The notes under the pieces were generated by a model. It made no database searches, was not told where the DNA came from, and saw nothing but the letters and a program-made list of their open reading frames with translations. 64,000 nucleotides of DNA from Candidatus Rhodoluna planktonica (lineage in GTDB: Bacteria; Actinomycetota; Actinomycetes; Actinomycetales; Microbacteriaceae). The stretch covers positions 1,178,001 through 1,242,000 of the forward strand of contig NZ_CP015208.1 in NCBI RefSeq assembly GCF_001854225.1. The letters run 5' to 3'. Shown piece after piece: positions 1 through 64,000 of this stretch. The position numbers and the translations under genes are program-made. Within the stretch, counting starts at the first letter, position 1. The number at the start of each line of letters is the position of its first letter.

Positions 1-794
1 TTGATTGGGATGTAGGTGCTCTGGCCACCGTAGGTGCGCTTGCCCACCATGCGCTTGGCATACTGAACCGGGATGCGGCGCTGTGACTGCTCGACCAAGA
101 TAACCAAGCCAACCACGACCACACCAACTGCTAGCACTAGCAATAGGGTTTCGATGTCGCGGCTTTCGGCTATGCCCCATAGCGATGCAGGGAAAGTTGC
201 AGCAATTGAGGCAAAGATAAGCAATGACATACCGTTGCCAACGCCGCGTTCGGTGATTAGCTCACCGAGCCACATGATTAGTCCGGTGCCCGCGGTCATG
301 GTGATGACCATCAGCGCAACCGCCCAAGGCGAAGAGTCGGTAAGGATTGGCAACACACAGTCGGCACCGAAAAGTGCGCCCTGACGAGCAACCGCAATAA
401 GAGTGGTTGACTGCAACACACCTAGCGCAATGGTTAGGTAGCGGGTGTACTGGGTAAGAGTTGCCTGACCAGACTGGCCCTCTTTGTAGAGAGTCTCAAA
501 GCGCGGAATTACCACGCGAAGCAGCTGGGTGATGATCGATGCGGTGATGTAAGGCATGATGCCAAGCGCAAAGATCGAGAGCTGAAGAAGAGCGCCACCA
601 GAAAACAGGTTTACGAGTTCGTAAAGACCTGAAGTGTTCTGGGTCTGTGCAAGACAGAGCTGCACGTTTCCATAGTCGACGAATGGTGCTGGAATGAACG
701 AGCCCAAACGGAAAATGGCAACGATAGCGAGCGTGAATGCAAGCTTGTTTCGTAGGTCCGGTGTGCGGAATGCACGAACAATGGCGCTAATCAA
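1..794 (-). CDS. secY: SecY preprotein translocase subunit, 3' end cut by window edge
   Basis: Channel-forming subunit of the SecYEG translocon in the cytoplasmic membrane. About 264 residues of a protein that is usually about 430 long are present; the C-terminal part lies outside the window. The reading frame on the minus strand begins ISAIVRAFRTPDLRNKLAFT, followed by hydrophobic segments and conserved stretches such as SFIPAPFVDY and GIMPYITASI, which are typical of SecY. The start is a TTG at 792-794, preceded by a GGGAGG ribosome site; no ATG gives the full conserved N-terminus. It follows rplO by 34 bases, the usual end of the spc operon. Confidence 0.93.
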   Translation of the reverse strand, partial: MISAIVRAFRTPDLRNKLAFTLAIVAIFRLGSFIPAPFVDYGNVQLCLAQTQNTSGLYELVNLFSGGALLQLSIFALGIMPYITASIITQLLRVVIPRFETLYKEGQSGQATLTQYTRYLTIALGVLQSTTLIAVARQGALFGADCVLPILTDSSPWAVALMVITMTAGTGLIMWLGELITERGVGNGMSLLIFASIAATFPASLWGIAESRDIETLLLVLAVGVVVVGLVILVEQSQRRIPVQYAKRMVGKRTYGGQSTYIPI

Positions 795-828
795 CTTAAG
801 CCTCCCCTGGTTTACGAATAGTCGGTGA

Positions 829-1521
829 CTACTCGTTTACCGAGCCACCAGCGGCAACGATTTTGGCCTTTGCAGATGCAGAGACTTTGTCGACGCTGAC
901 ATTGAGTTTAACCGAAATGTCCCCGTTGCCCAGTACCTTGACGAGCTCGTTGTTACGAACGGCGCCCTTGGCAACTAGATCAGCAACGGTTACGTTTCCA
1001 CCAGCTGGGTATAGCTCAGCTAGCTTCTCAATGTTGACTACCTGGTACTCAACACGGAATGGGTTCTTGAAACCGCGAAGTTTTGGAGTACGCATTACTA
1101 GACGCACGCCACCACCCTCGAAGCCTGGGCGAACCTGGTAACGAGCCTTAGTACCCTTGGTACCACGGCCCGCGGTCTTACCCTTAGAACCTTCACCACG
1201 ACCAACACGGGTGCGCTCAGTTTTTGAGCCCGGTGCTGGACGAAGGTGGTGCAACTTGACGATGTTTGACTTCTCAACAGCAGGAGCAGCCTTTTTAGCG
1301 GCTGGCTTCTTTGCTGCTGGCTTTGCGTCAGCAACCTTTTCTTCAGCAGCAGCCTTAGGTGCGGCCTTGGCGGCAGCAGCCTTCGGTGCAGCAGCCTTAG
1401 CAGCTGGCTTAGCAGCAGCCTTCGGTGCGGCAGCCTTTTCGGCAGCGGCTTTTGGTGCAGCCTTAGCGGCAGCAGCCTTCGGTGCAGCTGCTTTCGCAGC
1501 TGGCTTCTTCTCTTCGGCCAT
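829..1521 (-). CDS. rplO: Ribosomal protein L15 with long Ala/Lys-rich N-terminal extension
   Basis: Large-subunit protein L15. The conserved L15 body starts near residue 88 ([20 protein letters not shown]) and carries the usual glycine- and basic-rich [17 protein letters not shown] segment that threads into 23S rRNA. Total length is 230 residues against about 147 in most bacteria. The extra roughly 85 residues at the N-terminus are built of imperfect [15 protein letters not shown] units, resembling the tail of an actinobacterial histone-like protein. Similar but usually shorter tails are known in Microbacteriaceae L15. The gene overlaps the stop of rpmD by one base. Confidence 0.96.
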
Positions 1522-1706
1522 TAGTTAATCTCCTCAACCTTTACTAGGTGAGCAACAGTGCGAACCATGCCGCGCACCGACTGAGAATCTTCTTTGACGA
1601 TGATGTCGCCGATTCGCTTCAGTCCTAGGGTGCGAAGGGTTTCGCGCTGATTTGGCTTGTTGCCAACTGAGCTCTTGATCTGGGTCACCTTTAGACGGTT
1701 AGCCAT
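1521..1706 (-). CDS. rpmD: Ribosomal protein L30
   Basis: Small 61-residue large-subunit protein of normal size. The sequence begins [20 protein letters not shown] and contains the L30 signature around [12 protein letters not shown]. It overlaps rpsE and rplO by single bases (stop/start sharing), so translation is probably coupled along the spc operon. Confidence 0.96.
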
Positions 1707-2359
1707 TAGGCACCTGCCTTCTGCTGACGAAGAAGACCCTTAGGAGCAACTTCTTCAAGCGATAGACCACGACGTGCTGCAACTGCTGCTGGCTCTTCGA
1801 GCTGACGCAGTGCCTCAACGGTCGCGTGAACGATGTTGATGGTGTTTGAGGATCCGAGCGACTTGCTTAGCACGTCGTGGATACCGGCACACTCAAGAAC
1901 TGCACGAACTGGACCACCGGCGATAACACCGGTACCAGCGGCAGCTGGGCGAAGTAGCACTACACCGGCAGCAGCCTCACCCTGAACCGGGTGAGGAATG
2001 GTGCTGGCCACGCGAGGAACGCGGAAGAAGTTCTTCTTGGCTTCTTCAACACCCTTTGCGATTGCGCTTGGAACTTCTTTTGACTTGCCGTAGCCAACGC
2101 CAACTAGACCGTTGCCGTCACCGACAACAACCAAAGCGGTGAAGCTGAAGCGACGACCACCCTTGACCACCTTAGAAACGCGGTTGATTGTTACAACACG
2201 CTCTAGGAATGGGCTCTTCTCGGTTTCGCGTTCGCGACGGTCGTTGCGTGGGCCGCGCTCACGTGAACCACGACGGGCTTCACGCTCGTTAGCGTCTACC
2301 ACTGGTGCTGCAGTTTCGGTTGACTCAGTTGCCACCGTTTGCTCCTTGTTCTCAGCCAT
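1706..2359 (-). CDS. rpsE: Ribosomal protein S5
   Basis: Small-subunit protein involved in decoding fidelity. The S5 core begins around residue 50 ([21 protein letters not shown]) and continues with the conserved [19 protein letters not shown] and [17 protein letters not shown] blocks. At 217 residues it is about 50 longer than E. coli S5, because of a charged N-terminal leader rich in Glu, Arg and Ala ([19 protein letters not shown]), as is common in actinobacteria. Confidence 0.97.
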
Positions 2360-2736
2360 TAGAGGACCAACCCTCCTTCGCGTGCGCCGTCTGCAATTGC
2401 TGCGATACGACCTGCGTACTTGTTTCCACCGCGGTCAAAAACAACCTCAGCGATGCCAGCCTTCTTGGCGCGCTCTGCAATTAGCAGACCGACAGCCTTC
2501 GACTTGTCTGACTTGGTGCCGGTCGCCTTGCGAAGGTCGGCTTCCATGGTCGAAGCTGAAACCAGGGTTACACCCTTGGTGTCATCGACAACCTGAACGA
2601 ATACGTGGCGGGCCGAGCGAGTTACTACTAGACGTGGACGAAGCGCGTCACCGGCAATCTTCTTGCGAAGACGAAGGTGGCGACGAGTACGTGCAGCGCT
2701 CTTGCTCTTACCGCGGGTGCGAGATACCAGACCCAT
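2359..2736 (-). CDS. rplR: Ribosomal protein L18
   Basis: Binds 5S rRNA in the central protuberance. It is 125 residues long with the expected basic N-terminus ([20 protein letters not shown]) and the [20 protein letters not shown] and [14 protein letters not shown] blocks. It overlaps rpsE by one base. Confidence 0.97.
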
Positions 2737-2738
2737 AA

Positions 2739-3275
2739 TTACTTACCTGACTTTCCGGCCTTGCGACGAACAACCTCGCCGGCGTAACGGACACCCTTGC
2801 CCTTGTAAGGCTCTGGCTTGCGTAGCTTGCGTAGGTTGGCAGCAACTTCACCAACAGCCTGCTTCGAGATACCCGAAACGGTTAGCTTGGTGTTGCCTTC
2901 TACTTCGAACTTGATACCCTCTGGGGCCTTGACCAGGATGGGGTGCGAATAACCGAGTGCGAACTCGATGTCGGCGCCCTTAGCGGTTACGCGGTAACCG
3001 GTACCTACAATTTCAATGCCCTTGGTGAAACCCTGGGTTACACCTTGGATGTTGTTGGCGATCAGGGTGCGAGTTAGACCGTGGAGCGAACGTGAGTTGC
3101 GCTCATCGTCTGGACGAGAGACAACTAGGTTGCCGTCTTCTAGAACTACGCTGATCGGAGCTGGAACCTCGTGTGAGAGGGTGCCTTTTGGACCCTTAAC
3201 CTCAATGGTGGCGCCATCAATTTTGACCTCGACACCGGCTGGAACCGGGATCGGTAACTTACCAATACGTGACAT
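2739..3275 (-). CDS. rplF: Ribosomal protein L6
   Basis: Large-subunit protein near the factor-binding site. Normal length (178 residues) with start [20 protein letters not shown] and the C-terminal signature [20 protein letters not shown]. It lies 6 bases after rpsH and 2 bases before rplR in the spc operon. Confidence 0.98.
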
Positions 3276-3281
3276 CTGTGA

Positions 3282-3680
3282 TTACCAAACGTAGGCGAGG
3301 ACTTCTCCGCCTACTCCCTTCTTGGCAGCCTGACGGTCGGTTAGTAGACCGGATGAAGTTGACAGGATAGCGATACCTAGGCCACCTAGAACTCGTGGAA
3401 GTTCGGTGCTCTTTGCGTAAACGCGAAGACCTGGCTTAGAGACACGCTTGATGCCAGCGATTGAACGCTCGCGGTTTGGGCCGTACTTTAGCTCGACGCT
3501 CAGGGTCTTACCGACCTCAGCATCTTCGACCTTTACTGATGCAACATAACCCTCAGACTTGAGGATCTCTGCGATACCAGCCTTTAGCTTGCTGTAAGGC
3601 AGGCTAATTGACTCGTGGTACGCCGAGTTTGCGTTGCGCAGCCGGGTCAGAAAGTCTGCTACCGGATCTGTCATTGTCAT
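3282..3680 (-). CDS. rpsH: Ribosomal protein S8
   Basis: Primary 16S rRNA binder; in E. coli it also represses the spc operon. 132 residues with the start [20 protein letters not shown], which matches the usual actinobacterial start, so the first of two nearby ATGs is preferred. The end carries the [20 protein letters not shown] signature. The upstream gap contains no rpsN, which normally precedes this gene. Confidence 0.97.
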
Positions 3681-3743
3681 GGTGATTCCATTTCTTCGGA
3701 GGTATCCAGGCCGTTTACAAGCGGCTGGACCTTGCCGATTTTA
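3681..3743 (-). other. Short rplE-rpsH gap with hairpin where rpsN is usually encoded
   Basis: In most bacteria rpsN (S14) lies between rplE and rpsH. Here only 63 bases separate them and no reading frame of S14 size fits. On the minus strand the gap can fold into a hairpin (CCAGCCG, 8-base loop, CGGCCTGG) about 35 bases before rpsH. It could be a remnant of gene loss or a regulatory structure; nothing in the sequence decides. Confidence 0.5.
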
Positions 3744-4310
3744 TTAGTTGGTCTTGAAAGGGAAGCCAAGCGCCTTTAGCAGCGCGCGGCCCTCGTCGTT
3801 GGTCTTTGCGGTGGTCACAACAGTGATGTCCATACCGCGTGGACGGTCGATCTTGTCCTGGTCGATTTCGTGGAACAGAGTCTGCTCCTGAAGACCGAAG
3901 GTGTAGTTTCCGTTGCCGTCAAACTGCTTGTCGCTTAGTCCGCGGAAGTCGCGAACACGAGGAAGAGCAAGGTTTAGTAGGCGGTCTAGGAACTCCCACA
4001 TGCGGTCGCCACGAAGAGTTACGTGTGCACCGATGGCCTGGCCTTCGCGAAGCTTGAACTGCGCAATTGACTTGCGAGCTAGGTTTACCTGAGGCTTCTG
4101 ACCGGTGATTGCGGTTAGGTCGCGAATTGCGGCTTCGATGAGCTTGCCATCTTTAGCTGCTTCACCAACACCCATGTTGACAACAATCTTGGTTAGGTTA
4201 GGCACCTGGTGTGGGTTGGTAAAACCAAACTCTGCCACTAGAGCAGCCTGGATGTCAGCCTTGTACTTTGCCTTTAGGCGTGGCTGTGCTTTTACAGTCT
4301 GTGCTGCCAT
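3744..4310 (-). CDS. rplE: Ribosomal protein L5
   Basis: 5S rRNA-binding protein of the large subunit. 188 residues with conserved [40 protein letters not shown] and the terminal [14 protein letters not shown]. The start codon overlaps the stop of rplX by one base. Confidence 0.98.
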
Positions 4311-4669
4311 TAGATGTCCTTACCTGACTTCTTCGCAACGCGAACACGAACAGTCTTCTTAACACCGTTTACGGTCTTGGTTTCAAAACGAACACCGATA
4401 CGAGTTGGCTTTTTCGATGATGGGTCTACCAAAGCAACGTTTGAAACGTGGATTGGTGCCTCAACGGTCTCAATGCCGCCGGTTGGAGCACCCTTCTCGG
4501 TCTGGCCGACGCGGGTGTGCTTCTTGACAAGGTTTACACCCTGAACGATTACGCGGTTCTTCTCACGGTCAACAGCAAGAACGGTGCCCTGCTTGCCGCG
4601 GTCGCCGCCTTTGTCTTGCTTGCGTCCGGTGATTACCTGAACTAGGTCGCCCTTTTTGATGGTCGCCAT
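4310..4669 (-). CDS. rplX: Ribosomal protein L24
   Basis: Assembly-initiator protein of the large subunit. 119 residues with a KOW motif near the N-terminus ([21 protein letters not shown]) and the conserved [10 protein letters not shown] segment. It lies two bases after rplN and overlaps rplE. Confidence 0.97.
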
Positions 4670-4671
4670 TC

Positions 4672-5040
4672 TTACAACACCTCCGGTGCTAGCGAGATGA
4701 TCTTCATGAACTTCTTGTCGCGAAGCTCACGGCCAACTGGACCGAAAATACGCGTTCCCTGTGGCTCACCATCTTTTTTGATGATTACGGCTGCGTTCTC
4801 GTCGAACTTGATGTAAGAGCCATCTGGACGACGGGTCTCTTTCACAGTGCGAACTACAACGGCCTTGACGACATCACCCTTCTTGACGTTTCCACCTGGG
4901 ATTGCGTCTTTCACGGTGGCGACAATTTGGTCACCTAGTCCCGCGTAACGACGCTTTGAACCGCCGAGAACACGGATAACCAAGAGCTCTTTGGCGCCGG
5001 TGTTGTCGGCTACCTTGAGTCTGGACTCCTGCTGAAGCAT
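4672..5040 (-). CDS. rplN: Ribosomal protein L14
   Basis: Large-subunit protein at the intersubunit bridge. 122 residues, the usual length, with start [20 protein letters not shown] and the conserved [13 protein letters not shown] and [13 protein letters not shown] ends. First gene of the classical spc segment; a 53-base gap separates it from rpsQ. Confidence 0.98.
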
Positions 5041-5093
5041 TTTTTACTCCTTGTTATTTGGGCCTTCATTCCGACGAATGCCCAAGGGGTTTG

Positions 5094-5384
5094 TTACTTG
5101 GCCTTTTCGATGATTTCGACTAGGCGCCAGTTCTTAGTTGCTGATAGTGGACGGGTCTCGCTGATTAGCACGAGGTCGCCGATACCTGCGGTGTTTAGCT
5201 CATCGTGAGCCTTGACCTTCTTTGAGCGGGTAAGCACCTTGCCGTAAAGCGGGTGCTTTACGCGGTCTTCTACCTCAACAACGATGGTCTTGTTCATCTT
5301 GTCGCTGACAACGTAGCCACGACGAGTCTTGCGGTAGCCGCGAGCCTCGGTGGTTGCTTCAGCTGCAGTGTTCTTCTCAGCCAT
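5094..5384 (-). CDS. rpsQ: Ribosomal protein S17
   Basis: 16S rRNA-binding protein. 96 residues with the conserved [20 protein letters not shown] and [20 protein letters not shown] blocks; the first approximately 18 residues are a variable charged leader. Last gene of the S10 segment; it follows rpmC by two bases. Confidence 0.97.
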
Positions 5385-5386
5385 GT

Positions 5387-5683
5387 TTATGCCTCCTCGG
5401 TGGCAGCAGCTTCAGCCGCTGCTTTCTTTGCCTTTGGAGCAGCCTTGGCAGCAGCTGCAGGAACTGCGCGGATGCCGAGCTCACGCTCACGAATGATTGT
5501 GTAGATGCGAGCGATGTCACGCTTTACCGCACGTAGACGACCGTGGCTTTCTAGCTGGCCGGTGGCCGACTGGAAGCGTAGGTTGAAAAGCTCTTCGCGA
5601 GCCTTCTTTAGCTCTTCTACCAAAACTGAATCTTCAATCTTGTCGAGTTCAGCTGGGGTTAGGTTCTTTGAACCGATCGCCAT
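5387..5683 (-). CDS. rpmC: Ribosomal protein L29 with Ala-rich C-terminal tail
   Basis: Protein at the polypeptide exit. The L29 core ([20 protein letters not shown] through [20 protein letters not shown]) occupies about 75 residues; a further approximately 25 residues form an Ala/Lys/Glu-rich tail ([20 protein letters not shown]). Total 98 residues against about 65-75 typical. It overlaps the stop of rplP by one base. Confidence 0.96.
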
Positions 5684-6102
5684 TATGCGTCACCTTCTTC
5701 ACGCTTGATGATGCGAGCCTTTAGCGGAAGCTTGTGGATCGCGCGGGTCATTGCTTCACGAGCTAGCTCTTCGCTAACACCCGAAACTTCGAATAGCACG
5801 CGGCCTGGCTTTACGTTAGCTACCCACCACTCAGGTGAACCCTTACCTGAACCCATGCGGGTTTCAGCAGGCTTCTTGGTTAGTGGACGGTCTGGATAAA
5901 TGTTGATCCAAACCTTTCCACCACGCTTGATGTGACGAGTCATTGCAATACGCGCTGACTCAATCTGGCGGTTGGTTACGTAAGCAGGGGTTAGTGCCTG
6001 GATGCCGAACTCACCGAATGCAACGGTGGTTCCACCAGAAGCTGCACCTGTGCGCTTTGGGTGGTGCTGCTTGCGGTGCTTTACGCGACGAGGAATCAAC
6101 AT
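5683..6102 (-). CDS. rplP: Ribosomal protein L16
   Basis: Large-subunit protein near the A-site tRNA. 139 residues with start [15 protein letters not shown], conserved [20 protein letters not shown] and [14 protein letters not shown] segments. Normal length; it lies two bases after rpsC. Confidence 0.98.
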
Positions 6103-6104
6103 GG

Positions 6105-6881
6105 TTATGCCTCAACCTTCTCTGCAGCTGGTGCTGCAACTTCTGCTGCCGCTGCTGCTGGTGCAGCTGCTGGCTGGCGACGTGGGCGGTCAGAACGGTC
6201 TGAACGCTTTGGCGCTGCTGCCTGCTGTGCGGCTAGATCTTTGTTGGTGATGTCACCCTTGTAGATCCATACCTTTACACCGATGCGACCGAAAACGGTC
6301 TTGGCCTCGTAGAAGCCGTAGTCGATGTTGGCACGAAGAGTGTGTAGTGGAACACGGCCTTCACGGTAGAACTCGGTGCGTGACATTTCAGCGCCGCCAA
6401 GACGACCAGAGGTCTGTACACGAACACCCTTGGCACCCTGACGTAGGGCACCCTGCATTCCTTTTCGCATAGCGCGACGGAATGCAACACGGGCGTTTAA
6501 CTGCTCGGCGATGCCCTGAGCAACAAGCTGAGCGTCTAGATCTGGGTTCTTGACCTCGAGGATGTTTAGCTGAATCTGCTTGCCGGTTAGCTTCTCAAGC
6601 TCGGCACGGATTAGTTCAGCCTCGGCTCCACGACGACCAATTACTAGACCTGGGCGTGCGGTGTGGATGTCAACGCGAACACGGTCACGGGTGCGCTCGA
6701 TCTCAACTCGTGAAACACCAGCACGGTCTAGGCGGGTAGTTAGCAGGTTGCGAAGCTTGGTGTCTTCGGCAACGTAGTCTGCATAGCGCTGACCTGGCTT
6801 GGTTGAGTCGGTGAACCAACGTGAAACGTGGTCGGTAGTGATTCCTAGACGGAAACCGAATGGATTGACTTTCTGACCCAT
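6105..6881 (-). CDS. rpsC: Ribosomal protein S3
   Basis: Small-subunit protein at the mRNA entry channel. 258 residues with start [18 protein letters not shown], a KH domain ([20 protein letters not shown]) and the conserved VWIYKGDI end of the core. The last approximately 45 residues are a Pro/Ala/Arg tail ([20 protein letters not shown]), longer than in E. coli. Confidence 0.98.
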
Positions 6882-7276
6882 TAGTTACCACCCTTCTTTG
6901 CGGCGCCAGCCTTTTTAGCAGCTAGCTCATCTGGGGTTGCAACCACAACGGTGATGTGGCTGGTGCGCTTGTTGATGCGGAATGCGCGTCCCTGTGCACG
7001 AGGCATGAAACGCTTTAGGGTGGTTCCCTCGTCAACAAAAGCTGCTGAAACGAATAGGTCATCCTCGTTTAGGTAGGTGTTGCTTGCATCGGCCTTGACC
7101 TTAGCGTTAGCAATAGCTGCCTGAACCAACTTGTATACCGGCTCGCTAGCTGCCTGAGGGGCGAACTTCAAGATCGCCATAGCCTCGGTAGCCTGCTTTC
7201 CGCGGATCAAGTTGACGACGCGACGAGCCTTCATCGGGGTGACGCGGATGTGACGCACACGTGCGACTGCTTCCAT
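6881..7276 (-). CDS. rplV: Ribosomal protein L22
   Basis: Lines the exit tunnel. 131 residues with conserved [20 protein letters not shown] and [20 protein letters not shown] (the tunnel hairpin region and C-terminal strand). The start codon overlaps nothing upstream (29-base gap to rpsS); its stop overlaps the rpsC start. Confidence 0.98.
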
Positions 7277-7305
7277 TGTCTTCTCCTCTTTCTCTCAGGC
7301 GCCGC

Positions 7306-7587
7306 TTACTTGCGGCGACCCTTCTTGTCGTCCTTCACGTGACCACGGAAGGTGCGGGTAGGTGCGAATTCGCCAAGCTTGTGACCGACCATGGTCTCAG
7401 TGACGAAAACTGGGATGTGCTTGCGACCGTCGTGTACGGCGATGGTGTGACCCAACATTGCCGGAACGATCATTGAGCGGCGTGACCAGGTCTTGATCAC
7501 GTTCTTGGTGTTGGCCTCATTCTGCTTGGCGACCTTCTGGAACAGGTGGTCGTCAACGAATGGACCTTTCTTCAAACTACGTGGCAT
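7306..7587 (-). CDS. rpsS: Ribosomal protein S19
   Basis: Head protein of the 30S subunit. 93 residues, normal length, [20 protein letters not shown] at the N-terminus and [20 protein letters not shown] at the C-terminus. Confidence 0.98.
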
Positions 7588-7601
7588 TCTTCAGACTCCT
7601 A

Positions 7602-8438
7602 CTAACGCTGCTTGCCGTTTGGACGACGACGAACAATCATCTTGTCGCTTGGAAGGTTTGGCTTACGGGTGCGGCCCTCGGCCTGACCCCATGGGCTAAC
7701 TGGGTGACGACCACCAGAGGTACGGCCTTCACCACCACCGTGCGGGTGGTCGACTGGGTTCATAACAACACCACGAACGGTTGGGCGAACGCCCTTCCAA
7801 CGCATGCGGCCTGCTTTACCCCAGTTAATGTTTGACTGCTCGGCGTTACCTACTTCACCAACGGTGGCGCGGCAACGAGCATCTACGTTACGGATTTCGC
7901 CCGAAGGTAGACGAAGCTGTGCGTAAGGACCATCTTTTGCAACTAGACGGATTGATGCACCGGCCGAACGACCTAGCTTTGCACCGCCGCCTGGCTTTAG
8001 CTCGATGGCGTGAACCACGGTACCAACTGGGATGTTCTTCAGTGGTAGAGCGTTTCCAGGCTTGATGTCTGCGCCTGGACCCTGCTCGATGCGGTCGCCC
8101 TGCTTTAGCTTGTTAGGAGCGATGATGTAACGCTTGGTGCCGTCGATGTAGTGCAGCAAAGCGATGCGCGCGGTACGGTTTGGGTCGTACTCGATGTGTG
8201 CAACGGTTGCTGGAACGCCATCTTTGTCGTTGCGACGGAAGTCGATAACGCGGTACTGACGCTTGTGACCGCCACCGATGTGGCGAGTGGTCACGCGACC
8301 AGCTGAGTTACGACCACCGGTCTTTGACAGTGGACGAAGTAGCGACTTCTCAGGAGTCGAGCGAGTGATTTCAGCAAAATCTGAAACCGATGCACCACGA
8401 CGACCTGGGGTCGTTGGCTTGTATTTACGGATTGCCAT
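7602..8438 (-). CDS. rplB: Ribosomal protein L2
   Basis: Core protein needed for subunit association and the peptidyl-transferase centre. 278 residues with [20 protein letters not shown] and the signature [20 protein letters not shown] containing the functionally important His. Normal length and place between rplW and rpsS. Confidence 0.99.
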
Positions 8439-8456
8439 TTTCTAGGTTCCTCTCGC

Positions 8457-8756
8457 CTAACCGACGTTGCCGAAGATGTCGATAGAGCCGGACTTAAGGG
8501 TCACGATGGCACGCTTAGTGTCTTTGCGCTTGCCCAAACCGAACTTGGTTCGGCGGGTCTTGCCAACGCGGTTAAGGGTGTTGACCGAAGCAACCTTGAC
8601 ACCGAAGATAACTTCGATGGCCTGCTTGATCTCGGTCTTGTTTGAACGAGGGTCAACTTCGAAGGTGTACTTGCCATTGTCGATCAAGTTGTAGCTCTTT
8701 TCAGAGACAATCGGCTTGATGATGACCTCGCGTGGGTCTTTGTTGATCGCAGCCAT
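8457..8756 (-). CDS. rplW: Ribosomal protein L23
   Basis: Exit-site protein that docks trigger factor and SRP. 99 residues with [20 protein letters not shown] and [20 protein letters not shown]. It follows rplD by two bases. Confidence 0.97.
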
Positions 8757-8758
8757 TC

Positions 8759-9445
8759 TTATGCCTCCTCGGCGGCCTCAACAGAAGTAGCTACAGCCTT
8801 AGCTGAGCCCTTTGCTGGACCTGCAATAAATGCGTCTAGAGCTGACTTGGTGAAAATCACGTCGTCGGCAAGCATGATGTCGTAAGCGTTGATCTGGTCA
8901 ACCGGCAGCACGTGTAGCTGCTGAAGGTTGCGCAAGCTCTTGTAGCTGACCTCGTCGGCACGGTCTAGAACTACTAGAACGTTGCGACGTGAGGTGAGCT
9001 GGTTGATGATTGCTGAAGCTGCCTTGGTTGATGGTGATGAACCAATAGCGAACTCTGAGATCACGTGTAGACGACCGTTACGTGCGCGGTCTGATAGGGC
9101 TCCGCGAACTGCAGCTGCGATCATCTTTTTAGGAGTGCGCTGCTCGTAGGTGCGAGGCTTTGGACCGTGGGTGATGTAACCGCCACGCATCTGTGGAGCG
9201 CGAAGCGAACCCTGACGGGCGCGACCGGTTCCTTTTTGCTTGAACGGCTTCTTACCGGTTCCGGAAACTTCACCGTGACGCTTGGTCGACTGGGTGCCCT
9301 GACGAGCTGCAGCCAACTGTGCAACAACTACCTGGTGGATTAGCGGAACGTTAGTTACGACGTCGAACATGTCGGCAGGAAGTTCAGCTGAGCCAGCCTT
9401 CTTGCCAGTGACGTCGAGAACGTCAACCTTTGTGGTTTCTGCCAT
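8759..9445 (-). CDS. rplD: Ribosomal protein L4
   Basis: Tunnel-wall protein and, in E. coli, repressor of the S10 operon. 228 residues with the conserved extended loop [20 protein letters not shown] and the [16 protein letters not shown] segment. A short Ala/Glu-rich C-terminal tail is present. Whether it autoregulates here cannot be seen. Confidence 0.97.
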
Positions 9446-9450
9446 TTGGG

Positions 9451-10104
9451 TTACGCTCCCTTCACTGCGTTGCGGACGAATACTAGAGAACCCTTAGGCC
9501 CTGGAACTGCACCCTTTACCAAAAGCAAGCCGCGCTCTGCGTCGACTGAGTGCAAGGTGAGGTTTAGTGTGGTGACGCGGTCAGAACCCATGCGACCAGC
9601 CATCTTCTTGCCCTTGAAAACGCGACCCGGTGTCGAAGACATACCGATCGAACCAGGCTTACGGTGGTTGCGGTGCTGACCGTGTGAGGCGCCTACACCG
9701 GCAAAGCCGTGGCGCTTCATGTGACCTGCGAAACCCTTACCCTTCGAGGTGCCAACTACGTCAACCTTTGCGCCAACCTCTAGGAGGTCTACGCCAAGTT
9801 CTTGGCCAACGGTGTAGTCAGCTGCATCGGCGGTGCGAATTTCTGCTATGTGACGGCGAGGGTTGACGTTTGCCTTGGCAAAGTGGCCAGCTTCTGGCTT
9901 GGTTACTTTGCGTGGGTCAATTGCGCCATAGGCGACCTGGATGGCTTCGTAGCCATCGGTCTCAATGTTTTTGATTTGGGTAACTACGTTTGAGCCAGCC
10001 TCGATCACGGTGACAGGAACAAGCAGGTTGTTCTCGTCCCAGACCTGAGTCATGCCGAGCTTGCGGCCCAGTAGTCCCTTAACAGTCTTGTTTACGGTAG
10101 ACAT
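9451..10104 (-). CDS. rplC: Ribosomal protein L3
   Basis: Large-subunit assembly protein. 217 residues with [20 protein letters not shown] at the N-terminus and the conserved loop [20 protein letters not shown] that reaches the peptidyl-transferase centre. It lies 8 bases after rpsJ. Confidence 0.98.
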
Positions 10105-10112
10105 CTTTTTCC

Positions 10113-10421
10113 TTAGAGCTTGATCTCGATGTTGACGTCTGCAGGAAGGTCGAGACGCATCAACGAGTCAACTGCCTTAGGAGTTGGGTCGATGATGTCG
10201 ATAACACGCTTGTGGGTGCGCATTTCGAAGTGCTCGCGGCTGTCCTTGTACTTGTGAGGTGAACGGATCACACAGACCACGTTTTTCTCGGTCGGCAGTG
10301 GAACAGGGCCCACCACAGTCGCGCCGGCACGAGTAACTGTGTCGACGATCTTGCGTGCCGAAGTGTCAATGACCTCGTGGTCGTATGACTTAAGTCGAAT
10401 GCGGATTTTCTGTCCGGCCAT
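10113..10421 (-). CDS. rpsJ: Ribosomal protein S10
   Basis: Small-subunit head protein and NusE antitermination factor; first gene of the S10 operon. The frame could extend 18 codons upstream, but the ATG at 10421 gives the standard start [19 protein letters not shown] and the normal 102 residues, with a purine-rich GAGAGCGAG 5 bases before it. Conserved [13 protein letters not shown] is present. In many actinobacteria tuf lies just upstream; here an approximately 16 kb catabolic island intervenes. Confidence 0.97.
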
Positions 10422-10725
10422 CTTGACTCGCTCTCGTTCTTTTCGCGCAGTATTACGCGAAAGGCTTAGTAGCACTACGAATGTTGCACCACTGTTTTTT
10501 TATCAAGGCTCCGACCCACGCTCCCGGGCGTGTCGCGCTACTAGCGCTTTCAAACTCGAAAAAATGAGTCGGTAAAGTTTGTTGTTCAGCTGCGGCCGGC
10601 CCCACCTAAACCGGTGGTTCACTTCGCCTGCAGTGGATCGCGCCAGAAAGCGCGACAACTCACGAACTTGTCAATCTTGCCACATTCGCCCGTGTCAATG
10701 CAAATCTAATTTGTAGTATTGCGAT
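10422..10725. promoter_or_regulatory. Divergent intergenic region: S10 operon leader and decarboxylase promoter
   Basis: About 300 bases without a gene between rpsJ (minus) and the decarboxylase (plus). It contains several small dyads, for example TCGCGC-cagaaa-GCGCGA and GCGCT-act-AGCGC. TTGACA-like hexamers occur on the minus strand, but I see no convincing -10 partner. For the plus-strand gene, TAGTAT lies exactly six bases before its ATG, with no ribosome site, which suggests a leaderless transcript. The long S10 leader may serve autogenous control; that is inference. Confidence 0.45.
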
Positions 10726-12135
10726 ATGACCGAGACAAAGGGGTTGCGGTTCTCTGAATCACGCGACCAAATTCTGGCAAATTTAGCCGATCAAGTAGGG
10801 CACATCTGGGCCGGCTTTGATGAGGCACGAGACTCTGAGCCCGAACTGGATGAAAAATCGCGGCAGCTGCTAGCGCTGGCATTGCCCGAAGTCGGGCTGG
10901 GCGAAGGTCAATCGATTGACCAGGCACTGTCGCTGCTAGATCAGTCAACTGCCCAATCACGACCAAGATTCTTCGCCTACATCGGTTCATCTGGCCTTGA
11001 GATAGGTGCAATCGCAGATTTTCTGGCATCTTCCTACGACATAAATTTGGCGGTCGATTCGGGCGCAGCCAGCATGCTCGAGTATCAGACCGCCGCCTGG
11101 GTCGGTGACTTCATCGGCTATAAAAATGCCAAAGGACTATTTGCCAGCGGTGGGACAATCAGCAACATCACTGCACTGGCCGCTGCCCGAACCAGGGCAC
11201 TCCCCGATTCAAGAAAATCTGGGGTAGCCACGCCGGTGGCCATCTACTGCTCGGCAGAGGCACACTATTCAAATGTGCGAGCGGTTGAACTGCTCGGCCT
11301 GGGGGCCGACTCTATTCGTTCGATTCCGATTGATGAAAGCCGCAAAATGCGGGTTGACGCTTTGGAGTCTGCGATCAGCAGCGACATTGCCGCCGGCATC
11401 GTGCCAATCGCAATTATTGCCTCGGCCGGCACAACCCTGACCGGAGCTGTTGACCCGCTGCGTGAGATTGCTCAGCTAGCCAAGGCTCACAACATTTGGC
11501 TACATGTCGATGGCGCCTACGGTGCCCCAGCTGCCAGCACAGAATTCGTTGGTGATCTGTTTGACGGCATTGATCTTGCCGATTCGGTGACCATCGATGC
11601 TCACAAGTGGTTATTTGTTCCGAAGGCCTGCAGCATTTTGCTGGTGAAAGAGTTGCGTCACCTGCACCACACTTTCAGCCATGATGAGGCTTACATGCCC
11701 CACGACAGTGAAAACTACAACCCGGTCGATCTGACTCTTGAGTATTCCCGCCCGCTGCGCGCCCTAAAGATGTGGATGGGCTTCTACGCTCACGGAGCTG
11801 AGGAATTTCGAGCAGCAATAACCGGGAACCTGCAGCTTGCCCAGGCAACCTATGCCAGAGCCAAGGCCGATCCAAACTTTAGAGTCTTGCCCAATGCCCC
11901 GCAGTTGTCGATTGTGCCGATTCAATACTGCCCACCCGGCGTGGCAGATGTCAGCGCACACAACAAAGCGCTTTGCCTAGAAATTGTTAAGGATGGCCGC
12001 ATCTATATTTCGCCAGCGGTCATTGATGGCGAAGTCTGGTTGCGCCCCTGCTACACCAATTTCCGGACCAGCGAACGCGACATTGAAATCATGTTCGAGG
12101 TAATCGAAGAGTTGAGTGCGAAACTACTCGCCTAG
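10726..12135 (+). CDS. PLP-dependent group II (aromatic-L-amino-acid type) decarboxylase
   Basis: Fold-type I PLP enzyme of the group II decarboxylase family (aromatic amino acid, tyrosine, glutamate and related decarboxylases), removing CO2 from an amino acid to give an amine. 469 residues, normal length. Visible motifs are HVDGAYGAP (cofactor-ring Asp) and SVTIDAHKWLFVPK with the probable Schiff-base Lys near residue 294; a substrate-side His block (CSAEAHYSN) sits earlier. The ATG has no ribosome site but a TAGTAT six bases upstream, suggesting leaderless translation. It ends 12 bases inside the convergent aldehyde dehydrogenase gene. Given the neighbouring homoprotocatechuate-type ring-cleavage genes, an aromatic substrate (Tyr, DOPA, Phe) is plausible but not shown. 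Confidence 0.85.
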   Translation: MTETKGLRFSESRDQILANLADQVGHIWAGFDEARDSEPELDEKSRQLLALALPEVGLGEGQSIDQALSLLDQSTAQSRPRFFAYIGSSGLEIGAIADFLASSYDINLAVDSGAASMLEYQTAAWVGDFIGYKNAKGLFASGGTISNITALAAARTRALPDSRKSGVATPVAIYCSAEAHYSNVRAVELLGLGADSIRSIPIDESRKMRVDALESAISSDIAAGIVPIAIIASAGTTLTGAVDPLREIAQLAKAHNIWLHVDGAYGAPAASTEFVGDLFDGIDLADSVTIDAHKWLFVPKACSILLVKELRHLHHTFSHDEAYMPHDSENYNPVDLTLEYSRPLRALKMWMGFYAHGAEEFRAAITGNLQLAQATYARAKADPNFRVLPNAPQLSIVPIQYCPPGVADVSAHNKALCLEIVKDGRIYISPAVIDGEVWLRPCYTNFRTSERDIEIMFEVIEELSAKLLA

Positions 12136-13560
12136 CCAACTCATCACGTGCTTGATGCGCGTGTAATCTTCGAAACCGTACTGCGACAGATCTTTGCCGT
12201 ATCCCGAGTGCTTGAAACCACCGTGTGGCATTTCGGCAGCAAGCGGGCCATGGTTATTGATCCAAACACAACCGAAGTTCAAGTCTCTAGAGAAGCGCAT
12301 CGCGCGAGTGTGGTCGTTAGTCCAGACCGATGAGGCGAGTGCGTACTTCACATCGTTTGCGTTGCGCAAAGCCTCTTCGTCATCCTTGAAGGTCTGCACG
12401 GTAACAACCGGACCAAAAATTTCATCTTGAACGTGCTCGTCGGTCTGCTTTAGGCCCGACAAAATTGTTGCCGCGTGGAAGTAGCCACCGTTACCGATTG
12501 GGTCGTTGCCACCCAAAACCACTTCGGCGTAGTCAGGTAGGCGATCTACGAAACCGCGCACTCGCTCGAGCTGGCTGGCATTGTTGACGGCGCCGAACAG
12601 AATATCTTCACGTTCTGGAGTGCCGGTCTTACCGTTTTTGATGACTGCCTCTTTGAACAGAGCCAGGAATTCATCCTTGACGCTTTCGTGCACCAGGTAG
12701 CGGGTTGCTGCGGTGCAGTCTTGACCACCGTTGTAGAACGATGCTTCAACTAGGTTGTTAGCTGCACGCTGCAAATCAGCATCGGCAAAAATGAGCACCG
12801 GAGCCTTGCCACCAAGTTCGAGGTGAACTCGCTTGACGTCAGCAGCTGCCGACTTGGCAACTTCCATTCCGGCTCGTACCGAACCGGTGATGGCGATCAT
12901 CTGAGGAATCTCATTTTCCACGATGGCGCGACCGGTATTGCGATCTCCGGTAACCACGTTGAAAACACCGGCTGGCAAAAACTCGGCTGCAATTTCAGCA
13001 ATCAGCAGGGTTACAGCGGGGGTGGTGTCTGAAGGCTTTAGCACGATGGTGTTTCCAGCGGCAATTGCCGGCGCAAATTTCCAGGTAGCCATTACCAGCG
13101 GATAGTTCCACGGTGTGATTTGACCGATTACACCGATCGGTTCGCGTCGAATCGATGAGGTGTGGTTGCGAACGTATTCGGCACTGGCGCGGCCTTCAAG
13201 GTTTCGAGCGGCACCGGCAAAAAACCTAATCTGGTTAACTGATCCGCGAACCTCGCCGCGAGCCATATTCAGTGGCTTACCGGTATCTCGAGACTCGACC
13301 GCAGCAATTTCGTCGGCACGCTTCTCAAAGGCATCAGCGATTTTTAGAAGCGCCAACTGGCGTTCACCCGGAGTGGTCAAACGCCACTGCTCAAAAGCTT
13401 TTTCAGCTGCTTTATAGGCATCAGCTACATCTTGCTCATTTGAGTTAGGCGCACTGGTGTAGGCCAGACCCGTAGCCGGTTCGAAGATCTCGCTTGCCGA
13501 ATCGCTTTTTGATTCGACGTAGCTGCCGTTGATGAAGTTTTTCAGTACCTGTTCGGTCAT
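12124..13560 (-). CDS. NAD(P)-dependent aldehyde dehydrogenase, gamma-aminobutyraldehyde dehydrogenase (PatD/YdcW)-like
   Basis: Oxidises an aldehyde to a carboxylate. 478 residues with the whole ALDH set: substrate-entrance IGVIGQITPWNYPLVMATWK, catalytic Glu block HLELGGKAP and catalytic Cys in NGGQDCTAATR (near residue 282), followed by EIFGPVVTVQTF. The GQDCTAA context, the HTSSIRREPIG block and the C-terminal GYGKDLSQYGFEDYTRIKHV match PatD/YdcW 4-aminobutyraldehyde dehydrogenases better than other ALDHs. It is the last gene of the minus-strand operon headed by the HpaE-like gene, with its ATG adjoining the stop of the small gene before it. In this setting it could oxidise the aldehyde released from an amine, for example an arylacetaldehyde; the true substrate is unknown. 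Confidence 0.88.
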   Translation of the reverse strand: MTEQVLKNFINGSYVESKSDSASEIFEPATGLAYTSAPNSNEQDVADAYKAAEKAFEQWRLTTPGERQLALLKIADAFEKRADEIAAVESRDTGKPLNMARGEVRGSVNQIRFFAGAARNLEGRASAEYVRNHTSSIRREPIGVIGQITPWNYPLVMATWKFAPAIAAGNTIVLKPSDTTPAVTLLIAEIAAEFLPAGVFNVVTGDRNTGRAIVENEIPQMIAITGSVRAGMEVAKSAAADVKRVHLELGGKAPVLIFADADLQRAANNLVEASFYNGGQDCTAATRYLVHESVKDEFLALFKEAVIKNGKTGTPEREDILFGAVNNASQLERVRGFVDRLPDYAEVVLGGNDPIGNGGYFHAATILSGLKQTDEHVQDEIFGPVVTVQTFKDDEEALRNANDVKYALASSVWTNDHTRAMRFSRDLNFGCVWINNHGPLAAEMPHGGFKHSGYGKDLSQYGFEDYTRIKHVMSWLGE

Positions 13561-13826
13561 TAGCGAGCTCGTTTATTCATCAAAGCCATTCCAATGGCCA
13601 ACTGGGCACGGTGTAGCCGAGTTACCAGTTCACCCTGTCGGATGCCAAGCGCCTGCGAAACATCTGACATGGTGCGCTTTTCGTAAAGGATGCCCATGGC
13701 CACGTCGCGAAGTGCTGGTGGCAGAGTTTCGATTGCAGCCTTTACATCGGCAGCAGGCAGTTTGGAAAGGTCGGGGGTTTCTTCGTCTTCAAACGAAATG
13801 TCTAAATCGAAAAATGAATTCGCCAT
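13560..13826 (-). CDS. Small protein resembling a stand-alone sigma-70 region 4 helix-turn-helix
   Basis: 88 residues, family not firmly identified. After an acidic N-terminus (SFFDLDISFEDEETPDLSKL) the segment TLPPALRDVAMGILYEKRTMSDVSQALGIRQGELVTRLHRAQLAIG has the pattern of sigma region 4: LPP..R, a first helix, then a helix-turn-helix ending in the typical T/SRLHRA. No region 2 precedes it. The gene is wedged between ferredoxin reductase (8-base gap) and the PatD-like gene (shared base), so it is co-transcribed with catabolic genes. It could be a regulator, an anti-sigma or RNA polymerase partner, or simply a small actinobacterial protein of unrelated role. Confidence 0.7.
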   Translation of the reverse strand: MANSFFDLDISFEDEETPDLSKLPAADVKAAIETLPPALRDVAMGILYEKRTMSDVSQALGIRQGELVTRLHRAQLAIGMALMNKRAR

Positions 13827-13834
13827 TGTTTTAC

Positions 13835-15037
13835 CTATCTCTCAAACTCTTTACGGTAACCCTGAACTACCGAACGAAGACCAATGCCGGCTACGCCGAC
13901 AAGAACATTATTGCGGCGATATTCAAACACGCAGTCGCCGCTAATCTCACCCTGAACCAGTTGGATGTCATCGGCCAACCCAAGTAAGCCAAAGGCCAGA
14001 ATGTGCATGTCGAACTGATCGCTCCAGAACGATGGAATCGGTTTGAACGGTTTAGCCAGCAAGTCAGCCAGGCTTTCATCGTTCTTGCTCTGCGCAGCAA
14101 TGATCTGGCCAACATGCTTGGCGCACTCGGTCGGAATATTCCAGTGCTCAACCCGTCTCGGGGTTGAATCAAAAATCGGATTTGGAAACTTCGCGATGTC
14201 GCCGACCACGAAAACGTTTTCCCAGCTGCTACCCGACTCTTTCAAAGCTCTAAGTGAAGAGTCGGTCTCGATACCGTCGCTGTTCACGATGTCGTTGCCA
14301 TCAAGCCATTCGGCATTGGTGTTCGAGCCAATCGCCTCGATAAAAACATCGCACACTAAGGTTTCGCCACTGCCCAACTGCACCGCAGTCACCCGATCGG
14401 TACCGACCAAGTCATCGACCTCGGTTTCCATCAGAAAACGAACACCGTTTTCTTCTTGACGACGCTTCACCTCAGCGGCGAGCGCCTCCCCTAGCGGACG
14501 ACGAATTGGCAGTTTTCCGGGTGCTACCACGGTAACTTCGCAACCGAGTTTGCGCGCGGTCGCAGCGGTTTCGCAGCCGATAAAACCGGCTCCGAGAACA
14601 ACCACTTTGGTGCCGGGCTGCAATTCGGAGCGCAGTGCTAGGGCGTCATCGAGCGAGCGGATTACGTGGCGACCGATTTCAATATCGTTGGGATATTTTT
14701 GTCGCTTCGGACGCAATCCGGTGGCAATAACCAAAGCCGAATACTCAACTTTTTCGCCACCGTCGATGGTGACGGTTTGAGCTTCGAGATCGGCTGAAAT
14801 TACTTTTTTGCCCAGCTTCCAGACCACATCTTCAACCGCAGGCCGAATCGGAAAAGCCACCGCTTCGTGGCTTACCTCTGCGGCCAGCACCTCTTTAGAA
14901 AGGGGCGGGCGGTTGTAGGGTGCGTAGGGCTCGTCACCGATGGCAACAATTTCTCCGAGGTAGCCAAAACGTCGCAGTGATTCTGCTGTTCGCAGCCCTC
15001 CCATAGAGGCGCCAACGATTACAACTGGCTTAGACAT
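13835..15037 (-). CDS. FAD-dependent NAD(P)H:ferredoxin reductase (P450/dioxygenase electron-transfer type)
   Basis: Moves electrons from NAD(P)H to a ferredoxin. 400 residues, usual for the putidaredoxin-reductase/rhodocoxin-reductase family. The FAD-binding fold is at the N-terminus (VVIVGASMGGLRTAESLRRF), an NAD-binding GAGFIGCETA motif lies near residue 150, the second FAD motif VFVVGDIAKFP near 275-285, and a reductase C-terminal domain follows (FWSDQFDMHILAFG). It is 20 bases downstream of the [3Fe-4S] ferredoxin gene, so the two plus the P450 at 19975 make a complete class I P450 system. Confidence 0.92.
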   Translation of the reverse strand: MSKPVVIVGASMGGLRTAESLRRFGYLGEIVAIGDEPYAPYNRPPLSKEVLAAEVSHEAVAFPIRPAVEDVVWKLGKKVISADLEAQTVTIDGGEKVEYSALVIATGLRPKRQKYPNDIEIGRHVIRSLDDALALRSELQPGTKVVVLGAGFIGCETAATARKLGCEVTVVAPGKLPIRRPLGEALAAEVKRRQEENGVRFLMETEVDDLVGTDRVTAVQLGSGETLVCDVFIEAIGSNTNAEWLDGNDIVNSDGIETDSSLRALKESGSSWENVFVVGDIAKFPNPIFDSTPRRVEHWNIPTECAKHVGQIIAAQSKNDESLADLLAKPFKPIPSFWSDQFDMHILAFGLLGLADDIQLVQGEISGDCVFEYRRNNVLVGVAGIGLRSVVQGYRKEFER

Positions 15038-15057
15038 TTATAACTACCCGTGAAAAA

Positions 15058-15249
15058 TTAGTCGACGATAAAAATTGCCTGCATTGGGCAGACGTCAATT
15101 GCTGCCTCGATGTTGGCGCGCTCTGAATCGTCAGCGGTCGCGGTGTACTCGAGCTTGTCATCCTCGTTGAGGCGGAATACTTCTGGAGCTTCGAATACAC
15201 ACTGGCCATAGTGCTGGCACTTGGTCATATCAACATTGATTTTGATCAT
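15058..15249 (-). CDS. [3Fe-4S] ferredoxin of P450-partner type
   Basis: 63-residue small electron carrier. Three cysteines are visible: C11 and C17 in KCQHYGQCVFEAPEVF and C54 in DVCPMQAI. The residue at the position of a fourth cluster Cys is His13/Tyr14, the pattern of actinobacterial [3Fe-4S] ferredoxins that serve P450s. The APEVF and CPMQAI flanks are typical. It lies between the FAH-family gene (no gap) and the ferredoxin reductase, and probably carries electrons from that reductase to the P450. Confidence 0.93.
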   Translation of the reverse strand: MIKINVDMTKCQHYGQCVFEAPEVFRLNEDDKLEYTATADDSERANIEAAIDVCPMQAIFIVD

Positions 15250-16125
15250 TTACTTTTCCTCTACAGTCGATGGGTATAGGTCTTTGGATGGGGTGCGGAT
15301 TCCGCGGAATTCCCAGTCGCCACCGAGCGCCGTAGAGATAACCTCTTCGCTCTCGGTTGGCTGGGCACCAACGTCGGCTCGAATACCGGTTGGACCCACA
15401 ACAATGCGGTTGGTCAATCGACCTAGGCCTTCAACTTCAACCTCGACAACATCACCTGGAAATACCGGGCGAGAGTTGGCGGGGGTTCCTGAATAGAGCA
15501 TGTCGCCAGGCAGCAAAGTGATGGTGCGAGCGATGTCGGCGACTAGGTAGTGCATGTTCCACTCCATGTTGTCGGTGTTGTCTTCTTGACGGACTTCACC
15601 GTTTACATAGGTGCGAATGGTTTTGTTGCGGAAATCCCAGTCGGTAACCAGGCCTGGACCAACCGGCGCCAAAGTGTCTGAGCCTTTCACGCGCAACATC
15701 GAACCGGCATCGGTGTCTCTGAAGTCGTGCAAGCCAAAGTCATTGCCCACCGAGTAACCGGCAATGTAGTCGCCAGCTTCTTCTGGTGAAATGTTGCGGC
15801 AGGTTTTGCCGATCACAATTACGATTTCGCCTTCGTAGTTCAACCACTTGCAACCATCTGGGCGAACAACTGCACCGTTGTGCGAGTTGAGCGCGGTAAC
15901 CGGCTTCATGAAATAGGTAGGTGCTGGCGGCAACTTGGTCATGAACTCTTTGGTGCGAGAGTCGTAGTTCAAATGCACGGCGATGATTTTGGTTGGCTCT
16001 GCGGGTGGCAGGTGGTGCGCATCTGAAATGGCAACCACGCGACCGTCCGGGGCAATAAGTTCTTCACCACGGCGAACTACCTGCACCGGGTAGCCGTCAA
16101 GCAAAATCCGACGATATTCAGTCAC
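15250..16125 (-). CDS. Fumarylacetoacetate-hydrolase-family protein, HpaG/HpcE-like isomerase/decarboxylase
   Basis: FAH-fold enzyme acting on a 2-oxo/2-hydroxy dienoate after ring cleavage. In the homoprotocatechuate pathway HpaG decarboxylates and isomerises 5-carboxymethyl-2-oxo-hex-3-ene-1,6-dioate. The C-terminal FAH domain shows metal-site acidic residues in LNYEGEIVIVIGK and GNDFGLHDFRDTDAGS, and TLLPGDMLYSGTP near the end. The longer possible frame runs far into the dioxygenase gene; a GTG at 16125 (VTEYRRILLDG) overlapping the dioxygenase stop by 8 bases is the likely start, giving 291 residues. Neighbours upstream are the extradiol dioxygenase and dehydrogenase of the same pathway. 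A hydratase role cannot be excluded. Confidence 0.87.
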   Translation of the reverse strand: MTEYRRILLDGYPVQVVRRGEELIAPDGRVVAISDAHHLPPAEPTKIIAVHLNYDSRTKEFMTKLPPAPTYFMKPVTALNSHNGAVVRPDGCKWLNYEGEIVIVIGKTCRNISPEEAGDYIAGYSVGNDFGLHDFRDTDAGSMLRVKGSDTLAPVGPGLVTDWDFRNKTIRTYVNGEVRQEDNTDNMEWNMHYLVADIARTITLLPGDMLYSGTPANSRPVFPGDVVEVEVEGLGRLTNRIVVGPTGIRADVGAQPTESEEVISTALGGDWEFRGIRTPSKDLYPSTVEEK

Positions 16126-17029
16126 GAGAAAGCACCAAATCCTTAGGCTGAGGGAAGCCACCTTCTGGCTTGGGGAACCAGACGTGCACCTGACCGGTGC
16201 CCACCGAGTTTTCATACTCGCTGTAAAGCTCTCCCTTTGCGGTGAGTGCCTCTTCGCCCAACGCACCAGCCATGGCTAGGTAGTGGAAGAATCCCGCTTC
16301 AGGCTTGTACTTTCTGAAGTTTTCGAAGTCGTCAAGAATTGCGGCGTGGTCGCCGTTCTTCATCCACTCGAGTACCTGCAGATCGTAGGCGTAAGCCTCT
16401 GGCGAGTAAATGTGAATTGGGTCGCTGGCCTCGTGCTTGCGTAGGTCACGCAATTTGTGGAAGGTGTGCGACAGTGCACCCGAACCAACGATCAAAACTT
16501 TGCGGTCGGTTTCGCGAATTGCTTCACCAATGGCTCGACCAGCGCGAATGAAGTCTTCTGGGGTTGCGGTTTGGCAAACAGACATGCTGATCCAGCGCTT
16601 TTCATCTAGCCCACGACCTAGGTAGTGCCAAAGGTTTATCGTGGCGTAGAAAATTGGCAGGTGAGGGTCGGCAATTGGGGTGATCCAGGTGCCGTTCTTC
16701 TCATCCTTTGAGGCGATTGCCTGAGCTAGCTCAGGGTCACCCTTGATTGAATAAGGGATTTGGGTCATGCCGCGAGGAAGCTCTTCCGAGGTAAACAAAC
16801 CTGAACGCTCGGCAGCCGAGGTGATGACGAATTCGACGGTGGTTGCCCAGTGTGAGTCGAGCACAATAACTGTGTCGTAATCGAGGGTTTCGAAGACATC
16901 CTTGCGGAGTTTCTTGAGCCCTGGCACCAAACTGATTTCTTTGCCATCGTTCAGATCTTTACGAACTGCCTCAGGCAACATAATCGTTGGGACGTGGGCA
17001 AGGATTGCTGCACCTACTACTTCACCCAT
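16118..17029 (-). CDS. hpaD: Class III (LigB-type) extradiol ring-cleavage dioxygenase, homoprotocatechuate 2,3-dioxygenase-like
   Basis: Fe(II) dioxygenase that opens a catecholic ring next to the diol. 303 residues. His12 (GAAILAHVPTIM) and His60 (VIVLDSHWATT) stand where the LigB family has its iron-binding histidines; the third ligand, a Glu, should lie in the C-terminal third. SGALSHTFH carries a catalytic-type His, and the end NSVGTGQVHVWFP matches the SGTGQVN terminus of enterobacterial HpaD/HpcB. Hence 3,4-dihydroxyphenylacetate is the best guess for substrate. It lies 3 bases after the HpaE-like gene in one operon. No gene for the flavin hydroxylase HpaBC is in the window. Confidence 0.88.
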   Translation of the reverse strand: MGEVVGAAILAHVPTIMLPEAVRKDLNDGKEISLVPGLKKLRKDVFETLDYDTVIVLDSHWATTVEFVITSAAERSGLFTSEELPRGMTQIPYSIKGDPELAQAIASKDEKNGTWITPIADPHLPIFYATINLWHYLGRGLDEKRWISMSVCQTATPEDFIRAGRAIGEAIRETDRKVLIVGSGALSHTFHKLRDLRKHEASDPIHIYSPEAYAYDLQVLEWMKNGDHAAILDDFENFRKYKPEAGFFHYLAMAGALGEEALTAKGELYSEYENSVGTGQVHVWFPKPEGGFPQPKDLVLSRD

Positions 17030-17032
17030 TTT

Positions 17033-18496
17033 TTATTCCTTCCATCCGTTTGGTGAAAACACCGTGTTCTTTACATCAGCGTAGAAATCAAATGACCAGG
17101 TTCCGCCATCGCGGCCAATACCTGACTTGCGAGAACCACCGAATGGTGCTCGAAGATCACGAACAAAGAAGCAGTTGACCCAGATGGTTCCGGCAACCAA
17201 TTTGTCGGTAATTTTTTTAGCGTGCTCGCGGTCGCCCGAAACAACCACTGCGGCGAGGCCAAATTCGGTACCGTTAGCCATCTCGAGGGCTTGTTCATCA
17301 TTGCTAAAGGTCTGCATGGCCAATACCGGACCAAAGATTTCTTGAGTAACGATTTCGCTGCCCGGAGTTGGGTCTTTCACCAAAGTTGGCTTGAAGTAGA
17401 GGCCACCCAAATCTGAGTTTGGGCCACCACCCATGACAATGTTGGCGCCCTCATCTTTAGCGCGGTCGACGAAGCCTTTGATGCGGTCGAAGTGAACCTG
17501 GTGAATCTGAGGACCGATATCGGTGTCTTCATCGCGGGGGTCACCCTGCTTTAGAGCTGCTGCCTTTTCGGCGAATTTTTGAGCGAACTCATCGGCAACT
17601 GACTCGTGAACCAATATTCTTGTGCCGGATAAGCACACCTGGCCGGCGTTGTCATACTGCTCAACTGCCAAAGTGGCTGCCAAATCAAGGTCTGCGTCTT
17701 CAAGCACGACCAGTGGGCTCTTGCCACCCAACTCAAAACTAACCGGGGTGAGGTTATCGGCTGCGGCGTGGGCGATGATCTTCGCAGTTGGTACCGAACC
17801 GGTAAATGAAATTCGTGAAATCTCTGGATGCGCGGTCAGTGCTGCCCCAGCCTCACGACCGAAACCAAAGACCACGTTGAAAACTCCGTCGGGAATTCCG
17901 GCCTTCTTGGTTAGGTCTGCAAAGAAGCTAGCGGTAAGTGGGGTCCACTCGGCCGGCTTCAAAACTACTGTGTCACCGGCGGCAAGGGCAGGGCCAATTT
18001 TCCAGGTGGCCAACATTAGCGGTGCGTTCCAAGGAGTGATCAGCACAGCAACACCCGATGGATCCCAAGAAACGTTGTTGGTGTGGCCGCGGGTTTCAAA
18101 AGGCTCGTGGTGCAACTGGTTGATTGCCCAGTCGGCAAAGAAACGAATGTTCATAGCCACGCGAGGCATCACGCCACGACGGTGCGAACGCAACAGAGAA
18201 CCGTTGTCTAAGGTTTCGATGTTGGCTAAAACTTCGATGTTTTCTTCGATCAGGTCGGCAAGCTTGAAAAGTAGCTCGCCGCGCTTTTGTGGGCCCATGT
18301 TGGCCCATTCCGGGAAGGCAGCCTTTGCTGCTTTCACGGCCAAGTCGGCGTCGGCAGCATCACCGCGAGCAAATTCACCCAGAAAGGAGCCATCAATTGG
18401 TGAAGTGTTCTTGTAGGTATCTTTAGCGGCAACTCGCTGACCATTGATGTAATGGCGCGTGTCGATGTCAACACCAAAAACATTGACAGTTGTCAT
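17033..18496 (-). CDS. hpaE: Aldehyde dehydrogenase, 5-carboxymethyl-2-hydroxymuconate-semialdehyde dehydrogenase (HpaE)-like
   Basis: Second step after extradiol cleavage of homoprotocatechuate: oxidises the semialdehyde to the dicarboxylate. 487 residues with VLITPWNAPLMLATWKIGPA, catalytic Glu in SFELGGKSP, catalytic Cys near residue 288 in NAGQVCLSGTR, and EIFGPVLAMQTF. The HYINGQ N-terminus and GQVCLSGTR favour HpaE over betaine-aldehyde-type enzymes. It is the first gene of the seven-gene minus-strand operon; its ATG follows an AGGAG site, and a 20-bp perfect-armed dyad lies 22-41 bases before the start. Confidence 0.87.
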   Translation of the reverse strand: MTTVNVFGVDIDTRHYINGQRVAAKDTYKNTSPIDGSFLGEFARGDAADADLAVKAAKAAFPEWANMGPQKRGELLFKLADLIEENIEVLANIETLDNGSLLRSHRRGVMPRVAMNIRFFADWAINQLHHEPFETRGHTNNVSWDPSGVAVLITPWNAPLMLATWKIGPALAAGDTVVLKPAEWTPLTASFFADLTKKAGIPDGVFNVVFGFGREAGAALTAHPEISRISFTGSVPTAKIIAHAAADNLTPVSFELGGKSPLVVLEDADLDLAATLAVEQYDNAGQVCLSGTRILVHESVADEFAQKFAEKAAALKQGDPRDEDTDIGPQIHQVHFDRIKGFVDRAKDEGANIVMGGGPNSDLGGLYFKPTLVKDPTPGSEIVTQEIFGPVLAMQTFSNDEQALEMANGTEFGLAAVVVSGDREHAKKITDKLVAGTIWVNCFFVRDLRAPFGGSRKSGIGRDGGTWSFDFYADVKNTVFSPNGWKE

Positions 18497-18517
18497 ATCT
18501 CGATACTCTCCTATGAG

Positions 18518-18537
18518 TTCATTCGGATGCTAATGAA
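18518..18537. promoter_or_regulatory. Putative operator A, hpaE/puuD-like intergenic region
   Basis: TTCATTCGGATGCTAATGAA on the plus strand: perfect 6-base arms (TTCATT/AATGAA) round a symmetric core. It shares ATTCGGATGCTAA with the site before the P450. Read towards hpaE it contains TAGCAT, a possible -10, so a bound repressor would block RNA polymerase. The MarR protein at 19312 is the obvious candidate binder (inference). Confidence 0.72.
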
Positions 18538-18598
18538 TTACATTACGCCATAGTATGTAACAGTAAAGCCAGGATTTATAACAATTTTGGAGGCAATC

Positions 18599-19291
18599 AT
18601 TTCCGCTAATCGACCACGCATTGCGATTTTGGGTCGCTTTGCCGACAGCACCTCAGTAACCCGCTATGCCGGCCTGGTAAATGCCAGAAGACTGGTCGAA
18701 GGAATCTGGGCAGCCGGCGGTGAACCACTAACTTTGTTGCCAGTTTCGGGATCCGATTGGGCTAGCCGACTCGAGGGCATAGACGCGATTGTGATGCCTG
18801 GCGGTTCGGACGTGAACCCCGAGAGATACGGTCAAAAGCCACAAAGCGACGAGCTTTACGGCATCGATGACCTGCAAGACGAGGTTGACCTTAGCCTGGT
18901 GAAGTACGCCCTTGAAACCGGAATTCCGCTGCTGAGCATTTGTCGGGGTTTCCAAATCACCAATGTAGCCTTGGGCGGAACACTGGTTCAAGATATGGAA
19001 GTGCACCACCGACACCATGTTGCGCCGGTGACGATAGAGAAGTACCTGACCGAACTCGGGCTTTCATCGCCGACCGTCGAGGCATCCTGTTATCACCACC
19101 AGGTAATTGATCAGGTGGCACCGGGGGTTGAGGTTATTGCCCGTTCGGCCGAGGGCCACATCGAAGCGGTGCGCTACCCGTCAAAGGGCTGGGCATTCGG
19201 CGTGCAGTGGCACCCAGAAGACAATTTCGACACCAACCCGCAACAGCTGGAATTATTTCAAGCGCTGGTGCGCGAGGCACAAAAGAACTAA
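18599..19291 (+). CDS. puuD: Class I glutamine-amidotransferase-like hydrolase, gamma-glutamyl-GABA hydrolase (PuuD)-like
   Basis: Peptidase C26 family; PuuD cleaves gamma-glutamyl-GABA to glutamate and GABA. Nucleophile Cys is in LLSICRGFQITNVALGGTLVQD, catalytic His/Glu in GVQWHPEDN, and the PGGSDVNPERYGQ block is typical of the family. Length is about 230 residues, slightly short of E. coli PuuD. The start is unusual: no ATG/GTG fits. A GGAGG site at 18589-18593 points to an ATT at 18599 (ISANRPRIAILG), five bases downstream; a TTG at 18587 is in frame but overlaps that site. A TATAAC hexamer at 18578 may be the -10. It is divergent from the hpaE operon and may remove glutamate from a gamma-glutamyl product. 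Confidence 0.85.
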   Translation: MSANRPRIAILGRFADSTSVTRYAGLVNARRLVEGIWAAGGEPLTLLPVSGSDWASRLEGIDAIVMPGGSDVNPERYGQKPQSDELYGIDDLQDEVDLSLVKYALETGIPLLSICRGFQITNVALGGTLVQDMEVHHRHHVAPVTIEKYLTELGLSSPTVEASCYHHQVIDQVAPGVEVIARSAEGHIEAVRYPSKGWAFGVQWHPEDNFDTNPQQLELFQALVREAQKN

Positions 19292-19311
19292 ACACCCAAC
19301 CTTCTAGCGGG

Positions 19312-19809
19312 CTAGTTCGAAGCCGCGTACTCGGTGATTAGGCGCAGTGCTTCAGCAACTTCTTTTTTTCGCTTCGATGGCAAGACCGAGGCCAGGCTGC
19401 TTTCTTGCTCGTTAAATTCTGGAAACAGGGTGTCCATCATCTTGCGACCCTTGGTGGTTAGCTTCACCAAAACCAAACGGCCGTCAACCTGACTCTTTTC
19501 GCGGGTAAGCAATTTGCGCCCTTCGAGGGTCTGCAACACTCCGGTCAAAGTCGCCTTGGAAAATCCGCCCTCTTCGGCGATCTGCCGAGTTTCGATTGGC
19601 TCCCAGATCCAGACCACCCAAAGCACAACAAATGCAGTCCAGGAAAGTTCGTGCTGGTGCAACACTGTGCGTTCAAAATGGTTTCTGGCAGCGCTGGCGG
19701 CGCGAAACAGGTTAGAAACTACTGCCATAGATTCAAAGTCGAGTGTTTTGCTGGAGAGACGTTCGGTAACCTGACGTTCGGTCTCGGCCAAGGTATGAGT
19801 TCCTGCCAA
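19312..19809 (-). CDS. MarR-family transcriptional regulator
   Basis: Winged-helix dimeric regulator, 165 residues. The recognition region is TRQIAEEGGFSKATLTGVLQTLEGRKLLTREKSQVDGRLVLVKLTTKG, with the wing residues DGR..L that define MarR proteins. The start is a TTG at 19809 with AGGGG five bases before it; the next ATG would lose part of the first helix. It lies between the PuuD-like gene (convergent) and the P450 (divergent) in the middle of the island. HpaR/HpcR, the regulators of homoprotocatechuate genes in enterobacteria, are also MarR proteins. The repeated dyad at island promoters is its likely operator. Confidence 0.92.
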   Translation of the reverse strand: MAGTHTLAETERQVTERLSSKTLDFESMAVVSNLFRAASAARNHFERTVLHQHELSWTAFVVLWVVWIWEPIETRQIAEEGGFSKATLTGVLQTLEGRKLLTREKSQVDGRLVLVKLTTKGRKMMDTLFPEFNEQESSLASVLPSKRKKEVAEALRLITEYAASN

Positions 19810-19876
19810 TTCGACCCCTCTATGCGTTTGTGAGTTGCTCTATATCGTTACAGTCTGAACCAGCGGTTCAAAAAAT

Positions 19877-19898
19877 CATCGTTCTAAATATAACTTTT
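19877..19898. promoter_or_regulatory. Weak additional copy of the island dyad near marR
   Basis: CATCGTTCTAAATATAAC shares ATCGTTC and TAAC at the correct spacing with the P450 site, but the core differs. It lies about 70 bases before the marR start and could be an autoregulatory site. AT-rich sequence makes a chance match possible. Confidence 0.3.
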
Positions 19899-19941
19899 TA
19901 GTGAAGTTCTTCTGGGAAGTGCTCAAAACTCACTATTGTGA

Positions 19942-19963
19942 GATTGTTAGCATCCGAACGATT
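19942..19963. promoter_or_regulatory. Putative operator C, in front of the P450
   Basis: The central 18 bases are TTGTTAGCATCCGAACGA; with GA and TT flanks the 22-mer is an imperfect palindrome (ATYGTT arms, GSATSC core). It ends one base before the AGGAG ribosome site of the P450 and contains TAGCAT, a possible -10. The shared segment TTAGCATCCGAA is identical in operator A. A second small dyad, CTCAC-TATT-GTGAG, lies directly upstream at 19929-19942. Confidence 0.75.
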
Positions 19964-19974
19964 CAGGAGCCGAG

Positions 19975-21222
19975 ATGACCTCAGCGTCGAGTATCAACCT
20001 CACCAATTTAGACCTTTTTGAAAAAGGCGCCCCCTGGGAGACCTTTGCCCAGCTGCGAAACGAAGCACCAGTGCACTGGTCTGAAGAGGAAGCTCCCAAC
20101 AGCGGCTTCTGGTCTGTAACCGGCTACCACGACATCGTCAAGGTTCTTCGCGACCCAGAAACTTTCACCAGTTCTCACTTCACCAACCTTGAAGAAGTAG
20201 ATGCCGAGCAAGAAGAAGCTCGACGCTCACTGCTGGAGACCGACGGTAACCGTCACCGCGCACTTCGACGTCTACTGCAGGGCCAGTTCACCCCTCAAGC
20301 AGTTGCTGTTTACGAGACCTTCTTGCGTGGCCTCACCGCCACCACCCTGGACAACGCATTTGCCAAGGGTACATTCGACTTCGTCAGCGATGTCGCTGCC
20401 GACTTCCCAATTCAGGTTTTGGCTAAATTACTCGACGTCCCAGAGGGTGACACCGGTCAGCTAATTGAATGGGGAAACCGCATGATCGGTTTCGACGACC
20501 CAGAACACGCTGACATTTTGATCAGCGACCCAGAGAGCGAAAAATACCGCCTAGTGCCATTCCGCTCTCCTGCCGCTCTAGAGGTTTTTGCCTACGGCGA
20601 CGAGCTAGCTCGTCAGCGAAGAGGCAAAGACGGCACCGACTTGGTTTCAGTCCTGGTGAACTCACCAATGTCTGACGGCATCCCGCTTTCAGAGCGCGAT
20701 TTCCACACCAACTTCTTGCTTTTGGTTGTGGCCGGAAACGAGACCACTCGTCACACCATCACTCACACCATGAACAACCTGATCAACAACCCAGATCAGC
20801 TTGCTTACCTGCAAGAAAACCCAGACATGATTCCTTGGGCGGTTGAAGAATTCTTGCGCTATGCCAGCCCGGTTTACCACTTCAGAAGAACCGCCACCAA
20901 GGATGTTGAACTAAACGGCACCAAGATCAAGGCCGGTCAAAAAGTGGTCACCTGGTTCGCTTCGGGAAACCGCGACGAGAAGGTGTTCGAGAACCCAAAC
21001 AAGATGGATGTCACTCGTAATCCAAATGAGCACATGACCTTCGGTCGTGGCGGACCTCACATGTGCTTGGGTAACGCCTTAGCCCGCATCGAACTTCGCG
21101 TAATGTTCGAAGACTTGATCGGTCGCATCTCGAGCATGGAGAAGGTCGGCGAAATGGACTTCTTGCGCTCAAACTTTGTGCACGGCATCAAGCGCATGCC
21201 GGTGAAGGTAAATCTTCGCTAA
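19975..21222 (+). CDS. Cytochrome P450, bacterial class I
   Basis: Soluble haem monooxygenase, 415 residues. Oxygen-activation motif AGNETT at 253-258, ExxR at 292-295 (EFLR) and haem-binding loop FGRGGPHMCLG with axial Cys364 are all intact. No membrane anchor or reductase domain is fused, so it needs the ferredoxin and reductase encoded in the divergent operon. Sequence style around FRRTATKDVELNGTKIKAGQ and the haem loop recalls actinobacterial CYP125/CYP124-like groups, but no substrate can be read from this. AGGAG lies 5 bases before the ATG and a strong terminator follows. In context it may hydroxylate an aromatic ring, demethylate a methoxy-aromatic, or oxidise an N-substituted carbon. 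Confidence 0.96.
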   Translation: MTSASSINLTNLDLFEKGAPWETFAQLRNEAPVHWSEEEAPNSGFWSVTGYHDIVKVLRDPETFTSSHFTNLEEVDAEQEEARRSLLETDGNRHRALRRLLQGQFTPQAVAVYETFLRGLTATTLDNAFAKGTFDFVSDVAADFPIQVLAKLLDVPEGDTGQLIEWGNRMIGFDDPEHADILISDPESEKYRLVPFRSPAALEVFAYGDELARQRRGKDGTDLVSVLVNSPMSDGIPLSERDFHTNFLLLVVAGNETTRHTITHTMNNLINNPDQLAYLQENPDMIPWAVEEFLRYASPVYHFRRTATKDVELNGTKIKAGQKVVTWFASGNRDEKVFENPNKMDVTRNPNEHMTFGRGGPHMCLGNALARIELRVMFEDLIGRISSMEKVGEMDFLRSNFVHGIKRMPVKVNLR

Positions 21223-21233
21223 TCGCGAGAAAG

Positions 21234-21268
21234 AAAAGTGGCGACCCAATTTGGGTCGCCACTTTTTT
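21234..21268 (+). terminator. Intrinsic terminator after the P450
   Basis: Near-perfect 16-bp stem (AAAAGTGGCGACCCAA / TTGGGTCGCCACTTTT) followed by T residues, 12 bases after the P450 stop. The A-rich left flank also lets it serve the convergent amidotransferase gene. Confidence 0.95.
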
Positions 21269-21310
21269 GATACTGCGCCTAGCGGGCAGCATCAGCGAAG
21301 GGTCTGAAAG

Positions 21311-22018
21311 CTAAGCCTTGACAACCTGCTCGATGAAAGCGTCGACCAATTCATAGGTTCTAGCGGTCGCGGCCTTCTCTTCGGCTAGCGTTTGGGCAAT
21401 CATGATTTCAGGGTCTTGGCCGTCAGCGATCACGTTTTTGGTGCCACCCCAGTCGAGCCAATCGCGCAGCGAAGCCGCAGTCACCTCGGGGTGAAACTGC
21501 ACGGCCAAAGCACGGTTCAAAATAAAAGCTTGCGAAGCGATTGGGTTACGAGCAATTTCAACGGCACCCGGTGGCAACTGCCAACGGTCATAGTGAAACT
21601 GGAACCACGGACCGTTTGAAACCAAATCTGGGCGGTCGCTCCAAATTGTCTTCCAGCCAATTTCGCACTGCGGCCCCTTTGCCACCGACCCACCCATCGC
21701 TCGCGCAATAAGTTGTCCGCCAAAGCAAATTCCGAGTACCGGCTTGTTAGACGAGACAGCCTCGCGGATCCAGGCCAATTCTGGCTGCAACCAGTTGCCG
21801 ATGCAGGCATCATCCCAGGCGCCCCAAGGGGCCCCCATTGGCACAATCAGGTCGTAGTCATCCAGCGATGGAAAAACAAATTCAGCCTCGTTTGGGGTGC
21901 GAAATTTTTCTTCCGGTACGACCAAAGCCTCGATAGTGTCATAACCGTGGTTACGCAGTCTTTCAGAAACTGGCCCGGTGGGACTCACATGGTCGTGCTG
22001 AATGAACAGTGCCTTCAC
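21311..22018 (-). CDS. Class I glutamine amidotransferase-like protein (GuaA/AtdA2-type hydrolase)
   Basis: Stand-alone GATase domain, about 235 residues. The nucleophile is in VLGICFGGQLIARAMGG and the His-Glu pair in LAVQFHPEV. Such proteins pair with glutamine-synthetase-like ligases in amine catabolism (for example AtdA2/TdnT beside AtdA1/TdnQ in aniline degradation), where they probably hydrolyse gamma-glutamyl amides. The longest frame starts at 22048, but a GTG at 22018 has AGAGG seven bases upstream and gives the family-typical start (V/M)KALFIQHDHVSPTGP; an ATG at 22024 is too close to that site. It is divergent from the glutamine-synthetase-like gene. Confidence 0.85.
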   Translation of the reverse strand: MKALFIQHDHVSPTGPVSERLRNHGYDTIEALVVPEEKFRTPNEAEFVFPSLDDYDLIVPMGAPWGAWDDACIGNWLQPELAWIREAVSSNKPVLGICFGGQLIARAMGGSVAKGPQCEIGWKTIWSDRPDLVSNGPWFQFHYDRWQLPPGAVEIARNPIASQAFILNRALAVQFHPEVTAASLRDWLDWGGTKNVIADGQDPEIMIAQTLAEEKAATARTYELVDAFIEQVVKA

Positions 22019-22118
22019 AGTCATGCCTCTTTTCATTTGATTACGCAAATGTAACGCTTTGCGTAATTCGCTCTTTCGCCTGTTTCCAAATATTAGTATT
22101 TCGTTTGAGTCCTAACGA

Positions 22119-22140
22119 TTTTGTTAGCACTTATCGTTAT
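22119..22140. promoter_or_regulatory. Putative operator D, in front of the glutamine-synthetase-like gene
   Basis: TTTTGTTAGCACTTATCGTT contains the half-site TTGTTAGCA that is identical to operator C; the other half is degenerate. Like A and C it lies directly upstream of the ribosome site (AAGGAG) of the plus-strand gene and contains a TAGCAC hexamer. Confidence 0.55.
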
Positions 22141-22152
22141 CAAGGAGTTGCA

Positions 22153-23505
22153 ATGAAGCAAGACCTGGTCGCCTTGCGTGAAGACCTAAAAAGCCGTGGA
22201 ATCGATGTTCTTCGGTTTATCTATTCAGACGTCATCGGCGTCACAAGATCGAAAGATGTGCTTGTCTCTCAGTTAGATAAAGCCGCCCACAACGGCCCAG
22301 CATTTTGCCAAGGCGTTTGGGTAACCACAACCCGCGGTGGTGTGCTAGACGGCGGCAATATTGCCACCGATGGCCTTCAAGACATGGTCAGTCAGCTTGA
22401 CCCAGACACAATTACCCCAATGCCTTGGGAACCGGGCGTTGCCTATGTTGTGGTCGATGCCAAAAACCCAGACGGCACCAAGAACCTGTTCTCACCTCGC
22501 GGCGTCTTGCGCAAAATTGTCGAAGAATACAACGCCATCGGCCTTAAGCCTGTGGTTGGCCCAGAACTAGAGTTCTATATCGCCGACCGTACCCCTGAGG
22601 GTGGCTTCAAACGTTCGCTAAAGCAGACCGGTCGCGTTTACACCACTGGAGCAATGGTTGACCCTAACGGCACGTTCCTGCACCTAATGCGAATGCTTGA
22701 CCAGATGAACATCGGTGTCTTCGCTGGAAACCACGAATTCAGCCCAAGCCAGTATGAAATCAACCTTTGGCACGGCGACGCCCTCAACGGTGCCGACCGT
22801 ACCTTCATGTTCAAGACCGCAATCAAGGACATCGTGGCTCGCACCGGCCAGCACGCAACCTTCTTGGGCAAGCCTTGGAGCGACGAGAGTGGCAGCGGTT
22901 TCCACCTGCACTTCTCGGTCACTGACATGAATGACAACAACGTGATGCACGACGGTTTGGGAAACCTCTCCGAAACTGCTCGCAAGCTAATTGCCGGTTT
23001 GGTTGAAAACGCAGGCGGCTTGGTTGCATTCACCAACCCAACGGTCAACGCTTTCAAGCGCTTGGGCCCAGACACCCTTGCTCCGTATCGCGCAAACTGG
23101 GGTTACGACAACCGCAGCTGCATGGTGCGCATTCCGCCAGAACGTGGCGGCGGAACTCGTCTAGAGGTTCGCGTGGGCGATGGCGCTGCAAACCCATACC
23201 TGGTGATTGCTGGAATTTTGGCAGCTGGTCTAGATGGAATCAAGCGCAACCTTGAGTGCCCAGACGATGCAGTAGGCATGGCCTACGACAACGAGGCTGC
23301 AGCAATCTTGCCAGGCACCTTTACCGAGGCCCTCGATGAGCTTGAGAAGAACGAGCGTCTTCGCGAGAACATGTCAGACGAACTAATCGATGTCTTCCTA
23401 GTCATGAAGCGCGATGAAATCGAACGCTACAACGCCGAGGTTGGCCCACTACACGGTCGTACTGTAACCCAGTGGGAGATCGACGAATACATGGAAGACT
23501 TCTAA
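22153..23505 (+). CDS. Glutamine-synthetase-family ligase, gamma-glutamyl-amine synthetase (PuuA/GlnA3/AtdA1-type)
   Basis: ATP-dependent ligase joining glutamate to an amine. 450 residues, start ATG at 22153 after AAGGAG; an upstream extension to 22009 is unlikely because it reads through the intergenic region. Beta-grasp domain comes first (VLRFIYSDVIGVTRSKD), then the catalytic domain with metal-binding PELEFYIADRTPEGG, NHEFSPSQYEINL, the HLHFSVTD block and the PERGGGTRLEVRVGDGAANPYL strand. The VIGVTRSKDV start and the absence of the NRSA(A/C)xR-type classic GSI context favour the polyamine/arylamine subgroup rather than nitrogen-assimilating GlnA. Neighbouring amidotransferases and permease suggest a gamma-glutamylation route for an imported or decarboxylation-derived amine. 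Confidence 0.88.
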   Translation: MKQDLVALREDLKSRGIDVLRFIYSDVIGVTRSKDVLVSQLDKAAHNGPAFCQGVWVTTTRGGVLDGGNIATDGLQDMVSQLDPDTITPMPWEPGVAYVVVDAKNPDGTKNLFSPRGVLRKIVEEYNAIGLKPVVGPELEFYIADRTPEGGFKRSLKQTGRVYTTGAMVDPNGTFLHLMRMLDQMNIGVFAGNHEFSPSQYEINLWHGDALNGADRTFMFKTAIKDIVARTGQHATFLGKPWSDESGSGFHLHFSVTDMNDNNVMHDGLGNLSETARKLIAGLVENAGGLVAFTNPTVNAFKRLGPDTLAPYRANWGYDNRSCMVRIPPERGGGTRLEVRVGDGAANPYLVIAGILAAGLDGIKRNLECPDDAVGMAYDNEAAAILPGTFTEALDELEKNERLRENMSDELIDVFLVMKRDEIERYNAEVGPLHGRTVTQWEIDEYMEDF

Positions 23506-23540
23506 GTCTTCAAAAACCCGAGTTTTCTAAATACTCAAAA

Positions 23541-23577
23541 ACTAAACCCTCGCCCAAGGGACGAGGGTTTAGTTTTA
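23541..23577. terminator. Bidirectional intrinsic terminator
   Basis: Stem ACTAAACCCTCG / CGAGGGTTTAGT with a 9-base loop, A-run on the left and T-run on the right. It serves the convergent glutamine-synthetase-like gene (plus) and the acetoacetate-decarboxylase-family gene (minus). Confidence 0.93.
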
Positions 23578-23608
23578 GTAGGAGTTTTTAGTGTGAGGTT
23601 TTTAGGTC

Positions 23609-24421
23609 TTAGATGTTCGGGTTTGAGTTGTCTTTGACCAAGGTGCCGCCGTTGAAGGTAACGCCGACCTCGCGGAAGTAACCGCCCAAGATCTTTTCGA
23701 CCGGCAAAATCGAGGCAAGCTCGTCCCACTGTGAATCGAACAAATCTAGCTCAGCATCGCCTTCCCAAGCCTGGCCCAAATCTGCATCCTGGCTGCTCAT
23801 GGTGATTAGCTGGTCCATCGAGTTGCCCAAACCTGGGGTAATTGATGGCATCCAGCGGCTGTGTAGCATTGGGTGACCGTTGACGAAGCCGTTGCCGTCG
23901 CTTGGCTTACGCAGAGTAACCACTGCGCTAGCTAGGCGGTGGTCGTAGGCCGAAATGCTGGCACCAAACTTTGAACCGGCTTCGAGGCGTGGGGTGGCGA
24001 CACCCCGGTTGTAAACGCGAGTTGAGTAAACCGATCCGAGTTTCTTTGGGTAACCCTGGAAGAAACCGCGAGCCAAAGCGAAACCACTGGTAACCCAGAT
24101 AGCAACGCAGCGAGAGTAGGTCTTGCCCTCATACTTGCAGCGAACAACCACGAAGGCCTCCATGTACTGAGCGCGGCTTGGGTCTAGAAGTTCTTCTTTG
24201 GTTACACCACAGGACTGCCAGTCAGCCCAAATGATTGCCACAGCGCCCGGGTGCTCGTCAGCCAACTCGATGCCCTCAGGCAGCAGGGCCTTAACGTTGG
24301 CGGGGTCGGTCAAGTATTCAACGGTTAGTAGGGTACCCGAGTAGTACCAGGGCATCTCTGGTGCAATCGCACTCTTACCGGTTGGGGTCTTTGGGGCTAA
24401 AAATCCTTTAAGTTCACTCAT
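23609..24421 (-). CDS. Acetoacetate decarboxylase (ADC)-family protein
   Basis: 270 residues with the ADC fold. The likely Schiff-base Lys is in FFQGYPKKLGSV (equivalent to the EAKK/GYPKK Lys of the family), and the N-terminal PEMPWYYSGTLLTVEYLTDP and ...LLPEGIELAD segment matches the family start. Known members decarboxylate acetoacetate or catalyse aldol-type chemistry on oxo-acids, so the reaction here is open; a beta- or vinylogous oxo-acid from ring cleavage would suit. No clear ribosome site precedes the ATG. A degenerate copy of the island dyad lies 18 bases upstream, placing it in the same regulon. Confidence 0.85.
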   Translation of the reverse strand: MSELKGFLAPKTPTGKSAIAPEMPWYYSGTLLTVEYLTDPANVKALLPEGIELADEHPGAVAIIWADWQSCGVTKEELLDPSRAQYMEAFVVVRCKYEGKTYSRCVAIWVTSGFALARGFFQGYPKKLGSVYSTRVYNRGVATPRLEAGSKFGASISAYDHRLASAVVTLRKPSDGNGFVNGHPMLHSRWMPSITPGLGNSMDQLITMSSQDADLGQAWEGDAELDLFDSQWDELASILPVEKILGGYFREVGVTFNGGTLVKDNSNPNI

Positions 24422-24438
24422 AGTAGTTAAGAATAGCT

Positions 24439-24460
24439 AATCATTAGGACACGAACGAAA
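24439..24460. promoter_or_regulatory. Putative operator B, in front of the ADC-family gene
   Basis: ATCATTAGGACACGAACGAA has the arms TCATT and AACGA and matches the P450 site at about 14 of 22 positions, including CGAACGA and TTAG. Core bases differ from the other sites, so confidence is moderate. Confidence 0.5.
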
Positions 24461-24554
24461 GATGGGATTTCGGCTTTATAACAATTAGGCAAAGCCTGGC
24501 CAAAAACAGCCTGCAAAGTTGAAATGAAACGGGAGTTTCGCCACGCTTAGAACA

Positions 24555-24576
24555 GGTCGTTCGGATAAGAACGATT
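24555..24576. promoter_or_regulatory. Putative operator E, in front of the permease
   Basis: GTCGTTCGGATAAGAACGAT has perfect arms TCGTT/AACGA with an 8-base spacer, and its left half TCGTTCGGAT is identical to that of the P450 site. It lies about 24 bases before the ATG of the permease gene. Confidence 0.7.
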
Positions 24577-24599
24577 CGTTACTCAATGAGGAGAATTTG

Positions 24600-26102
24600 A
24601 TGACTTCTGAGCAAAAAACCGGCTCGCTGAAAAAAGGCAAGCTCGGTGTTCTTGGAATTGTATTTTTCGTAGTCGCAGCTTCGGCTCCACTGGTTGGTAT
24701 GACCGGAGCTGTGCCGGTTGCCATGCTTGCTGGTAACGGTGCTGCAACACCGGGCGCCTACCTAGCAGTTGGTCTAACCCTGCTACTTTTCAGCGTTGGT
24801 TATGCTGCGATGTCCTCGCGCGTCACCAACACAGGTGCGTTTTTTGCTTATGTTGGACGCGGTCTCGGTAAGAACGCCGGTGTTGCTTCAGCCTTTGCCT
24901 CAATCGTCGGTTATGTAACCATCCAGTTGGCCATCTATGGCTTCTTCGGTGGCCTAATGTCGATTCAGATTGCCGGATTAGGCCTTGACCTGCCTTGGTA
25001 TGTATGGTCAATTTTGGCCTGGGTGTTGGTTACTGCGCTATCGCTACTGAGCGTTGACATCGGCGCCAAAGTACTCGGAGTTCTGATGGTTCTCGAGCTG
25101 CTCTCTCTGATTATTACCGCGGTTGCCATCTTGGCCAACGGTGGACCTGAGGGCTGGAACCTGGGAGCATCATTTAGCCCCGACTTGATCTTTGCCGGCG
25201 GTTTTGCCGGAACTGCTGGTATTGCCCTAGCGTTTGCTGTCGCCTCATTTATTGGTTTCGAAGCCACAGCTATTTACGGTGAAGAGTCTGTTGACCCTAA
25301 GCGTTCTGTGCCAAAGGCAACCTATTGGTCAATTGGAATCATCGCTGCGCTATTTGCCATCACCTCGTTTGCGATGGTGACCGGTATGGGTGCTAGCAAG
25401 ATTTTCGATGAGGTTATTGCCCGTTCATCAATCGACGGTGTTCCACTAGCCGACCCAGCGGCCGTGCTGTTCAGCCTTACCGACCAGTACGTAGGTTCGT
25501 GGATGGTGACTATCATGAGCTGGCTAGTTGTCTCGTCGCTGTTCGCTGGTTTGCTAGCCTTCCAGAACGCTACCTCACGCTACTTCTTTGCCATGGGTCG
25601 CGGTGGCGTCTTGCCAGCTCGCCTTGGCAACACCAACAAAAAGGGTGCTCCTGCTGGCGGTGTGATTGTCACCTCGGTTTTGGCCTTGTTGGTAATGGTC
25701 TACTTCGCAATTGCTGCCCTAGACCCAATTCTCAACCTCTTCTTCTGGATGAGCTCGGTGACCGCTATTGCCATCATTTTTATTGAGATTTTGGTTTCAA
25801 TCGCCGTTGTCGCTCACTTCATGAAAGAGGGTGGCGCTAATGTCTGGAAAGCCAAGGTTGCGCCAATTGGTGCAGCAATTCTGCTTGCCATCGGCGAATA
25901 TCTGCTGATGTCACGCTTCAACTTGCTATCTGGCTTGGTGCCGGAAGGTGTGGACCCTAGCCTCCCTGAAAGTGCATTCCAATTGAGCACCTTCGGTTGG
26001 ATTTTGGTGCTGTCGCCATTCATCGCTGCGGCCATCGGATTCATCTGGGCTGCAATCAACAAGAAGGAAAACGAAGAACTGGTTCGCGACATTCTTTCGT
26101 AA
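24600..26102 (+). CDS. APC-superfamily amino acid/amine permease
   Basis: Integral membrane transporter, 500 residues with about 12 hydrophobic segments. The N-terminal block GVLGIVFFVVAASAPLVGMTG and the later AFAVASFIGFEATAIYGEES are typical of the APC family that includes PuuP and other amine importers. The start is ATG at 24600, seven bases after GAGGAG; a TTG just upstream is too close to that site. A strong terminator follows. In the island it probably imports the amine or amino acid feeding the pathway. Confidence 0.93.
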   Translation: MTSEQKTGSLKKGKLGVLGIVFFVVAASAPLVGMTGAVPVAMLAGNGAATPGAYLAVGLTLLLFSVGYAAMSSRVTNTGAFFAYVGRGLGKNAGVASAFASIVGYVTIQLAIYGFFGGLMSIQIAGLGLDLPWYVWSILAWVLVTALSLLSVDIGAKVLGVLMVLELLSLIITAVAILANGGPEGWNLGASFSPDLIFAGGFAGTAGIALAFAVASFIGFEATAIYGEESVDPKRSVPKATYWSIGIIAALFAITSFAMVTGMGASKIFDEVIARSSIDGVPLADPAAVLFSLTDQYVGSWMVTIMSWLVVSSLFAGLLAFQNATSRYFFAMGRGGVLPARLGNTNKKGAPAGGVIVTSVLALLVMVYFAIAALDPILNLFFWMSSVTAIAIIFIEILVSIAVVAHFMKEGGANVWKAKVAPIGAAILLAIGEYLLMSRFNLLSGLVPEGVDPSLPESAFQLSTFGWILVLSPFIAAAIGFIWAAINKKENEELVRDILS

Positions 26103-26112
26103 GCCAAAACCA

Positions 26113-26152
26113 AAAAGTGTGGGTGCCGATTTTCGGTGCCCACACTTTTTTA
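26113..26152 (+). terminator. Intrinsic terminator after the permease
   Basis: Stem AAAAGTGTGGGTGCCGA / TCGGTGCCCACACTTTT with two wobble pairs, 3-base loop and trailing T residues. Confidence 0.93.
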
Positions 26153-26188
26153 ACCAAGATCTGCTTTACTCAGCCGAGATAGCTGCGG

Positions 26189-27124
26189 CTAGCGCGGGTT
26201 CAACCGAACCGAGGGTAACTCAGGTGCCGGGATCCACCCGCCAACAAGGTCATCAAACTCGGCAAACCTGGTCAAACCTGCCGCGGTCAACTGCTCGTCT
26301 GACTGGCCGTCGCGAACATTCCACTCGCGACGCGCTTGAGCGATATCCTCGTGGGTTCGACCGATAAAGTTCCACCACATCAGGATTCGCTCACCGAAAG
26401 GTTCACCGCCTAATAGCAGCAGCGTGGCTGGCTCGGCACCGGTTTGCAACTCGATTTGCCCAGCACCCACCTCAAAAAACTCCATGGCCGAGATGTTAAG
26501 TGGATGGCCGTCAACAGTTACGCCACCTTCGACCGAAAGTAATCCGTGTTCAAAATTTTCGGCAAGCGACAAACTAACTGTTTGATTCGGTTCAAGGCGC
26601 AGCTCAGCGCCCATCATCGGGCTAAAGATTTTGGTTGGGGCTGACACTCCCCCGAAACTGCCTGCCAGCACGGTAGCCTCACCAGCGACCTCCGCGGCTG
26701 AATTATTCAGAGTAACTTTTGGTAGGTTGGCCTGGTGCTCAAATTCGGGGGCAACATCAAGTGCCGAACTCGGCAGTGCCACCCAGAGCTGCACCGCGTG
26801 CAAACGCTCTGGGCCACGAAGTGAAAGCTCACTGTGTGCAATTCCGCGCCCAGCGGTCATTAAATTTAGTTGACCGGGATGAATGTGCTGGATTGAACCA
26901 ATCGAGTCTCGATGTTCAATCGCGCCCTCCAGCAGCCAGGTAACGGTCTGCAAGCCGGTGTGCGGGTGGGCAGCCACGACCATGCCGTCGGTCTGCTCGG
27001 TTGGCCCAAAATGATCGACAAAACACCAAGCCCCAACCATTTTCAGATCTCGATGCGGCAGGGTTCGTCGAACCTCGACCCCGGTTCGAGTCGTGAGCTT
27101 GACTGGGCGAGGTTCGATAATCAC
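26189..27124 (-). CDS. Pirin-family cupin protein
   Basis: 311 residues. The N-terminal cupin shows the metal-binding His set HPHTGLQTVTWLLEG and IHPGQLNLMTAGRGIAHSE, and the C-terminal domain ends with the conserved LLLGGEPFGERILMWWNFIGR. Pirins are iron-binding proteins; some have quercetinase-type dioxygenase activity, others a regulatory role, so the reaction here is unknown. It is the last gene before the tuf terminator and is transcribed on its own or with unknown partners; membership of the catabolic island is uncertain. Confidence 0.92.
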   Translation of the reverse strand: MIIEPRPVKLTTRTGVEVRRTLPHRDLKMVGAWCFVDHFGPTEQTDGMVVAAHPHTGLQTVTWLLEGAIEHRDSIGSIQHIHPGQLNLMTAGRGIAHSELSLRGPERLHAVQLWVALPSSALDVAPEFEHQANLPKVTLNNSAAEVAGEATVLAGSFGGVSAPTKIFSPMMGAELRLEPNQTVSLSLAENFEHGLLSVEGGVTVDGHPLNISAMEFFEVGAGQIELQTGAEPATLLLLGGEPFGERILMWWNFIGRTHEDIAQARREWNVRDGQSDEQLTAAGLTRFAEFDDLVGGWIPAPELPSVRLNPR

Positions 27125-27145
27125 CCGTTTAGCCTAACCCGCATA

Positions 27146-27178
27146 AAAAAAGACCCGAGCCGAAGCCCGGGTCTTTTT
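27146..27178 (-). terminator. Intrinsic terminator of the tuf end of the str operon
   Basis: On the minus strand AAAAAGACCCGGGC, loop, GCTCGGGTCTTTTT: a 14-bp stem with one mismatch, ending in T residues, 17 bases after the tuf stop and before the pirin start. Confidence 0.93.
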
Positions 27179-27194
27179 AGAGTTTTTACAGAAA

Positions 27195-28385
27195 CTACTT
27201 GGTGATCTTGGTCACGGTTCCTGCACCAACGGTGCGGCCACCCTCACGGATAGCGAAACGTAGACCCTCTTCCATAGCGATTGGCTGGATTAGCTCAACT
27301 GCCATCTCGGTGGTGTCACCAGGCATAACCATTTCGGTTCCTGCTGGAAGGGTGATTACACCGGTTACGTCAGTAGTACGGAAGTAGAACTGTGGACGGT
27401 AGTTTGAGTAGAACGGGTTGTGACGGCCACCCTCATCCTTTGAAAGGATGTAGACGTTTGCGTCAAAGCCGGTGTGAGGAGTGATCGAACCAGGCTTAAC
27501 AACAACCTGGCCACGCTCTACGTCTTCACGCTTGGTTCCACGTAGCAATAGACCTACGTTCTCGCCGGCCTCTGCGTAGTCGAGAAGCTTGCGGAACATT
27601 TCGATACCGGTAACGGTGGTCTTCTGCTTCTCGCGGATACCAACGATCTCAACTTCGTCGTTCACGTTGATCTGGCCACGCTCGATCTTGCCGGTGATAA
27701 CGGTTCCACGACCAGTGATGGTGAAAACGTCTTCAACTGGCATTAGGAATGGCTTGTCTAGGTCGCGCTGAGGCTCTGGGATGAACTCGTCACAGGCGTC
27801 CATAAGCTTTAGAACTGCTTCGCCCCATGTTGCGTCGCCCTCTAGAGCCTTTAGACCTGAAACGCGAACAACAGGAGCGTCGTCGCCAGGGAACTCGTAC
27901 TGGTTTAGAAGGTCGCGGATTTCAACCTCAACCAACTCTAGGATTTCCTCGTCGTCAACCATGTCTGACTTGTTCAGAGCAACAACGATGTAAGGAACGC
28001 CAACCTGACGAGCAAGAAGTACGTGCTCCTTGGTCTGAGGCATAGGACCGTCGGTTGCTGCTACTACAAGGATGGCACCATCCATCTGAGCTGCACCGGT
28101 GATCATGTTCTTGATGTAGTCAGCGTGACCTGGAGCGTCTACGTGTGCGTAGTGACGCTTCTCAGTCTGGTACTCAACGTGTGAGATGTTGATGGTAATA
28201 CCGCGCTGCTTCTCTTCAGGAGAGTTGTCGATCTGGTCGAACGCGTAAGAAGCGTTTAGGTTTGGGTACTTGTCGTGAAGTACTTTGGTGATCGCAGCGG
28301 TCAAAGTGGTCTTACCGTGGTCGACGTGACCGATGGTACCAATGTTGACGTGCGGCTTGGTGCGCTCGAATTTCGCCTTAGCCAT
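27195..28385 (-). CDS. tuf: Translation elongation factor Tu
   Basis: GTPase delivering aminoacyl-tRNA to the ribosome. 396 residues, normal length, with G1 [10 protein letters not shown]3 DAPGHADY and G4 NKSD motifs and the standard C-terminal barrels. GAGGAGG precedes the ATG. Last gene of the str operon; in many relatives rpsJ follows, but here the catabolic island lies between. Confidence 0.99.
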
Positions 28386-28496
28386 TATGGGTCCTCCTCA
28401 GGACTCGTCGTTATTCATCGGACAGGTTTTGCCCGAAGAGTTTTTGGGGTTTACAGACTTTTAATCTTAGTTGGTCTTGCAGCAGTTGCGAAACTA

Positions 28497-30599
<2,103 letters not shown>

Positions 30600-30642
30600 G
30601 GGGTCCTCCGAAAGTTTGTTTTATTAACTGTTTGAAAAAGTA

Positions 30643-30693
30643 CATCCGCCCGATTAACCCGAGGTGAACAACCTCTTTGCAATCGAGCGGATG
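30643..30693 (-). promoter_or_regulatory. Nested dyad between rpsG and fusA
   Basis: Outer arms CATCCGCCCGATT (30643-30655) and AATCGAGCGGATG (30681-30693) pair over 13 bp with one mismatch. They enclose an inner hairpin GAGGT-gaaca-ACCTC (30661-30675). No T-run follows the structure directly, so a simple terminator is unlikely; a processing site or translational control element is possible. Confidence 0.7.
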
Positions 30694-30700
30694 CGCGCTC

Positions 30701-31171
30701 TTACCAGCGGTAGTGAGCGAAAGCCTTGTTTGACTCGGCCATCTTGTGGGTGTCTTCGCGACGCTTTACAGCTGCGCCAAGACCGTTTGATGCGTCGAGG
30801 ATCTCGTTCATCAGGCGGTCGGTCATGGTCTTTTCGCGACGAGCCTTTGCGTAGCTAACCAACCAGCGCATAGCTAGGGTGTTGGCACGGTGTGCCTTAA
30901 CCTCAACTGGCACCTGGTAGGTCGAACCACCGACGCGACGTGAGCGAACCTCAACCGTTGGGCGGATGTTGTCTAGAGCCTTCTTGAGCACTGCAACAGC
31001 CTCGGCACCTGACTTGTCTTTGGCGCCCTCTAGAGCACCGTAAACAATTGCTTCAGCTAGTGACTTCTTGCCATCAAGCAAGATTTTGTTGACTAGTTGT
31101 GAAACTACTGGCGAACCGTAAACCGGGTCGGCTACTACTGGACGCTTTGAAACTGGACCTTTACGAGGCAT
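30701..31171 (-). CDS. rpsG: Ribosomal protein S7
   Basis: Head-assembly protein of the 30S subunit, regulator of the str operon in E. coli. 156 residues, normal length, [20 protein letters not shown] with the conserved [20 protein letters not shown] block. It starts 5 bases after the rpsL stop. Confidence 0.99.
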
Positions 31172-31176
31172 TTAAA

Positions 31177-31548
31177 TTACTTACCCTTCTTGACACCGTA
31201 TTGGCTGCGAGCCTGCTTACGGTTCTTAACGCCCTGGGTGTCTAGCGCACCACGAACGATCTTGTAGCGAACACCTGGTAGGTCTTTCACACGACCACCG
31301 CGGACAAGCACCATTGAGTGCTCTTGAAGGTTGTGGCCTTCACCCGGGATGTAGGCGGTTACTTCGATGCCGTTGCTTAGCTTGACACGAGCTACTTTAC
31401 GCAGCGCCGAGTTTGGCTTCTTTGGTGTGGTGGTGTAAACACGGGTGCAAACGCCGCGACGCTGTGGGCTCTGCTTTAGAGCAGGCGCTTTGGTCTTGGT
31501 GACCTTAGGGGTGCGACCCTTGCGGACCAACTGCTGAATTGTTGGCAC
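31177..31548 (-). CDS. rpsL: Ribosomal protein S12
   Basis: Decoding-centre protein. 123 residues with [20 protein letters not shown]. The streptomycin-site segments [12 protein letters not shown] (wild-type Lys) and [13 protein letters not shown] are unaltered, so no classic rpsL resistance substitution is visible. Confidence 0.99.
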
Positions 31549-31643
31549 TACTTCTCCTTGTTAAATCTGGCCGACTTTTAGCCAGAGCTTGTGTTGATAA
31601 CAACTTCTTTGGCGCACCAGATTGGTGCTACTAAAGATTCTTT

Positions 31644-31735
31644 GAGCCCACCGGAGCATTTATCTGCTAGCAAGGGCAAGCATGTGCACTAGCACACGCC
31701 TGTCCAAGACTATCGAAGATGCTCCGGCGGGTCAA
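31644..31735 (-). promoter_or_regulatory. str operon promoter overlapping a long nested inverted repeat
   Basis: On the minus strand TTGACC (31730-31735), a 17-base spacer and TAGTCT (31707-31712) form a good sigma-A promoter, giving a leader of about 150 bases before rpsL. The spacer contains CCGGAGCAT, one arm of an inverted repeat whose partner ATGCTCCGGTGGG lies at about 31644-31659 in the leader. Between the arms is a second hairpin, GCGTGTGC-TAGT-GCACATGC. The same sequence also follows rpoC, so it may act as promoter, attenuator and rpoC 3' structure together. Confidence 0.7.
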
Positions 31736-31746
31736 ATAGTTTTTTA

Positions 31747-34700
31747 CTACTCCTCGGTCGAGTAAGACTCGATCGAGGTGAAGCTGAGGTCTGTGGCGTT
31801 GAAGTCGTCTGAGAAATCGTTGTTCTCAGCGCCTGCAGCCCACATGCGGTTCGGGTAACGCTCGGCCTTTGCCTCTTCGGTTGCCTCTACCTTGATGTTG
31901 CGGTAAACAGGCAGACCGGTTCCGGCTGGGATGAGCTTTCCGATGATGACGTTCTCTTTTAGACCAACTAGTGGGTCTTCGCGACGGTCTAGAGCTGCCT
32001 GAGTTAGAACTCGGGTAGTCTCCTGGAACGAAGCGGCCGATAGCCATGACTGAGCAGCTAGCGAAGCACGGGTCATACCCATAACTTCTTGGCGAGCAGA
32101 AGCAGGCTTCTTGCCCGAAGCTAGCGCGGCGCGGTTGATGTGAACGAACTTGTTGCGGTCAACAATTTCACCAGGCAGCATTTCGGTGTCGCCCGAGTCG
32201 ATCACGGTTACCTTGCCAAGCATCTGACGAACAATAACCTCGAGGTGCTTGTCGTGCAGTGGTACACCCTGTGAACCATAGATGGCCTGAACACCACGGA
32301 TGATTTCGGCTGCTGCTTCACGAGCACCCTTCACCATCAAAACCTCGTGAGGAATTGGAGTTCCGTCAACTAGGTAGTCTCCAGCTTTGACAACTTCACC
32401 CTTTTCGACCAAAAGGTCGTCGATGTTGCTAACCGAGGTGATCGGAGCGAACGGTGACAACTTCTTGAAGGTCTTTGAGGTGGTGCGGCTGAATGAGTAC
32501 TGGTTAGCTAGCGCCTCAGCCTCTTTTTCAGCGGCTTCACCCTGTGGGCGAACGTAGATGTCAAACTTCTTGGTGCCACCCGACGTAGGAACCTCGACGA
32601 TGTCGACCACACCAGGCCAGAATGCCATAACGGCAACCTTGCCCTGCTGACGCCAACCAACACGGGCTTCAAGCAAGTCGGTTACACCGTTTAGACCCTG
32701 GGTGATGTCGTAAGAGATCAGACGCTCAACACGAACCTTCTGACCACCGATTGACTTAAGAATGGTCTGCTTCTTCGCTGAAGATGCAGCACCACCGGTG
32801 TGGAAGGTACGCATGGTTAGCTGGGTTCCAGGCTCACCGATTGACTGTGCAGCGATGATACCGATTGCCTCACCAAGCTCGACAGCGTCGCCGGTTGCCA
32901 GTGAGATGCCGTAGCAAAGTGCACAAACACCCTGCTCTGCCTCACAGGTAAGCACCGAACGAACATTGACAGCCTCGACGTTGGCAGCCTTGAAAGCATC
33001 TACTAGCTTCTGGTCGACCGACTGGCCAGCCTTAGCAAGAGTCTCTTTGCCGACAACAACATCCTGGTTCAGGGTACGGTGCAGCACCGAAAGTTCGATG
33101 GTCTGCTCATCCCAGTTGCCGTCTGCATCTTTCAAAGACTTCTCAAGACCCTTAGTGGTCTCACAGTCGGCCTCGCGAACGATAACGTCTTGAGCAACGT
33201 CGACTAGACGACGGGTTAGGTAGCCGGCAGCCGCAGTCTTCATCGCGGTGTCGGCGTTACCCTTACGGGCACCGGTTGCGTTGATGAAGTACTCGTTGGC
33301 GGTAAGACCTAGCAGGTAGTTACCCTTGACCGGCATCGGTGCGAAGTCACCGGATGATGTTGCCACCGGACCACGCATACCAACAATCGAACGAATCTGT
33401 AGCCAGTTACCGCGGGCACCCGAGGTAACCATCTTGAAGATTGCGTTGTCTGCAGGAATCGACTCTTGCAGCATGTTCTGGATCTCGTTGGTCTTCTTGA
33501 ACCAAAGCGCACCCAGCTCGTCACGACGCTCGAGGTCTGACTTTAGACCGTTGTCGAACGCTTCCTGGATCTTGGTGTGCTCTTTTTCAGCGTCGGCAAT
33601 TGCCTTAGCGCGAGCCTTGTCGAATGCACCCGAAGCGTCGAAGTTTGCGTCGGCGATTGACATCGAGACACCCGAACGAGTCGCCCAGTAGAAACCAGCA
33701 TCCTTGATGCGGTCTAGAGCCTGAGCCACGTCAACGCGGGTGAACTTCTCGACAAGCTCGGTCACGATGCGACCGATTTCTTTCTTGCCAACCTGACCTT
33801 CGTAATACTCATAACCCTCTGGCAAGGTTTCGTTGAACAGTGCGCGACCCAAAGTGGTCTCGCGAAGCTCAACCTCACCGCTGCGAATCAAACGAAGCTT
33901 GATTTTGGCCTGAAGGTCTAGAGTGCGGTTGTCGAAAGCCATCTGTGCTTCAGCAATCGAACCGAAAGCGGTTCCTTCGCCGGTAGCACCCTCTTTTAGA
34001 CCGGTCATGTGGTACAGACCAATGATCATGTCCTGGGTAGGTACTGCAACTGGGCGGCCGTCTGAAGGCTTCAAGATGTTGTTCGAAGCAAGCATCAAGA
34101 TGCGAGCCTCAGCCTGAGCCTCTACCGATAGCGGTAGGTGAACAGCCATCTGGTCACCGTCGAAGTCTGCGTTGAACGCAGCACAAACAAGTGGGTGAAG
34201 CTGAATAGCCTTACCTTCAACCAACTGTGGTTCGAAGGCCTGGATACCCAAACGGTGCAGGGTTGGTGCACGGTTTAGTAGCACCGGACGCTCGCGAATT
34301 ACCTCTTCGAGAACACCCCAAACCTGTGGACGTGAACGCTCAACCATGCGCTTGGCGCTCTTGATGTTCTGAGCTAGACCAAGGTCGACTAGACGCTTCA
34401 TTACGAAAGGCTTGAAGAGCTCTAGAGCCATAAGCTTTGGCAGACCACACTGGTGCAGCTTCAGCTGAGGACCAACAACGATAACCGAACGACCTGAGTA
34501 GTCGACGCGCTTACCTAGAAGGTTCTGACGGAAACGACCCTGCTTACCCTTTAGCAAGTCAGATAGCGACTTGAGAGCGCGGTTACCGGTTCCGGTCACG
34601 GCACGACCGCGACGTCCATTGTCGAACAGTGCGTCAACAGCCTCTTGAAGCATGCGTTTTTCGTTGTTCAAGATGGTCTTTGGCACAGCACCAAGGTCGA

Positions 34701-35964
34701 TGAAGCGCTTTAGACGGTTGTTGCGGTTGATGACACGACGGTATAGGTCGTTTAGGTCTGAGGTAGCAAAACGGCCACCGTCAAGCTGAACCATCGGACG
34801 GATCTCTGGTGGAAGTACTGGAAGTACGTCTAGAACCATTGAAGTCGGAGGGGTGCTTGAGTTGATGAACGACTGAACAACCTTCAGACGCTTGATTGCC
34901 TGAGTCTGCTTTGAACCCTTGGTGGTAGCAATCTGCTCGCGTAGTTCAGCAGCTGCTGCATCAAGGTCGAACTCGGCTAGCACGCGCTGAACTGCCTCGG
35001 CACCGATTGCGGTGTCGAAGTATTCGCCGAAGCTGTAGTCGAAGTGGTCGAAGATGACGTCGTTCTGAATAAGTGCGCCTGCCTCAAGTGACAGGAATAG
35101 ACGCCAGGCCAACTGCTCTTTCTGCAGGTTGGCTGGACGCTCGACGCGTGCGTATTCTTTGACGATCTTGTCGGTCTTCTTGCGGAACTCTTCTTTTAGC
35201 TTCTTGAGCTCTTTTTCTTCGGCCACACTGCGGGTGACTTCGGTCTCGTCGACAACATCGCTGTCTTCTTCTAGAGCGGCAAGAGCCTTCTTGTTCCAGA
35301 AACCTTCTGGGTTCTTCTCTTCGGCGTCAACCAACTGCTCGATTGACTTAGCGAAGGATGATTCAACCCACTGAGGTGCTTCCCAGAGCTTGACTGCTGG
35401 CTCAAGAGCTAGGCCCTTGGCGGTTAGCGCGTCGTACTCTGCCTGAGCAACAGAAAGCATCTCTTCTAGGCGGCTGTCTAGCAGGGTGCGCACACGAGAG
35501 ACGTAGTCTTCTTTGATTAGCGCAGCATCTAGAGTCTTGTCTTCGTGGTGAACCGACATTACTCGGTAAGCAGCGAAGTAGATGATCTTCTCAAGGTCTT
35601 TTGGTGCCATGTTGAGCAAGTAACCCAAACGTGAAGGCACACCCTTGAAGTACCAGATGTGAGTAACCGGCGCTGCAAGCTCGATGTGACCCATGCGCTC
35701 ACGACGAACTGAAGACTTGGTTACCTCGACGCCACAGCGCTCACAAACAATGCCCTTGAAGCGAACACGCTTGTACTTTCCACAAGAACATTCCCAGTCC
35801 TTGGTTGGACCGAAGATCTTCTCACAGAAAAGGCCGTCCTTTTCTGGCTTCAGGGTTCGGTAGTTGATGGTCTCTGGCTTCTTTACTTCACCGTTAGACC
35901 AAGAGCGGATGTCATCCGAGGTTGCTAGGCCGACGCGTAGCGCACTGAAGTTCTGAACTTCCAT
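31747..35964 (-). CDS. rpoC: RNA polymerase beta' subunit, longer than usual
   Basis: Catalytic RNA polymerase subunit. The zinc ribbon [20 protein letters not shown], the metal-binding [16 protein letters not shown] and the trigger-loop region [16 protein letters not shown] are intact. At 1405 residues it is roughly 90-110 longer than the approximately 1290-1316 usual in actinobacteria. Extra sequence is visible in the N-terminal clamp around residues 190-290 (acidic, Glu/Lys-rich, for example [20 protein letters not shown]) and directly after FHTGG, where about 25 residues ([20 protein letters not shown]...) precede the usual DITQGL. It starts 24 bases after rpoB. Confidence 0.98.
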
Positions 35965-35988
35965 GATTTTCCTTATTCCCTAAATCTC

Positions 35989-38900
35989 TTAGTAACCGTT
36001 GTTGAATTGATCGAATTCAACGTCAACGATTGATGCTTCGTTGCGCGAAAGGTTGATGCCGAGCTCTTCAGCAGCACGGTCTGATTCGAAGGTGTCCTCT
36101 TCTTTCAGAGCAACTGCCTGACCCTGTTCGTTGAGAACCTCAACGTTGAGTGCCAGTGACTGCATTTCTTTCGCTAGAACTCGGAATGACTCTGGGATAC
36201 CAGGAGCCTGGATGTTCTCGCCCTTGACGATTGCCTCGTAGGTCTTGACACGACCGGTGATGTCGTCTGACTTGATAGTGAGCAACTCTTGCAGGGTGTG
36301 CGCTGCACCATAAGCTTGCAGTGCCCACACCTCCATCTCACCAAAGCGCTGACCACCGAACTGAGCCTTACCACCCAATGGCTGCTGGGTAATCATTGAG
36401 TAAGGACCGGTTGAACGAGCGTGAATCTTGTCGTCAACTAGGTGGTGCAGCTTCAAGATGTACATGTAACCGACCGAAATCTTCTCTGGGAACGGCTCAC
36501 CTGAACGGCCATCGAACAGAGTTGCCTTACCGGTCTCGTCAACTAGACGCTGACCGTCACGGTTTGGCAGGGTCGACTTGAGCAGACCCACGATTTCGTC
36601 TTTAGAAGCGCCGTCGAAGATTGGGGTAGCAACCTTGGTGCCCGGTGCGCCTTCGCGCATCTCGGCAACCATCTGGTCGGCCCACTTGGCAACGCCTTCA
36701 ACCTTCCAACCCTGCTTTGAGATCCAACCAAGGTGGGTCTCAAGAACCTGACCGAAGTTCATACGACCTGGAATACCAAGTGGGTTTAGAACTACGTCAA
36801 CCGGGGTTCCGTCTTCAAGGAATGGCATGTCTTCGACCGGAAGGATCTTCGAGATAACACCCTTGTTTCCGTGGCGACCAGCAAGCTTGTCACCTTCGGT
36901 AATCTTGCGCTTCTGAGCGATGTGAACGACTACGCGTTGGTTTACACCGGCACCTAGCTCGTCGTCGCCAGCTTCGATGTCGAAGACCTTAACGCCGATG
37001 ACGGTACCTTGCTCGCCGTGTGGCACCTTCAACGAGGTGTCGCGAACTTCGCGGCTCTTCTCGTTGAAGATTGCGCGTAGCAAGCGCTCTTCAGCTGAAA
37101 GCTCGGTTTCACCCTTAGGGGTAACTTTTCCGACCAGGATGTCGCCTGGGCGAACCTCAGCACCAATGCGGATGATGCCGCGCTCGTCAAGCTGAGCCAA
37201 AGCCTCTTGCGAAACGTTTGGTAGGTCGGCGGTGATTTCTTCTTTACCTAGCTTGGTGTCGCGAGCGTCAACCTCGTACTCTTCGATGTGAATCGAAGAA
37301 AGGGTGTCGTCTTTGACCAAGTTCTGGCTAAGAATGATGGCGTCTTCGAAGTTGTGACCTTCCCAAGGCATGAATGCCACGAGCAAGTTTTTACCTAATG
37401 CCAATTCACCGTTTTCGGTTGATGGACCATCAGCTAGAACTTCGCCGGCCTCAACGCGCTGACCTTCAGAAACGATGACGCGCTGGTTGATAGCGGTGCC
37501 CTGGTTTGAACGGTCGAACTTGCGAAGCACGTAAATCTTGTCGCCACCCTTGTCTTGGGTAACGGTGATGGTGTCGGCGTTTACCTCGGTTACAACACCA
37601 GCGGTCTCGTTGACAATAACTGCACCCGAGTCAATTGCAGCAACGCGCTCCATACCGGTTCCGACAAATGGTGAGTCAGAACGAAGCAGTGGAACAGCCT
37701 GACGCTGCATGTTGGCACCCATAAGCGCACGAGAAGAGTCGTCGTGCTCGAGGAACGGAATCAACGAGGTTGAAACCGAAGCCAACTGACGAGGCGAGAT
37801 GTCTAGGTAGTCGACGTCTTCTGCGTCGACCTCAACAACGTCACCCTGGAAACGTGCGAAAACCTTTTTGTTGGCAAAGGTTTTGTCGGCGTTTAGTGGG
37901 GTGTCGGCTGCACCGATGGCCTTGCCCTGCTCGGCAGCGGCGTCTAGGTACTCGATCTTGCCTGAAACCTTGCCGTTGACGACCTTGTTGTAAGGAGTCT
38001 CGATGAAACCGAAGGCATTGATGCGGGCGTAGGCGGTTAGCGAACCGATTAGACCGATGTTTGGACCTTCAGGGGTTTCTACTGGACACATACGGCCGTA
38101 GTGCGATGGGTGAACGTCACGAACCTCCATCTGGGCACGCTCACGAGCGATACCACCAGGACCAAGAGCCGATAGACGACGCTTGTGCGCCAACCCGGCA
38201 AGTGGGTTGTTTTGGTCCATGAACTGTGAAAGCTGCGAAGCACCAAAGAATTCTTTGATGGCGCTGACAACTGGACGCAGGTTGATCAGGGTCTGCGGAG
38301 TAATTGCCTCGATGTCTTGGGTCGACATGCGCTCACGAACCACGCGCTCCATGCGGCTTAGACCGATGCGCACCTGGTTCTGAATTAGCTCGCCAACCGA
38401 ACGGATGCGACGGTTTGAGAAGTCGTCGATGTCGTCTGATGAAACAGCGATCTTGACGTTCTTGCCACCCATCTTGATTGGGAACTCAAGACGAGCACCG
38501 GTTGAGACGGCAGAAGCGTTTGCAATCTGTAGGTCGAACAAAAGTAGGTACTTGAGGGTAGCTACAACGTCTTCGACGGTGAGGGTGTTGACGTTGGCAT
38601 CAACGCTTAGACCGAGCTTGCGGTTTAGCTTGTGGCGACCGACCTTGGCAAGGTTATAGCGCTTTGATTCAAAGTAGGTCGACTTTAGCCAAGCCTCTGA
38701 AACTTCGGCACCGGCTGCCTCGCCACGAACCTTGCGGTAAAGCTCGCGAAGTGCATCTTCTTTGGTGACGATTGGGGTGGCAAAAACCTTTGAGCGGTCG
38801 TAAGCCAGGGTGTTCTCGATGATGTTGATATCGAAAGTCCAGTTAGGTGCTCCCGCCTTAACTGCTGATTCGAGGTCTTTGAACTCATCGCGAATCTGGT

Positions 38901-39618
38901 CTTCGGTTAGACCTAGGGCCTTTAGGAAGATGGTTGCCGAGACTTTGGTCTTGCGGTCTACCTGAACCTGAACGATTGGCTGGCCGAAGCGGGCGATTGG
39001 CTTGCGCTCGTCGCGAACCCACTCGGTCAGGAACTCTAGGTATGAACCACGGCTTGGGATGATCTGCGCCTTGTTGTTGCGCACATCGAGGTTACCCGTG
39101 GTGTTTGTCGAAACCGAGAAGTAGACACCGGGTGAACGAACTAGCTGTGAAACTACAACACGCTCGGTTCCGTTGATAACGAAGGTGCCTTTTTCGGTCA
39201 TGACTGGGAAGTCACCCATGAAAACGGTCTGTGATTTGATTTCACCGGTTAGGTAGTTGGTGAACTCGGCTTTGATGTAGAGCGGCTGGGTGTAGCTCTT
39301 GCCCTTTTCTTTACACTCTTCTGGCGTGTATGAAGGGTCGTAAAGCATCGGCTCGGCAAAGGCAAGGCCCATCTTGGCATCTTGCGAAGGGTTTGCTGAG
39401 TCTTCGATTGGTGAGATTTCTTCAAAGATCTCTTCTAGACCGGTCTTAGCGGCTGGGCCTTCTTTTTCGCGCCAAGCAGGTGCACCGATTAGCCAATCAA
39501 AGCTTTCGGTCTGCAGCTGGAGCAGATCTGGTAATTCGATTGGTTCAGGGTTTTTCGCAAAGGAAAGACGCTTTGCCAATCGATCGTTCTTAGTAGTTTT
39601 TGCGTTCTTCGCAGCCAA
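35989..39618 (-). CDS. rpoB: RNA polymerase beta subunit
   Basis: 1209 residues, slightly longer than most actinobacterial forms. The start is TTG at 39616-39618, with GGAGG seven bases before it. The rifampicin region reads [31 protein letters not shown]: the residues equal to E. coli Asp516, His526 and Ser531 are present, but those equal to Ser522 and Thr525 are both Ala. The C-terminal [20 protein letters not shown] is conserved. Confidence 0.98.
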
Positions 39619-39770
39619 TGCTGTTCCTCCAAGGAATAGTGCCTCGAGCTAATCGCGAATTAGTTCGTGGATTTGGGTGAAAAATCGCAACCTAGAACCA
39701 GTGACGCCACAATTTGCGTCACGCGCGCAGCCAAAATATGCATGCGGGGTGTTTGGGAGCAAAAACTCAG

Positions 39771-39798
39771 TCTATAACGATTTCGCCACACCTGTAAA
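39771..39798 (-). promoter_or_regulatory. Putative rpoBC promoter
   Basis: Minus-strand TTTACA (39793-39798), 16-base spacer and TATAGA (39771-39776), about 150 bases before the rpoB start. The -35 lies inside a small palindrome CCTGTAAACAGG (39791-39802). The rest of the 197-base gap 39619-39815 shows no gene. Confidence 0.55.
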
Positions 39799-39815
39799 CA
39801 GGTATTTGACATTTT

Positions 39816-40217
39816 TTAAAAGAACAGGATTAGCCGAGCGCGCAGAGTTTTTTCAAACTTTTCGACCGAACCGGCAACGGCCTTCAAATCGACCGAATCG
39901 AGCAGCATGGTCACAGTGCCATCGTCATACTGGGCCAGCACGCAGGGTTCGCGCCCGGTGGTTGCCGCTTGCACGATTGCATCGCGCTCATTCATGTGCA
40001 GCAGCTGGAAGTCGAGGCCGTAATCCGTTCGAATTCGCTTCTCCATGGCTTTCCAGCTTGGTTTTTTGCGAATTGGCGAGTGCGTGATGTCGCACAGTTT
40101 GCAATCGGCAAGCCCTAAAAGATGGCCGAACACATATTTAAGTTCGCCTATGAAGCCGCCGTCCGCTTTATAAACACCGATGAGTCTCACCGGTGTTGCT
40201 TGCTGATTATCGGTCAT
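39816..40217 (-). CDS. Conserved actinobacterial protein with CxLCDITH motif, function unknown
   Basis: 133 residues. The N-terminal RLIGVYKADGGFIGELKYVFGHLLGLADCKLCDITHSPIRKKPSWK looks like a known but unnamed actinobacterial family with two cysteines and a His-Asp pair (DCKLCDITH), possibly a metal or redox site. No signal peptide or membrane segment. It is followed by another small hypothetical and a HAD phosphatase on the same strand, and shares the intergenic region with rpoB upstream only as a downstream neighbour. Confidence 0.7.
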   Translation of the reverse strand: MTDNQQATPVRLIGVYKADGGFIGELKYVFGHLLGLADCKLCDITHSPIRKKPSWKAMEKRIRTDYGLDFQLLHMNERDAIVQAATTGREPCVLAQYDDGTVTMLLDSVDLKAVAGSVEKFEKTLRARLILFF

Positions 40218-40244
40218 GTTGGTTGCCTATTTGGGTTGGTTGCC

Positions 40245-40604
40245 TTAGCAGGCAGTGAGGGCATCGTTAATTTCATCGGCGAGCGCCTGAGCGTTTTCAG
40301 TACCGATAAGAATTCGGGTGTAGCCAAATCCCGGAGCCAGATTTATTTGCACAACTTCTTGTCCACGCAACCAGTAGACCCAAGCTCGATCTTTGCGCCA
40401 AAGATAGGTGCCAGCAATGATTAGGCCGGGAAACGCGGTTCCTGGAATTCGCAATCCCAGGGTGCGCCAGAAAGTTTTGTCGAGCGGTTCAGCGCCGCGA
40501 ATTGCACCGCCCGGAATTTTGAAGTCGCCGTGCATGCCCCAAATTTTTTCACCCGGGGTTAGTTTGATCTGCAGGTGAGTTGTGCTGAACTCGACTTTGG
40601 GCAT
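40245..40604 (-). CDS. Hypothetical protein, possible PH-like domain
   Basis: 119 residues. One hydrophobic stretch (TAFPGLIIAGTYLWRKDRAWVYW) lies in a pattern of short beta strands ending with a helix (NAQALADEINDALTAC), which recalls small bacterial PH-like proteins of actinobacteria. Function unknown. It starts 4 bases after the HAD gene stop and is probably co-transcribed with it. Confidence 0.6.
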   Translation of the reverse strand: MPKVEFSTTHLQIKLTPGEKIWGMHGDFKIPGGAIRGAEPLDKTFWRTLGLRIPGTAFPGLIIAGTYLWRKDRAWVYWLRGQEVVQINLAPGFGYTRILIGTENAQALADEINDALTAC

Positions 40605-40608
40605 GGTT

Positions 40609-41265
40609 CTACCTTATTCCCAGGTATTGGGCTAACTCCGCCGGGGTTGCCACCGCAGCATCAGCTTGAGCCCACTCATTTTCATTGCCAAATCCCCACT
40701 TGACCAAAACCACATCCACCCCGTGATGGCGAGCGCCTTCGACATCGTGGATGCGATCGCCGACCAGTACGGTGCGCTCGATGTCGTGACCCAGCTCGCG
40801 CAGACAGGTGAGCGCGTAGGTCATGACATCTATTTTTGAGGTGCGAGTGGCATCGTTTGAAGCGGTTCCGAGAAAATCAAAAAGGTCAAGAAAACCGAAA
40901 TGTTCGCCAACAAGTTGGGTACCGGACAATGCTTTAGAAGTTGCTAGCGAATTTGTGAAACCTGCTTCGCGAGCGGCGGCAATAGTTTCGACAACACCGG
41001 GAAAAAGTTTTGCTCGAAGTCCAGCCTTTTGCCCGACATAAAATTCGCGATAGCTGGCGAGCAGTTTTTCGGCAAGTGCGGCATCCCCGTTGGCAAATTT
41101 GTTGAAAGTTTCAACTAGCGGCGGACCAACACAGCTGCGCAGTTGGGCATCGGTCGGAATCTCGAGGCCGTTTGATGCAAAGGTGTGCCGAAAAGATTCG
41201 AATATGCCCTCTGATGAGTCAATGATTGTGCCATCTAAATCCCAGAGGATTGTGCTGTATTTCAC
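40609..41265 (-). CDS. HAD-superfamily hydrolase, phosphoglycolate-phosphatase-like
   Basis: 218 residues with motif I WDLDGTIIDSS, motif II in SLATSKALSG, a conserved Lys region, and motif IV VLVGDRIHDVEGARHHGVDVV. The helical cap between motifs I and II is of the small C1 type seen in Gph/PgmB enzymes. A longer frame to 41373 overlaps the divergent acyltransferase gene; the GTG at 41265 with AAGGTAGG upstream gives the usual short N-terminus before motif I. Confidence 0.9.
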   Translation of the reverse strand: MKYSTILWDLDGTIIDSSEGIFESFRHTFASNGLEIPTDAQLRSCVGPPLVETFNKFANGDAALAEKLLASYREFYVGQKAGLRAKLFPGVVETIAAAREAGFTNSLATSKALSGTQLVGEHFGFLDLFDFLGTASNDATRTSKIDVMTYALTCLRELGHDIERTVLVGDRIHDVEGARHHGVDVVLVKWGFGNENEWAQADAAVATPAELAQYLGIR

Positions 41266-41295
41266 GCTGCCTACCTTCTCGATAAACTCTAGGCG

Positions 41296-43416
41296 ATGAA
41301 GGTGCGAGCAGACATTCAAGCCCTGCGCGCCGCCGCTGTTGCGATGGTGCTGGCTTTTCATCTTTGGCCGCATCGATTCGCTGGCGGCTTTGGTGGAGTC
41401 GATGTTTTTTTCGTAATCTCAGGGTTTCTAATTACTGGCTCGCTGCTATCAGACAAGTGGCTTGAAGCGTTTCGTGAATCTAAGTCATCGGCACTTAGCG
41501 CATTTTGGTTGCGGCGCATTAGGCGTTTGTTGCCGATGGCGCTGCTGGTTATTTTTGCAACTGTTATTGGTTCATGGCTAATTGTTCCGGCTGCGGCCCG
41601 AAGCGAATTTACCGGAGATGCGCTTGCCAGCATTTTCTATTTTGAAAACTTCAAATTGGCTTTGAGTCAGGCCGACTATTTTGCGGCCAGTGCGGCGAAT
41701 CCGTTTCAGCACTATTGGTCTTTGGCAGTTGAGGAACAGTTCTATCTGGTTTGGCCGGTACTGTTGGGGGCGCTGTTTTTTGCGGGCAAGAAACGCTTTT
41801 CGGTTGCGGTGCAGGGTGTGGTCGTCGCCGCCTCGTTCGCCTTTTCGATTTGGCAATCACACACCGATGCAACTTTTGCATACTTCAATACCCTCACCCG
41901 GGTTTGGCAGTTTGGGTTGGGTGCACTGTTGGCGGTTGGGGCGCTAGGCACCAATGGAGTCGCCACGACGCTGAGCAAGGTCGGTGCGATGCGCACCTCA
42001 GACCGGCTGCTTTCACCGAGTGCGCGTGTAGGCGTTGCCACAGTTGGTTTTGCTGCCATTGTTCTGAGCACATTTTGGCTTGATGAGAGTTTGCCGTTTC
42101 CAGGCTGGCAGGCGCTGCTGCCAACTTTGGGGGCCGGGGCAGTTATCTGGGCGAAAGCCGATTTGTCTTTTGCTTCCGATTGGCCCGGGCCAGCAGGTGC
42201 GGTTAGTCGCTTTTTCTCTCGGACAGTCATTTGGCTCGGCGACATTTCTTATTCGCTTTATCTATGGCACTGGCCGGTGATTATCCTTGCCGGTTATGCG
42301 CTTGGGCGCGAACTTAGCAATTATGAGTTGGTTGCGGTGCTGGTGCTTTGCTTGGGTTTGGCTTGGGCTTCAAAACGTTTGGTTGAAGATCGCATTCGAC
42401 ACTCGCAAAAAATTAGGGAACTGCCAATCTCTCGGCAATTTGCGGTCGCAGTTGCGGCAAGTGTGCTTTGCGCCGGGGCGGCACTTGGGGCCGGTTTGGC
42501 AGCCCAAGCTTCGGTGGCCGAACAACAGCAGAAACTTGTCACTGCAGAGGCAAGTGAATGTTTTGGCGCCCGCTCGGTTGGCAAAGCCGATTGCTCCCCC
42601 GTAGCAAACCAAGATGTGGTGCCGACTCTCGATTTTGCGAAACGCGATGCGGCGGATGCCGGCAGTGTTTGCATGGTTAAGGCTCTTGAAACCGAACCAA
42701 ATTTTTGCCGCATCACCGAGGGCGAGGTTCGAGTCTTGCTTATCGGCGACTCACATGCGGCAACTCATCTGGGTGCGCTAAAGATTTTGGCTGAAGAGCG
42801 CGGCTGGGCACTTGATCTGAGCTATCACGCCGGCTGTTCGTTCAGCCTGGTCGAGCGCAATAGCGAAGAGCGCGGTGTGGCTTGCGCCAAATGGAACGAA
42901 TTGGTAAGTGCGCAACTGGCTGCAGCCGACCCTTACGACATTGTGTTCACCGCCTCATATGCGCGCAACCGCCTGGCTGATTTGCCCGGTGTCACCGATG
43001 AGGTTTTGGCCCGAGGATTTGCGGCTGCATACACTTCGCTGCTTGAACGCGGTTCGAAACTTTATGTGATTCGCGATAATCCCGAGATGGATGCCGCGAT
43101 GAAAGAGTGTTTCGAAACCGCGGTGCGTGACGCCACGATGTGTTCGATGAATGTGACTAACGCATTTGTTGGTGATGCTGCGGTTAGCGCAGCAGTCAGT
43201 TTAGGTGCCGAACTTGTCGCCGGCGCTGCTTCCACCGGGGGCTCTACCGGTCCGTATGCAAAGCAGATTCGCATCCTTGATTTCACCGATGTGTATTGCC
43301 CAGGCGGCATGTGTACGGCAAGCGTCGGCGGGGTTTACGTTTACCGCAACGCCGATCACATCAGTGCAACCTTTTCGCGATCAATGGATGAAGTGTTCGC
43401 AGCTCGATTGAGATAG
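41296..43416 (+). CDS. Acyltransferase-3 membrane protein with C-terminal SGNH domain (OafA-type)
   Basis: 706 residues. Residues 1 to about 390 hold roughly ten hydrophobic segments with the family signature RADIQALRAAAVAMVLAFHL, FVISGFLITGS and HYWSLAVEEQFYLVWPVL, the membrane domain that acylates surface glycans. The C-terminal periplasmic part is an SGNH esterase-like domain with VLLIGDSHAATHLGAL and a closing NADHISATFS that supplies the Asp-x-His-type residues. Likely adds acetyl or similar groups to cell-wall polymers. Thirty bases separate it from the divergent HAD gene; TAAACT seven bases before the ATG hints at a leaderless start. Confidence 0.93.
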   Translation: MKVRADIQALRAAAVAMVLAFHLWPHRFAGGFGGVDVFFVISGFLITGSLLSDKWLEAFRESKSSALSAFWLRRIRRLLPMALLVIFATVIGSWLIVPAAARSEFTGDALASIFYFENFKLALSQADYFAASAANPFQHYWSLAVEEQFYLVWPVLLGALFFAGKKRFSVAVQGVVVAASFAFSIWQSHTDATFAYFNTLTRVWQFGLGALLAVGALGTNGVATTLSKVGAMRTSDRLLSPSARVGVATVGFAAIVLSTFWLDESLPFPGWQALLPTLGAGAVIWAKADLSFASDWPGPAGAVSRFFSRTVIWLGDISYSLYLWHWPVIILAGYALGRELSNYELVAVLVLCLGLAWASKRLVEDRIRHSQKIRELPISRQFAVAVAASVLCAGAALGAGLAAQASVAEQQQKLVTAEASECFGARSVGKADCSPVANQDVVPTLDFAKRDAADAGSVCMVKALETEPNFCRITEGEVRVLLIGDSHAATHLGALKILAEERGWALDLSYHAGCSFSLVERNSEERGVACAKWNELVSAQLAAADPYDIVFTASYARNRLADLPGVTDEVLARGFAAAYTSLLERGSKLYVIRDNPEMDAAMKECFETAVRDATMCSMNVTNAFVGDAAVSAAVSLGAELVAGAASTGGSTGPYAKQIRILDFTDVYCPGGMCTASVGGVYVYRNADHISATFSRSMDEVFAARLR

Positions 43417-43441
43417 GTGAGCTTTCGCCGGTTAAAACGAA

Positions 43442-43493
43442 ACCGCCTTCGGCCTGCAGAATATTTTCTCAAACACTCAAGACCAAAGGCGGT
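43442..43493 (-). terminator. Possible terminator-like inverted repeat downstream of tRNA-Ser
   Basis: ACCGCCTTCGG (43442-43452) and CCAAAGGCGGT (43483-43493) pair over 11 bp with a wobble, leaving a 30-base loop; TTCGTTTT follows on the minus strand. The long loop makes it weak as a terminator. Confidence 0.4.
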
Positions 43494-43540
43494 CTCGGTC
43501 TCGGCTGTCGAATCACAGATTCGCCATACGCCAGACCTCG

Positions 43541-43627
43541 CGGTGACGGTGGGATTTGAACCCACGGTACGCGTTAACGTACACAACATTTCGAGTGTTG
43601 CACCTTCGGCCGCTCGGACACGTCACC
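43541..43627 (-). tRNA. tRNA-Ser (CGA)
   Basis: 87-base tRNA on the minus strand. Acceptor arms GGTGACG (43621-43627) and CGTCACC (43542-43548) pair fully, with discriminator G and no encoded CCA. Anticodon stem CAACA/TGTTG encloses loop CTCGAAA, giving anticodon CGA. The long variable arm (GTACGTTAACGCGTAC) and the T-loop GTTCAAATC are those of tRNA-Ser. Confidence 0.97.
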
Positions 43628-43679
43628 GTGGAATAGGCTACTACATCGGGTAAGCACCATAAAGCGAAGTAGGAAATTC

Positions 43680-44603
43680 ATGAGCACCGAAGGTTCGATG
43701 CGCGCAATCATTGCCGCACTGATGGCAAACATTGGAATTGCCATCACAAAATTTATTGCCGCAGCATTTTCTGGCTCGGCATCGATGTTCGCCGAAGGTA
43801 TTCACTCGGTAGCTGATTCTGGAAATCAGGTTTTGCTAATTATCGGTGGCAAGCGCGCTCGCCGTGCGGCGACAGAGTCGCATCCGTTTGGTTACGGTCG
43901 CTCACGCTACATTTACGCTTTTATGGTTTCGATCGTGCTGTTCGCAATCGGTGGAATGTTTTCGATCATCGAAGGCATCAACAAGCTAAGCCACCCGCAC
44001 GAACTGGAAATGGTTTGGTTGCCGCTGACGGTTTTGGCCGTTGCCATTGTCATGGAAAGCTTCTCGCTGCGCACCGCAGTAAAAGAGTCGAACCACATTC
44101 GCGGCAACCAGAACTGGGTCGAATTCGTTCGCCACGCTAAAGCACCAGAATTGCCGGTGATTTTGCTTGAGGATCTTGCCGCACTTACCGGACTAGTTTT
44201 GGCTTTCGGTGGAGTCGGTCTTTCGGTTGTGACCGGCGACCCAATTTGGGATGCTATCGGAACTTTGGCCATTGGTGGATTGCTGGTTTTGGTGGCCATC
44301 ATTTTGGGTCTCGAGACCTCTTCGCTTCTGGTGGGCGAGGGCGCATCGACCGGTGACACGGCTCGCATTCGCGAAGCGCTTGTCGCAAGTGCTGGGGTGC
44401 AATCGGTGATTCACATGAAGACTCTTTACCTTGGGCCAGAAGAGTTGATGCTGGGCGCAAAGATTGCGATTGCCGAAAATTCTTCGGGTGCCGAGATTGC
44501 TGAAATTATTGACCGAGCTGAGGTTGCGGTTCGCGAGGCTGTGCCTGCGGCCCGAGTGATTTATTTAGAACCTGATTTGTTGCGCGTTGCTGCGAAAAAC
44601 TGA
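43680..44603 (+). CDS. Cation diffusion facilitator (CDF) metal transporter
   Basis: 307 residues with about six hydrophobic segments. Metal-site residues are visible in FAEGIHSVADSGNQ (His and Asp) and LLEDLAALTG (Glu/Asp), and HPFGYGRSRYIYAFMVSIVL is the family signature. The C-terminal cytoplasmic domain (after residue 215) carries the usual dimerisation fold. Likely exports Zn2+ or another divalent metal. Its 3' end overlaps the convergent tadA gene by 43 bases. Confidence 0.93.
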   Translation: MSTEGSMRAIIAALMANIGIAITKFIAAAFSGSASMFAEGIHSVADSGNQVLLIIGGKRARRAATESHPFGYGRSRYIYAFMVSIVLFAIGGMFSIIEGINKLSHPHELEMVWLPLTVLAVAIVMESFSLRTAVKESNHIRGNQNWVEFVRHAKAPELPVILLEDLAALTGLVLAFGGVGLSVVTGDPIWDAIGTLAIGGLLVLVAIILGLETSSLLVGEGASTGDTARIREALVASAGVQSVIHMKTLYLGPEELMLGAKIAIAENSSGAEIAEIIDRAEVAVREAVPAARVIYLEPDLLRVAAKN

Positions 44604-45022
44604 CGCAGCTGTTCAGCACATTTTTCTTCTAAAACTCCGGGGATGACTTCAACTGGTGCGCCCAGTCGAGAATCGCGCAGTAGGTCGTAAAGCGAGCCTG
44701 ATGCGCCGACCCGTTCATCCCAGGCGCCGAAAACAACTTTTGGAATTCTTGCCGCCACAATGGCGCCGGCACACATCACGCAGGGCTCTAGGGTGACTAT
44801 CAGCGTGCAGTTTTCTAGGCGCCAGTCACCGATTTTCTCTGCGGCTTGGCGGATTGCATTGATTTCAGCGTGACCGGTTGGGTCATCCAGGTGCTCGCGA
44901 GTGTTGTGGGCTTGGGCAATAATCTCGCCCTGCTGGTTGATGATTAGCGCCCCGACTGGAACATCGTCACCGGATTGTTCGGCCTCATTGATAGCAATTT
45001 CCATCAGGGCTGATAAATCCAT
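44561..45022 (-). CDS. tadA: tRNA-specific adenosine deaminase
   Basis: Converts A34 to inosine in tRNA-Arg(ACG). 153 residues with the zinc-binding and catalytic HAEINAI and PCVMCAGAIVAARI motifs and the family-typical VVFGAWDERVGASGS. Its ATG lies only 11 bases from that of the divergent upp; a TAGGCT exactly six bases upstream suggests a leaderless transcript. Confidence 0.96.
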   Translation of the reverse strand: MDLSALMEIAINEAEQSGDDVPVGALIINQQGEIIAQAHNTREHLDDPTGHAEINAIRQAAEKIGDWRLENCTLIVTLEPCVMCAGAIVAARIPKVVFGAWDERVGASGSLYDLLRDSRLGAPVEVIPGVLEEKCAEQLRQFFAATRNKSGSK

Positions 45023-45033
45023 AGCATTAGCCT
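45023..45033. promoter_or_regulatory. Back-to-back leaderless promoters of tadA and upp
   Basis: Only 11 bases separate the two divergent start codons. For upp TAGCAT (45022-45027) ends six bases before the ATG; for tadA TAGGCT (45034 down to 45029) ends six bases before its ATG. Each -10 overlaps the other gene's start region, so the -35 regions must lie inside the opposite coding sequences. Confidence 0.6.
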
Positions 45034-45669
45034 ATGCGAGTTCACATTGCCGACCATCCTCTAATTACTCACAAACTCAGCGTGCTGCGTGATAAAAACA
45101 CACCATCGCCGGTTTTTCGCCAGTTGGTTGAAGAGTTGGTTACCTTGCTGGCCTATGAAGCAACGCGCGACGTGAGGGTCGAGAAAATCGAAGTTGAGAC
45201 ACCGGTCGCAAAGACTTTTGGTGTGCAGTTGGCGCATCCTCGACCGATTATCGTGCCGATTCTACGAGCAGGTTTAGGCATGCTTGAAGGTATGACCAAA
45301 TTGCTGCCTACCGCAGAGGTTGGTTTTTTGGGCATCAAGCGAGATGAAGAAACTTTGCAGCCTTTCACCTATGCAAACCGCCTACCGGATGATTTGACTG
45401 GACGCCAGGTGTACATCATCGACCCGATGTTGGCCACTGGTGGCACCTTGATTGATTCGATCGATTATGTGTTCGAGCGCGGGGCGACTGATGTGACTGC
45501 GGTTTGCCTGATTGGTTCTCCGGAAGGTTTGGCCGCGGTCGAGGCGCACGTTGCCGGTCGCGCAGTGAAGTTGGTGCTTGGAGCACTGGATGAGAAGCTG
45601 AACGAAGTTGGGTACATCGTGCCCGGACTGGGCGATGCGGGCGATCGTCTTTACGGGACTGCGCAGTAA
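45034..45669 (+). CDS. upp: Uracil phosphoribosyltransferase
   Basis: Pyrimidine salvage: uracil plus PRPP to UMP. 211 residues, normal length, with start [20 protein letters not shown], the PRPP loop [20 protein letters not shown] and uracil-binding [17 protein letters not shown] at the end. No ribosome site precedes the ATG. Confidence 0.97.
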
Positions 45670-45776
45670 TTTTTTGTAGATGAGTGAGTTTGTTCACTCC
45701 AAGGGTGGATTGCTCACCATAGCCGGCTTAGCTCTCTTTTTTTCCTTCCAAATCCATGAACAAAACCAAGCAACTT

Positions 45777-46721
45777 TTACCTAAGTATTTCGGTGTTAAG
45801 TAGGTATTTCTCAAGAGTTTTTGCCAACTCAAAACTTTTATTTTTACCTAAGTAAAACTCAACCTTTCTGATGAAGTGTGCTTCGTGAAGCCGCATCAAT
45901 ATTTCGCAAGTAAACCAGAGTCGACTCCCCCGAAGCTCACAAGAAAAATCTCTGGATTGAGCCAAGGTTTCAAGCCAGCGTCGGGCTGTCGCCTGGGTCA
46001 CACGCATCGATTGAGCGAGCAGGGGAATCGTCGTTGTTGGGTGGACACAAAAATACCTAAGTAATTCCTGTCGGCGTTTAGCTGGTACCGCTAACAAAAC
46101 TGAATTGGTCGCCCTAAGTGCCGTGAGCCCTGCATCTCTTGTGTCTGATAGCTGAGAAGGATTACCTAGGTATTTTTTAGCTCGGCGAAGTGCTGCCGCT
46201 TCCCGGTATCCGTAGGGATCAATTGAAGAGCCACCTGATGAACCCCGAACTCTACCTAAGAAAAATAGCCAGGTTTTTACCGAGGTAATCGGTAAATAGG
46301 TAGGTAATCCTTCGGTTTGAAAGAGGTAGTCTCTCGAAGGGCCAGAAACAAAACCGCAGACCTCCGACGCCAATCGATCCGACTCACCAACTAAGAGTTC
46401 CAAAATTTCCGCATCAATCATCGGCTGAGTGGACCCAGGGGAAATAGGTTGAGTGGACCCAGGGGAAATCGACTGAGTGGACCCAGAGGAAATCGACTGA
46501 GTGGACCCGGGGGAAACAGGTTCCGTTGACCTGGAAAAGAAAGTGTTCATACATCGAGAGTGAGGCCGTACAAAAATCCACGAATGGCAATCTGAAAATT
46601 TGTGGAAAACCATTCCCAGCGGGACCCCGGAATATTTGACAAAAAGAAAAACACAACGTAATTTTTTACACATGTCTAACAGCAACTTTGAAATCACTGC
46701 AGTCCGCGAAGTTTCGCGCAC
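45777..46721 (-). CDS. Unrecognised HTH-containing protein with N-terminal octapeptide repeats
   Basis: Up to 314 residues; family not recognised. A central segment MIDAEILELLVGESDRLASE and a C-terminal helix-turn-helix region (IPLLAQSMRVTQATARRWLETLAQ, then a short wing-like stretch) recall the helical parts and winged helix that accompany Fic-type proteins, but no Fic HPFxxGN motif is present. Residues about 68-100 are four copies of an eight-residue unit (SPGSTQPI type). The start is uncertain: GTG 46721, ATG 46548 and ATG near 46420 are in frame and none has a clear ribosome site. The gene has lower GC and poorer codon use than its neighbours and is full of a recurring decamer, so it looks accessory. 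Confidence 0.6.
   Translation of the reverse strand: MRETSRTAVISKLLLDMCKKLRCVFLFVKYSGVPLGMVFHKFSDCHSWIFVRPHSRCMNTFFSRSTEPVSPGSTQSISSGSTQSISPGSTQPISPGSTQPMIDAEILELLVGESDRLASEVCGFVSGPSRDYLFQTEGLPTYLPITSVKTWLFFLGRVRGSSGGSSIDPYGYREAAALRRAKKYLGNPSQLSDTRDAGLTALRATNSVLLAVPAKRRQELLRYFCVHPTTTIPLLAQSMRVTQATARRWLETLAQSRDFSCELRGSRLWFTCEILMRLHEAHFIRKVEFYLGKNKSFELAKTLEKYLLNTEILR
45778..46306. repeat. Eight copies of a TACCTAAGTA-like decamer inside one gene
   Basis: TACCTAAGTA occurs at 45778, 45845 and 46054, TACCTAGGTA (perfect palindrome) at 46163, and related forms at 45797 (TAAGTAGGTA), 46253 (TACCTAAGAA), 46278 (TACCGAGGTA) and 46297 (TAGGTAGGTA). They fall in all three codon phases of the gene, so the protein sequence does not explain them. 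Confidence 0.8.
46429..46548. repeat. 24-bp tandem repeats, four good copies plus one degenerate
   Basis: Units starting GTGGACCCAGGGGAAAT at 46429, 46453, 46477 and 46501, with a decayed fifth from 46525. The unit length is a multiple of three and encodes the octapeptide repeats of the HTH protein, so copy number can change without frameshift. Confidence 0.95.
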
Positions 46722-46933
46722 CCAGATGATGGCTGTTATGTGTATGTGTATGCGAATGTGTCGCTAACCCACGGAACAGCATTTTCCGATGGAGCCGGCG
46801 ATCGAAAGATCCCGGCTTTTTTGTTAGCCGACACAGCCCCCACCCGACAAACACTCGTGATTCGAGTACTCGGTTCGAGTTCAGAACAACTCCAAAAAAT
46901 CGCAAACACAACACACATCAAGGACTTTGAAAA
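46722..46933 (+). other. Gene-free stretch ahead of the winged-helix gene, possible small RNA or leader
   Basis: 212 bases without a convincing gene. It contains alternating TGTATGTGTATG sequence at 46739-46760, then a strong plus-strand terminator (next entry) with no open frame ending before it. A short transcribed RNA or attenuated leader is the simplest explanation, unproven. Confidence 0.45.
46793..46822 (+). terminator. Intrinsic terminator with GAAA tetraloop, no upstream gene assigned
   Basis: AGCCGG-c-GATC, tetraloop GAAA, GATC-CCGGCT, then TTTTT. Ten paired bases with one bulge. It lies about 110 bases before the winged-helix gene at 46934. Confidence 0.88.
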
Positions 46934-47611
46934 ATGGCAATCGCACACCTAAACAGCTACCGCACCAACACCGCAATCAAAACCGCACCAACCGCTCCTA
47001 CCGCTGCGGCAATCAAAGCAGTCCCAGCCGAAACCGAAGCCCGCGGATTCGCACTATACGTCGGAATCGACGAGGCAACCGCGGCAGCAGCCGGCGTCTC
47101 ACTCACCGAATTGGTAAGCGCACTTCGCAAAACCGTTGCCGAACTTGTGCCACAGGCAGCCAACGAAACCTACGCTGCTGTTGCCCTAGCTCCAAAAAAT
47201 GCTGGCGGCCGCAACATCGACGCCACCCGCCTAGCCCTGCGTGACCCACGCGCACTCGACGAGTTGACCATCAAAAACCAAGGCGACAGCAACCAGCCAG
47301 CTGAAGGCGTAACCGTTGACCTGCTACGCAAGCGCGTTTACGTGAACGGCGAAAACGCCGACTTCACCGCAAAAGAATTTGAACTGCTTTCCTACCTGAT
47401 CGAAAACACTGGCGAAACCATCAGCCGCCAAGAAATCGTCGAAACCGTTTGGGCCGACGAAGCCGCAGAAACCACCCCTAACGAGCGCACCATCGACGTA
47501 CACATCCGCCGTTTGCGTTCAAAAATTGCCGGCTACGAAGACATCATTCGCACCGTGCGCGGTGGCGGCTACCGTTTCGACTCGCACCCAGACGTGCTTA
47601 TCGAGGCATAA
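46934..47611 (+). CDS. OmpR-type winged-helix protein without receiver domain
   Basis: 225 residues. The C-terminal 90 residues form a Trans_reg_C winged helix: VTVDLLRKRVYVNGENADFT, KEFELLSYLIENTGETISRQ, RTIDVHIRRLRSKI and the wing RTVRGGGYRF. The N-terminal half has no phosphorylatable receiver; it is Ala-rich and contains a small alpha/beta-like stretch GFALYVGIDEATAAAAGVSL. Known actinobacterial proteins of this layout act as DNA-binding regulators, targets unknown. AAGGA precedes the ATG by ten bases. It is followed closely by the P-loop kinase gene. Confidence 0.9.
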   Translation: MAIAHLNSYRTNTAIKTAPTAPTAAAIKAVPAETEARGFALYVGIDEATAAAAGVSLTELVSALRKTVAELVPQAANETYAAVALAPKNAGGRNIDATRLALRDPRALDELTIKNQGDSNQPAEGVTVDLLRKRVYVNGENADFTAKEFELLSYLIENTGETISRQEIVETVWADEAAETTPNERTIDVHIRRLRSKIAGYEDIIRTVRGGGYRFDSHPDVLIEA

Positions 47612-47618
47612 TCTGAGG

Positions 47619-48221
47619 GTGCCTAAAACCAACATCAAACCAATCGACGAACTCGCCGCACTAATCACCGATCGAGTTTTAGAACTGGTGGATGAAGGCA
47701 CACCCACCCCGATTGTGCTGATCGATGGCCGCGCCGGCTCAGGTAAATCAACCCTTGCCGAAAAACTGCAAAACGAACTATTTCGCAAAGGTGAGTCAGC
47801 TCCGCGAATCATCCACATGGATGACCTCTACGAAGGCTGGGATGGCCTCGAAGCGGGCAGCGATTATTTGCATCGGATGATTTTGCGACCGCTAGTAAAC
47901 GGAAAATTCGACGAGCTCGGCAAACGTCAGCGGCAGGCTGAATGGCAAGAATTTGATTGGGCGGAAAATGCCCGCACCGGAAATTGGAGAGAGTTTCGTG
48001 GCGGTACTCCCCTAATTGTTGAAGGCTGCGGTTCGCTTTCGACAGCCAATGCCGAACTTGCTAACCTGACCGTCTGGCTCGAAGTTGATGAACCCACGCG
48101 CTACCAGCGCTGGGTGAACCGCGAAGGAAACGATGAATTTTTCGGTCGCTGGGCGGCGCAAGAACTCGAGTTTTACGCCCGCGAAAAATCTGCCGAAATT
48201 GCTGAACTAGTTGGTGCCTAG
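47619..48221 (+). CDS. P-loop nucleotide kinase, uridine-kinase-like
   Basis: 200 residues. Walker A DGRAGSGKSTLAEKL and a following IIHMDDLYEGWDGLEAG, in which the Asp pair resembles the phosphate-acceptor site of uridine kinase-like ATPases; LIVEGCGSLS is a Walker B-like strand. Substrate is unknown. The longer frame from 47526 lies inside the preceding gene; the GTG at 47619 (VPKTNIKPIDEL), 7 bases after that gene's stop, is the most likely start. Confidence 0.85.
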   Translation: MPKTNIKPIDELAALITDRVLELVDEGTPTPIVLIDGRAGSGKSTLAEKLQNELFRKGESAPRIIHMDDLYEGWDGLEAGSDYLHRMILRPLVNGKFDELGKRQRQAEWQEFDWAENARTGNWREFRGGTPLIVEGCGSLSTANAELANLTVWLEVDEPTRYQRWVNREGNDEFFGRWAAQELEFYAREKSAEIAELVGA

Positions 48222-48225
48222 CGCC

Positions 48226-48306
48226 GGTGGGCGCCGTCCGGTGGGCGCCGCCCGGTGGGCGCCGCCGGATGGGCCGCCCGGTTGGCGAGACGCCCGGTTG
48301 GCCGGG
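48226..48306. repeat. GC-rich 14-bp tandem repeats between convergent genes
   Basis: GGTGGGCGCCG begins at 48226, 48240 and 48254, and then decays into GATGGGCCGCCC and GGTTGGC copies. The stretch is far richer in GC than its surroundings and lies between the kinase stop and the DedA stop. No clear terminator hairpin with T-run is seen. Confidence 0.88.
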
Positions 48307-48325
48307 CACGCCGCGCGGCTAGGCC

Positions 48326-48967
48326 TTAAACCTGCGAAGCGCGACGGTTTTTCATCCAGGTGCGCAACCCAGCAATCACCGATGCGGTGATGAAGAAAAT
48401 TGCAATCGCATACGAAGCATTTTTTACCGCCGGAATGGTTGCCGCATAGTATCCGGCCAAAGTTAGCCCGGTTCCCCAAGCAATCGCACCCACCAAATTA
48501 GCGGTAAAAAACTTGTAGTAGTTCATTTTTGAAATACCTGCAATAGCCGGAATGAGTACTCGCGCCCACGGCATAAACCGAGCAATAACAACGGCCCACC
48601 AACCCCAGGCAGCATAGAACTTTTCAGACTTGGCAATTGCATTTTGCAGCCAATCGCCTTTGCGTTTATCGAGGTAGGGTCGGCCGTAGTGACGACCGAG
48701 GGTATAGCCGACCTGATCGCCCAACCAAGCGGCAATGCCCACGCCAATGGCCATCGGGATGATGTTCACATCGGGGTGATTTGAAGAAACTAGACCGGCG
48801 GCAAAGACCAGTGAGTCACCGGTGATAAACGGAACAAAGGCTCCGATAAATAGACCGGTGCCGGCAAAAACCAAACCCCAAACCGCTGCATAGAAGAGCC
48901 AAGGGCCGATTGAGTCGTACCAACCGCTGATCTCATCCGAGATGGCGGCGTAAACAATGGGGGTCAC
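48326..48967 (-). CDS. DedA-family membrane protein
   Basis: 213 residues with several hydrophobic segments and the VTT/DedA domain: FITGDSLVFAAGLVSSNHPD, GDQVGYTLGRHYGRPYLDKR, then ARFMPWARVLIPAIAGISKM. DedA proteins are implicated in lipid-carrier (undecaprenyl phosphate) flipping and membrane homeostasis; an equivalent role is assumed. It is 9 bases downstream of the nitroreductase gene. Confidence 0.93.
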   Translation of the reverse strand: MTPIVYAAISDEISGWYDSIGPWLFYAAVWGLVFAGTGLFIGAFVPFITGDSLVFAAGLVSSNHPDVNIIPMAIGVGIAAWLGDQVGYTLGRHYGRPYLDKRKGDWLQNAIAKSEKFYAAWGWWAVVIARFMPWARVLIPAIAGISKMNYYKFFTANLVGAIAWGTGLTLAGYYAATIPAVKNASYAIAIFFITASVIAGLRTWMKNRRASQV

Positions 48968-48976
48968 GCTATTAGT

Positions 48977-49555
48977 CTAAGGGCGACCGTGCAGCACGAT
49001 TTCGTCAAGGGTGTGACGCTCCCGAGGTGCGTGCTCGCGTTCGACCAAACCTTGCTCGAGACCATCGAGTGAAGCAGCTGGTTTGCCAAGAGCAATTACA
49101 ACTAGAACCTCGAGTGAATCTTCGAGCCCCAGGGTTTCGTGAATCGCGGTGTGGTTGATTCCACCCATAATTCGAGTTGCTAGACCCATCGAGGATGCCT
49201 GAGCAATCAGGTGACCAACCGATAGACCGGCGTCAAATTTGGCGCTGCCATAGGCGCTGCCATCCGCTTTGAATTTCTGGGTTGAAACCACGATTAGGTT
49301 TGAGGCCATCGGTGCCCATGAACGGTTGAAACCTGACAACCCCTCAGAAACTTTGGTGTGCAGGTCGGTGCCGCGCTGAAGCACCGAGTAGCGCCAAGGC
49401 TGACCGTTGTTGCCCGAAGGTGCCCAGCGCGCTGCTTCAAGAACAGCGGTTAGCTCATCTTTTGAAAGCTGGTATTCGGTGTCGTAGGCACGGGTTGAAA
49501 AGCGAGTTTCTAGAGCCGAAAGAATTGGGGTTGAGGTGTGGATTTCATGTGACAT
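48977..49555 (-). CDS. Nitroreductase-family FMN oxidoreductase
   Basis: 192 residues. LETRFSTRAYD at the N-terminus, AARWAPSGNNGQPWRYSVLQ (FMN phosphate region) and GLATRIMGGINHTAIHETLG fit the family. The physiological substrate is unknown. The start at ATG 49555 (MSHEIHTSTPIL) is chosen over an upstream ATG at 49576, which would add a hydrophobic MLWLAIF leader; neither has a clear ribosome site. Confidence 0.88.
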   Translation of the reverse strand: MSHEIHTSTPILSALETRFSTRAYDTEYQLSKDELTAVLEAARWAPSGNNGQPWRYSVLQRGTDLHTKVSEGLSGFNRSWAPMASNLIVVSTQKFKADGSAYGSAKFDAGLSVGHLIAQASSMGLATRIMGGINHTAIHETLGLEDSLEVLVVIALGKPAASLDGLEQGLVEREHAPRERHTLDEIVLHGRP

Positions 49556-49609
49556 GAAAATAGCCAACCACAACATTGGGGGGTCAAATTCCCCGATAGG
49601 CTCGAAAGT

Positions 49610-50491
49610 ATGTCACGCAAGGGTCTTTTTCTGTTTATTGCCGCGGGGGTTGCCTGGGGTTTGCCTTATTTCTTCATCCGAATTGCCGTTGAAGACTTCT
49701 CTACTCCGACAATTATTTTTGCTCGCGTTGTGGTTGGCGCAGCGGTTTTGCTGCCCCTTGCGATTCGACGTAACGCTATACGCCCGGCCTTGAAAGCATG
49801 GCCTTGGGTGCTTGCTTTCGCCTTCATTGAAATGGTTGGCCCTTGGTGGTTGATTACCGAAGCTGAGCGCAGCATCACCAGTGGTTTGGCCGGATTGCTG
49901 GTTGCCACCGTCCCATTTTTTGCGATTTTGCTAGCGCTGGTGTGGTTGAAAGATCGGTCAGTTTTGCATCCAAAAACCATCCTGGGTTTGGTGATTGGCT
50001 TTGCCGGCGTAGTTCTGCTCGTCGGAATTGACAGTTTTGCCGGTCACATCGACCCGGTGGCGGTTTTGATGATGATTGGTGCATCGATTGGGTATGCAAT
50101 TGCCCCGATGATGGTTTCTCAAAAAGCGGGTGAGGTGCCGACGATCGGAGTGATTTCACTGTCGATGGTGATTGTTTCGATTGTTTATGCGCCATTTGCG
50201 TTGGCGAACTTGCCGGCTGAAATTGCAGCTGGGCCTTCGACCGAATCTTGGATTTCGCTCGTGGTTCTTGGTGTGGTTTGTTCAGCGCTAGCTTTCGTAA
50301 TCTTCTTTGCGCTGATTGAGCAGATTGGCTCTGCTCGTGCGACGTTGATTACCTACCTAAACACCGCGGTTGCAATCGTGCTGGGTATTTTGTTTTTGGC
50401 AGAACCGCTTACCACCGGAATTTTGATCGGGTTCCCGATGGTGCTAATCGGTTCGTATTTCGCCAGCAAAAAGCACGCTGTAAAAGGTTAG
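49610..50491 (+). CDS. EamA/DMT-superfamily transporter
   Basis: 293 residues with about ten hydrophobic segments in two EamA halves; LFLFIAAGVAWGLPYFFIRI begins the first and VVLGVVCSALAFVIFFALIE lies in the second. Probably a metabolite exporter. TAGGCT seven bases before the ATG suggests a leaderless or nearly leaderless transcript. Confidence 0.93.
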   Translation: MSRKGLFLFIAAGVAWGLPYFFIRIAVEDFSTPTIIFARVVVGAAVLLPLAIRRNAIRPALKAWPWVLAFAFIEMVGPWWLITEAERSITSGLAGLLVATVPFFAILLALVWLKDRSVLHPKTILGLVIGFAGVVLLVGIDSFAGHIDPVAVLMMIGASIGYAIAPMMVSQKAGEVPTIGVISLSMVIVSIVYAPFALANLPAEIAAGPSTESWISLVVLGVVCSALAFVIFFALIEQIGSARATLITYLNTAVAIVLGILFLAEPLTTGILIGFPMVLIGSYFASKKHAVKG

Positions 50492-50530
50492 ACGCTGCGC
50501 TCTAGCGAGGATTTTGGAGTTAGCTGCGCT

Positions 50531-51988
50531 CTAGCGCGTCTTTAGCAGTTCGGCGTAGGGAACGCGCTTTCCGTAGAAGAAGTATCCGTCGGTAATTTCT
50601 GGCAGGTTGCCCAGGTGCACTGAAAGTTCTTCGATTGTGTCAAAGGCTCGGGCATGACCGCCGTCAATCAGTGGAGACAGGTGCTCCCAGCCTGCTAACT
50701 TCAAAATTGCGATGCGGTTTTTTAGTCCGGCGGCTTCGATCAAAGTTGCCGAGAATACTCCGACACAAATTTCGTTCTCGAGCAGAAGTTCTAGTGATGA
50801 TGCGCTCTCATCGGCAATAGAGAAATTCGACGGGCCAACATCGGTAAATTCGCTGAGTTCATCCTTGGGATGTGGTTTGAAAACAACTTTGTATTCGGGT
50901 TCGAGTTTGGCTAATTCGATGGCATTTTTATAGAGCTCGAGGCCGATTAGAGGTTGGGACATAACCACCACTGTTTTTGGCGGGCGCCGATAACCGGCCG
51001 CCTCGGCGCGTTTGCGCACCGCTTCAAATTCTTCGGTGGCTCCAGAAACAACAATTTCTTGGCTGCCCGAGTTTTCGATGCCTGCTGTCCAGTACTCCCC
51101 CCAAGTCCAGATTTCGTTTGGAATGTATGGCACCTCTGGGCGAGTTGGCCAAGAGAATTGCATGTTGTATTTGCTGAATACGCCGCACTGCAGTTCGATA
51201 ACTTTGATGCCGGCAGCTTGGGCTGCACCCATAAAATTCATGCGACTGGCGTTGACGATAAAAAGACGCTTAAGGTTTAGGCGCTTGAACAGGATGCGAT
51301 AACCGCGGCCCTCAGCTAAAAAGTTGCGCACCGCCCAGCGTGGAAAATTCTTGTAATTTCCGGCCGAGGCACCTGCCGCCTGCTCAAGAAATTTTATTAC
51401 TCGGGCATATTTTGCGTAGTCGGCTTTACTCAACCGAAGCCGAACATAGAGCGAGGCCAACAGCCCCCAACGTTTTCTGAAGTGCCCTTGCAGATTGTCG
51501 AGGTGGGGCCAGTGCCGTTCGCGATCGTATGAGCCAACGCCGAATCGAATGGCGTCATCGCCGAGCAAATCTTCAATTGGTTGGCTGAAGCGATCGATGC
51601 CTTGCGCGTTGCGGTTTGAGAATGGGGCGATCATGTCGCTGGCTTTTAGCCACTTCACGAGGCGTTCGTCACGCATTGAGTCGGGAATCAGTTTGCGCAA
51701 ATACCAGCGCCAACCGGTGACACCTTTCCATAAGACTTTGTGGCCTTTTTTACCTTCAAAGCGCGGATACCCTTCGGGCAACTGAAATTTAGTTGAGGCC
51801 TTCCAAGCGTAAACACCAGAGTTTTTGGTGAGGTTGTAAAAAATTCGAAAACGCACCAGTGGCCAGATGCGAACGCCGAGGACATCCCAGCTGTAAAGGT
51901 CTTCTTCTTTTTCAATCTGCCAGAAGGCTTCACAAACTTCGCGCACGCTGGCGATTTTTTGCGGTTCTAGATTTGATTGCTGAGACAT
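50531..51988 (-). CDS. Putative GT-B-type transferase with HP and Ser motifs, nonulosonate locus
   Basis: 485 residues, no signal peptide. The C-terminal half looks like a nucleotide-sugar transferase lobe: VVMSQPLIGLELYKNAIELA, then YKVVFKPHPKDELSEF (HP motif) and ENEICVGVFSATLIEAAGLK (Ser/Thr motif). HP plus Ser motifs are the CMP-binding signature of bacterial sialyltransferases and polysialyltransferases (GT38, GT52, GT80). The N-terminal half (ASVREVCEAFWQIEKEEDLY) is shared with the next gene, its paralogue. Position directly downstream of neuA and the other nonulosonate genes suggests transfer of a CMP-nonulosonate to a surface glycan; inference only. Confidence 0.7.
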   Translation of the reverse strand: MSQQSNLEPQKIASVREVCEAFWQIEKEEDLYSWDVLGVRIWPLVRFRIFYNLTKNSGVYAWKASTKFQLPEGYPRFEGKKGHKVLWKGVTGWRWYLRKLIPDSMRDERLVKWLKASDMIAPFSNRNAQGIDRFSQPIEDLLGDDAIRFGVGSYDRERHWPHLDNLQGHFRKRWGLLASLYVRLRLSKADYAKYARVIKFLEQAAGASAGNYKNFPRWAVRNFLAEGRGYRILFKRLNLKRLFIVNASRMNFMGAAQAAGIKVIELQCGVFSKYNMQFSWPTRPEVPYIPNEIWTWGEYWTAGIENSGSQEIVVSGATEEFEAVRKRAEAAGYRRPPKTVVVMSQPLIGLELYKNAIELAKLEPEYKVVFKPHPKDELSEFTDVGPSNFSIADESASSLELLLENEICVGVFSATLIEAAGLKNRIAILKLAGWEHLSPLIDGGHARAFDTIEELSVHLGNLPEITDGYFFYGKRVPYAELLKTR

Positions 51989-52088
51989 TAAGGCCTTTGT
52001 TTGTTTAGTTGCTAAGGCAATTATCCCCCGTGCGCTGATTTACTGATGCCCTAAACCAGAGTCGATATTTCTTAGAGAGGCCGGGAAA

Positions 52089-53801
52089 TTAGGGCTGAAG
52101 ACTGAGGACTAAAGACGAGTACTGTTCGGGAGACAGCGGTTTAGCAAAGTACTTGAGCGGGTTTCCGGCAATTCGAGCAGCCGCAAACTCGGCCGAGAGA
52201 TCAGAATCTGCCTCAGCCAAAAGCAAGTCTCCACGTTCGGCTATAGCTCGCACGTGCTCGAAGCCTGGCAGTTTTAGCGCGATGACTTTGGCGCCTAAAG
52301 CAATGGCTTCAACCAGCGCCATCGAGTGCACTCCAACAACGAACTCACTTTTGGCAATCAGTGGAAGTGCGGGCTCATCCGGGTTAGCTAATTTGAAGTT
52401 GCTGGGTAAATACGAATAGGCGACCTTGATGGAAGTGGTTTCGGTGTCGCGCGGTGTGAAAGATGGTGCCGCGGCGGCACCGTCGGGGCCAGAAGCGCCT
52501 GCGGAACCGTCGGGGCCAGCGGCAGGGCCCGTAGCGGCGGTCGTAGCATCGGCCTCGGCCTGTGCGAAATCAATAATCAACTGGCGGTATTGCTCACGTG
52601 TTTCTTGCGGATGCGGCTTGAGTGTAATTTGCAAATCTGGGTTCGCCTTCGCCGCGCGAACAGCGAGCTCAAACAGCTTCGAAGTCTGCTGAGCCTGTGA
52701 GGCAATCAACACAGACCCGGGCAGCCGAACCGCCGAAGCCAAACCTTTACCCATTCGCTCGGCCATAGAACTTGGTGCACCGACCACCGAAATTTGCAAA
52801 GACTTTGGCGCCCCTAGGTTTTCGCCCCAAAACTCGCCCCAGGTATACAACTCATTAGGCAAATAAGCGACAGCTTCGAGAGGTTCTGCCGACTCAACCA
52901 AGGCAGCTTCAACTTGTCTCGACTCGGCAACTCGGCCAGAAAAACTGAACAGCGGATGAAACTCACTCAACAAGCCGTGCTGGGGTTCAACCACCCACAC
53001 GCCCGCATCTTGGGCACCAGCAATCAGCGGGCGCTTCCAAGCGTTCACGACAAAAAGTTTCTGCACTGAAGTTTGCCGAAAAAGCTTTTTCCAGCCGATG
53101 CGCTTGGCGATGAAATCAACAATCAACCAAGTTGGGAAAGCGGCGTATTTTGACGTCAACGACTGAGCAGTGCGCGCGGAGGTCGCCGCTCGCACGGACT
53201 CGGTGCCCGCGGCGGCATGCGCACCCTCAACAGAAGCATCAGCAACCAATCCGCTTAGGGCAGCATTCAGCGAAACAATAAAGTTTTTCCAACGTGAGCG
53301 ATCAACTGAACGTTTATTCAAATACGCGGGCAAGACACGCAACTGTGCGCGGCGACGGTAACGGTGCGCGAATTCAGCTTCCAACTCCTCCACGTGCGGT
53401 CGCTTGGCAACCTGCGGATTATCAGAAACCAAATCAGCATCGCCCATGCCGAAAATCAACGGGCGGGCATCCGCCTCATCCAAGATTCGCAAAATATCTG
53501 CAGAAAAAGGATCAACCCCGGCAGCATCGCGACGCAAAAACGGAATAACCGCATACTTACTCTGCGGGATTTGAAATTCACTTGGCGCCTTACGCGCAAC
53601 CTTAGGCTGCTCAACACGACGCTCATAGATGCCCAACTGCTCGAGCACCTCACGCATCATCCGTTCGCGCAACACCGGCCAAAAATAAACACCGGCAATC
53701 TTCCAGTTGACCAAATCAAACTCGGCCTCGATGCGCTCGAAAACCCGCCAAACATCATCGAGCGAGGCAGGTGAAGCAGACCCAACTTGCTCAGCGATCA
53801 G
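52089..53801 (-). CDS. Second paralogous HP/Ser-motif transferase, with low-complexity insert and probable CTG start
   Basis: About 570 residues if begun at CTG 53801. That codon overlaps the neuA stop (CTGA) with GGGGA six bases upstream. It restores an N-terminus (ASLDDVWRVFERIEAEFDLV) that aligns with the paralogue; the only ordinary start, TTG 53714, would cut this off. Shared blocks are AYLPNELYTWGEFW, LQITLKPHPQETREQY (HP) and KSEFVVGVHSMALVEAIALG (Ser). A Gly/Ala/Pro/Asp-rich insert (about 52450-52570, with GPDG repeats) sits just after the HP motif, and another Ala-rich stretch (53165-53235) lies mid-protein. Probable glycosyltransferase of the nonulosonate locus. Confidence 0.68.
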   Translation of the reverse strand: MIAEQVGSASPASLDDVWRVFERIEAEFDLVNWKIAGVYFWPVLRERMMREVLEQLGIYERRVEQPKVARKAPSEFQIPQSKYAVIPFLRRDAAGVDPFSADILRILDEADARPLIFGMGDADLVSDNPQVAKRPHVEELEAEFAHRYRRRAQLRVLPAYLNKRSVDRSRWKNFIVSLNAALSGLVADASVEGAHAAAGTESVRAATSARTAQSLTSKYAAFPTWLIVDFIAKRIGWKKLFRQTSVQKLFVVNAWKRPLIAGAQDAGVWVVEPQHGLLSEFHPLFSFSGRVAESRQVEAALVESAEPLEAVAYLPNELYTWGEFWGENLGAPKSLQISVVGAPSSMAERMGKGLASAVRLPGSVLIASQAQQTSKLFELAVRAAKANPDLQITLKPHPQETREQYRQLIIDFAQAEADATTAATGPAAGPDGSAGASGPDGAAAAPSFTPRDTETTSIKVAYSYLPSNFKLANPDEPALPLIAKSEFVVGVHSMALVEAIALGAKVIALKLPGFEHVRAIAERGDLLLAEADSDLSAEFAAARIAGNPLKYFAKPLSPEQYSSLVLSLQP

Positions 53802-54559
53802 CTATCGTCCCCGTTGTCTTGAATCGGAAACTCATCGGCACCGGTAACCTCTTCGATGGTTTCAATCAAACGCTTTGCTCGCTCAAAATCTTCACGCGAA
53901 TCAATGTCGATGCTTGAAACCGAATCCATCACGTAAGCAGCCGCGCCCTCAACCGGCACCTTCTTAGCCGCCATCAATGCACTCAACTTGAAAATGTAAA
54001 TCGCACCGTTAGGCAAATACGCCTTCGGCAAGGCCTGGCGATTCTGCCCATAAGCTTCAGGGAACATCGTCGAAACACGACCGGTTGGCCCAACGGTTAG
54101 GGCCCAATAAGGGCTTTTGTCTGGCTCAACGACTGAAACAACCGAATCAACTCCGGGGCCTAGCAGGTGAAAAGCCTCTTCAACGTGACGACCCTTGCGC
54201 CCCGGCGAAGTGGGCTGCAAATACACAATCCAAGGGTCGCTATCTTCAAGCGAAACCAATGTTTCAGGATTGTTGAAATAATCGTGCAGTGCATCGTAGG
54301 CCGAAGCTTCATCGCTGGATGCAAAAGTTGAGCGCCTAAAATCAACCGCACCAAGACGACGGGCCTCATCGAGAATCTCATCATCGTCAGAAGAGACCAC
54401 AACCACATCAACTGGGGTGCCCAGTAAAAACCCTTTAGAAGAATCAATGGCGCGCTCAATCAAAGTTTTGTCGCTGATCTTCATCATGTTTTTGCCGGGT
54501 AAACCCTTTGAACCACCCCGAGCCGGGATGAAGGCGATAACTAACTCATCGTTGAGCAT
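53798..54559 (-). CDS. neuA: CMP-nonulosonate (sialic/legionaminic acid) cytidylyltransferase
   Basis: Activates the nonulosonate with CTP. 253 residues with the NeuA signature IAFIPARGGSKGLPGKNMMK, VVVSSDDDEILDEARRLGA, and WIVYLQPTSPGRKGRHVEEA (the LQPTSP block). The closing SSIDIDSREDFERAKRLIE is typical of LegF/NeuA/PseF. GGGGG lies five bases before the ATG. It follows the CBS-nucleotidyltransferase gene by 9 bases; in Campylobacter the same trio marks the legionaminic pathway. Confidence 0.93.
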   Translation of the reverse strand: MLNDELVIAFIPARGGSKGLPGKNMMKISDKTLIERAIDSSKGFLLGTPVDVVVVSSDDDEILDEARRLGAVDFRRSTFASSDEASAYDALHDYFNNPETLVSLEDSDPWIVYLQPTSPGRKGRHVEEAFHLLGPGVDSVVSVVEPDKSPYWALTVGPTGRVSTMFPEAYGQNRQALPKAYLPNGAIYIFKLSALMAAKKVPVEGAAAYVMDSVSSIDIDSREDFERAKRLIETIEEVTGADEFPIQDNGDDS

Positions 54560-54568
54560 GATTTCCCC

Positions 54569-55624
54569 CTAGTAATCAAGCCAGTGTTCGAGGTTATTGC
54601 GAGCATCGTTTAGGTCATCGTGACGACCGATGTCTAACCAAGACTCGTGAATTGGAAACGCCGAAACTTTCTGGCCATTCGACTTAATCATGTCGAGCAA
54701 AGTTGGCATATCGCAATACTCACCCTGCGGAATCAAACCCAGAACCCACGGATCAAGCGCGTAAATACCGGCCGACACCATTGAGCGGTGAATTGGCTTC
54801 TCTGAAATTGACTCAACCTCGGTGCCCTCAATATTCACCACACCGTAAGGAATTTGGAATGTGTATTCGCGCACGCCCAAAGTGGCTTTGGCCTGATGCT
54901 TTTTGTGAAAGCGAACCACCGAACGAAAATCAACGTTGGTGAGCAAATCAGAATTCATGACAATAAACGGCTCGTTGACCGAACCCTGCAACTGCCCTAA
55001 AGCACCGGCTGTGCCGAGCGGTTTATCTTCGTGCAGGTATGTCACGTTGAGACCCAACCAGGCACCATCTTTGACGTGGTCGATAATCACATCGGCCAAA
55101 TAGTTGACCGAAATAAACACGTTTTTGAAACCCTGCGACTTTAGCTTGCGCAAAATAATTTCAAGGATGGGTGTATCGCCAATTTTGAGCATCGGCTTGG
55201 GCACATCCTTAGTTAGTGGATAAAGGCGCACACCTTTACCACCGGCCATCAACACTACCGGGGTGCTGATTTCAAGCGGAGTGACCAGATCTTCATCGGT
55301 GTACATTCCAACCACGCGGCCATCGGCATCAACCACCGGCACATTATGAATGAGCTGCGGAATCTCACGCGTCATTACCTCTTGCCCATCTTCTTCAAGT
55401 CGAGCAACGTGTGGTCGTGAGTTCATCACCTCGGTGATTGGCGTTTCGAGTAGTAAACCGCGAAGTAACCCGCGTCGAATGTCGCCATCGGTCACGGTGC
55501 CTAACAAGCGACCGTCGGCATCAATGACCAAAGCGATTTGCTTGGCACCCTTGTTGATTGCCGAAATGGTGTCGAGCAAAGTGGCGGCTGGAGCCACAGT
55601 GAGGTCGGCTAGGTTTTTTAGCAC
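54569..55624 (-). CDS. ptmE: CBS-domain nucleotidyltransferase, PtmE-like sugar-1-phosphate guanylyltransferase
   Basis: 351 residues. Two CBS motifs occupy about residues 1-115 (VIDADGRLLGTVTDGDIRRG and VVDADGRVVGMYTDEDLVTP), followed by an NTP-transferase domain starting VVLMAGGKGVRLYPLTKDVP. This layout is that of PtmE, which makes GDP-glucosamine for the GDP-linked legionaminic acid route of Campylobacter. Substrate here is by analogy. Start is GTG at 55624 with GGAGG four bases upstream. Confidence 0.87.
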   Translation of the reverse strand: MLKNLADLTVAPAATLLDTISAINKGAKQIALVIDADGRLLGTVTDGDIRRGLLRGLLLETPITEVMNSRPHVARLEEDGQEVMTREIPQLIHNVPVVDADGRVVGMYTDEDLVTPLEISTPVVLMAGGKGVRLYPLTKDVPKPMLKIGDTPILEIILRKLKSQGFKNVFISVNYLADVIIDHVKDGAWLGLNVTYLHEDKPLGTAGALGQLQGSVNEPFIVMNSDLLTNVDFRSVVRFHKKHQAKATLGVREYTFQIPYGVVNIEGTEVESISEKPIHRSMVSAGIYALDPWVLGLIPQGEYCDMPTLLDMIKSNGQKVSAFPIHESWLDIGRHDDLNDARNNLEHWLDY

Positions 55625-55632
55625 TTAGCCTC

Positions 55633-56295
55633 CTATTGCTCTTCGATTGGGCTGGCCTGAGCCGGAACACCGATCGCGATGTGGTTGTCTGGGATGTCGC
55701 GGATAACCACGGCACCTGCGCCAATAATACAGTTTTCACCGATTGAGATGCCTTGAATTACGGTTGCCCCGGCACCAATGTGGGTGTTGGCACCAATGCT
55801 GACATCACCGCAAATTCGAGCACCAACCGAAACGTGCACGCTTTTTTCGATGTTCGAACCGTGCTCGATGATTGCGCCGGTGTTCACAATGGTGTTGTCG
55901 TCGATAAACACATCCGGGCCGATTATTGCGCCATTGAGCACCTGCACACCCTCGAGCATGCTGGCCGAATCGGCCACAATCGCACTTGGTGCCTCAACCT
56001 GCAAAAAGTTGAAACCGGCAGCCTTGAATTTGGCAAACACCGATGCACGACCTCGCAAACTCGAGGTTGAACCCAAACCATTGACCAGTAGAAACTCTTC
56101 GGTAGAAAACTCCATGAGGTTGGCGTCGTAACCCAACCAGGGCACATCGCTGCCGTCGGCGCGTAAGCCCAAAATTGAATCAACATCGCGCGGGGCGACA
56201 TAGCCGTGCAAATCAAACCCAACTTCACTAAGGATGCTCTGCAGCACACGCGCATGCCCGCCAGAACCGAGCATCACCAGTTTTAGATCAGCCAT
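55633..56295 (-). CDS. NeuD/PglD-type sugar O/N-acetyltransferase
   Basis: 220 residues. N-terminal small Rossmann-like domain (LKLVMLGSGGHARVLQSILSE, the PglB/NeuD start) and a C-terminal left-handed beta-helix with hexapeptide repeats (GVQVLNGAIIGPDVFIDDNT, VHVSVGARICGDVSIGANTH). In legionaminic acid synthesis LegH adds the second acetyl group to the 4-amino sugar; this is the probable role. It lies between neuB and the nucleotidyltransferase. Confidence 0.88.
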   Translation of the reverse strand: MADLKLVMLGSGGHARVLQSILSEVGFDLHGYVAPRDVDSILGLRADGSDVPWLGYDANLMEFSTEEFLLVNGLGSTSSLRGRASVFAKFKAAGFNFLQVEAPSAIVADSASMLEGVQVLNGAIIGPDVFIDDNTIVNTGAIIEHGSNIEKSVHVSVGARICGDVSIGANTHIGAGATVIQGISIGENCIIGAGAVVIRDIPDNHIAIGVPAQASPIEEQ

Positions 56296-56327
56296 CGACT
56301 ACCTCGCTAACGCCTTGTGGAATCAAC

Positions 56328-57425
56328 CTAGTCAACGTAGTCGCCAATTTCATAACTGGTTTCGGCTAGCGTGCCAACCACCTGATAAAAATCGAATGAG
56401 GTGCGGCCGGCACCGGGACGGCGACACTCAAGGTCATCCTCGGTGATAAGTTGCCCGGCAACGATTGGCCGCTTGGCAACCAAGCTGCGACGAACCGCAG
56501 CACGGTTAGAAACTTCAATGGGCTGACACTCTTTGACCGGCTGGCCCAGAGCTACCGTGGCTTGGCGTATTTCGCGCACCAGAGTAGCCAACTCGATTGG
56601 GTCTAGCGAAGCCTCGTGGTCTGGGCCCTCGAGCGACTTGTCTAGGGTGAAATGCTTTTCGATAACCGTGGCGCCAAGAGCAACTGAGAGAACTGAGGCG
56701 AGCACTCCGGCCGAGTGGTCGCTGTAACCAACCGGTAAACCAAAACGGTCGGCGATAACCGAGATAGCCTTCAGGTTCAAAATGTCTAGCTCAGCCGGAT
56801 ACTGCGTGGTGCAGTGCAGAATGGTGCATTTTTCGCGCATCAAATCTTGTACTTCGCGAACCATCCAGACAGCATCGATAACCGCATTGGTTGGCACAGC
56901 ATCGGCCGCCACAATGTTATTGGCCTGAGCAAAACCGAAGGCGATGAACTTCAGCGAATGCTCGATTTCATCGAGGTTGGCCATGCCGGTTGACAAAATG
57001 ACCGGCAGATTTGATAGACCCGCCTCAACCAGCATCGGGGCAAAAGTTAGATCACCCGAGGCAACCTTCACCAACGGGATGTGCAGCTCGTCAATTAGAA
57101 AACGCAGCTCGTCGAGGTCGAAACCGGTGGATAGAAAACCGATGCCAATCTTTTTGCAGTGGTCGCGAATTGCGGTGAACTCTTCGTGGCTTAGCTCGAG
57201 GCCTTTGAGCAGATCCCACTGTGAACGAGTGTCGCCGTCACCCTTCTTTTGGTATTCGGCCAACTGGGCATCTTTGCGAGCCAACTTATCGGCCGAGAAG
57301 GTTTGAAACTTGACGATGTCGGCGCCCACCTCTTTGGCAAGATCACACATCTCGAGCGCCCGCTGCAGTGAACCGTTGTGGTTGACCCCGGCTTCAGCGA
57401 TTATCAAAACCTGGTTGGCGCTCAT
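56328..57425 (-). CDS. neuB: Nonulosonate synthase (N-acetylneuraminate/legionaminate synthase)
   Basis: Condenses PEP with a six-carbon amino sugar to give the nine-carbon acid. 365 residues: TIM-barrel start LIIAEAGVNHNGSLQRALEM, PEP-site KFQTFSADKL, metal-site GYSDHSAG and EKHFTLDKSLEGPDHEASLD, then a C-terminal SAF antifreeze-like domain (RRSLVAKRPIVAGQLITEDD). The start ATG at 57425 overlaps the neuC stop (ATGA). Specificity between sialic and legionaminic acid cannot be read directly; the legB/legC neighbours favour legionaminic. Confidence 0.93.
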   Translation of the reverse strand: MSANQVLIIAEAGVNHNGSLQRALEMCDLAKEVGADIVKFQTFSADKLARKDAQLAEYQKKGDGDTRSQWDLLKGLELSHEEFTAIRDHCKKIGIGFLSTGFDLDELRFLIDELHIPLVKVASGDLTFAPMLVEAGLSNLPVILSTGMANLDEIEHSLKFIAFGFAQANNIVAADAVPTNAVIDAVWMVREVQDLMREKCTILHCTTQYPAELDILNLKAISVIADRFGLPVGYSDHSAGVLASVLSVALGATVIEKHFTLDKSLEGPDHEASLDPIELATLVREIRQATVALGQPVKECQPIEVSNRAAVRRSLVAKRPIVAGQLITEDDLECRRPGAGRTSFDFYQVVGTLAETSYEIGDYVD

Positions 57426-58648
57426 TTGTTCTCCCAAAACTTTTTCTTCGGCGGTTGCGGCAGGTCGATTTCGACCAAAACTTTGGTGGCTTTGGCGGCA
57501 AAACCCGGCTCGCCAAAAGGCGATTTTGCGGCGGCGGCTCGAGCTCTAAATTCATCGCTCAATGCTTGCTGCAGGGCTGCCAAAATTTCTGCTCGCTGAG
57601 CCTCGGGCTTTAGCACCGAGTCACCCATGGGGCGGCCTTCTTGGCGGTTTCCGATCAAAACACTGGGCACGCCAAAAATTGGGGCTTCCAAAACCGTGGA
57701 TGAAGAATTGCCGGCAACCACGTCGACCTGCTTCATCATCGAGAGATAACCGAGTTGGCCGAATGATTCAACATACGAAACGCGGTCGGCATGGGTGGTT
57801 ACGAATTTGGCGATGGCGGCGCGCACTTCGGCCGAGCCGATGTCGTTGTTGGTGCCGGTAATGATCAGTTGGACTGTGCCTGTGGCGGTGGGGGCGCCGG
57901 TGGTACCCGAAGCGGTTGATACCCCCGCGCCGGCGGGACCGGCAGCACTCACTGCTTCGAGTGCGGCCAGCAGCTCGTCGATTAGAACCTGAGCCGGTGC
58001 CACATCGAAGGCGGCCGGGTGGAAAGTCATCATGACGGTTTTTTCACCGAAGCGCACCCCAAATTTATGCTCAAGTTCTTCGCGACTAAGCAGTTGCAAA
58101 TTGGCAATTGCATCAAGAACCGGAGCACCAAAATTGAACACTCGCTGCGGCTCTTCACCCAACTGCAGCACTCGGTCGCGGTGCTCTTCGGTGGTAACAA
58201 AGTGCAGGTACGAAAGTTTGGTAATCGAGTGGCGCAAGGCGTCATCCATGGCCCCCAAGGTGAGCTCACCACCGTGAATGTGCGCCACAGGAATCAGCAA
58301 TACGGTCGCGGCAGTGGCCATTGCAAACGCCTCGAGACGATCGCCGAGAACCACAACCACATCGGGTTTTAGGTCGTTGAGTACGCGGGCAAAAGCGGCA
58401 ACCGCTTCGCCGGTTTCAATAGCCGCATCGATTGATGCCGACGATTCACCCCAGATGGCAACCTCGGCTGCCGGTTCGAAACCATCCGCGTAAATTTCAC
58501 TGACGGTTGAACCGTGCGCGGCCGAAAGATGAGTGCCGGTAACGATTAGTTGCAGGGTTGCTTTAGGTTCGGCAGCGACCTGGGCGATCAGATTGCGCAG
58601 TAAACCATAGTCGGCACGGGTGCCGGTCATGATTGCGATTTTGCGCAT
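57422..58648 (-). CDS. neuC: Hydrolysing UDP/GDP-sugar 2-epimerase with low-complexity insert
   Basis: Makes the 2-epimer amino sugar used by NeuB (LegG/NeuC type). 408 residues from ATG 58648 (MRKIAIMTGTRADYGLLRNL); the longer frame overlaps legC. Family motifs LQLIVTGTHLS, VVVVLGDRLEAFAMATAATV, HIHGGELTLGAMDDALRHSI and GNSSSTVLEAPIFGVPSVLI are present. About 30 Gly/Ala/Thr/Pro residues (AAGPAGAGVSTASGTTGAPT region, 57880-57960) interrupt the strand before QLIITGTNND and are not part of the family fold. Confidence 0.92.
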   Translation of the reverse strand: MRKIAIMTGTRADYGLLRNLIAQVAAEPKATLQLIVTGTHLSAAHGSTVSEIYADGFEPAAEVAIWGESSASIDAAIETGEAVAAFARVLNDLKPDVVVVLGDRLEAFAMATAATVLLIPVAHIHGGELTLGAMDDALRHSITKLSYLHFVTTEEHRDRVLQLGEEPQRVFNFGAPVLDAIANLQLLSREELEHKFGVRFGEKTVMMTFHPAAFDVAPAQVLIDELLAALEAVSAAGPAGAGVSTASGTTGAPTATGTVQLIITGTNNDIGSAEVRAAIAKFVTTHADRVSYVESFGQLGYLSMMKQVDVVAGNSSSTVLEAPIFGVPSVLIGNRQEGRPMGDSVLKPEAQRAEILAALQQALSDEFRARAAAAKSPFGEPGFAAKATKVLVEIDLPQPPKKKFWENK

Positions 58649-58689
58649 CTGCTGCTTTCTGGTCGGGTGGTCGGTGGGCGGTGAGTCGA

Positions 58690-59904
58690 CTAACGAATGT
58701 GATTCGCCAGTCGCGGGGTTGATGGAATGCAAATCAGTGATGCGTGCAGCGCCTCAGCGGTTTTTACCGAAGCGGTTTGTGCGCCGGTGTACATGCGTTG
58801 CTTGTGCAGCAGGTTCCACATCGGACGCACCAAAAAGCCAGCATCGTGGGCCGCCTGCATTAGCTCGTCGCGCACCGCAAGTGAAGGTTCATCTAGTTGC
58901 ACGGCACACAACCAGTAATTTGAAGTGGTTCGCTCTGGCTCAAATACAAAGCGCATGCCTTGGGCATCGGCAAAAGCCTCACCATAAGCAAGAGCCAAGC
59001 GTCGTTTTTGCTCAATGAAGCGATCAAACTTGTCGAGCTGGGCCATGCCAAGGGCAGCATTTAGGTTGGGCATGCGATAGTTCCAGGCGACCTCATCATG
59101 CTCGAATTCCCACTTGTGCGGCAGTTTTGCCGTGGTGGTGAGGTGCTTGGCGCGACGACCAAGTTCATCATCGTTGGTCAAAATAACGCCGCCACCACCG
59201 GTGGTGACAATTTTGTTGCCGTTGAACGAAATCATGCCGGTAACACCAAATGTGCCGGTGTGCTTTTTTTCACCCGAGCGAGTGGTGACAAATGAACCAA
59301 ACGATTCTGCGGCATCTTCAACCAGTGGCACGCCAAATTCTTCGGCGATCTCGGCAATTTCTTCAATACGAACCGGATGCCCCAGAGTGTGCATCGGCGA
59401 AATAGCAGCGATGCGGCGGCCGGTCGCCGGGTTAGTGACGCGCTTACCCGATGGCAGGCTGGCATCTGCTTCGACAGACATTGAGCCAAGGGTTTCACGA
59501 AGCGCCTCGGGGCTCATGCCCAGGGTGCCGAACTCGCTGTCGATAAAGTGAGGGTTCGCACCGGTGTGCGATACCGCATTCGCGGTTGCCACAAATGAAA
59601 GGGTTGGCACGATCACTTCATCGCCGGGCTGCACTCCTGCCAAAAACAGTGCTACCTGCAAACCTACAGTTCCGTTTGAAACTGCGATGGCATGTTTAGC
59701 GCCGGTGATTTGGGCCATCCGCTGTTCAAGTTGCGGAATGAAAGCACCGACCGATGAAACGAAAGTTGAGTCTAGGCACTCGGCTAGGTAGCGCTGCTCG
59801 AGGTCGTCGATTTCAGGTTCGTGCAGACCGATTGAACCACCGGGAATTGGCGAACCAATAACCGAACGGATGCGGTCGACAAAATCTTTAGCTAGCGCAC
59901 TCAT
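58690..59904 (-). CDS. legC: PLP-dependent sugar aminotransferase, LegC-like
   Basis: DegT/DnrJ/EryC1 family; LegC converts the 4-keto-6-deoxy sugar to the 4-amino sugar. 404 residues with HAIAVSNGTVGLQVALFLAG, the Asp of LVEDAAESFGS for PLP ring binding, and the Schiff-base Lys in SFNGNKIVTTGGGG. The SFNGNK and LHKQRMYTG details match LegC. It starts 9 bases after legB. Confidence 0.92.
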   Translation of the reverse strand: MSALAKDFVDRIRSVIGSPIPGGSIGLHEPEIDDLEQRYLAECLDSTFVSSVGAFIPQLEQRMAQITGAKHAIAVSNGTVGLQVALFLAGVQPGDEVIVPTLSFVATANAVSHTGANPHFIDSEFGTLGMSPEALRETLGSMSVEADASLPSGKRVTNPATGRRIAAISPMHTLGHPVRIEEIAEIAEEFGVPLVEDAAESFGSFVTTRSGEKKHTGTFGVTGMISFNGNKIVTTGGGGVILTNDDELGRRAKHLTTTAKLPHKWEFEHDEVAWNYRMPNLNAALGMAQLDKFDRFIEQKRRLALAYGEAFADAQGMRFVFEPERTTSNYWLCAVQLDEPSLAVRDELMQAAHDAGFLVRPMWNLLHKQRMYTGAQTASVKTAEALHASLICIPSTPRLANHIR

Positions 59905-59913
59905 GGCCGCTCA

Positions 59914-60909
59914 CTAAACGGTGTATTCGTCGGGACGGTATTTGGCCAGGTTGACCGGATTGGTGAACCAGTCGATGGTTTTAGCCAAACCGGCTCGGAA
60001 ACCCTCAACCCCCTTGATTTCAGGCTCCCAGCCCAACACGGTCTTAGCCTTTTCGTTGTTGCTGAACAGGCGCTCAACTTCGCTGTTTGCCGGGCGAATG
60101 CGGTTTGGGTCTTCAGTGGCCACTGCCCCAGCACCCATTAGCTCGTTGATGATGTCGAAGGTTTGACCAATGGTTACCTCGAAACCAACACCCAGGTTGG
60201 TTACCTCACCGAAACCGGTGCTGGCATGCAGCGCACGCTCAAAACCTTTGGCGGTGTCGGTGACATAGGTGAAATCGCGGGTTGGGGTTAACGAACCCAG
60301 GTTGATTTCTTTCTTACCAGCAGCCAACTGGCTGATGATGGTCGGAATCACCGCACGAGCAGACTGGCGCGGGCCATATGTGTTGAACGGGCGAATCGTC
60401 AAGGTTGGTAGTTCAAACGAGGTGTAGAAGCTTTTCACCATCATGTCGGCGCCAATTTTCGAAGCCGAATAGGGGCTCTGGCCCTGCAGCACGTGACCTT
60501 CATCCATTGGCACGTATTGGGCGGTGCCGTAAACCTCACTGGTTGAAGTGTGAATAAAGCGCTCGATGCCGGCATCGCGAGCCGCATTCAAAAGATTTAG
60601 CGTGCCCTGAATGTTGGTCTGCACATAAAGATCAGGGGCTACATAACTAAACGGGATGGCGATTAGCGCCGCCAAGTGCATGATGGCCTGTTGGCCCTTG
60701 GCCAACTGCGCCATGTGATATGGGTCGCGAATGTCGCCCATCACAATTTCCATGTTGGCTTTCACGTCTTTATCGATGGTGTCGAGCCAACCGTGTGAAC
60801 CAATTGAGTTGTAAATGCACAGTGCCCGAACCTGGTGGCCGCTGCGAACCAATTCTTCTGCCAGGTGTGAACCGATAAAACCGTCGGCGCCAGTTAGAAA
60901 GACCTTCAT
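59914..60909 (-). CDS. legB: NAD-dependent sugar 4,6-dehydratase, LegB-like
   Basis: Extended SDR enzyme, first committed step of the legionaminic pathway on a UDP/GDP-GlcNAc. 331 residues with NAD-binding VFLTGADGFIGSHLAEELVR, STSEVYG and the catalytic YSASKIGAD (Tyr-x3-Lys), then TIRPFNTYGPRQSARAVIPT. ATG 60909 gives MKVFLTGADG; an upstream TTG adds three residues. No good ribosome site, but TAAACT lies eight bases upstream. It follows the histidine-kinase gene by 11 bases. Confidence 0.93.
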   Translation of the reverse strand: MKVFLTGADGFIGSHLAEELVRSGHQVRALCIYNSIGSHGWLDTIDKDVKANMEIVMGDIRDPYHMAQLAKGQQAIMHLAALIAIPFSYVAPDLYVQTNIQGTLNLLNAARDAGIERFIHTSTSEVYGTAQYVPMDEGHVLQGQSPYSASKIGADMMVKSFYTSFELPTLTIRPFNTYGPRQSARAVIPTIISQLAAGKKEINLGSLTPTRDFTYVTDTAKGFERALHASTGFGEVTNLGVGFEVTIGQTFDIINELMGAGAVATEDPNRIRPANSEVERLFSNNEKAKTVLGWEPEIKGVEGFRAGLAKTIDWFTNPVNLAKYRPDEYTV

Positions 60910-60920
60910 AGCGGTCAAGT

Positions 60921-62708
60921 TTACCGACTAAGCGTCAAACTCTGGGCGTAGTTGAGCGGCACTTGCGCCGATAGCACTGTGCGTCCGCTGCGATCTCGCT
61001 CGCGACTCCAGCGCACGGTTAGTTCATCAAACATTTGACTGCCATAACCAGCCCGACTTGCCGATTTAGGCGGTTTGCCGTTGTTCACAATTTGCAACTC
61101 GATAATTTCGTCAGCGATACGATCAAACGAAATTTCACACTTGGATGCTGCGCCGTGTCGAACAGCATTCGAAACTGCTTCTTTACAGATTTCGACCACG
61201 CAAATTGCCGCTGCCTGATTGCTGGTTAACGCCGTTTTCGCCCGAGCTGAAAGCGTTAGGTCGATTTGGGCGACACCACCCCAGGTGGTGATCAGGTTTT
61301 GCATCGCCGAAGTGAAGTCGATCTTGTTTTCGGGTGTGGTTGATAAAGCTGCAATTGCTCGATCGAGGTCTTCGCGAACTAACCGAATTTCATAGGGCTC
61401 AAGTTGACCGCGGGTCTCGGCAGCGACCAAACGGGCAATAGCCGCCGTTAGTGCCGCCTGCACCGTGCCGTGCACGACAAACTGCCAGTTGCGCCTCGCT
61501 AACCAAAGCTGCTGCTCAAACAAGGCCAGTTCATGGGCAAGTTTTGCGTTACTTTTCGCTAAATCACGCTCAAGTTTGTTTTGCTGCAAAAAGTAAAGTC
61601 GCTGGGTGGCGATGATTACCGGGATAGCGATTCCGGAAATGGCGGTGGCGATTAGGGTGGCGTTTAGCCGGGCACTGTTTTCGAGAATGTAAGCCAGCAA
61701 CCAAACGCTTACCGCTGAGGCAATTGATGAAACTAATACCAGGGCAAAAATGGCGCGTCGTATTTTTAGCGGCGGCAATTTAGCGGTCAACATCCTGGCG
61801 GTAGCGAAAACCAGAAAGTAACCAACCGAGGCAATTGACGAAACCAGCGTTGCCGTTTCGAGTGACGAAATAAATAGCACACCGACGGTGAATGGAAAGA
61901 CAACCCCAGCCAAACTTGGCAGGTGTATGAGTTGCATTAGCTTCACTTTGCTGGGCAAAACCGACTTGGTTTGAATAGCCTCCGTATTTTCGCGCAATGA
62001 AATGGCATCGGCGCTGCGGCGCAACTGCTCGCTCAGTGGCCGAACCTTATTGACTACTAAATTGCGCAATTCAGCCACAGCCTCACGACCGACCTGCAGC
62101 AGCGAACTATTTTCGGTGGTGGCCGATGACAGCAACTGGCCGATGGTTTCAATTTGGCGAGCAAGATTATCGCGTGTGCTGGCCAAAAGGTTTTGGTTCG
62201 CTTCGGCTAGTGCTTTGGGGGCGGCCGCGCGCAAGGCCAAAAGTTCTGATCTTCGATTGTTGAGCTGGCCTACTGCCTCAAGGTGATTGGCTCGGTTAGC
62301 CGAAAGCATGGCATAGACAAAAAAGATAGCCAAACCCATGAGGCCACCGCCTATAACTCGAACCCCGAGCAGTAAATCTTGCACCGGGCCAAAAATCTCG
62401 AGCAGCAGACCGACACTGAGGTTTTTAGTAGCACCGGCGATGAACGCAATGGTGATGTTCAGCGGCAACTGCGGTTTTTGCTCATACCGGTTTCTGAAGA
62501 CAACTAGCAGTCCCGCTGTAGTTAGCAAGGTCAGGCCGAAACTGATGAAGAAATAGCCAACCCAAATGGCAGAGAAAACTTCTAGCTTGACAGCATCAAA
62601 AGCCAAACTGGCAATTCCCCATACGATGGCTGCCACTAAGGCAAGAGTTCGATTGAACACGGCTTTCGAGGCAGCGCGGGCGCGAATAAGCTCAAATTGT
62701 TTTTTCAA
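60921..62708 (-). CDS. Polytopic sensor histidine kinase with HG-type phosphoacceptor box
   Basis: 595 residues. Two blocks of hydrophobic segments (residues about 20-140 and 255-370) are separated by a predicted helical linker (LNNRRSELLALRAAAPKALA...). The phosphoacceptor region is WQFVVHGTVQAALTAAIARL, the HGxVQ variant of the HisKA_3 box known in actinobacterial kinases, and the ATP-binding domain starts EICKEAVSNAVRHGAAS (N box), with a later GYGSQMFDELTVRW (G-box-like). It lies between the response regulator gene (24-base gap) and legB. Confidence 0.85.
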   Translation of the reverse strand: MKKQFELIRARAASKAVFNRTLALVAAIVWGIASLAFDAVKLEVFSAIWVGYFFISFGLTLLTTAGLLVVFRNRYEQKPQLPLNITIAFIAGATKNLSVGLLLEIFGPVQDLLLGVRVIGGGLMGLAIFFVYAMLSANRANHLEAVGQLNNRRSELLALRAAAPKALAEANQNLLASTRDNLARQIETIGQLLSSATTENSSLLQVGREAVAELRNLVVNKVRPLSEQLRRSADAISLRENTEAIQTKSVLPSKVKLMQLIHLPSLAGVVFPFTVGVLFISSLETATLVSSIASVGYFLVFATARMLTAKLPPLKIRRAIFALVLVSSIASAVSVWLLAYILENSARLNATLIATAISGIAIPVIIATQRLYFLQQNKLERDLAKSNAKLAHELALFEQQLWLARRNWQFVVHGTVQAALTAAIARLVAAETRGQLEPYEIRLVREDLDRAIAALSTTPENKIDFTSAMQNLITTWGGVAQIDLTLSARAKTALTSNQAAAICVVEICKEAVSNAVRHGAASKCEISFDRIADEIIELQIVNNGKPPKSASRAGYGSQMFDELTVRWSRERDRSGRTVLSAQVPLNYAQSLTLSR

Positions 62709-62732
62709 GACGCAGCCCCCCGATCGCGCTTG

Positions 62733-63392
62733 CTATTTGGCCAGTGGCAGACCGGCAACCTTTATAAATTCTCGAGCAGCTGCCACGCGTTGGTTTACAC
62801 CAGATTCATCAGCAATGCCGGCGGCTTCAAATGCACGTTTTACTAGGTTTTCAACTGCGCGCACTGTGGTGCCGCGTTCAGCAGCAATTTGGTGATTGCT
62901 CATACCCAGAGCAATCATCTTTAGTGCGCCCAGCTGTGCCTTTGAAAGCTCGGTGAAACGGTGGTCGGTGCGCTTGTCGTCACGAAAATCTTCGGATACT
63001 CGATTGCGCACTGCTGCCTCGATTGCCTCACGCAGTACACCGGGATCAGCCATGCGATCTTTCACCAGATAGGCAGCATTTTTTGGAATACTGCGGTTGT
63101 CGATTCCGGTGATGCGCGGTTCTGGAATATGGGTCAGAAAGACCAAAGCGATTTCGGGAAACTGCCGCCGCAGCACGATTGCCAAATCGACTCCGTTTGG
63201 GCCAGCGCCCAACTCGATGTCGAGTACGGCAATGTCGGGGTCAAAAGTTTCTGCGATTTTGCGCGCCTCGGCCGCGTTGCTTGCGGTAGCCACCTCGAAT
63301 TGCTCGAGCTCTAGGTTGGCGGCGATTAGTCCGCGCAGCAGCGGCTCATCTTCGACGAGCAAGATTTTGCGATTAAACCAAGCCATAACCAT
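62733..63392 (-). CDS. LuxR/NarL-type response regulator
   Basis: About 219 residues. The receiver shows the acidic pocket LLVEDEPLL, phosphoacceptor Asp in IAVLDIELG, Thr in LVFLTHIPE and Lys in AYLVKDRMAD; the C-terminal LuxR helix-turn-helix is FTELSKAQLGALKMIALGMS and TTVRAVENLVKRAF. A long upstream extension to 63527 is rejected. Start is ATG 63392 (MVMAWFNRK) or 63386; TACTGC six bases before 63392 with no ribosome site suggests a leaderless start. Partner of the kinase next to it. Confidence 0.88.
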   Translation of the reverse strand: MVMAWFNRKILLVEDEPLLRGLIAANLELEQFEVATASNAAEARKIAETFDPDIAVLDIELGAGPNGVDLAIVLRRQFPEIALVFLTHIPEPRITGIDNRSIPKNAAYLVKDRMADPGVLREAIEAAVRNRVSEDFRDDKRTDHRFTELSKAQLGALKMIALGMSNHQIAAERGTTVRAVENLVKRAFEAAGIADESGVNQRVAAAREFIKVAGLPLAK

Positions 63393-63445
63393 AGTTTGGC
63401 AGTAGCGCGCTTTGCTGGGAACCCTAATGTTCGTCTTGGTGAATG

Positions 63446-63838
63446 TTAGGCGGCGCGGGCCGCGTCTGCGGTTTCTAATGCCGCTCGCAGAACACCTGGC
63501 TTCGCCAAATCGGCTCGGTCGATGCAAACTGCATTTTTTAATACGGGATGAGCTTCAAAGTCGACTGCACCGCAGTCACCGAAGCGGGACAGAAAAACCA
63601 GAGCAATTTTTGGATATTTGCGACGCAATGAAGTGGCTAATTTGGTGGCCACTTCGTCGTTACCCAAATCGACATTGAGCAGAGCAATGTGCGGATTGAA
63701 ATAGGCTGCAACTTCTCTAGCTTCGGCAGAAGTGGTTGCGGCAACATCGAACTGTTCAAACTGAAGGGTTGAGGCTATAAGGCTGCGCAAAAGTGACTCG
63801 TTTTCAACGAGTAAAACTTTGCGGTTAAACCAGACCAT
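63446..63838 (-). CDS. Receiver-only paralogue lacking the phosphoacceptor Asp (pseudo-receiver)
   Basis: 130 residues, clearly a duplicate of the neighbouring regulator's receiver (MVWFNRKVLLVENESLLRSL against MAWFNRKILLVEDEPLLRGL). The acidic pocket DE is NE, the phosphoacceptor position reads LLNVDLG instead of VLDIELG (Asp to Asn), and there is no DNA-binding domain. It stops where the linker would begin. It may sequester the kinase or act by dimerising with its paralogue; a decaying duplicate is the alternative. Confidence 0.85.
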   Translation of the reverse strand: MVWFNRKVLLVENESLLRSLIASTLQFEQFDVAATTSAEAREVAAYFNPHIALLNVDLGNDEVATKLATSLRRKYPKIALVFLSRFGDCGAVDFEAHPVLKNAVCIDRADLAKPGVLRAALETADAARAA

Positions 63839-64000
63839 GCGAACATAATGACATTAATTGTCCGGTCAAATGTAGGGTTACCCGTATATTTACGCAAATC
63901 CGGACAAATTCGAATAGGTGTTAACCGAATATTCGAACAAACGTATATAAAAATTGGCTTCTTCGAGTTGGGTAGAAGTTGCAGCTGAACTAGCGCAGGC
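63839..64000. promoter_or_regulatory. Upstream region of the two-component/glycan locus with spaced inverted repeat
   Basis: No gene seen to the window edge. TTGTCCGG (63858-63865) and CCGGACAA (63900-63907) form an inverted repeat with a 34-base interval; the palindrome CGAATATTCG follows at about 63926-63935. These are candidate binding sites for control of the operon that begins at 63838. Confidence 0.5.

Follow-up and report, generated by a model that had tools for sequence, protein, structure and literature searches.

A stretch of 64 kb (the window; bases 1178001–1242000 of the home genome, a single contig of 1.42 Mb from a freshwater actinobacterium, genus Rhodoluna, Microbacteriaceae) was analysed for repeats and for the genes around them. 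On its minus strand lies a gene for an orphan winged helix-turn-helix (wHTH) protein of 257 amino acids (45777–46550; ATG at 46550, stop codon at 45777–45779), located between upp (45034–45669, plus strand; uracil phosphoribosyltransferase by similarity) and the gene of a winged-helix (Trans_reg_C) regulator (46934–47611, plus strand). A 24-bp tandem repeat near the start of the gene (46422–46529, minus strand, 4.5 copies) encodes, in frame, the eight residues STQPISPG; this repeat was not seen in the homologues. It was read as coding because the differences between the copies are largely synonymous or conservative, and the start at ATG 46421, which would have made the repeats upstream operators, was dropped. 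Upstream of the winged-helix regulator there is a short open reading frame (MSNSNFEITAVREVSRTQMMAVMCMCMRMCR; 46672–46767, plus strand); its end, rich in Met, Cys and Arg (MCMRMCR), is found again ahead of this regulator gene in many congeneric genomes, and the frame looks like a leader peptide.

The region upstream of the wHTH gene contains a DnaA-box-like element, TTTTCCACA (46601–46609, minus strand), 59 bp from the start codon, which is the sole TTWTCCACA in the 64-kb window. Eight homologues conserve a word of this type (0–1 mismatch) at 58–60 bp before the start (for the G006 gene the position assumes a GTG start). We preferred ATG 46550 for this reason; a longer reading frame of 314 amino acids from GTG 46721 probably does not represent the real start and was dropped, as the conserved element fits ATG 46550. 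In these genomes, oriC and the region upstream of dnaA also have TTWTCCACA words, and the natural reading of the upstream sequence is that of a DnaA box. Control of the gene by DnaA would follow from this reading. A separate group of four DnaA-box words (TTATCCACA/TTGTCCACA class) was noticed in genome G000 at about 1.8–2.0 kb, between rplI-like and dnaB-like genes and away from the dnaA–dnaN boxes.

The C-terminal wHTH of the protein (45906–46070, minus strand) and the C-terminal domain of SoFic-like Fic proteins are homologous. The alignment of the homologues (A5), compared by hhalign with the Fic proteins of Rhodoluna, gave a probability of 97 and an E-value of 7e-11 over 89 columns; the best PDB profile matches include SoFic chains, weakly, and Pfam detects the domain weakly. 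The first-pass annotation had described a C-terminal HTH of no known family; the HTH stands, but the lack of a known family holds only in part. Neither the protein nor its homologues have the Fic catalytic core and its motif HPFx(D/N)GNGR (HPFxxGNGR), and the N-terminal two thirds gave no family match. Neither Pfam nor NCBIfam returned a match to a Rep domain or family, to a ParB-type domain or CTPase motifs, or to TetR (the HTH sits C-terminally), and no transposase domain was detected. A single-sequence AlphaFold model (pLDDT 36) was useless. Judged from these comparisons, the protein appears to be a winged helix of Fic type that lacks the catalytic core of Fic proteins.

Among 67 congeneric genomes, a divergent wHTH gene between upp and the winged-helix regulator was found in seven (G000, G005, G006, G007, G017, G059 and G084), in either orientation, with G084 the most divergent. 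The homologue in G028 adjoins upp (the stretch that was read covers that side of the locus), G002 has a remnant, and G010 carries a copy at another locus; in many other congeneric genomes the place between upp and the regulator is a short gap or is taken by other genes. The G010 homologue keeps the DnaA-box-like element 58 bp upstream, where most of the 18 surrounding bases match the window. The gene is fast-evolving; the homologues are 15–27% identical to the window protein. Searches turned up no genome closely related to the home genome. Viral contigs, plasmids, phages and GTDB contigs yielded no relatives of the protein.

Within the wHTH gene, 531 bp (45777–46307) contain eight sites with at most three mismatches from TTACCTAGGTAA; the remaining 63.5 kb of the window contains 25. 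Exact TACCTAAGTA occurs three times (45778, 45845 and 46054), perfect TACCTAGGTA once (46163), and near copies are present at 45796, 46252, 46277 and 46296. With their flanking bases the sites are TTACCTAAGTAT (45777–45788, plus strand), which spans the stop codon; ATACCTACTTAA (45796–45807, minus strand), which is weak; TTACCTAAGTAA (45844–45855, plus strand), which lies inside TTTTACCTAAGTAAAA; ATACCTAAGTAA (46053–46064, plus strand); TTACCTAGGTAT (46162–46173, plus strand), the perfect decamer palindrome; CTACCTAAGAAA (46252–46263, plus strand; weak); TTACCGAGGTAA (46277–46288, plus strand); and TTACCTACCTAT (46296–46307, minus strand; weak). All three codon phases are occupied. Both this and the presence of a perfect palindrome had been pointed out before and were confirmed, but the description of the repeats as iteron-like was not: the copies are palindromes, and their start-to-start spacings (19, 48, 209, 109, 90, 25 and 19 bp) are irregular.

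The density of the copies was compared with two kinds of randomized sequence. Allowing one mismatch, TACCTAAGTA gives six matches (five sites) in the entire 64 kb, all within the array; 0.73 are expected from shuffled sequence, and none of 100 shuffles reached six. Permutation of the synonymous codons of the gene gave a mean of 1.27 matches to the 10-mer at one mismatch (six observed; 0 of 3000 permutations as many) and a mean of 1.20 matches to the 12-mer at up to two mismatches (five observed; 0 of 3000), and at three mismatches the eight observed sites were reached in 3 of 3000. The clustering of decamer copies in the HTH gene that the first-pass annotation had reported is therefore real, being beyond both shuffles and codon permutation, and the array is under selection at the level of DNA.

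The decamer palindrome extends to a 14-mer, WWTACCTAGGTAWW, which is present 14 times in the home chromosome and no more than twice in any of 66 congeneric genomes; a control word occurs 0 times in the home chromosome. The concentration of the decamer in one gene, complete within the window at one mismatch, thus does not hold for the chromosome with its 14 dispersed 14-mers. TACCTAGGTA is found at 15 places in the home chromosome, 11 of them inside other genes, where all 11 are read in one frame as Y-L-G-K/N/I. The codon pair TAC-CTA is strongly favoured in this genome (15 of 29 TAC-Leu pairs in the coding sequences of the window), as is CTA-GGT, and the in-frame YLG sites can in part be put down to this preference. 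That codon usage alone explains the dispersed sites was considered and overruled by the genus-wide count of the 14-mer and by the flanking bases. In all 11 coding sites the codons immediately before and after both end in A or T, which has a probability of about 8e-9 by local composition; at other TAC-CTA pairs in the window the preceding codon nearly always ends in C or G. All four flanking bases are A or T in 14 of 15 home copies of TACCTAGGTA versus 4 of 40 copies in relatives (p about 1e-8), a test that was conceived after the pattern had been seen and was then checked on the other genomes. The dispersed WWTACCTAGGTAWW palindromes reflect DNA-level selection in this genome. Codon usage and chance, given next to no probability, draw on the favoured TAC-CTA and CTA-GGT pairs, but are exceeded by codon permutation, flank control and genus-wide count, and are refuted for the array.

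The positions of the sites were related to the origin. In the home genome dnaA lies at 1409.3–1410.7 kb, and clusters of several copies are found at 63.3, 1224, 1244.8 and 1392 kb. The bias towards the origin is weak (17 loci, mean distance to dnaA 0.37 of the half-chromosome, p about 0.03), and none of the listed home sites comes closer than about 100 kb to the point opposite oriC.

Another palindrome surrounds the homologous gene in G059 and G017. There, on either side of the gene, lies an arm of an imperfect inverted repeat, about 150 bp long, that holds TTTTGC-N4-GCAAAA or a near copy; a third copy ends some 16 bp before the ATG, placing the palindrome 16–32 bp upstream. De novo clustering of palindromes recovers the same sets, above shuffles. 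TTTTGC-NTAN-GCAAAA and the home TTTTACCTAGGTAAAA are one symmetric base apart (TTTTGC/GCAAAA versus TTTTAC/GTAAAA). In both genomes, where dnaA is at coordinate 0, no other site with at most one mismatch to WTTTTGCNTANGCAAAAW is more than 160 kb away from dnaA; an arc so short has a p of 0.007 to 0.0003 for five to seven random loci, and since G059 and G017 are related this clustering counts as one observation, not two. Two other loci of G059/G017, at about 48/45 kb and 1284.8/1246.8 kb, have inverted-repeat elements that are related to the repeats flanking the HTH gene and carry no gene. The homologous loci of G005, G007 and G028 have a flanking pair of palindromes and no more, and palindrome clustering found no array at those of G006 and G084. 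Together with the 0 of 3000 codon permutations and the flank control, the analogous but different palindromes around homologous genes support selection on the DNA, as argued earlier, and a link to the HTH protein.

We consider it somewhat better than an even chance that the wHTH protein reads the palindromes, limits its own expression and occupies chromosomal sites in a manner resembling RefZ or Noc. The array would then be a cluster of binding sites for the protein of the same gene; that this protein is the reader is suggested by the density of sites in its own gene and by the parallel in G059 and G017. The protein probably binds a palindrome of 14–16 bp (WWTACCTAGGTAWW in the home genome) as a dimer, and binding within its own gene may repress or limit expression. 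About 14 further strong sites on the chromosome, genic as well as intergenic, would be occupied regardless of the identity of the gene, and the protein would mark or organise the chromosome in step with replication, a role suggested by the DnaA-box-like element in the promoter and by the sites that centre on the origin in the two relatives. The specificity predicted from the palindromes is that the home protein binds WWTACCTAGGTAWW and not TTTTGCNTANGCAAAA, with the reverse for the G017 protein. In its fullest form, that of a Fic-derived, DnaA-controlled chromosome-marking protein whose palindromic sites lie in and between the genes of the streamlined chromosome of a freshwater actinobacterium, and whose specificity has been replaced together with its sites from species to species within the genus, the proposal is tentative and on balance doubtful.

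The alternative that survives best, which we regard as rather improbable yet worth weighing, is that the HTH protein is simply an autoregulatory transcription factor controlling a small regulon, that the sites in coding sequences are decoys or of no importance, and that the protein has no chromosomal role. A palindrome 16–32 bp upstream of the ATG, as in G059 and G017, is in the usual position for a repressor, and some home sites are clustered upstream of or between genes (at 63.3 kb, before an iolE-like gene, and at 1244.8 kb). Set against this are the 11 of 15 sites that lie inside unrelated genes, the clustering of the relatives' sites round dnaA, and the genes next to the sites, which differ between the home genome and G059/G017. 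A regulon common to the two lineages was looked for and rejected, as the site neighbours seen do not correspond; this difference speaks for positions rather than for a regulon.

It is unlikely that the palindromes are read by another protein, with the HTH gene merely one of its targets. The link of the HTH protein to the site comes from sequence comparison, and G006 and G084 keep the homologous gene without an evident array, both of which would suit such a reader. The densest array by far, however, is in the HTH gene, and in G059 and G017 a different palindrome built to the same plan lies around the homologous gene.

A MITE-like inverted-repeat mobile element that carries the HTH gene, the palindromes being parts of its terminal repeats, is very unlikely. 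It would agree with the imperfect inverted repeats of about 150 bp around the G059/G017 gene and the related gene-less arms at two loci, with an orientation of the gene that varies among genomes, and with the other locus in G010. Yet a transposase domain is missing, long inverted repeats are present in G059 and G017 only and not at the home gene, and the sites in coding sequences are bare palindromes rather than elements. A plasmid-type replication initiator with iterons can practically be dismissed: repeats in the gene of a DNA-binding protein and a DnaA-box-like word upstream recall one, but the locus is chromosomal and syntenic, plasmids and phages gave no match, no Rep family was found, and the sites combine irregular spacing with palindromic symmetry. 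Of the two roles that the first-pass annotation had associated with such repeats, autoregulation by the HTH protein remains plausible, while that of replication initiator, given the syntenic chromosomal locus and the lack of a Rep domain, is unsupported.

If the favoured reading, occupation of many chromosomal sites by the wHTH protein, is correct, abundant freshwater actinobacteria would have a small system of sites across the chromosome that is based on a winged helix derived from Fic and not on ParB or TetR folds. Selection would maintain these sites within coding sequences, and from one species to the next they would change along with the protein. The genus could then serve for studying how the specificity of a DNA-binding protein and its many scattered sites change jointly; genetic tools for Rhodoluna exist (PMC11577799).

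Of the known systems compared, RefZ and Noc appear to be the closest functional models, and neither is a family relative. RefZ of Bacillus has five near-palindromic RBM sites on both arms around oriC, the positions of which are conserved across the genus (PMC6657595). The sites of G017 and G059 are similarly placed around the origin, whereas those of the home genome are so only weakly; moreover, RefZ belongs to the TetR family and is found in sporulating bacteria, whereas the present protein is an actinobacterial wHTH of the SoFic type, with palindromes that differ between species and form an array within the gene itself. Noc of Bacillus and Staphylococcus is described as having specific NBS sites scattered round the chromosome (PMC4331003) and as a CTPase of the ParB family (PMC8429893, PMC7383237). 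The present system is like Noc in its scattered sites, of which none of those listed for the home genome is nearer than about 100 kb to the point opposite oriC, and differs from it in that the protein is about 250 amino acids long and without a ParB match. The home site WWTACCTAGGTAWW is a different word from parS or NBS. With the SoFic-like Fic adenylyltransferases (Pfam SoFic-like_C) the protein shares the C-terminal winged helix but not the Fic core. Finally, autoregulated HTH repressors with operator arrays also have several operators in or around their own gene; the difference is that the putative operators described here are found chromosome-wide, inside coding sequences as well.

Follow-up and report, generated by a model that had tools for sequence, protein, structure and literature searches.

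Enzymes that attach legionaminic acid (Leg) are poorly known. In work from 2017, transferases of Tannerella were reportedly proven by knock-out. According to a 2020 paper, no enzyme attaching legionaminic acid to cell surfaces had been reported (PMC7439481). The sialyltransferases of GT38, GT52 and GT80 carry a D/E-D/E-G catalytic motif (defined in PMC2169525). A second motif, (K/R)XHP, is common to sialyltransferases and to Kdo transferases of the retaining type; the Pro packs against the cytosine, and the K/R residue in most cases binds the base (PMC12887879). In the GT38 enzyme SiaD of Mannheimia haemolytica (5wc6), the catalytic base is E153 of D/E-D/E-G, and His291 of HP together with Ser339/Thr340 touches the phosphate (PMC5517516). 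Tannerella forsythia GtfS and TFUB4_00887 are HP-motif transferases of nonulosonates (Pse and Leg derivatives) proven by knock-out (PMC6388019, PMC6120980), and KpsS1 (GT118), which transfers Pse with retention, has relatives among the retaining Kdo transferases (PMC12887879). Gene position and an HP motif do not by themselves prove transfer, because in Bacillus subtilis the HP-containing protein SpsB, encoded beside the CMP-Leg genes, turned out to be dispensable for Leg transfer (PMC7439481).

Two paralogous genes close a legionaminate operon

We analysed a window of 64,000 nucleotides from Candidatus Rhodoluna planktonica (positions 1178001-1242000 of the complete 1.42 Mb genome). Seven same-strand genes, from LegB to the CMP synthetase, are followed by P2 and then P1, which close the operon:

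59914-60918, minus strand: LegB 4,6-dehydratase (TIGR04180, 455 bits, just under the cut-off of 475)
58690-59904, minus strand: LegC aminotransferase (TIGR04181, above cut-off)
57422-58732, minus strand: NeuC-type hydrolysing NDP-sugar 2-epimerase (LegG; TIGR03568, above cut-off)
56328-57437, minus strand: NeuB-type synthase (LegI; PF03102, 2e-82; TIGR03569, 394 bits, just under the cut-off of 400)
55633-56295, minus strand: NeuD/PglD-type acetyltransferase (TIGR03570, above cut-off)
54569-55624, minus strand: CBS domain plus sugar-1-phosphate nucleotidyltransferase, PtmE-like (PF00571, PF00483)
53798-54559, minus strand: CMP-nonulosonate synthetase, NeuA/LegF type (PF02348, 2.9e-15; PseF, 4e-29, below cut-off)
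52089-53801, minus strand: P2, paralog of P1, 570 aa, with a probable CTG start overlapping the stop codon of the CMP-synthetase gene
50531-51988, minus strand: P1, 485 aa, a candidate CMP-legionaminate transferase that resembles GT-B glycosyltransferases

The seven upstream genes make up the set expected for CMP-legionaminate, which their family memberships suggest as the product. From the sensor-kinase-like gene (60921) to the transporter-like gene (49610), both so labelled from reading the sequence only, we found no further glycosyltransferase gene. P1 and P2 are paralogs: aligned over the greater part of both proteins, they share 24% identity (143 bits, E 2e-41). An earlier note on this DNA had described two paralogous HP/Ser-motif proteins, with KPHP, GVFSATLIEA and GVHSMALVEA, at the end of a nonulosonate operon that held no second glycosyltransferase gene; all of this agreed with our results, and the motifs are present as quoted.

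The only ATG, GTG or TTG start available to P2, the TTG at 53714, would remove the conserved block SLDDVWRVFERIEAEFDL. The P2 frame is open up to 53801; at that point it has a CTG, overlapping the TGA that ends the CMP-synthetase gene. Because no ATG, GTG or TTG preserves the conserved P2 N-terminus, the start is likely this CTG at 53801; the region concerned is 53714-53806 of the window, minus strand. Automatic annotation of P2 from the TTG at 53714 would lose about 29 residues. P2 owes its greater length to insertions rich in Ala and Gly, of which one separates the HP motif from the Ser motif. Low-complexity insertions rich in Ala, Gly, Thr and Pro occur at two places in P2 (52089-53801) and also in NeuC (57422-58732; AGPAGAGVSTASGTTGAPTATG); in the alignment, no other P2 row has the longest of the P2 insertions.

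Motifs and conservation

The motifs of the two proteins lie at the following positions:

50867-50878, minus strand: P1 KPHP, of the form (K/R)xHP, residues 371-374, predicted cytidine/phosphate binding
50735-50761, minus strand: P1 Ser motif GVFSATLIE, predicted phosphate binding
51182-51196, minus strand: P1 ELQCG (E-x-Q-x-G), aligned where D/E-D/E-G would stand
52608-52619, minus strand: P2 KPHP, of the form (K/R)xHP, residues 395-398
52308-52334, minus strand: P2 Ser motif GVHSMALVE
52974-52988, minus strand: P2 EPQHG (E-x-Q-H-G)

Both (K/R)xHP and the Ser/Thr motif (G-x-[FYH]-[ST]) were kept in all 29 aligned family members. In composition shuffles, the order HP then Ser arose by chance in 6 of 20,000, for P1 and for P2 each; conservation is the better evidence for the two motifs. 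Across the 29 homologs, which had a mean column identity of 32%, the unchanging positions included H373, P374, N388, E406, G410 and E418. The D/E-D/E-G catalytic motif of GT38, GT52 and GT80 was missing from the 29 members, and the aligned place reads E-x-Q-[HCSN]-G; two rows have M instead of Q, and one has D instead of E. Thus, the arrangement of bacterial sialyltransferases that had been claimed for the pair holds for its HP and Ser parts but not for D/E-D/E-G.

At the variable position of this site, H-G was found in every row of P2 and of a third clade, against Q-[CSN]-G in every P1 row. The first residue of (K/R)xHP is K in members from Leg operons and R in third-clade members; the difference tracks the tree and could, but need not, indicate the type of donor. 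The mean column identity of P1 was 58%, and the window proteins shared 69% (P1) and 48% (P2) identity with those of locus L032.

Relationship to known families

We compared the family with known families by hhalign. Its C-terminal half matched DUF6716 (PF20471; 96%, 3.9e-9) and actinobacterial PF07388 polysialyltransferase-like proteins (85%, 6.8e-6), against 3.3% for the TagF set and 0.5% for NeuC as contrasts. P1 and P2 themselves scored below the curated cut-offs of every known family against which they were tested. For PF07388 (23.3), P1 reached 19.0 bits and P2 gave no match, and one P1 ortholog just passed (23.6). For PF20471 (27), neither P1 nor P2 matched, and a homolog from the distant genome G132 reached 16.0 bits. 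For PF05159 (KpsC/KpsS-type; GT99, GT107 and GT118; threshold 20), P2 reached 11.9 bits and P1 gave no match. Neither protein matched PF04464 (TagF/TagB). The model NF046086 is named BFO_1060, which we take to be a Tannerella locus tag. P2 scored 25.0 bits against its cut-off of 200, and 27 of the 29 family members matched it, all far under the cut-off; across actinobacteria, no genome exceeded that cut-off. At E 0.1 or better, PF07388 was matched by 12 of the 29 members and DUF6716 by six. Searched against the PDB, the family profile had Mannheimia SiaD as its sole relevant match (E 0.0035 for the whole sequence, with no single stretch significant).

Each relative differs from P1 and P2 in specific ways. 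DUF6716, annotated as a putative glycosyltransferase, gives the best profile-profile match to the C-terminal half, and in actinobacteria its genes neighbour those for NeuB and a CMP synthetase, in many cases with a PF07388 gene as well; however, the HP motif is missing at the matching place of the alignment, and the window proteins do not match its model. The actinobacterial PF07388 proteins have their own FKPHP and GCFSTAL motifs and a linkage to NeuB, but they carry a D-G motif of their own in contrast to E-x-Q-x-G here, and the likeness is confined to the C-terminal half. SiaD shares the HP and Ser/Thr phosphate contacts, whereas its catalytic E153 is not kept in P1 or P2 and the sequence match is very weak. 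GtfS and TFUB4_00887 are set apart by their description, since D/E-D/E-G and DXD are reported for both. KpsS1 is related to KpsC/KpsS, and the window proteins reach PF05159 only below threshold.

These profile comparisons make the family a new branch within a clan already known, and not a system of a new kind. The proposal in the earlier note, that P1 and P2 are candidate CMP-nonulosonate transferases of a new family, keeps its functional part, for which operon, linkage, motif and profiles speak; its claim of newness is only partly right, because the clan is already known and one ortholog just passes PF07388, so "new family" is a fair term if qualified. The rarity that the same note saw for such a setting in actinobacteria was overstated: NeuB loci there commonly bear PF07388 and DUF6716 transferase-like genes. 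In the actinobacterial loci L105-L108, L110, L111, L113 and L068, genes for NeuB and a PF07388 protein, mostly a CMP-sugar synthetase and usually a DUF6716 protein lie a few kb apart. DUF6716 proteins probably transfer nonulosonates or act as partners of such a transferase, and the P1/P2 family would tie DUF6716 and the actinobacterial polysialyltransferase-like proteins to nonulosonate transfer.

Two AlphaFold models, each built from a four-sequence alignment, had low confidence (pLDDT 65 and 63). These low-confidence models matched many GT-B enzymes (MurG, UDP-GlcNAc 2-epimerases and antibiotic glycosyltransferases), with Z up to 14.6 and 14.3. GT38, GT52 and GT80 chains were absent among the 50 matches listed in either comparison, which says little. 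The models support a GT-B fold for P1 and P2 and leave the choice of family beyond that fold aside.

Distribution and linkage to NeuB

The family was matched in 18 of the 99 genomes searched, including that of the window, and all except one belong to the same genus; in the wider class, it was found in 3 of 297 genomes, again including the window's own. P2 followed by P1 in the same orientation stood at the end of the Leg operon in all 12 genomes or contigs with a visible operon end, among them JAGWTM010000075 (L032); P2 was clipped by the contig end in G042 and G044, and P1 in L032. In nine other congeners, a single homolog of the third clade lies directly beside a different NeuB-type synthase. 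Among 60 genomes searched for both, 15 had the family and NeuB, 2 the family only (G042 and G044), 6 NeuB only and 37 neither (Fisher p = 1e-7, uncorrected for shared ancestry). No family member was found in G013, a congener with a clear PseI, and none of 34 pattern matches in viral contigs was a relative.

In the tree, P1, P2 and the third clade were separate (support 100/100, 100/98 and 100/100). Therefore, judging from the sequences sampled, the P2-P1 pair is old and both copies have been retained; the split between them predates the divergence of the sampled Leg operons.

In G132, a 440-aa homolog adjoins a GT2-like gene, and NeuB is on another contig. A weak match in G291 lies within a DUF6716-type protein, with NeuB and a PF07388-type gene nearby. 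In G087 (L055:7839-11294, minus strand), a 1151-aa protein combines a GT4 domain with a distant family member and adjoins a NeuB that carries an unknown N-terminal fusion part. The 731-aa P1 proteins of G020 (L041:8395-10590) and G008 (L042:3238-5433) consist of a degenerate P1-like N-terminal half and a complete copy. A second type of nonulosonate locus (L049:12053-13678, minus strand) encodes a CMP-sugar synthetase fused to a PseG-like hydrolase. Pseudaminate was considered for the third clade and set aside; the adjoining synthase falls below the NeuB and PseI cut-offs, and the CMP synthetase is fused to the PseG-like domain.

Predicted function of P1 and P2

Because of the operon position, the linkage to two different NeuB-type loci, the (K/R)xHP motif and the remote but specific profile similarity, a role in CMP-nonulosonate transfer is the reading we favour: P1 and P2 are likely GT-B transferases that use CMP-Leg and join Leg to a surface-glycan precursor. 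Against this reading count the missing D/E-D/E-G motif, the low-confidence models with their matches to generic GT-B enzymes and not specifically to sialyltransferases, the SpsB precedent, and G132, whose family member and NeuB are on different contigs. The analysis establishes the operon, the paralogy, the linkage, the motifs and the profile kinship; the donor, the division of labour, the base residue and the acceptor are our inferences. Both proteins would be cytoplasmic, with the CMP-Leg produced by the seven upstream genes as the source of the legionaminic acid they transfer. CMP would be bound by the C-terminal Rossmann half, where (K/R)xHP would touch base and phosphate, and the phosphate would also meet the G-x-[FYH]-[ST] loop; acceptor binding would fall to the N-terminal half. 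The likely catalytic base would be the conserved acid in E-x-Q-x-G, and the His of E-x-Q-H-G may serve in P2. P1 and P2 probably catalyse two different steps, because every Leg operon with a visible end retains both. For example, P2 might put the first Leg on the acceptor and P1 a second Leg, or P1 might use another acceptor.

One or both proteins might instead make a Leg polymer or a teichulosonic-type wall polymer alone, like a polysialyltransferase, which would be a sub-case of CMP-Leg transfer. The kinship to PF07388 and DUF6716, neighbours of NeuB in actinobacteria with large genomes, and the Kdn teichulosonic acid of Streptomyces walls (PMC11481543) point that way, but the Leg operon has no polymer-export gene, and we consider such synthesis unlikely. 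The site E-x-Q-x-G bears on a different question. Since the motif His, present in all P2 and third-clade rows, is replaced by Cys, Ser or Asn in P1, P2 alone might be the working transferase, with P1 as a non-catalytic partner or an enzyme of different chemistry; the additional N-terminal half on P1 of G020 and G008 would fit this division. However, KxHP, the Ser motif and the Glu in E-x-Q-x-G are all retained by P1, which is also better conserved than P2 (69% against 48% between the window and L032), and we hold this reading to be quite improbable.

P1 and P2 might also move another sugar or a polyol phosphate onto the Leg glycan, as TagF-like or other GT-B enzymes with UDP or CDP donors, and Leg would then be added by an enzyme encoded elsewhere. 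E-x-Q-H-G resembles the T-W-H-G of TagF-type enzymes, the fold matches of the models are GT-B enzymes that use UDP-sugars, and SpsB of B. subtilis is a precedent (PMC7439481). Against this stand the TagF result by hhalign (only 3.3%), the absence of a PF04464 match in the window proteins, the invariant (K/R)xHP and the fact that the family follows two unlike NeuB loci and not one polymer type; we regard such a role as quite improbable. Within CMP-Leg transfer, a bolder version can be offered tentatively, as a possibility we rather doubt: P1, P2 and the third clade would form a new CMP-nonulosonate transferase family at the CAZy level, with an E-x-Q-[HCSN]-G site unseen in GT38, GT52 and GT80 and with paralogs acting sequentially on a Leg-containing wall glycan in streamlined actinobacteria. 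For experiments, the family offers small candidate enzymes that come in pairs, belong to a full pathway in actinobacteria with small genomes and have obvious residues for mutagenesis.

Possible acceptor

Genes for export or polymerisation are missing from the Leg operon. Elsewhere in the genome, at about 1.075-1.087 Mb, we found GT2 genes, a PF04464 (TagF-like) gene, genes for an LCP protein, an ABC ATPase and an ABC permease, and a Wzy_C ligase-like gene. Our guess from this gene content is that a wall glycopolymer made by this locus may be one acceptor. The window also encodes an acyltransferase-3 protein with an SGNH domain (41296-43416, plus strand), a candidate O-acylase of surface glycans, at a distance of about 7 kb from where the Leg operon ends.
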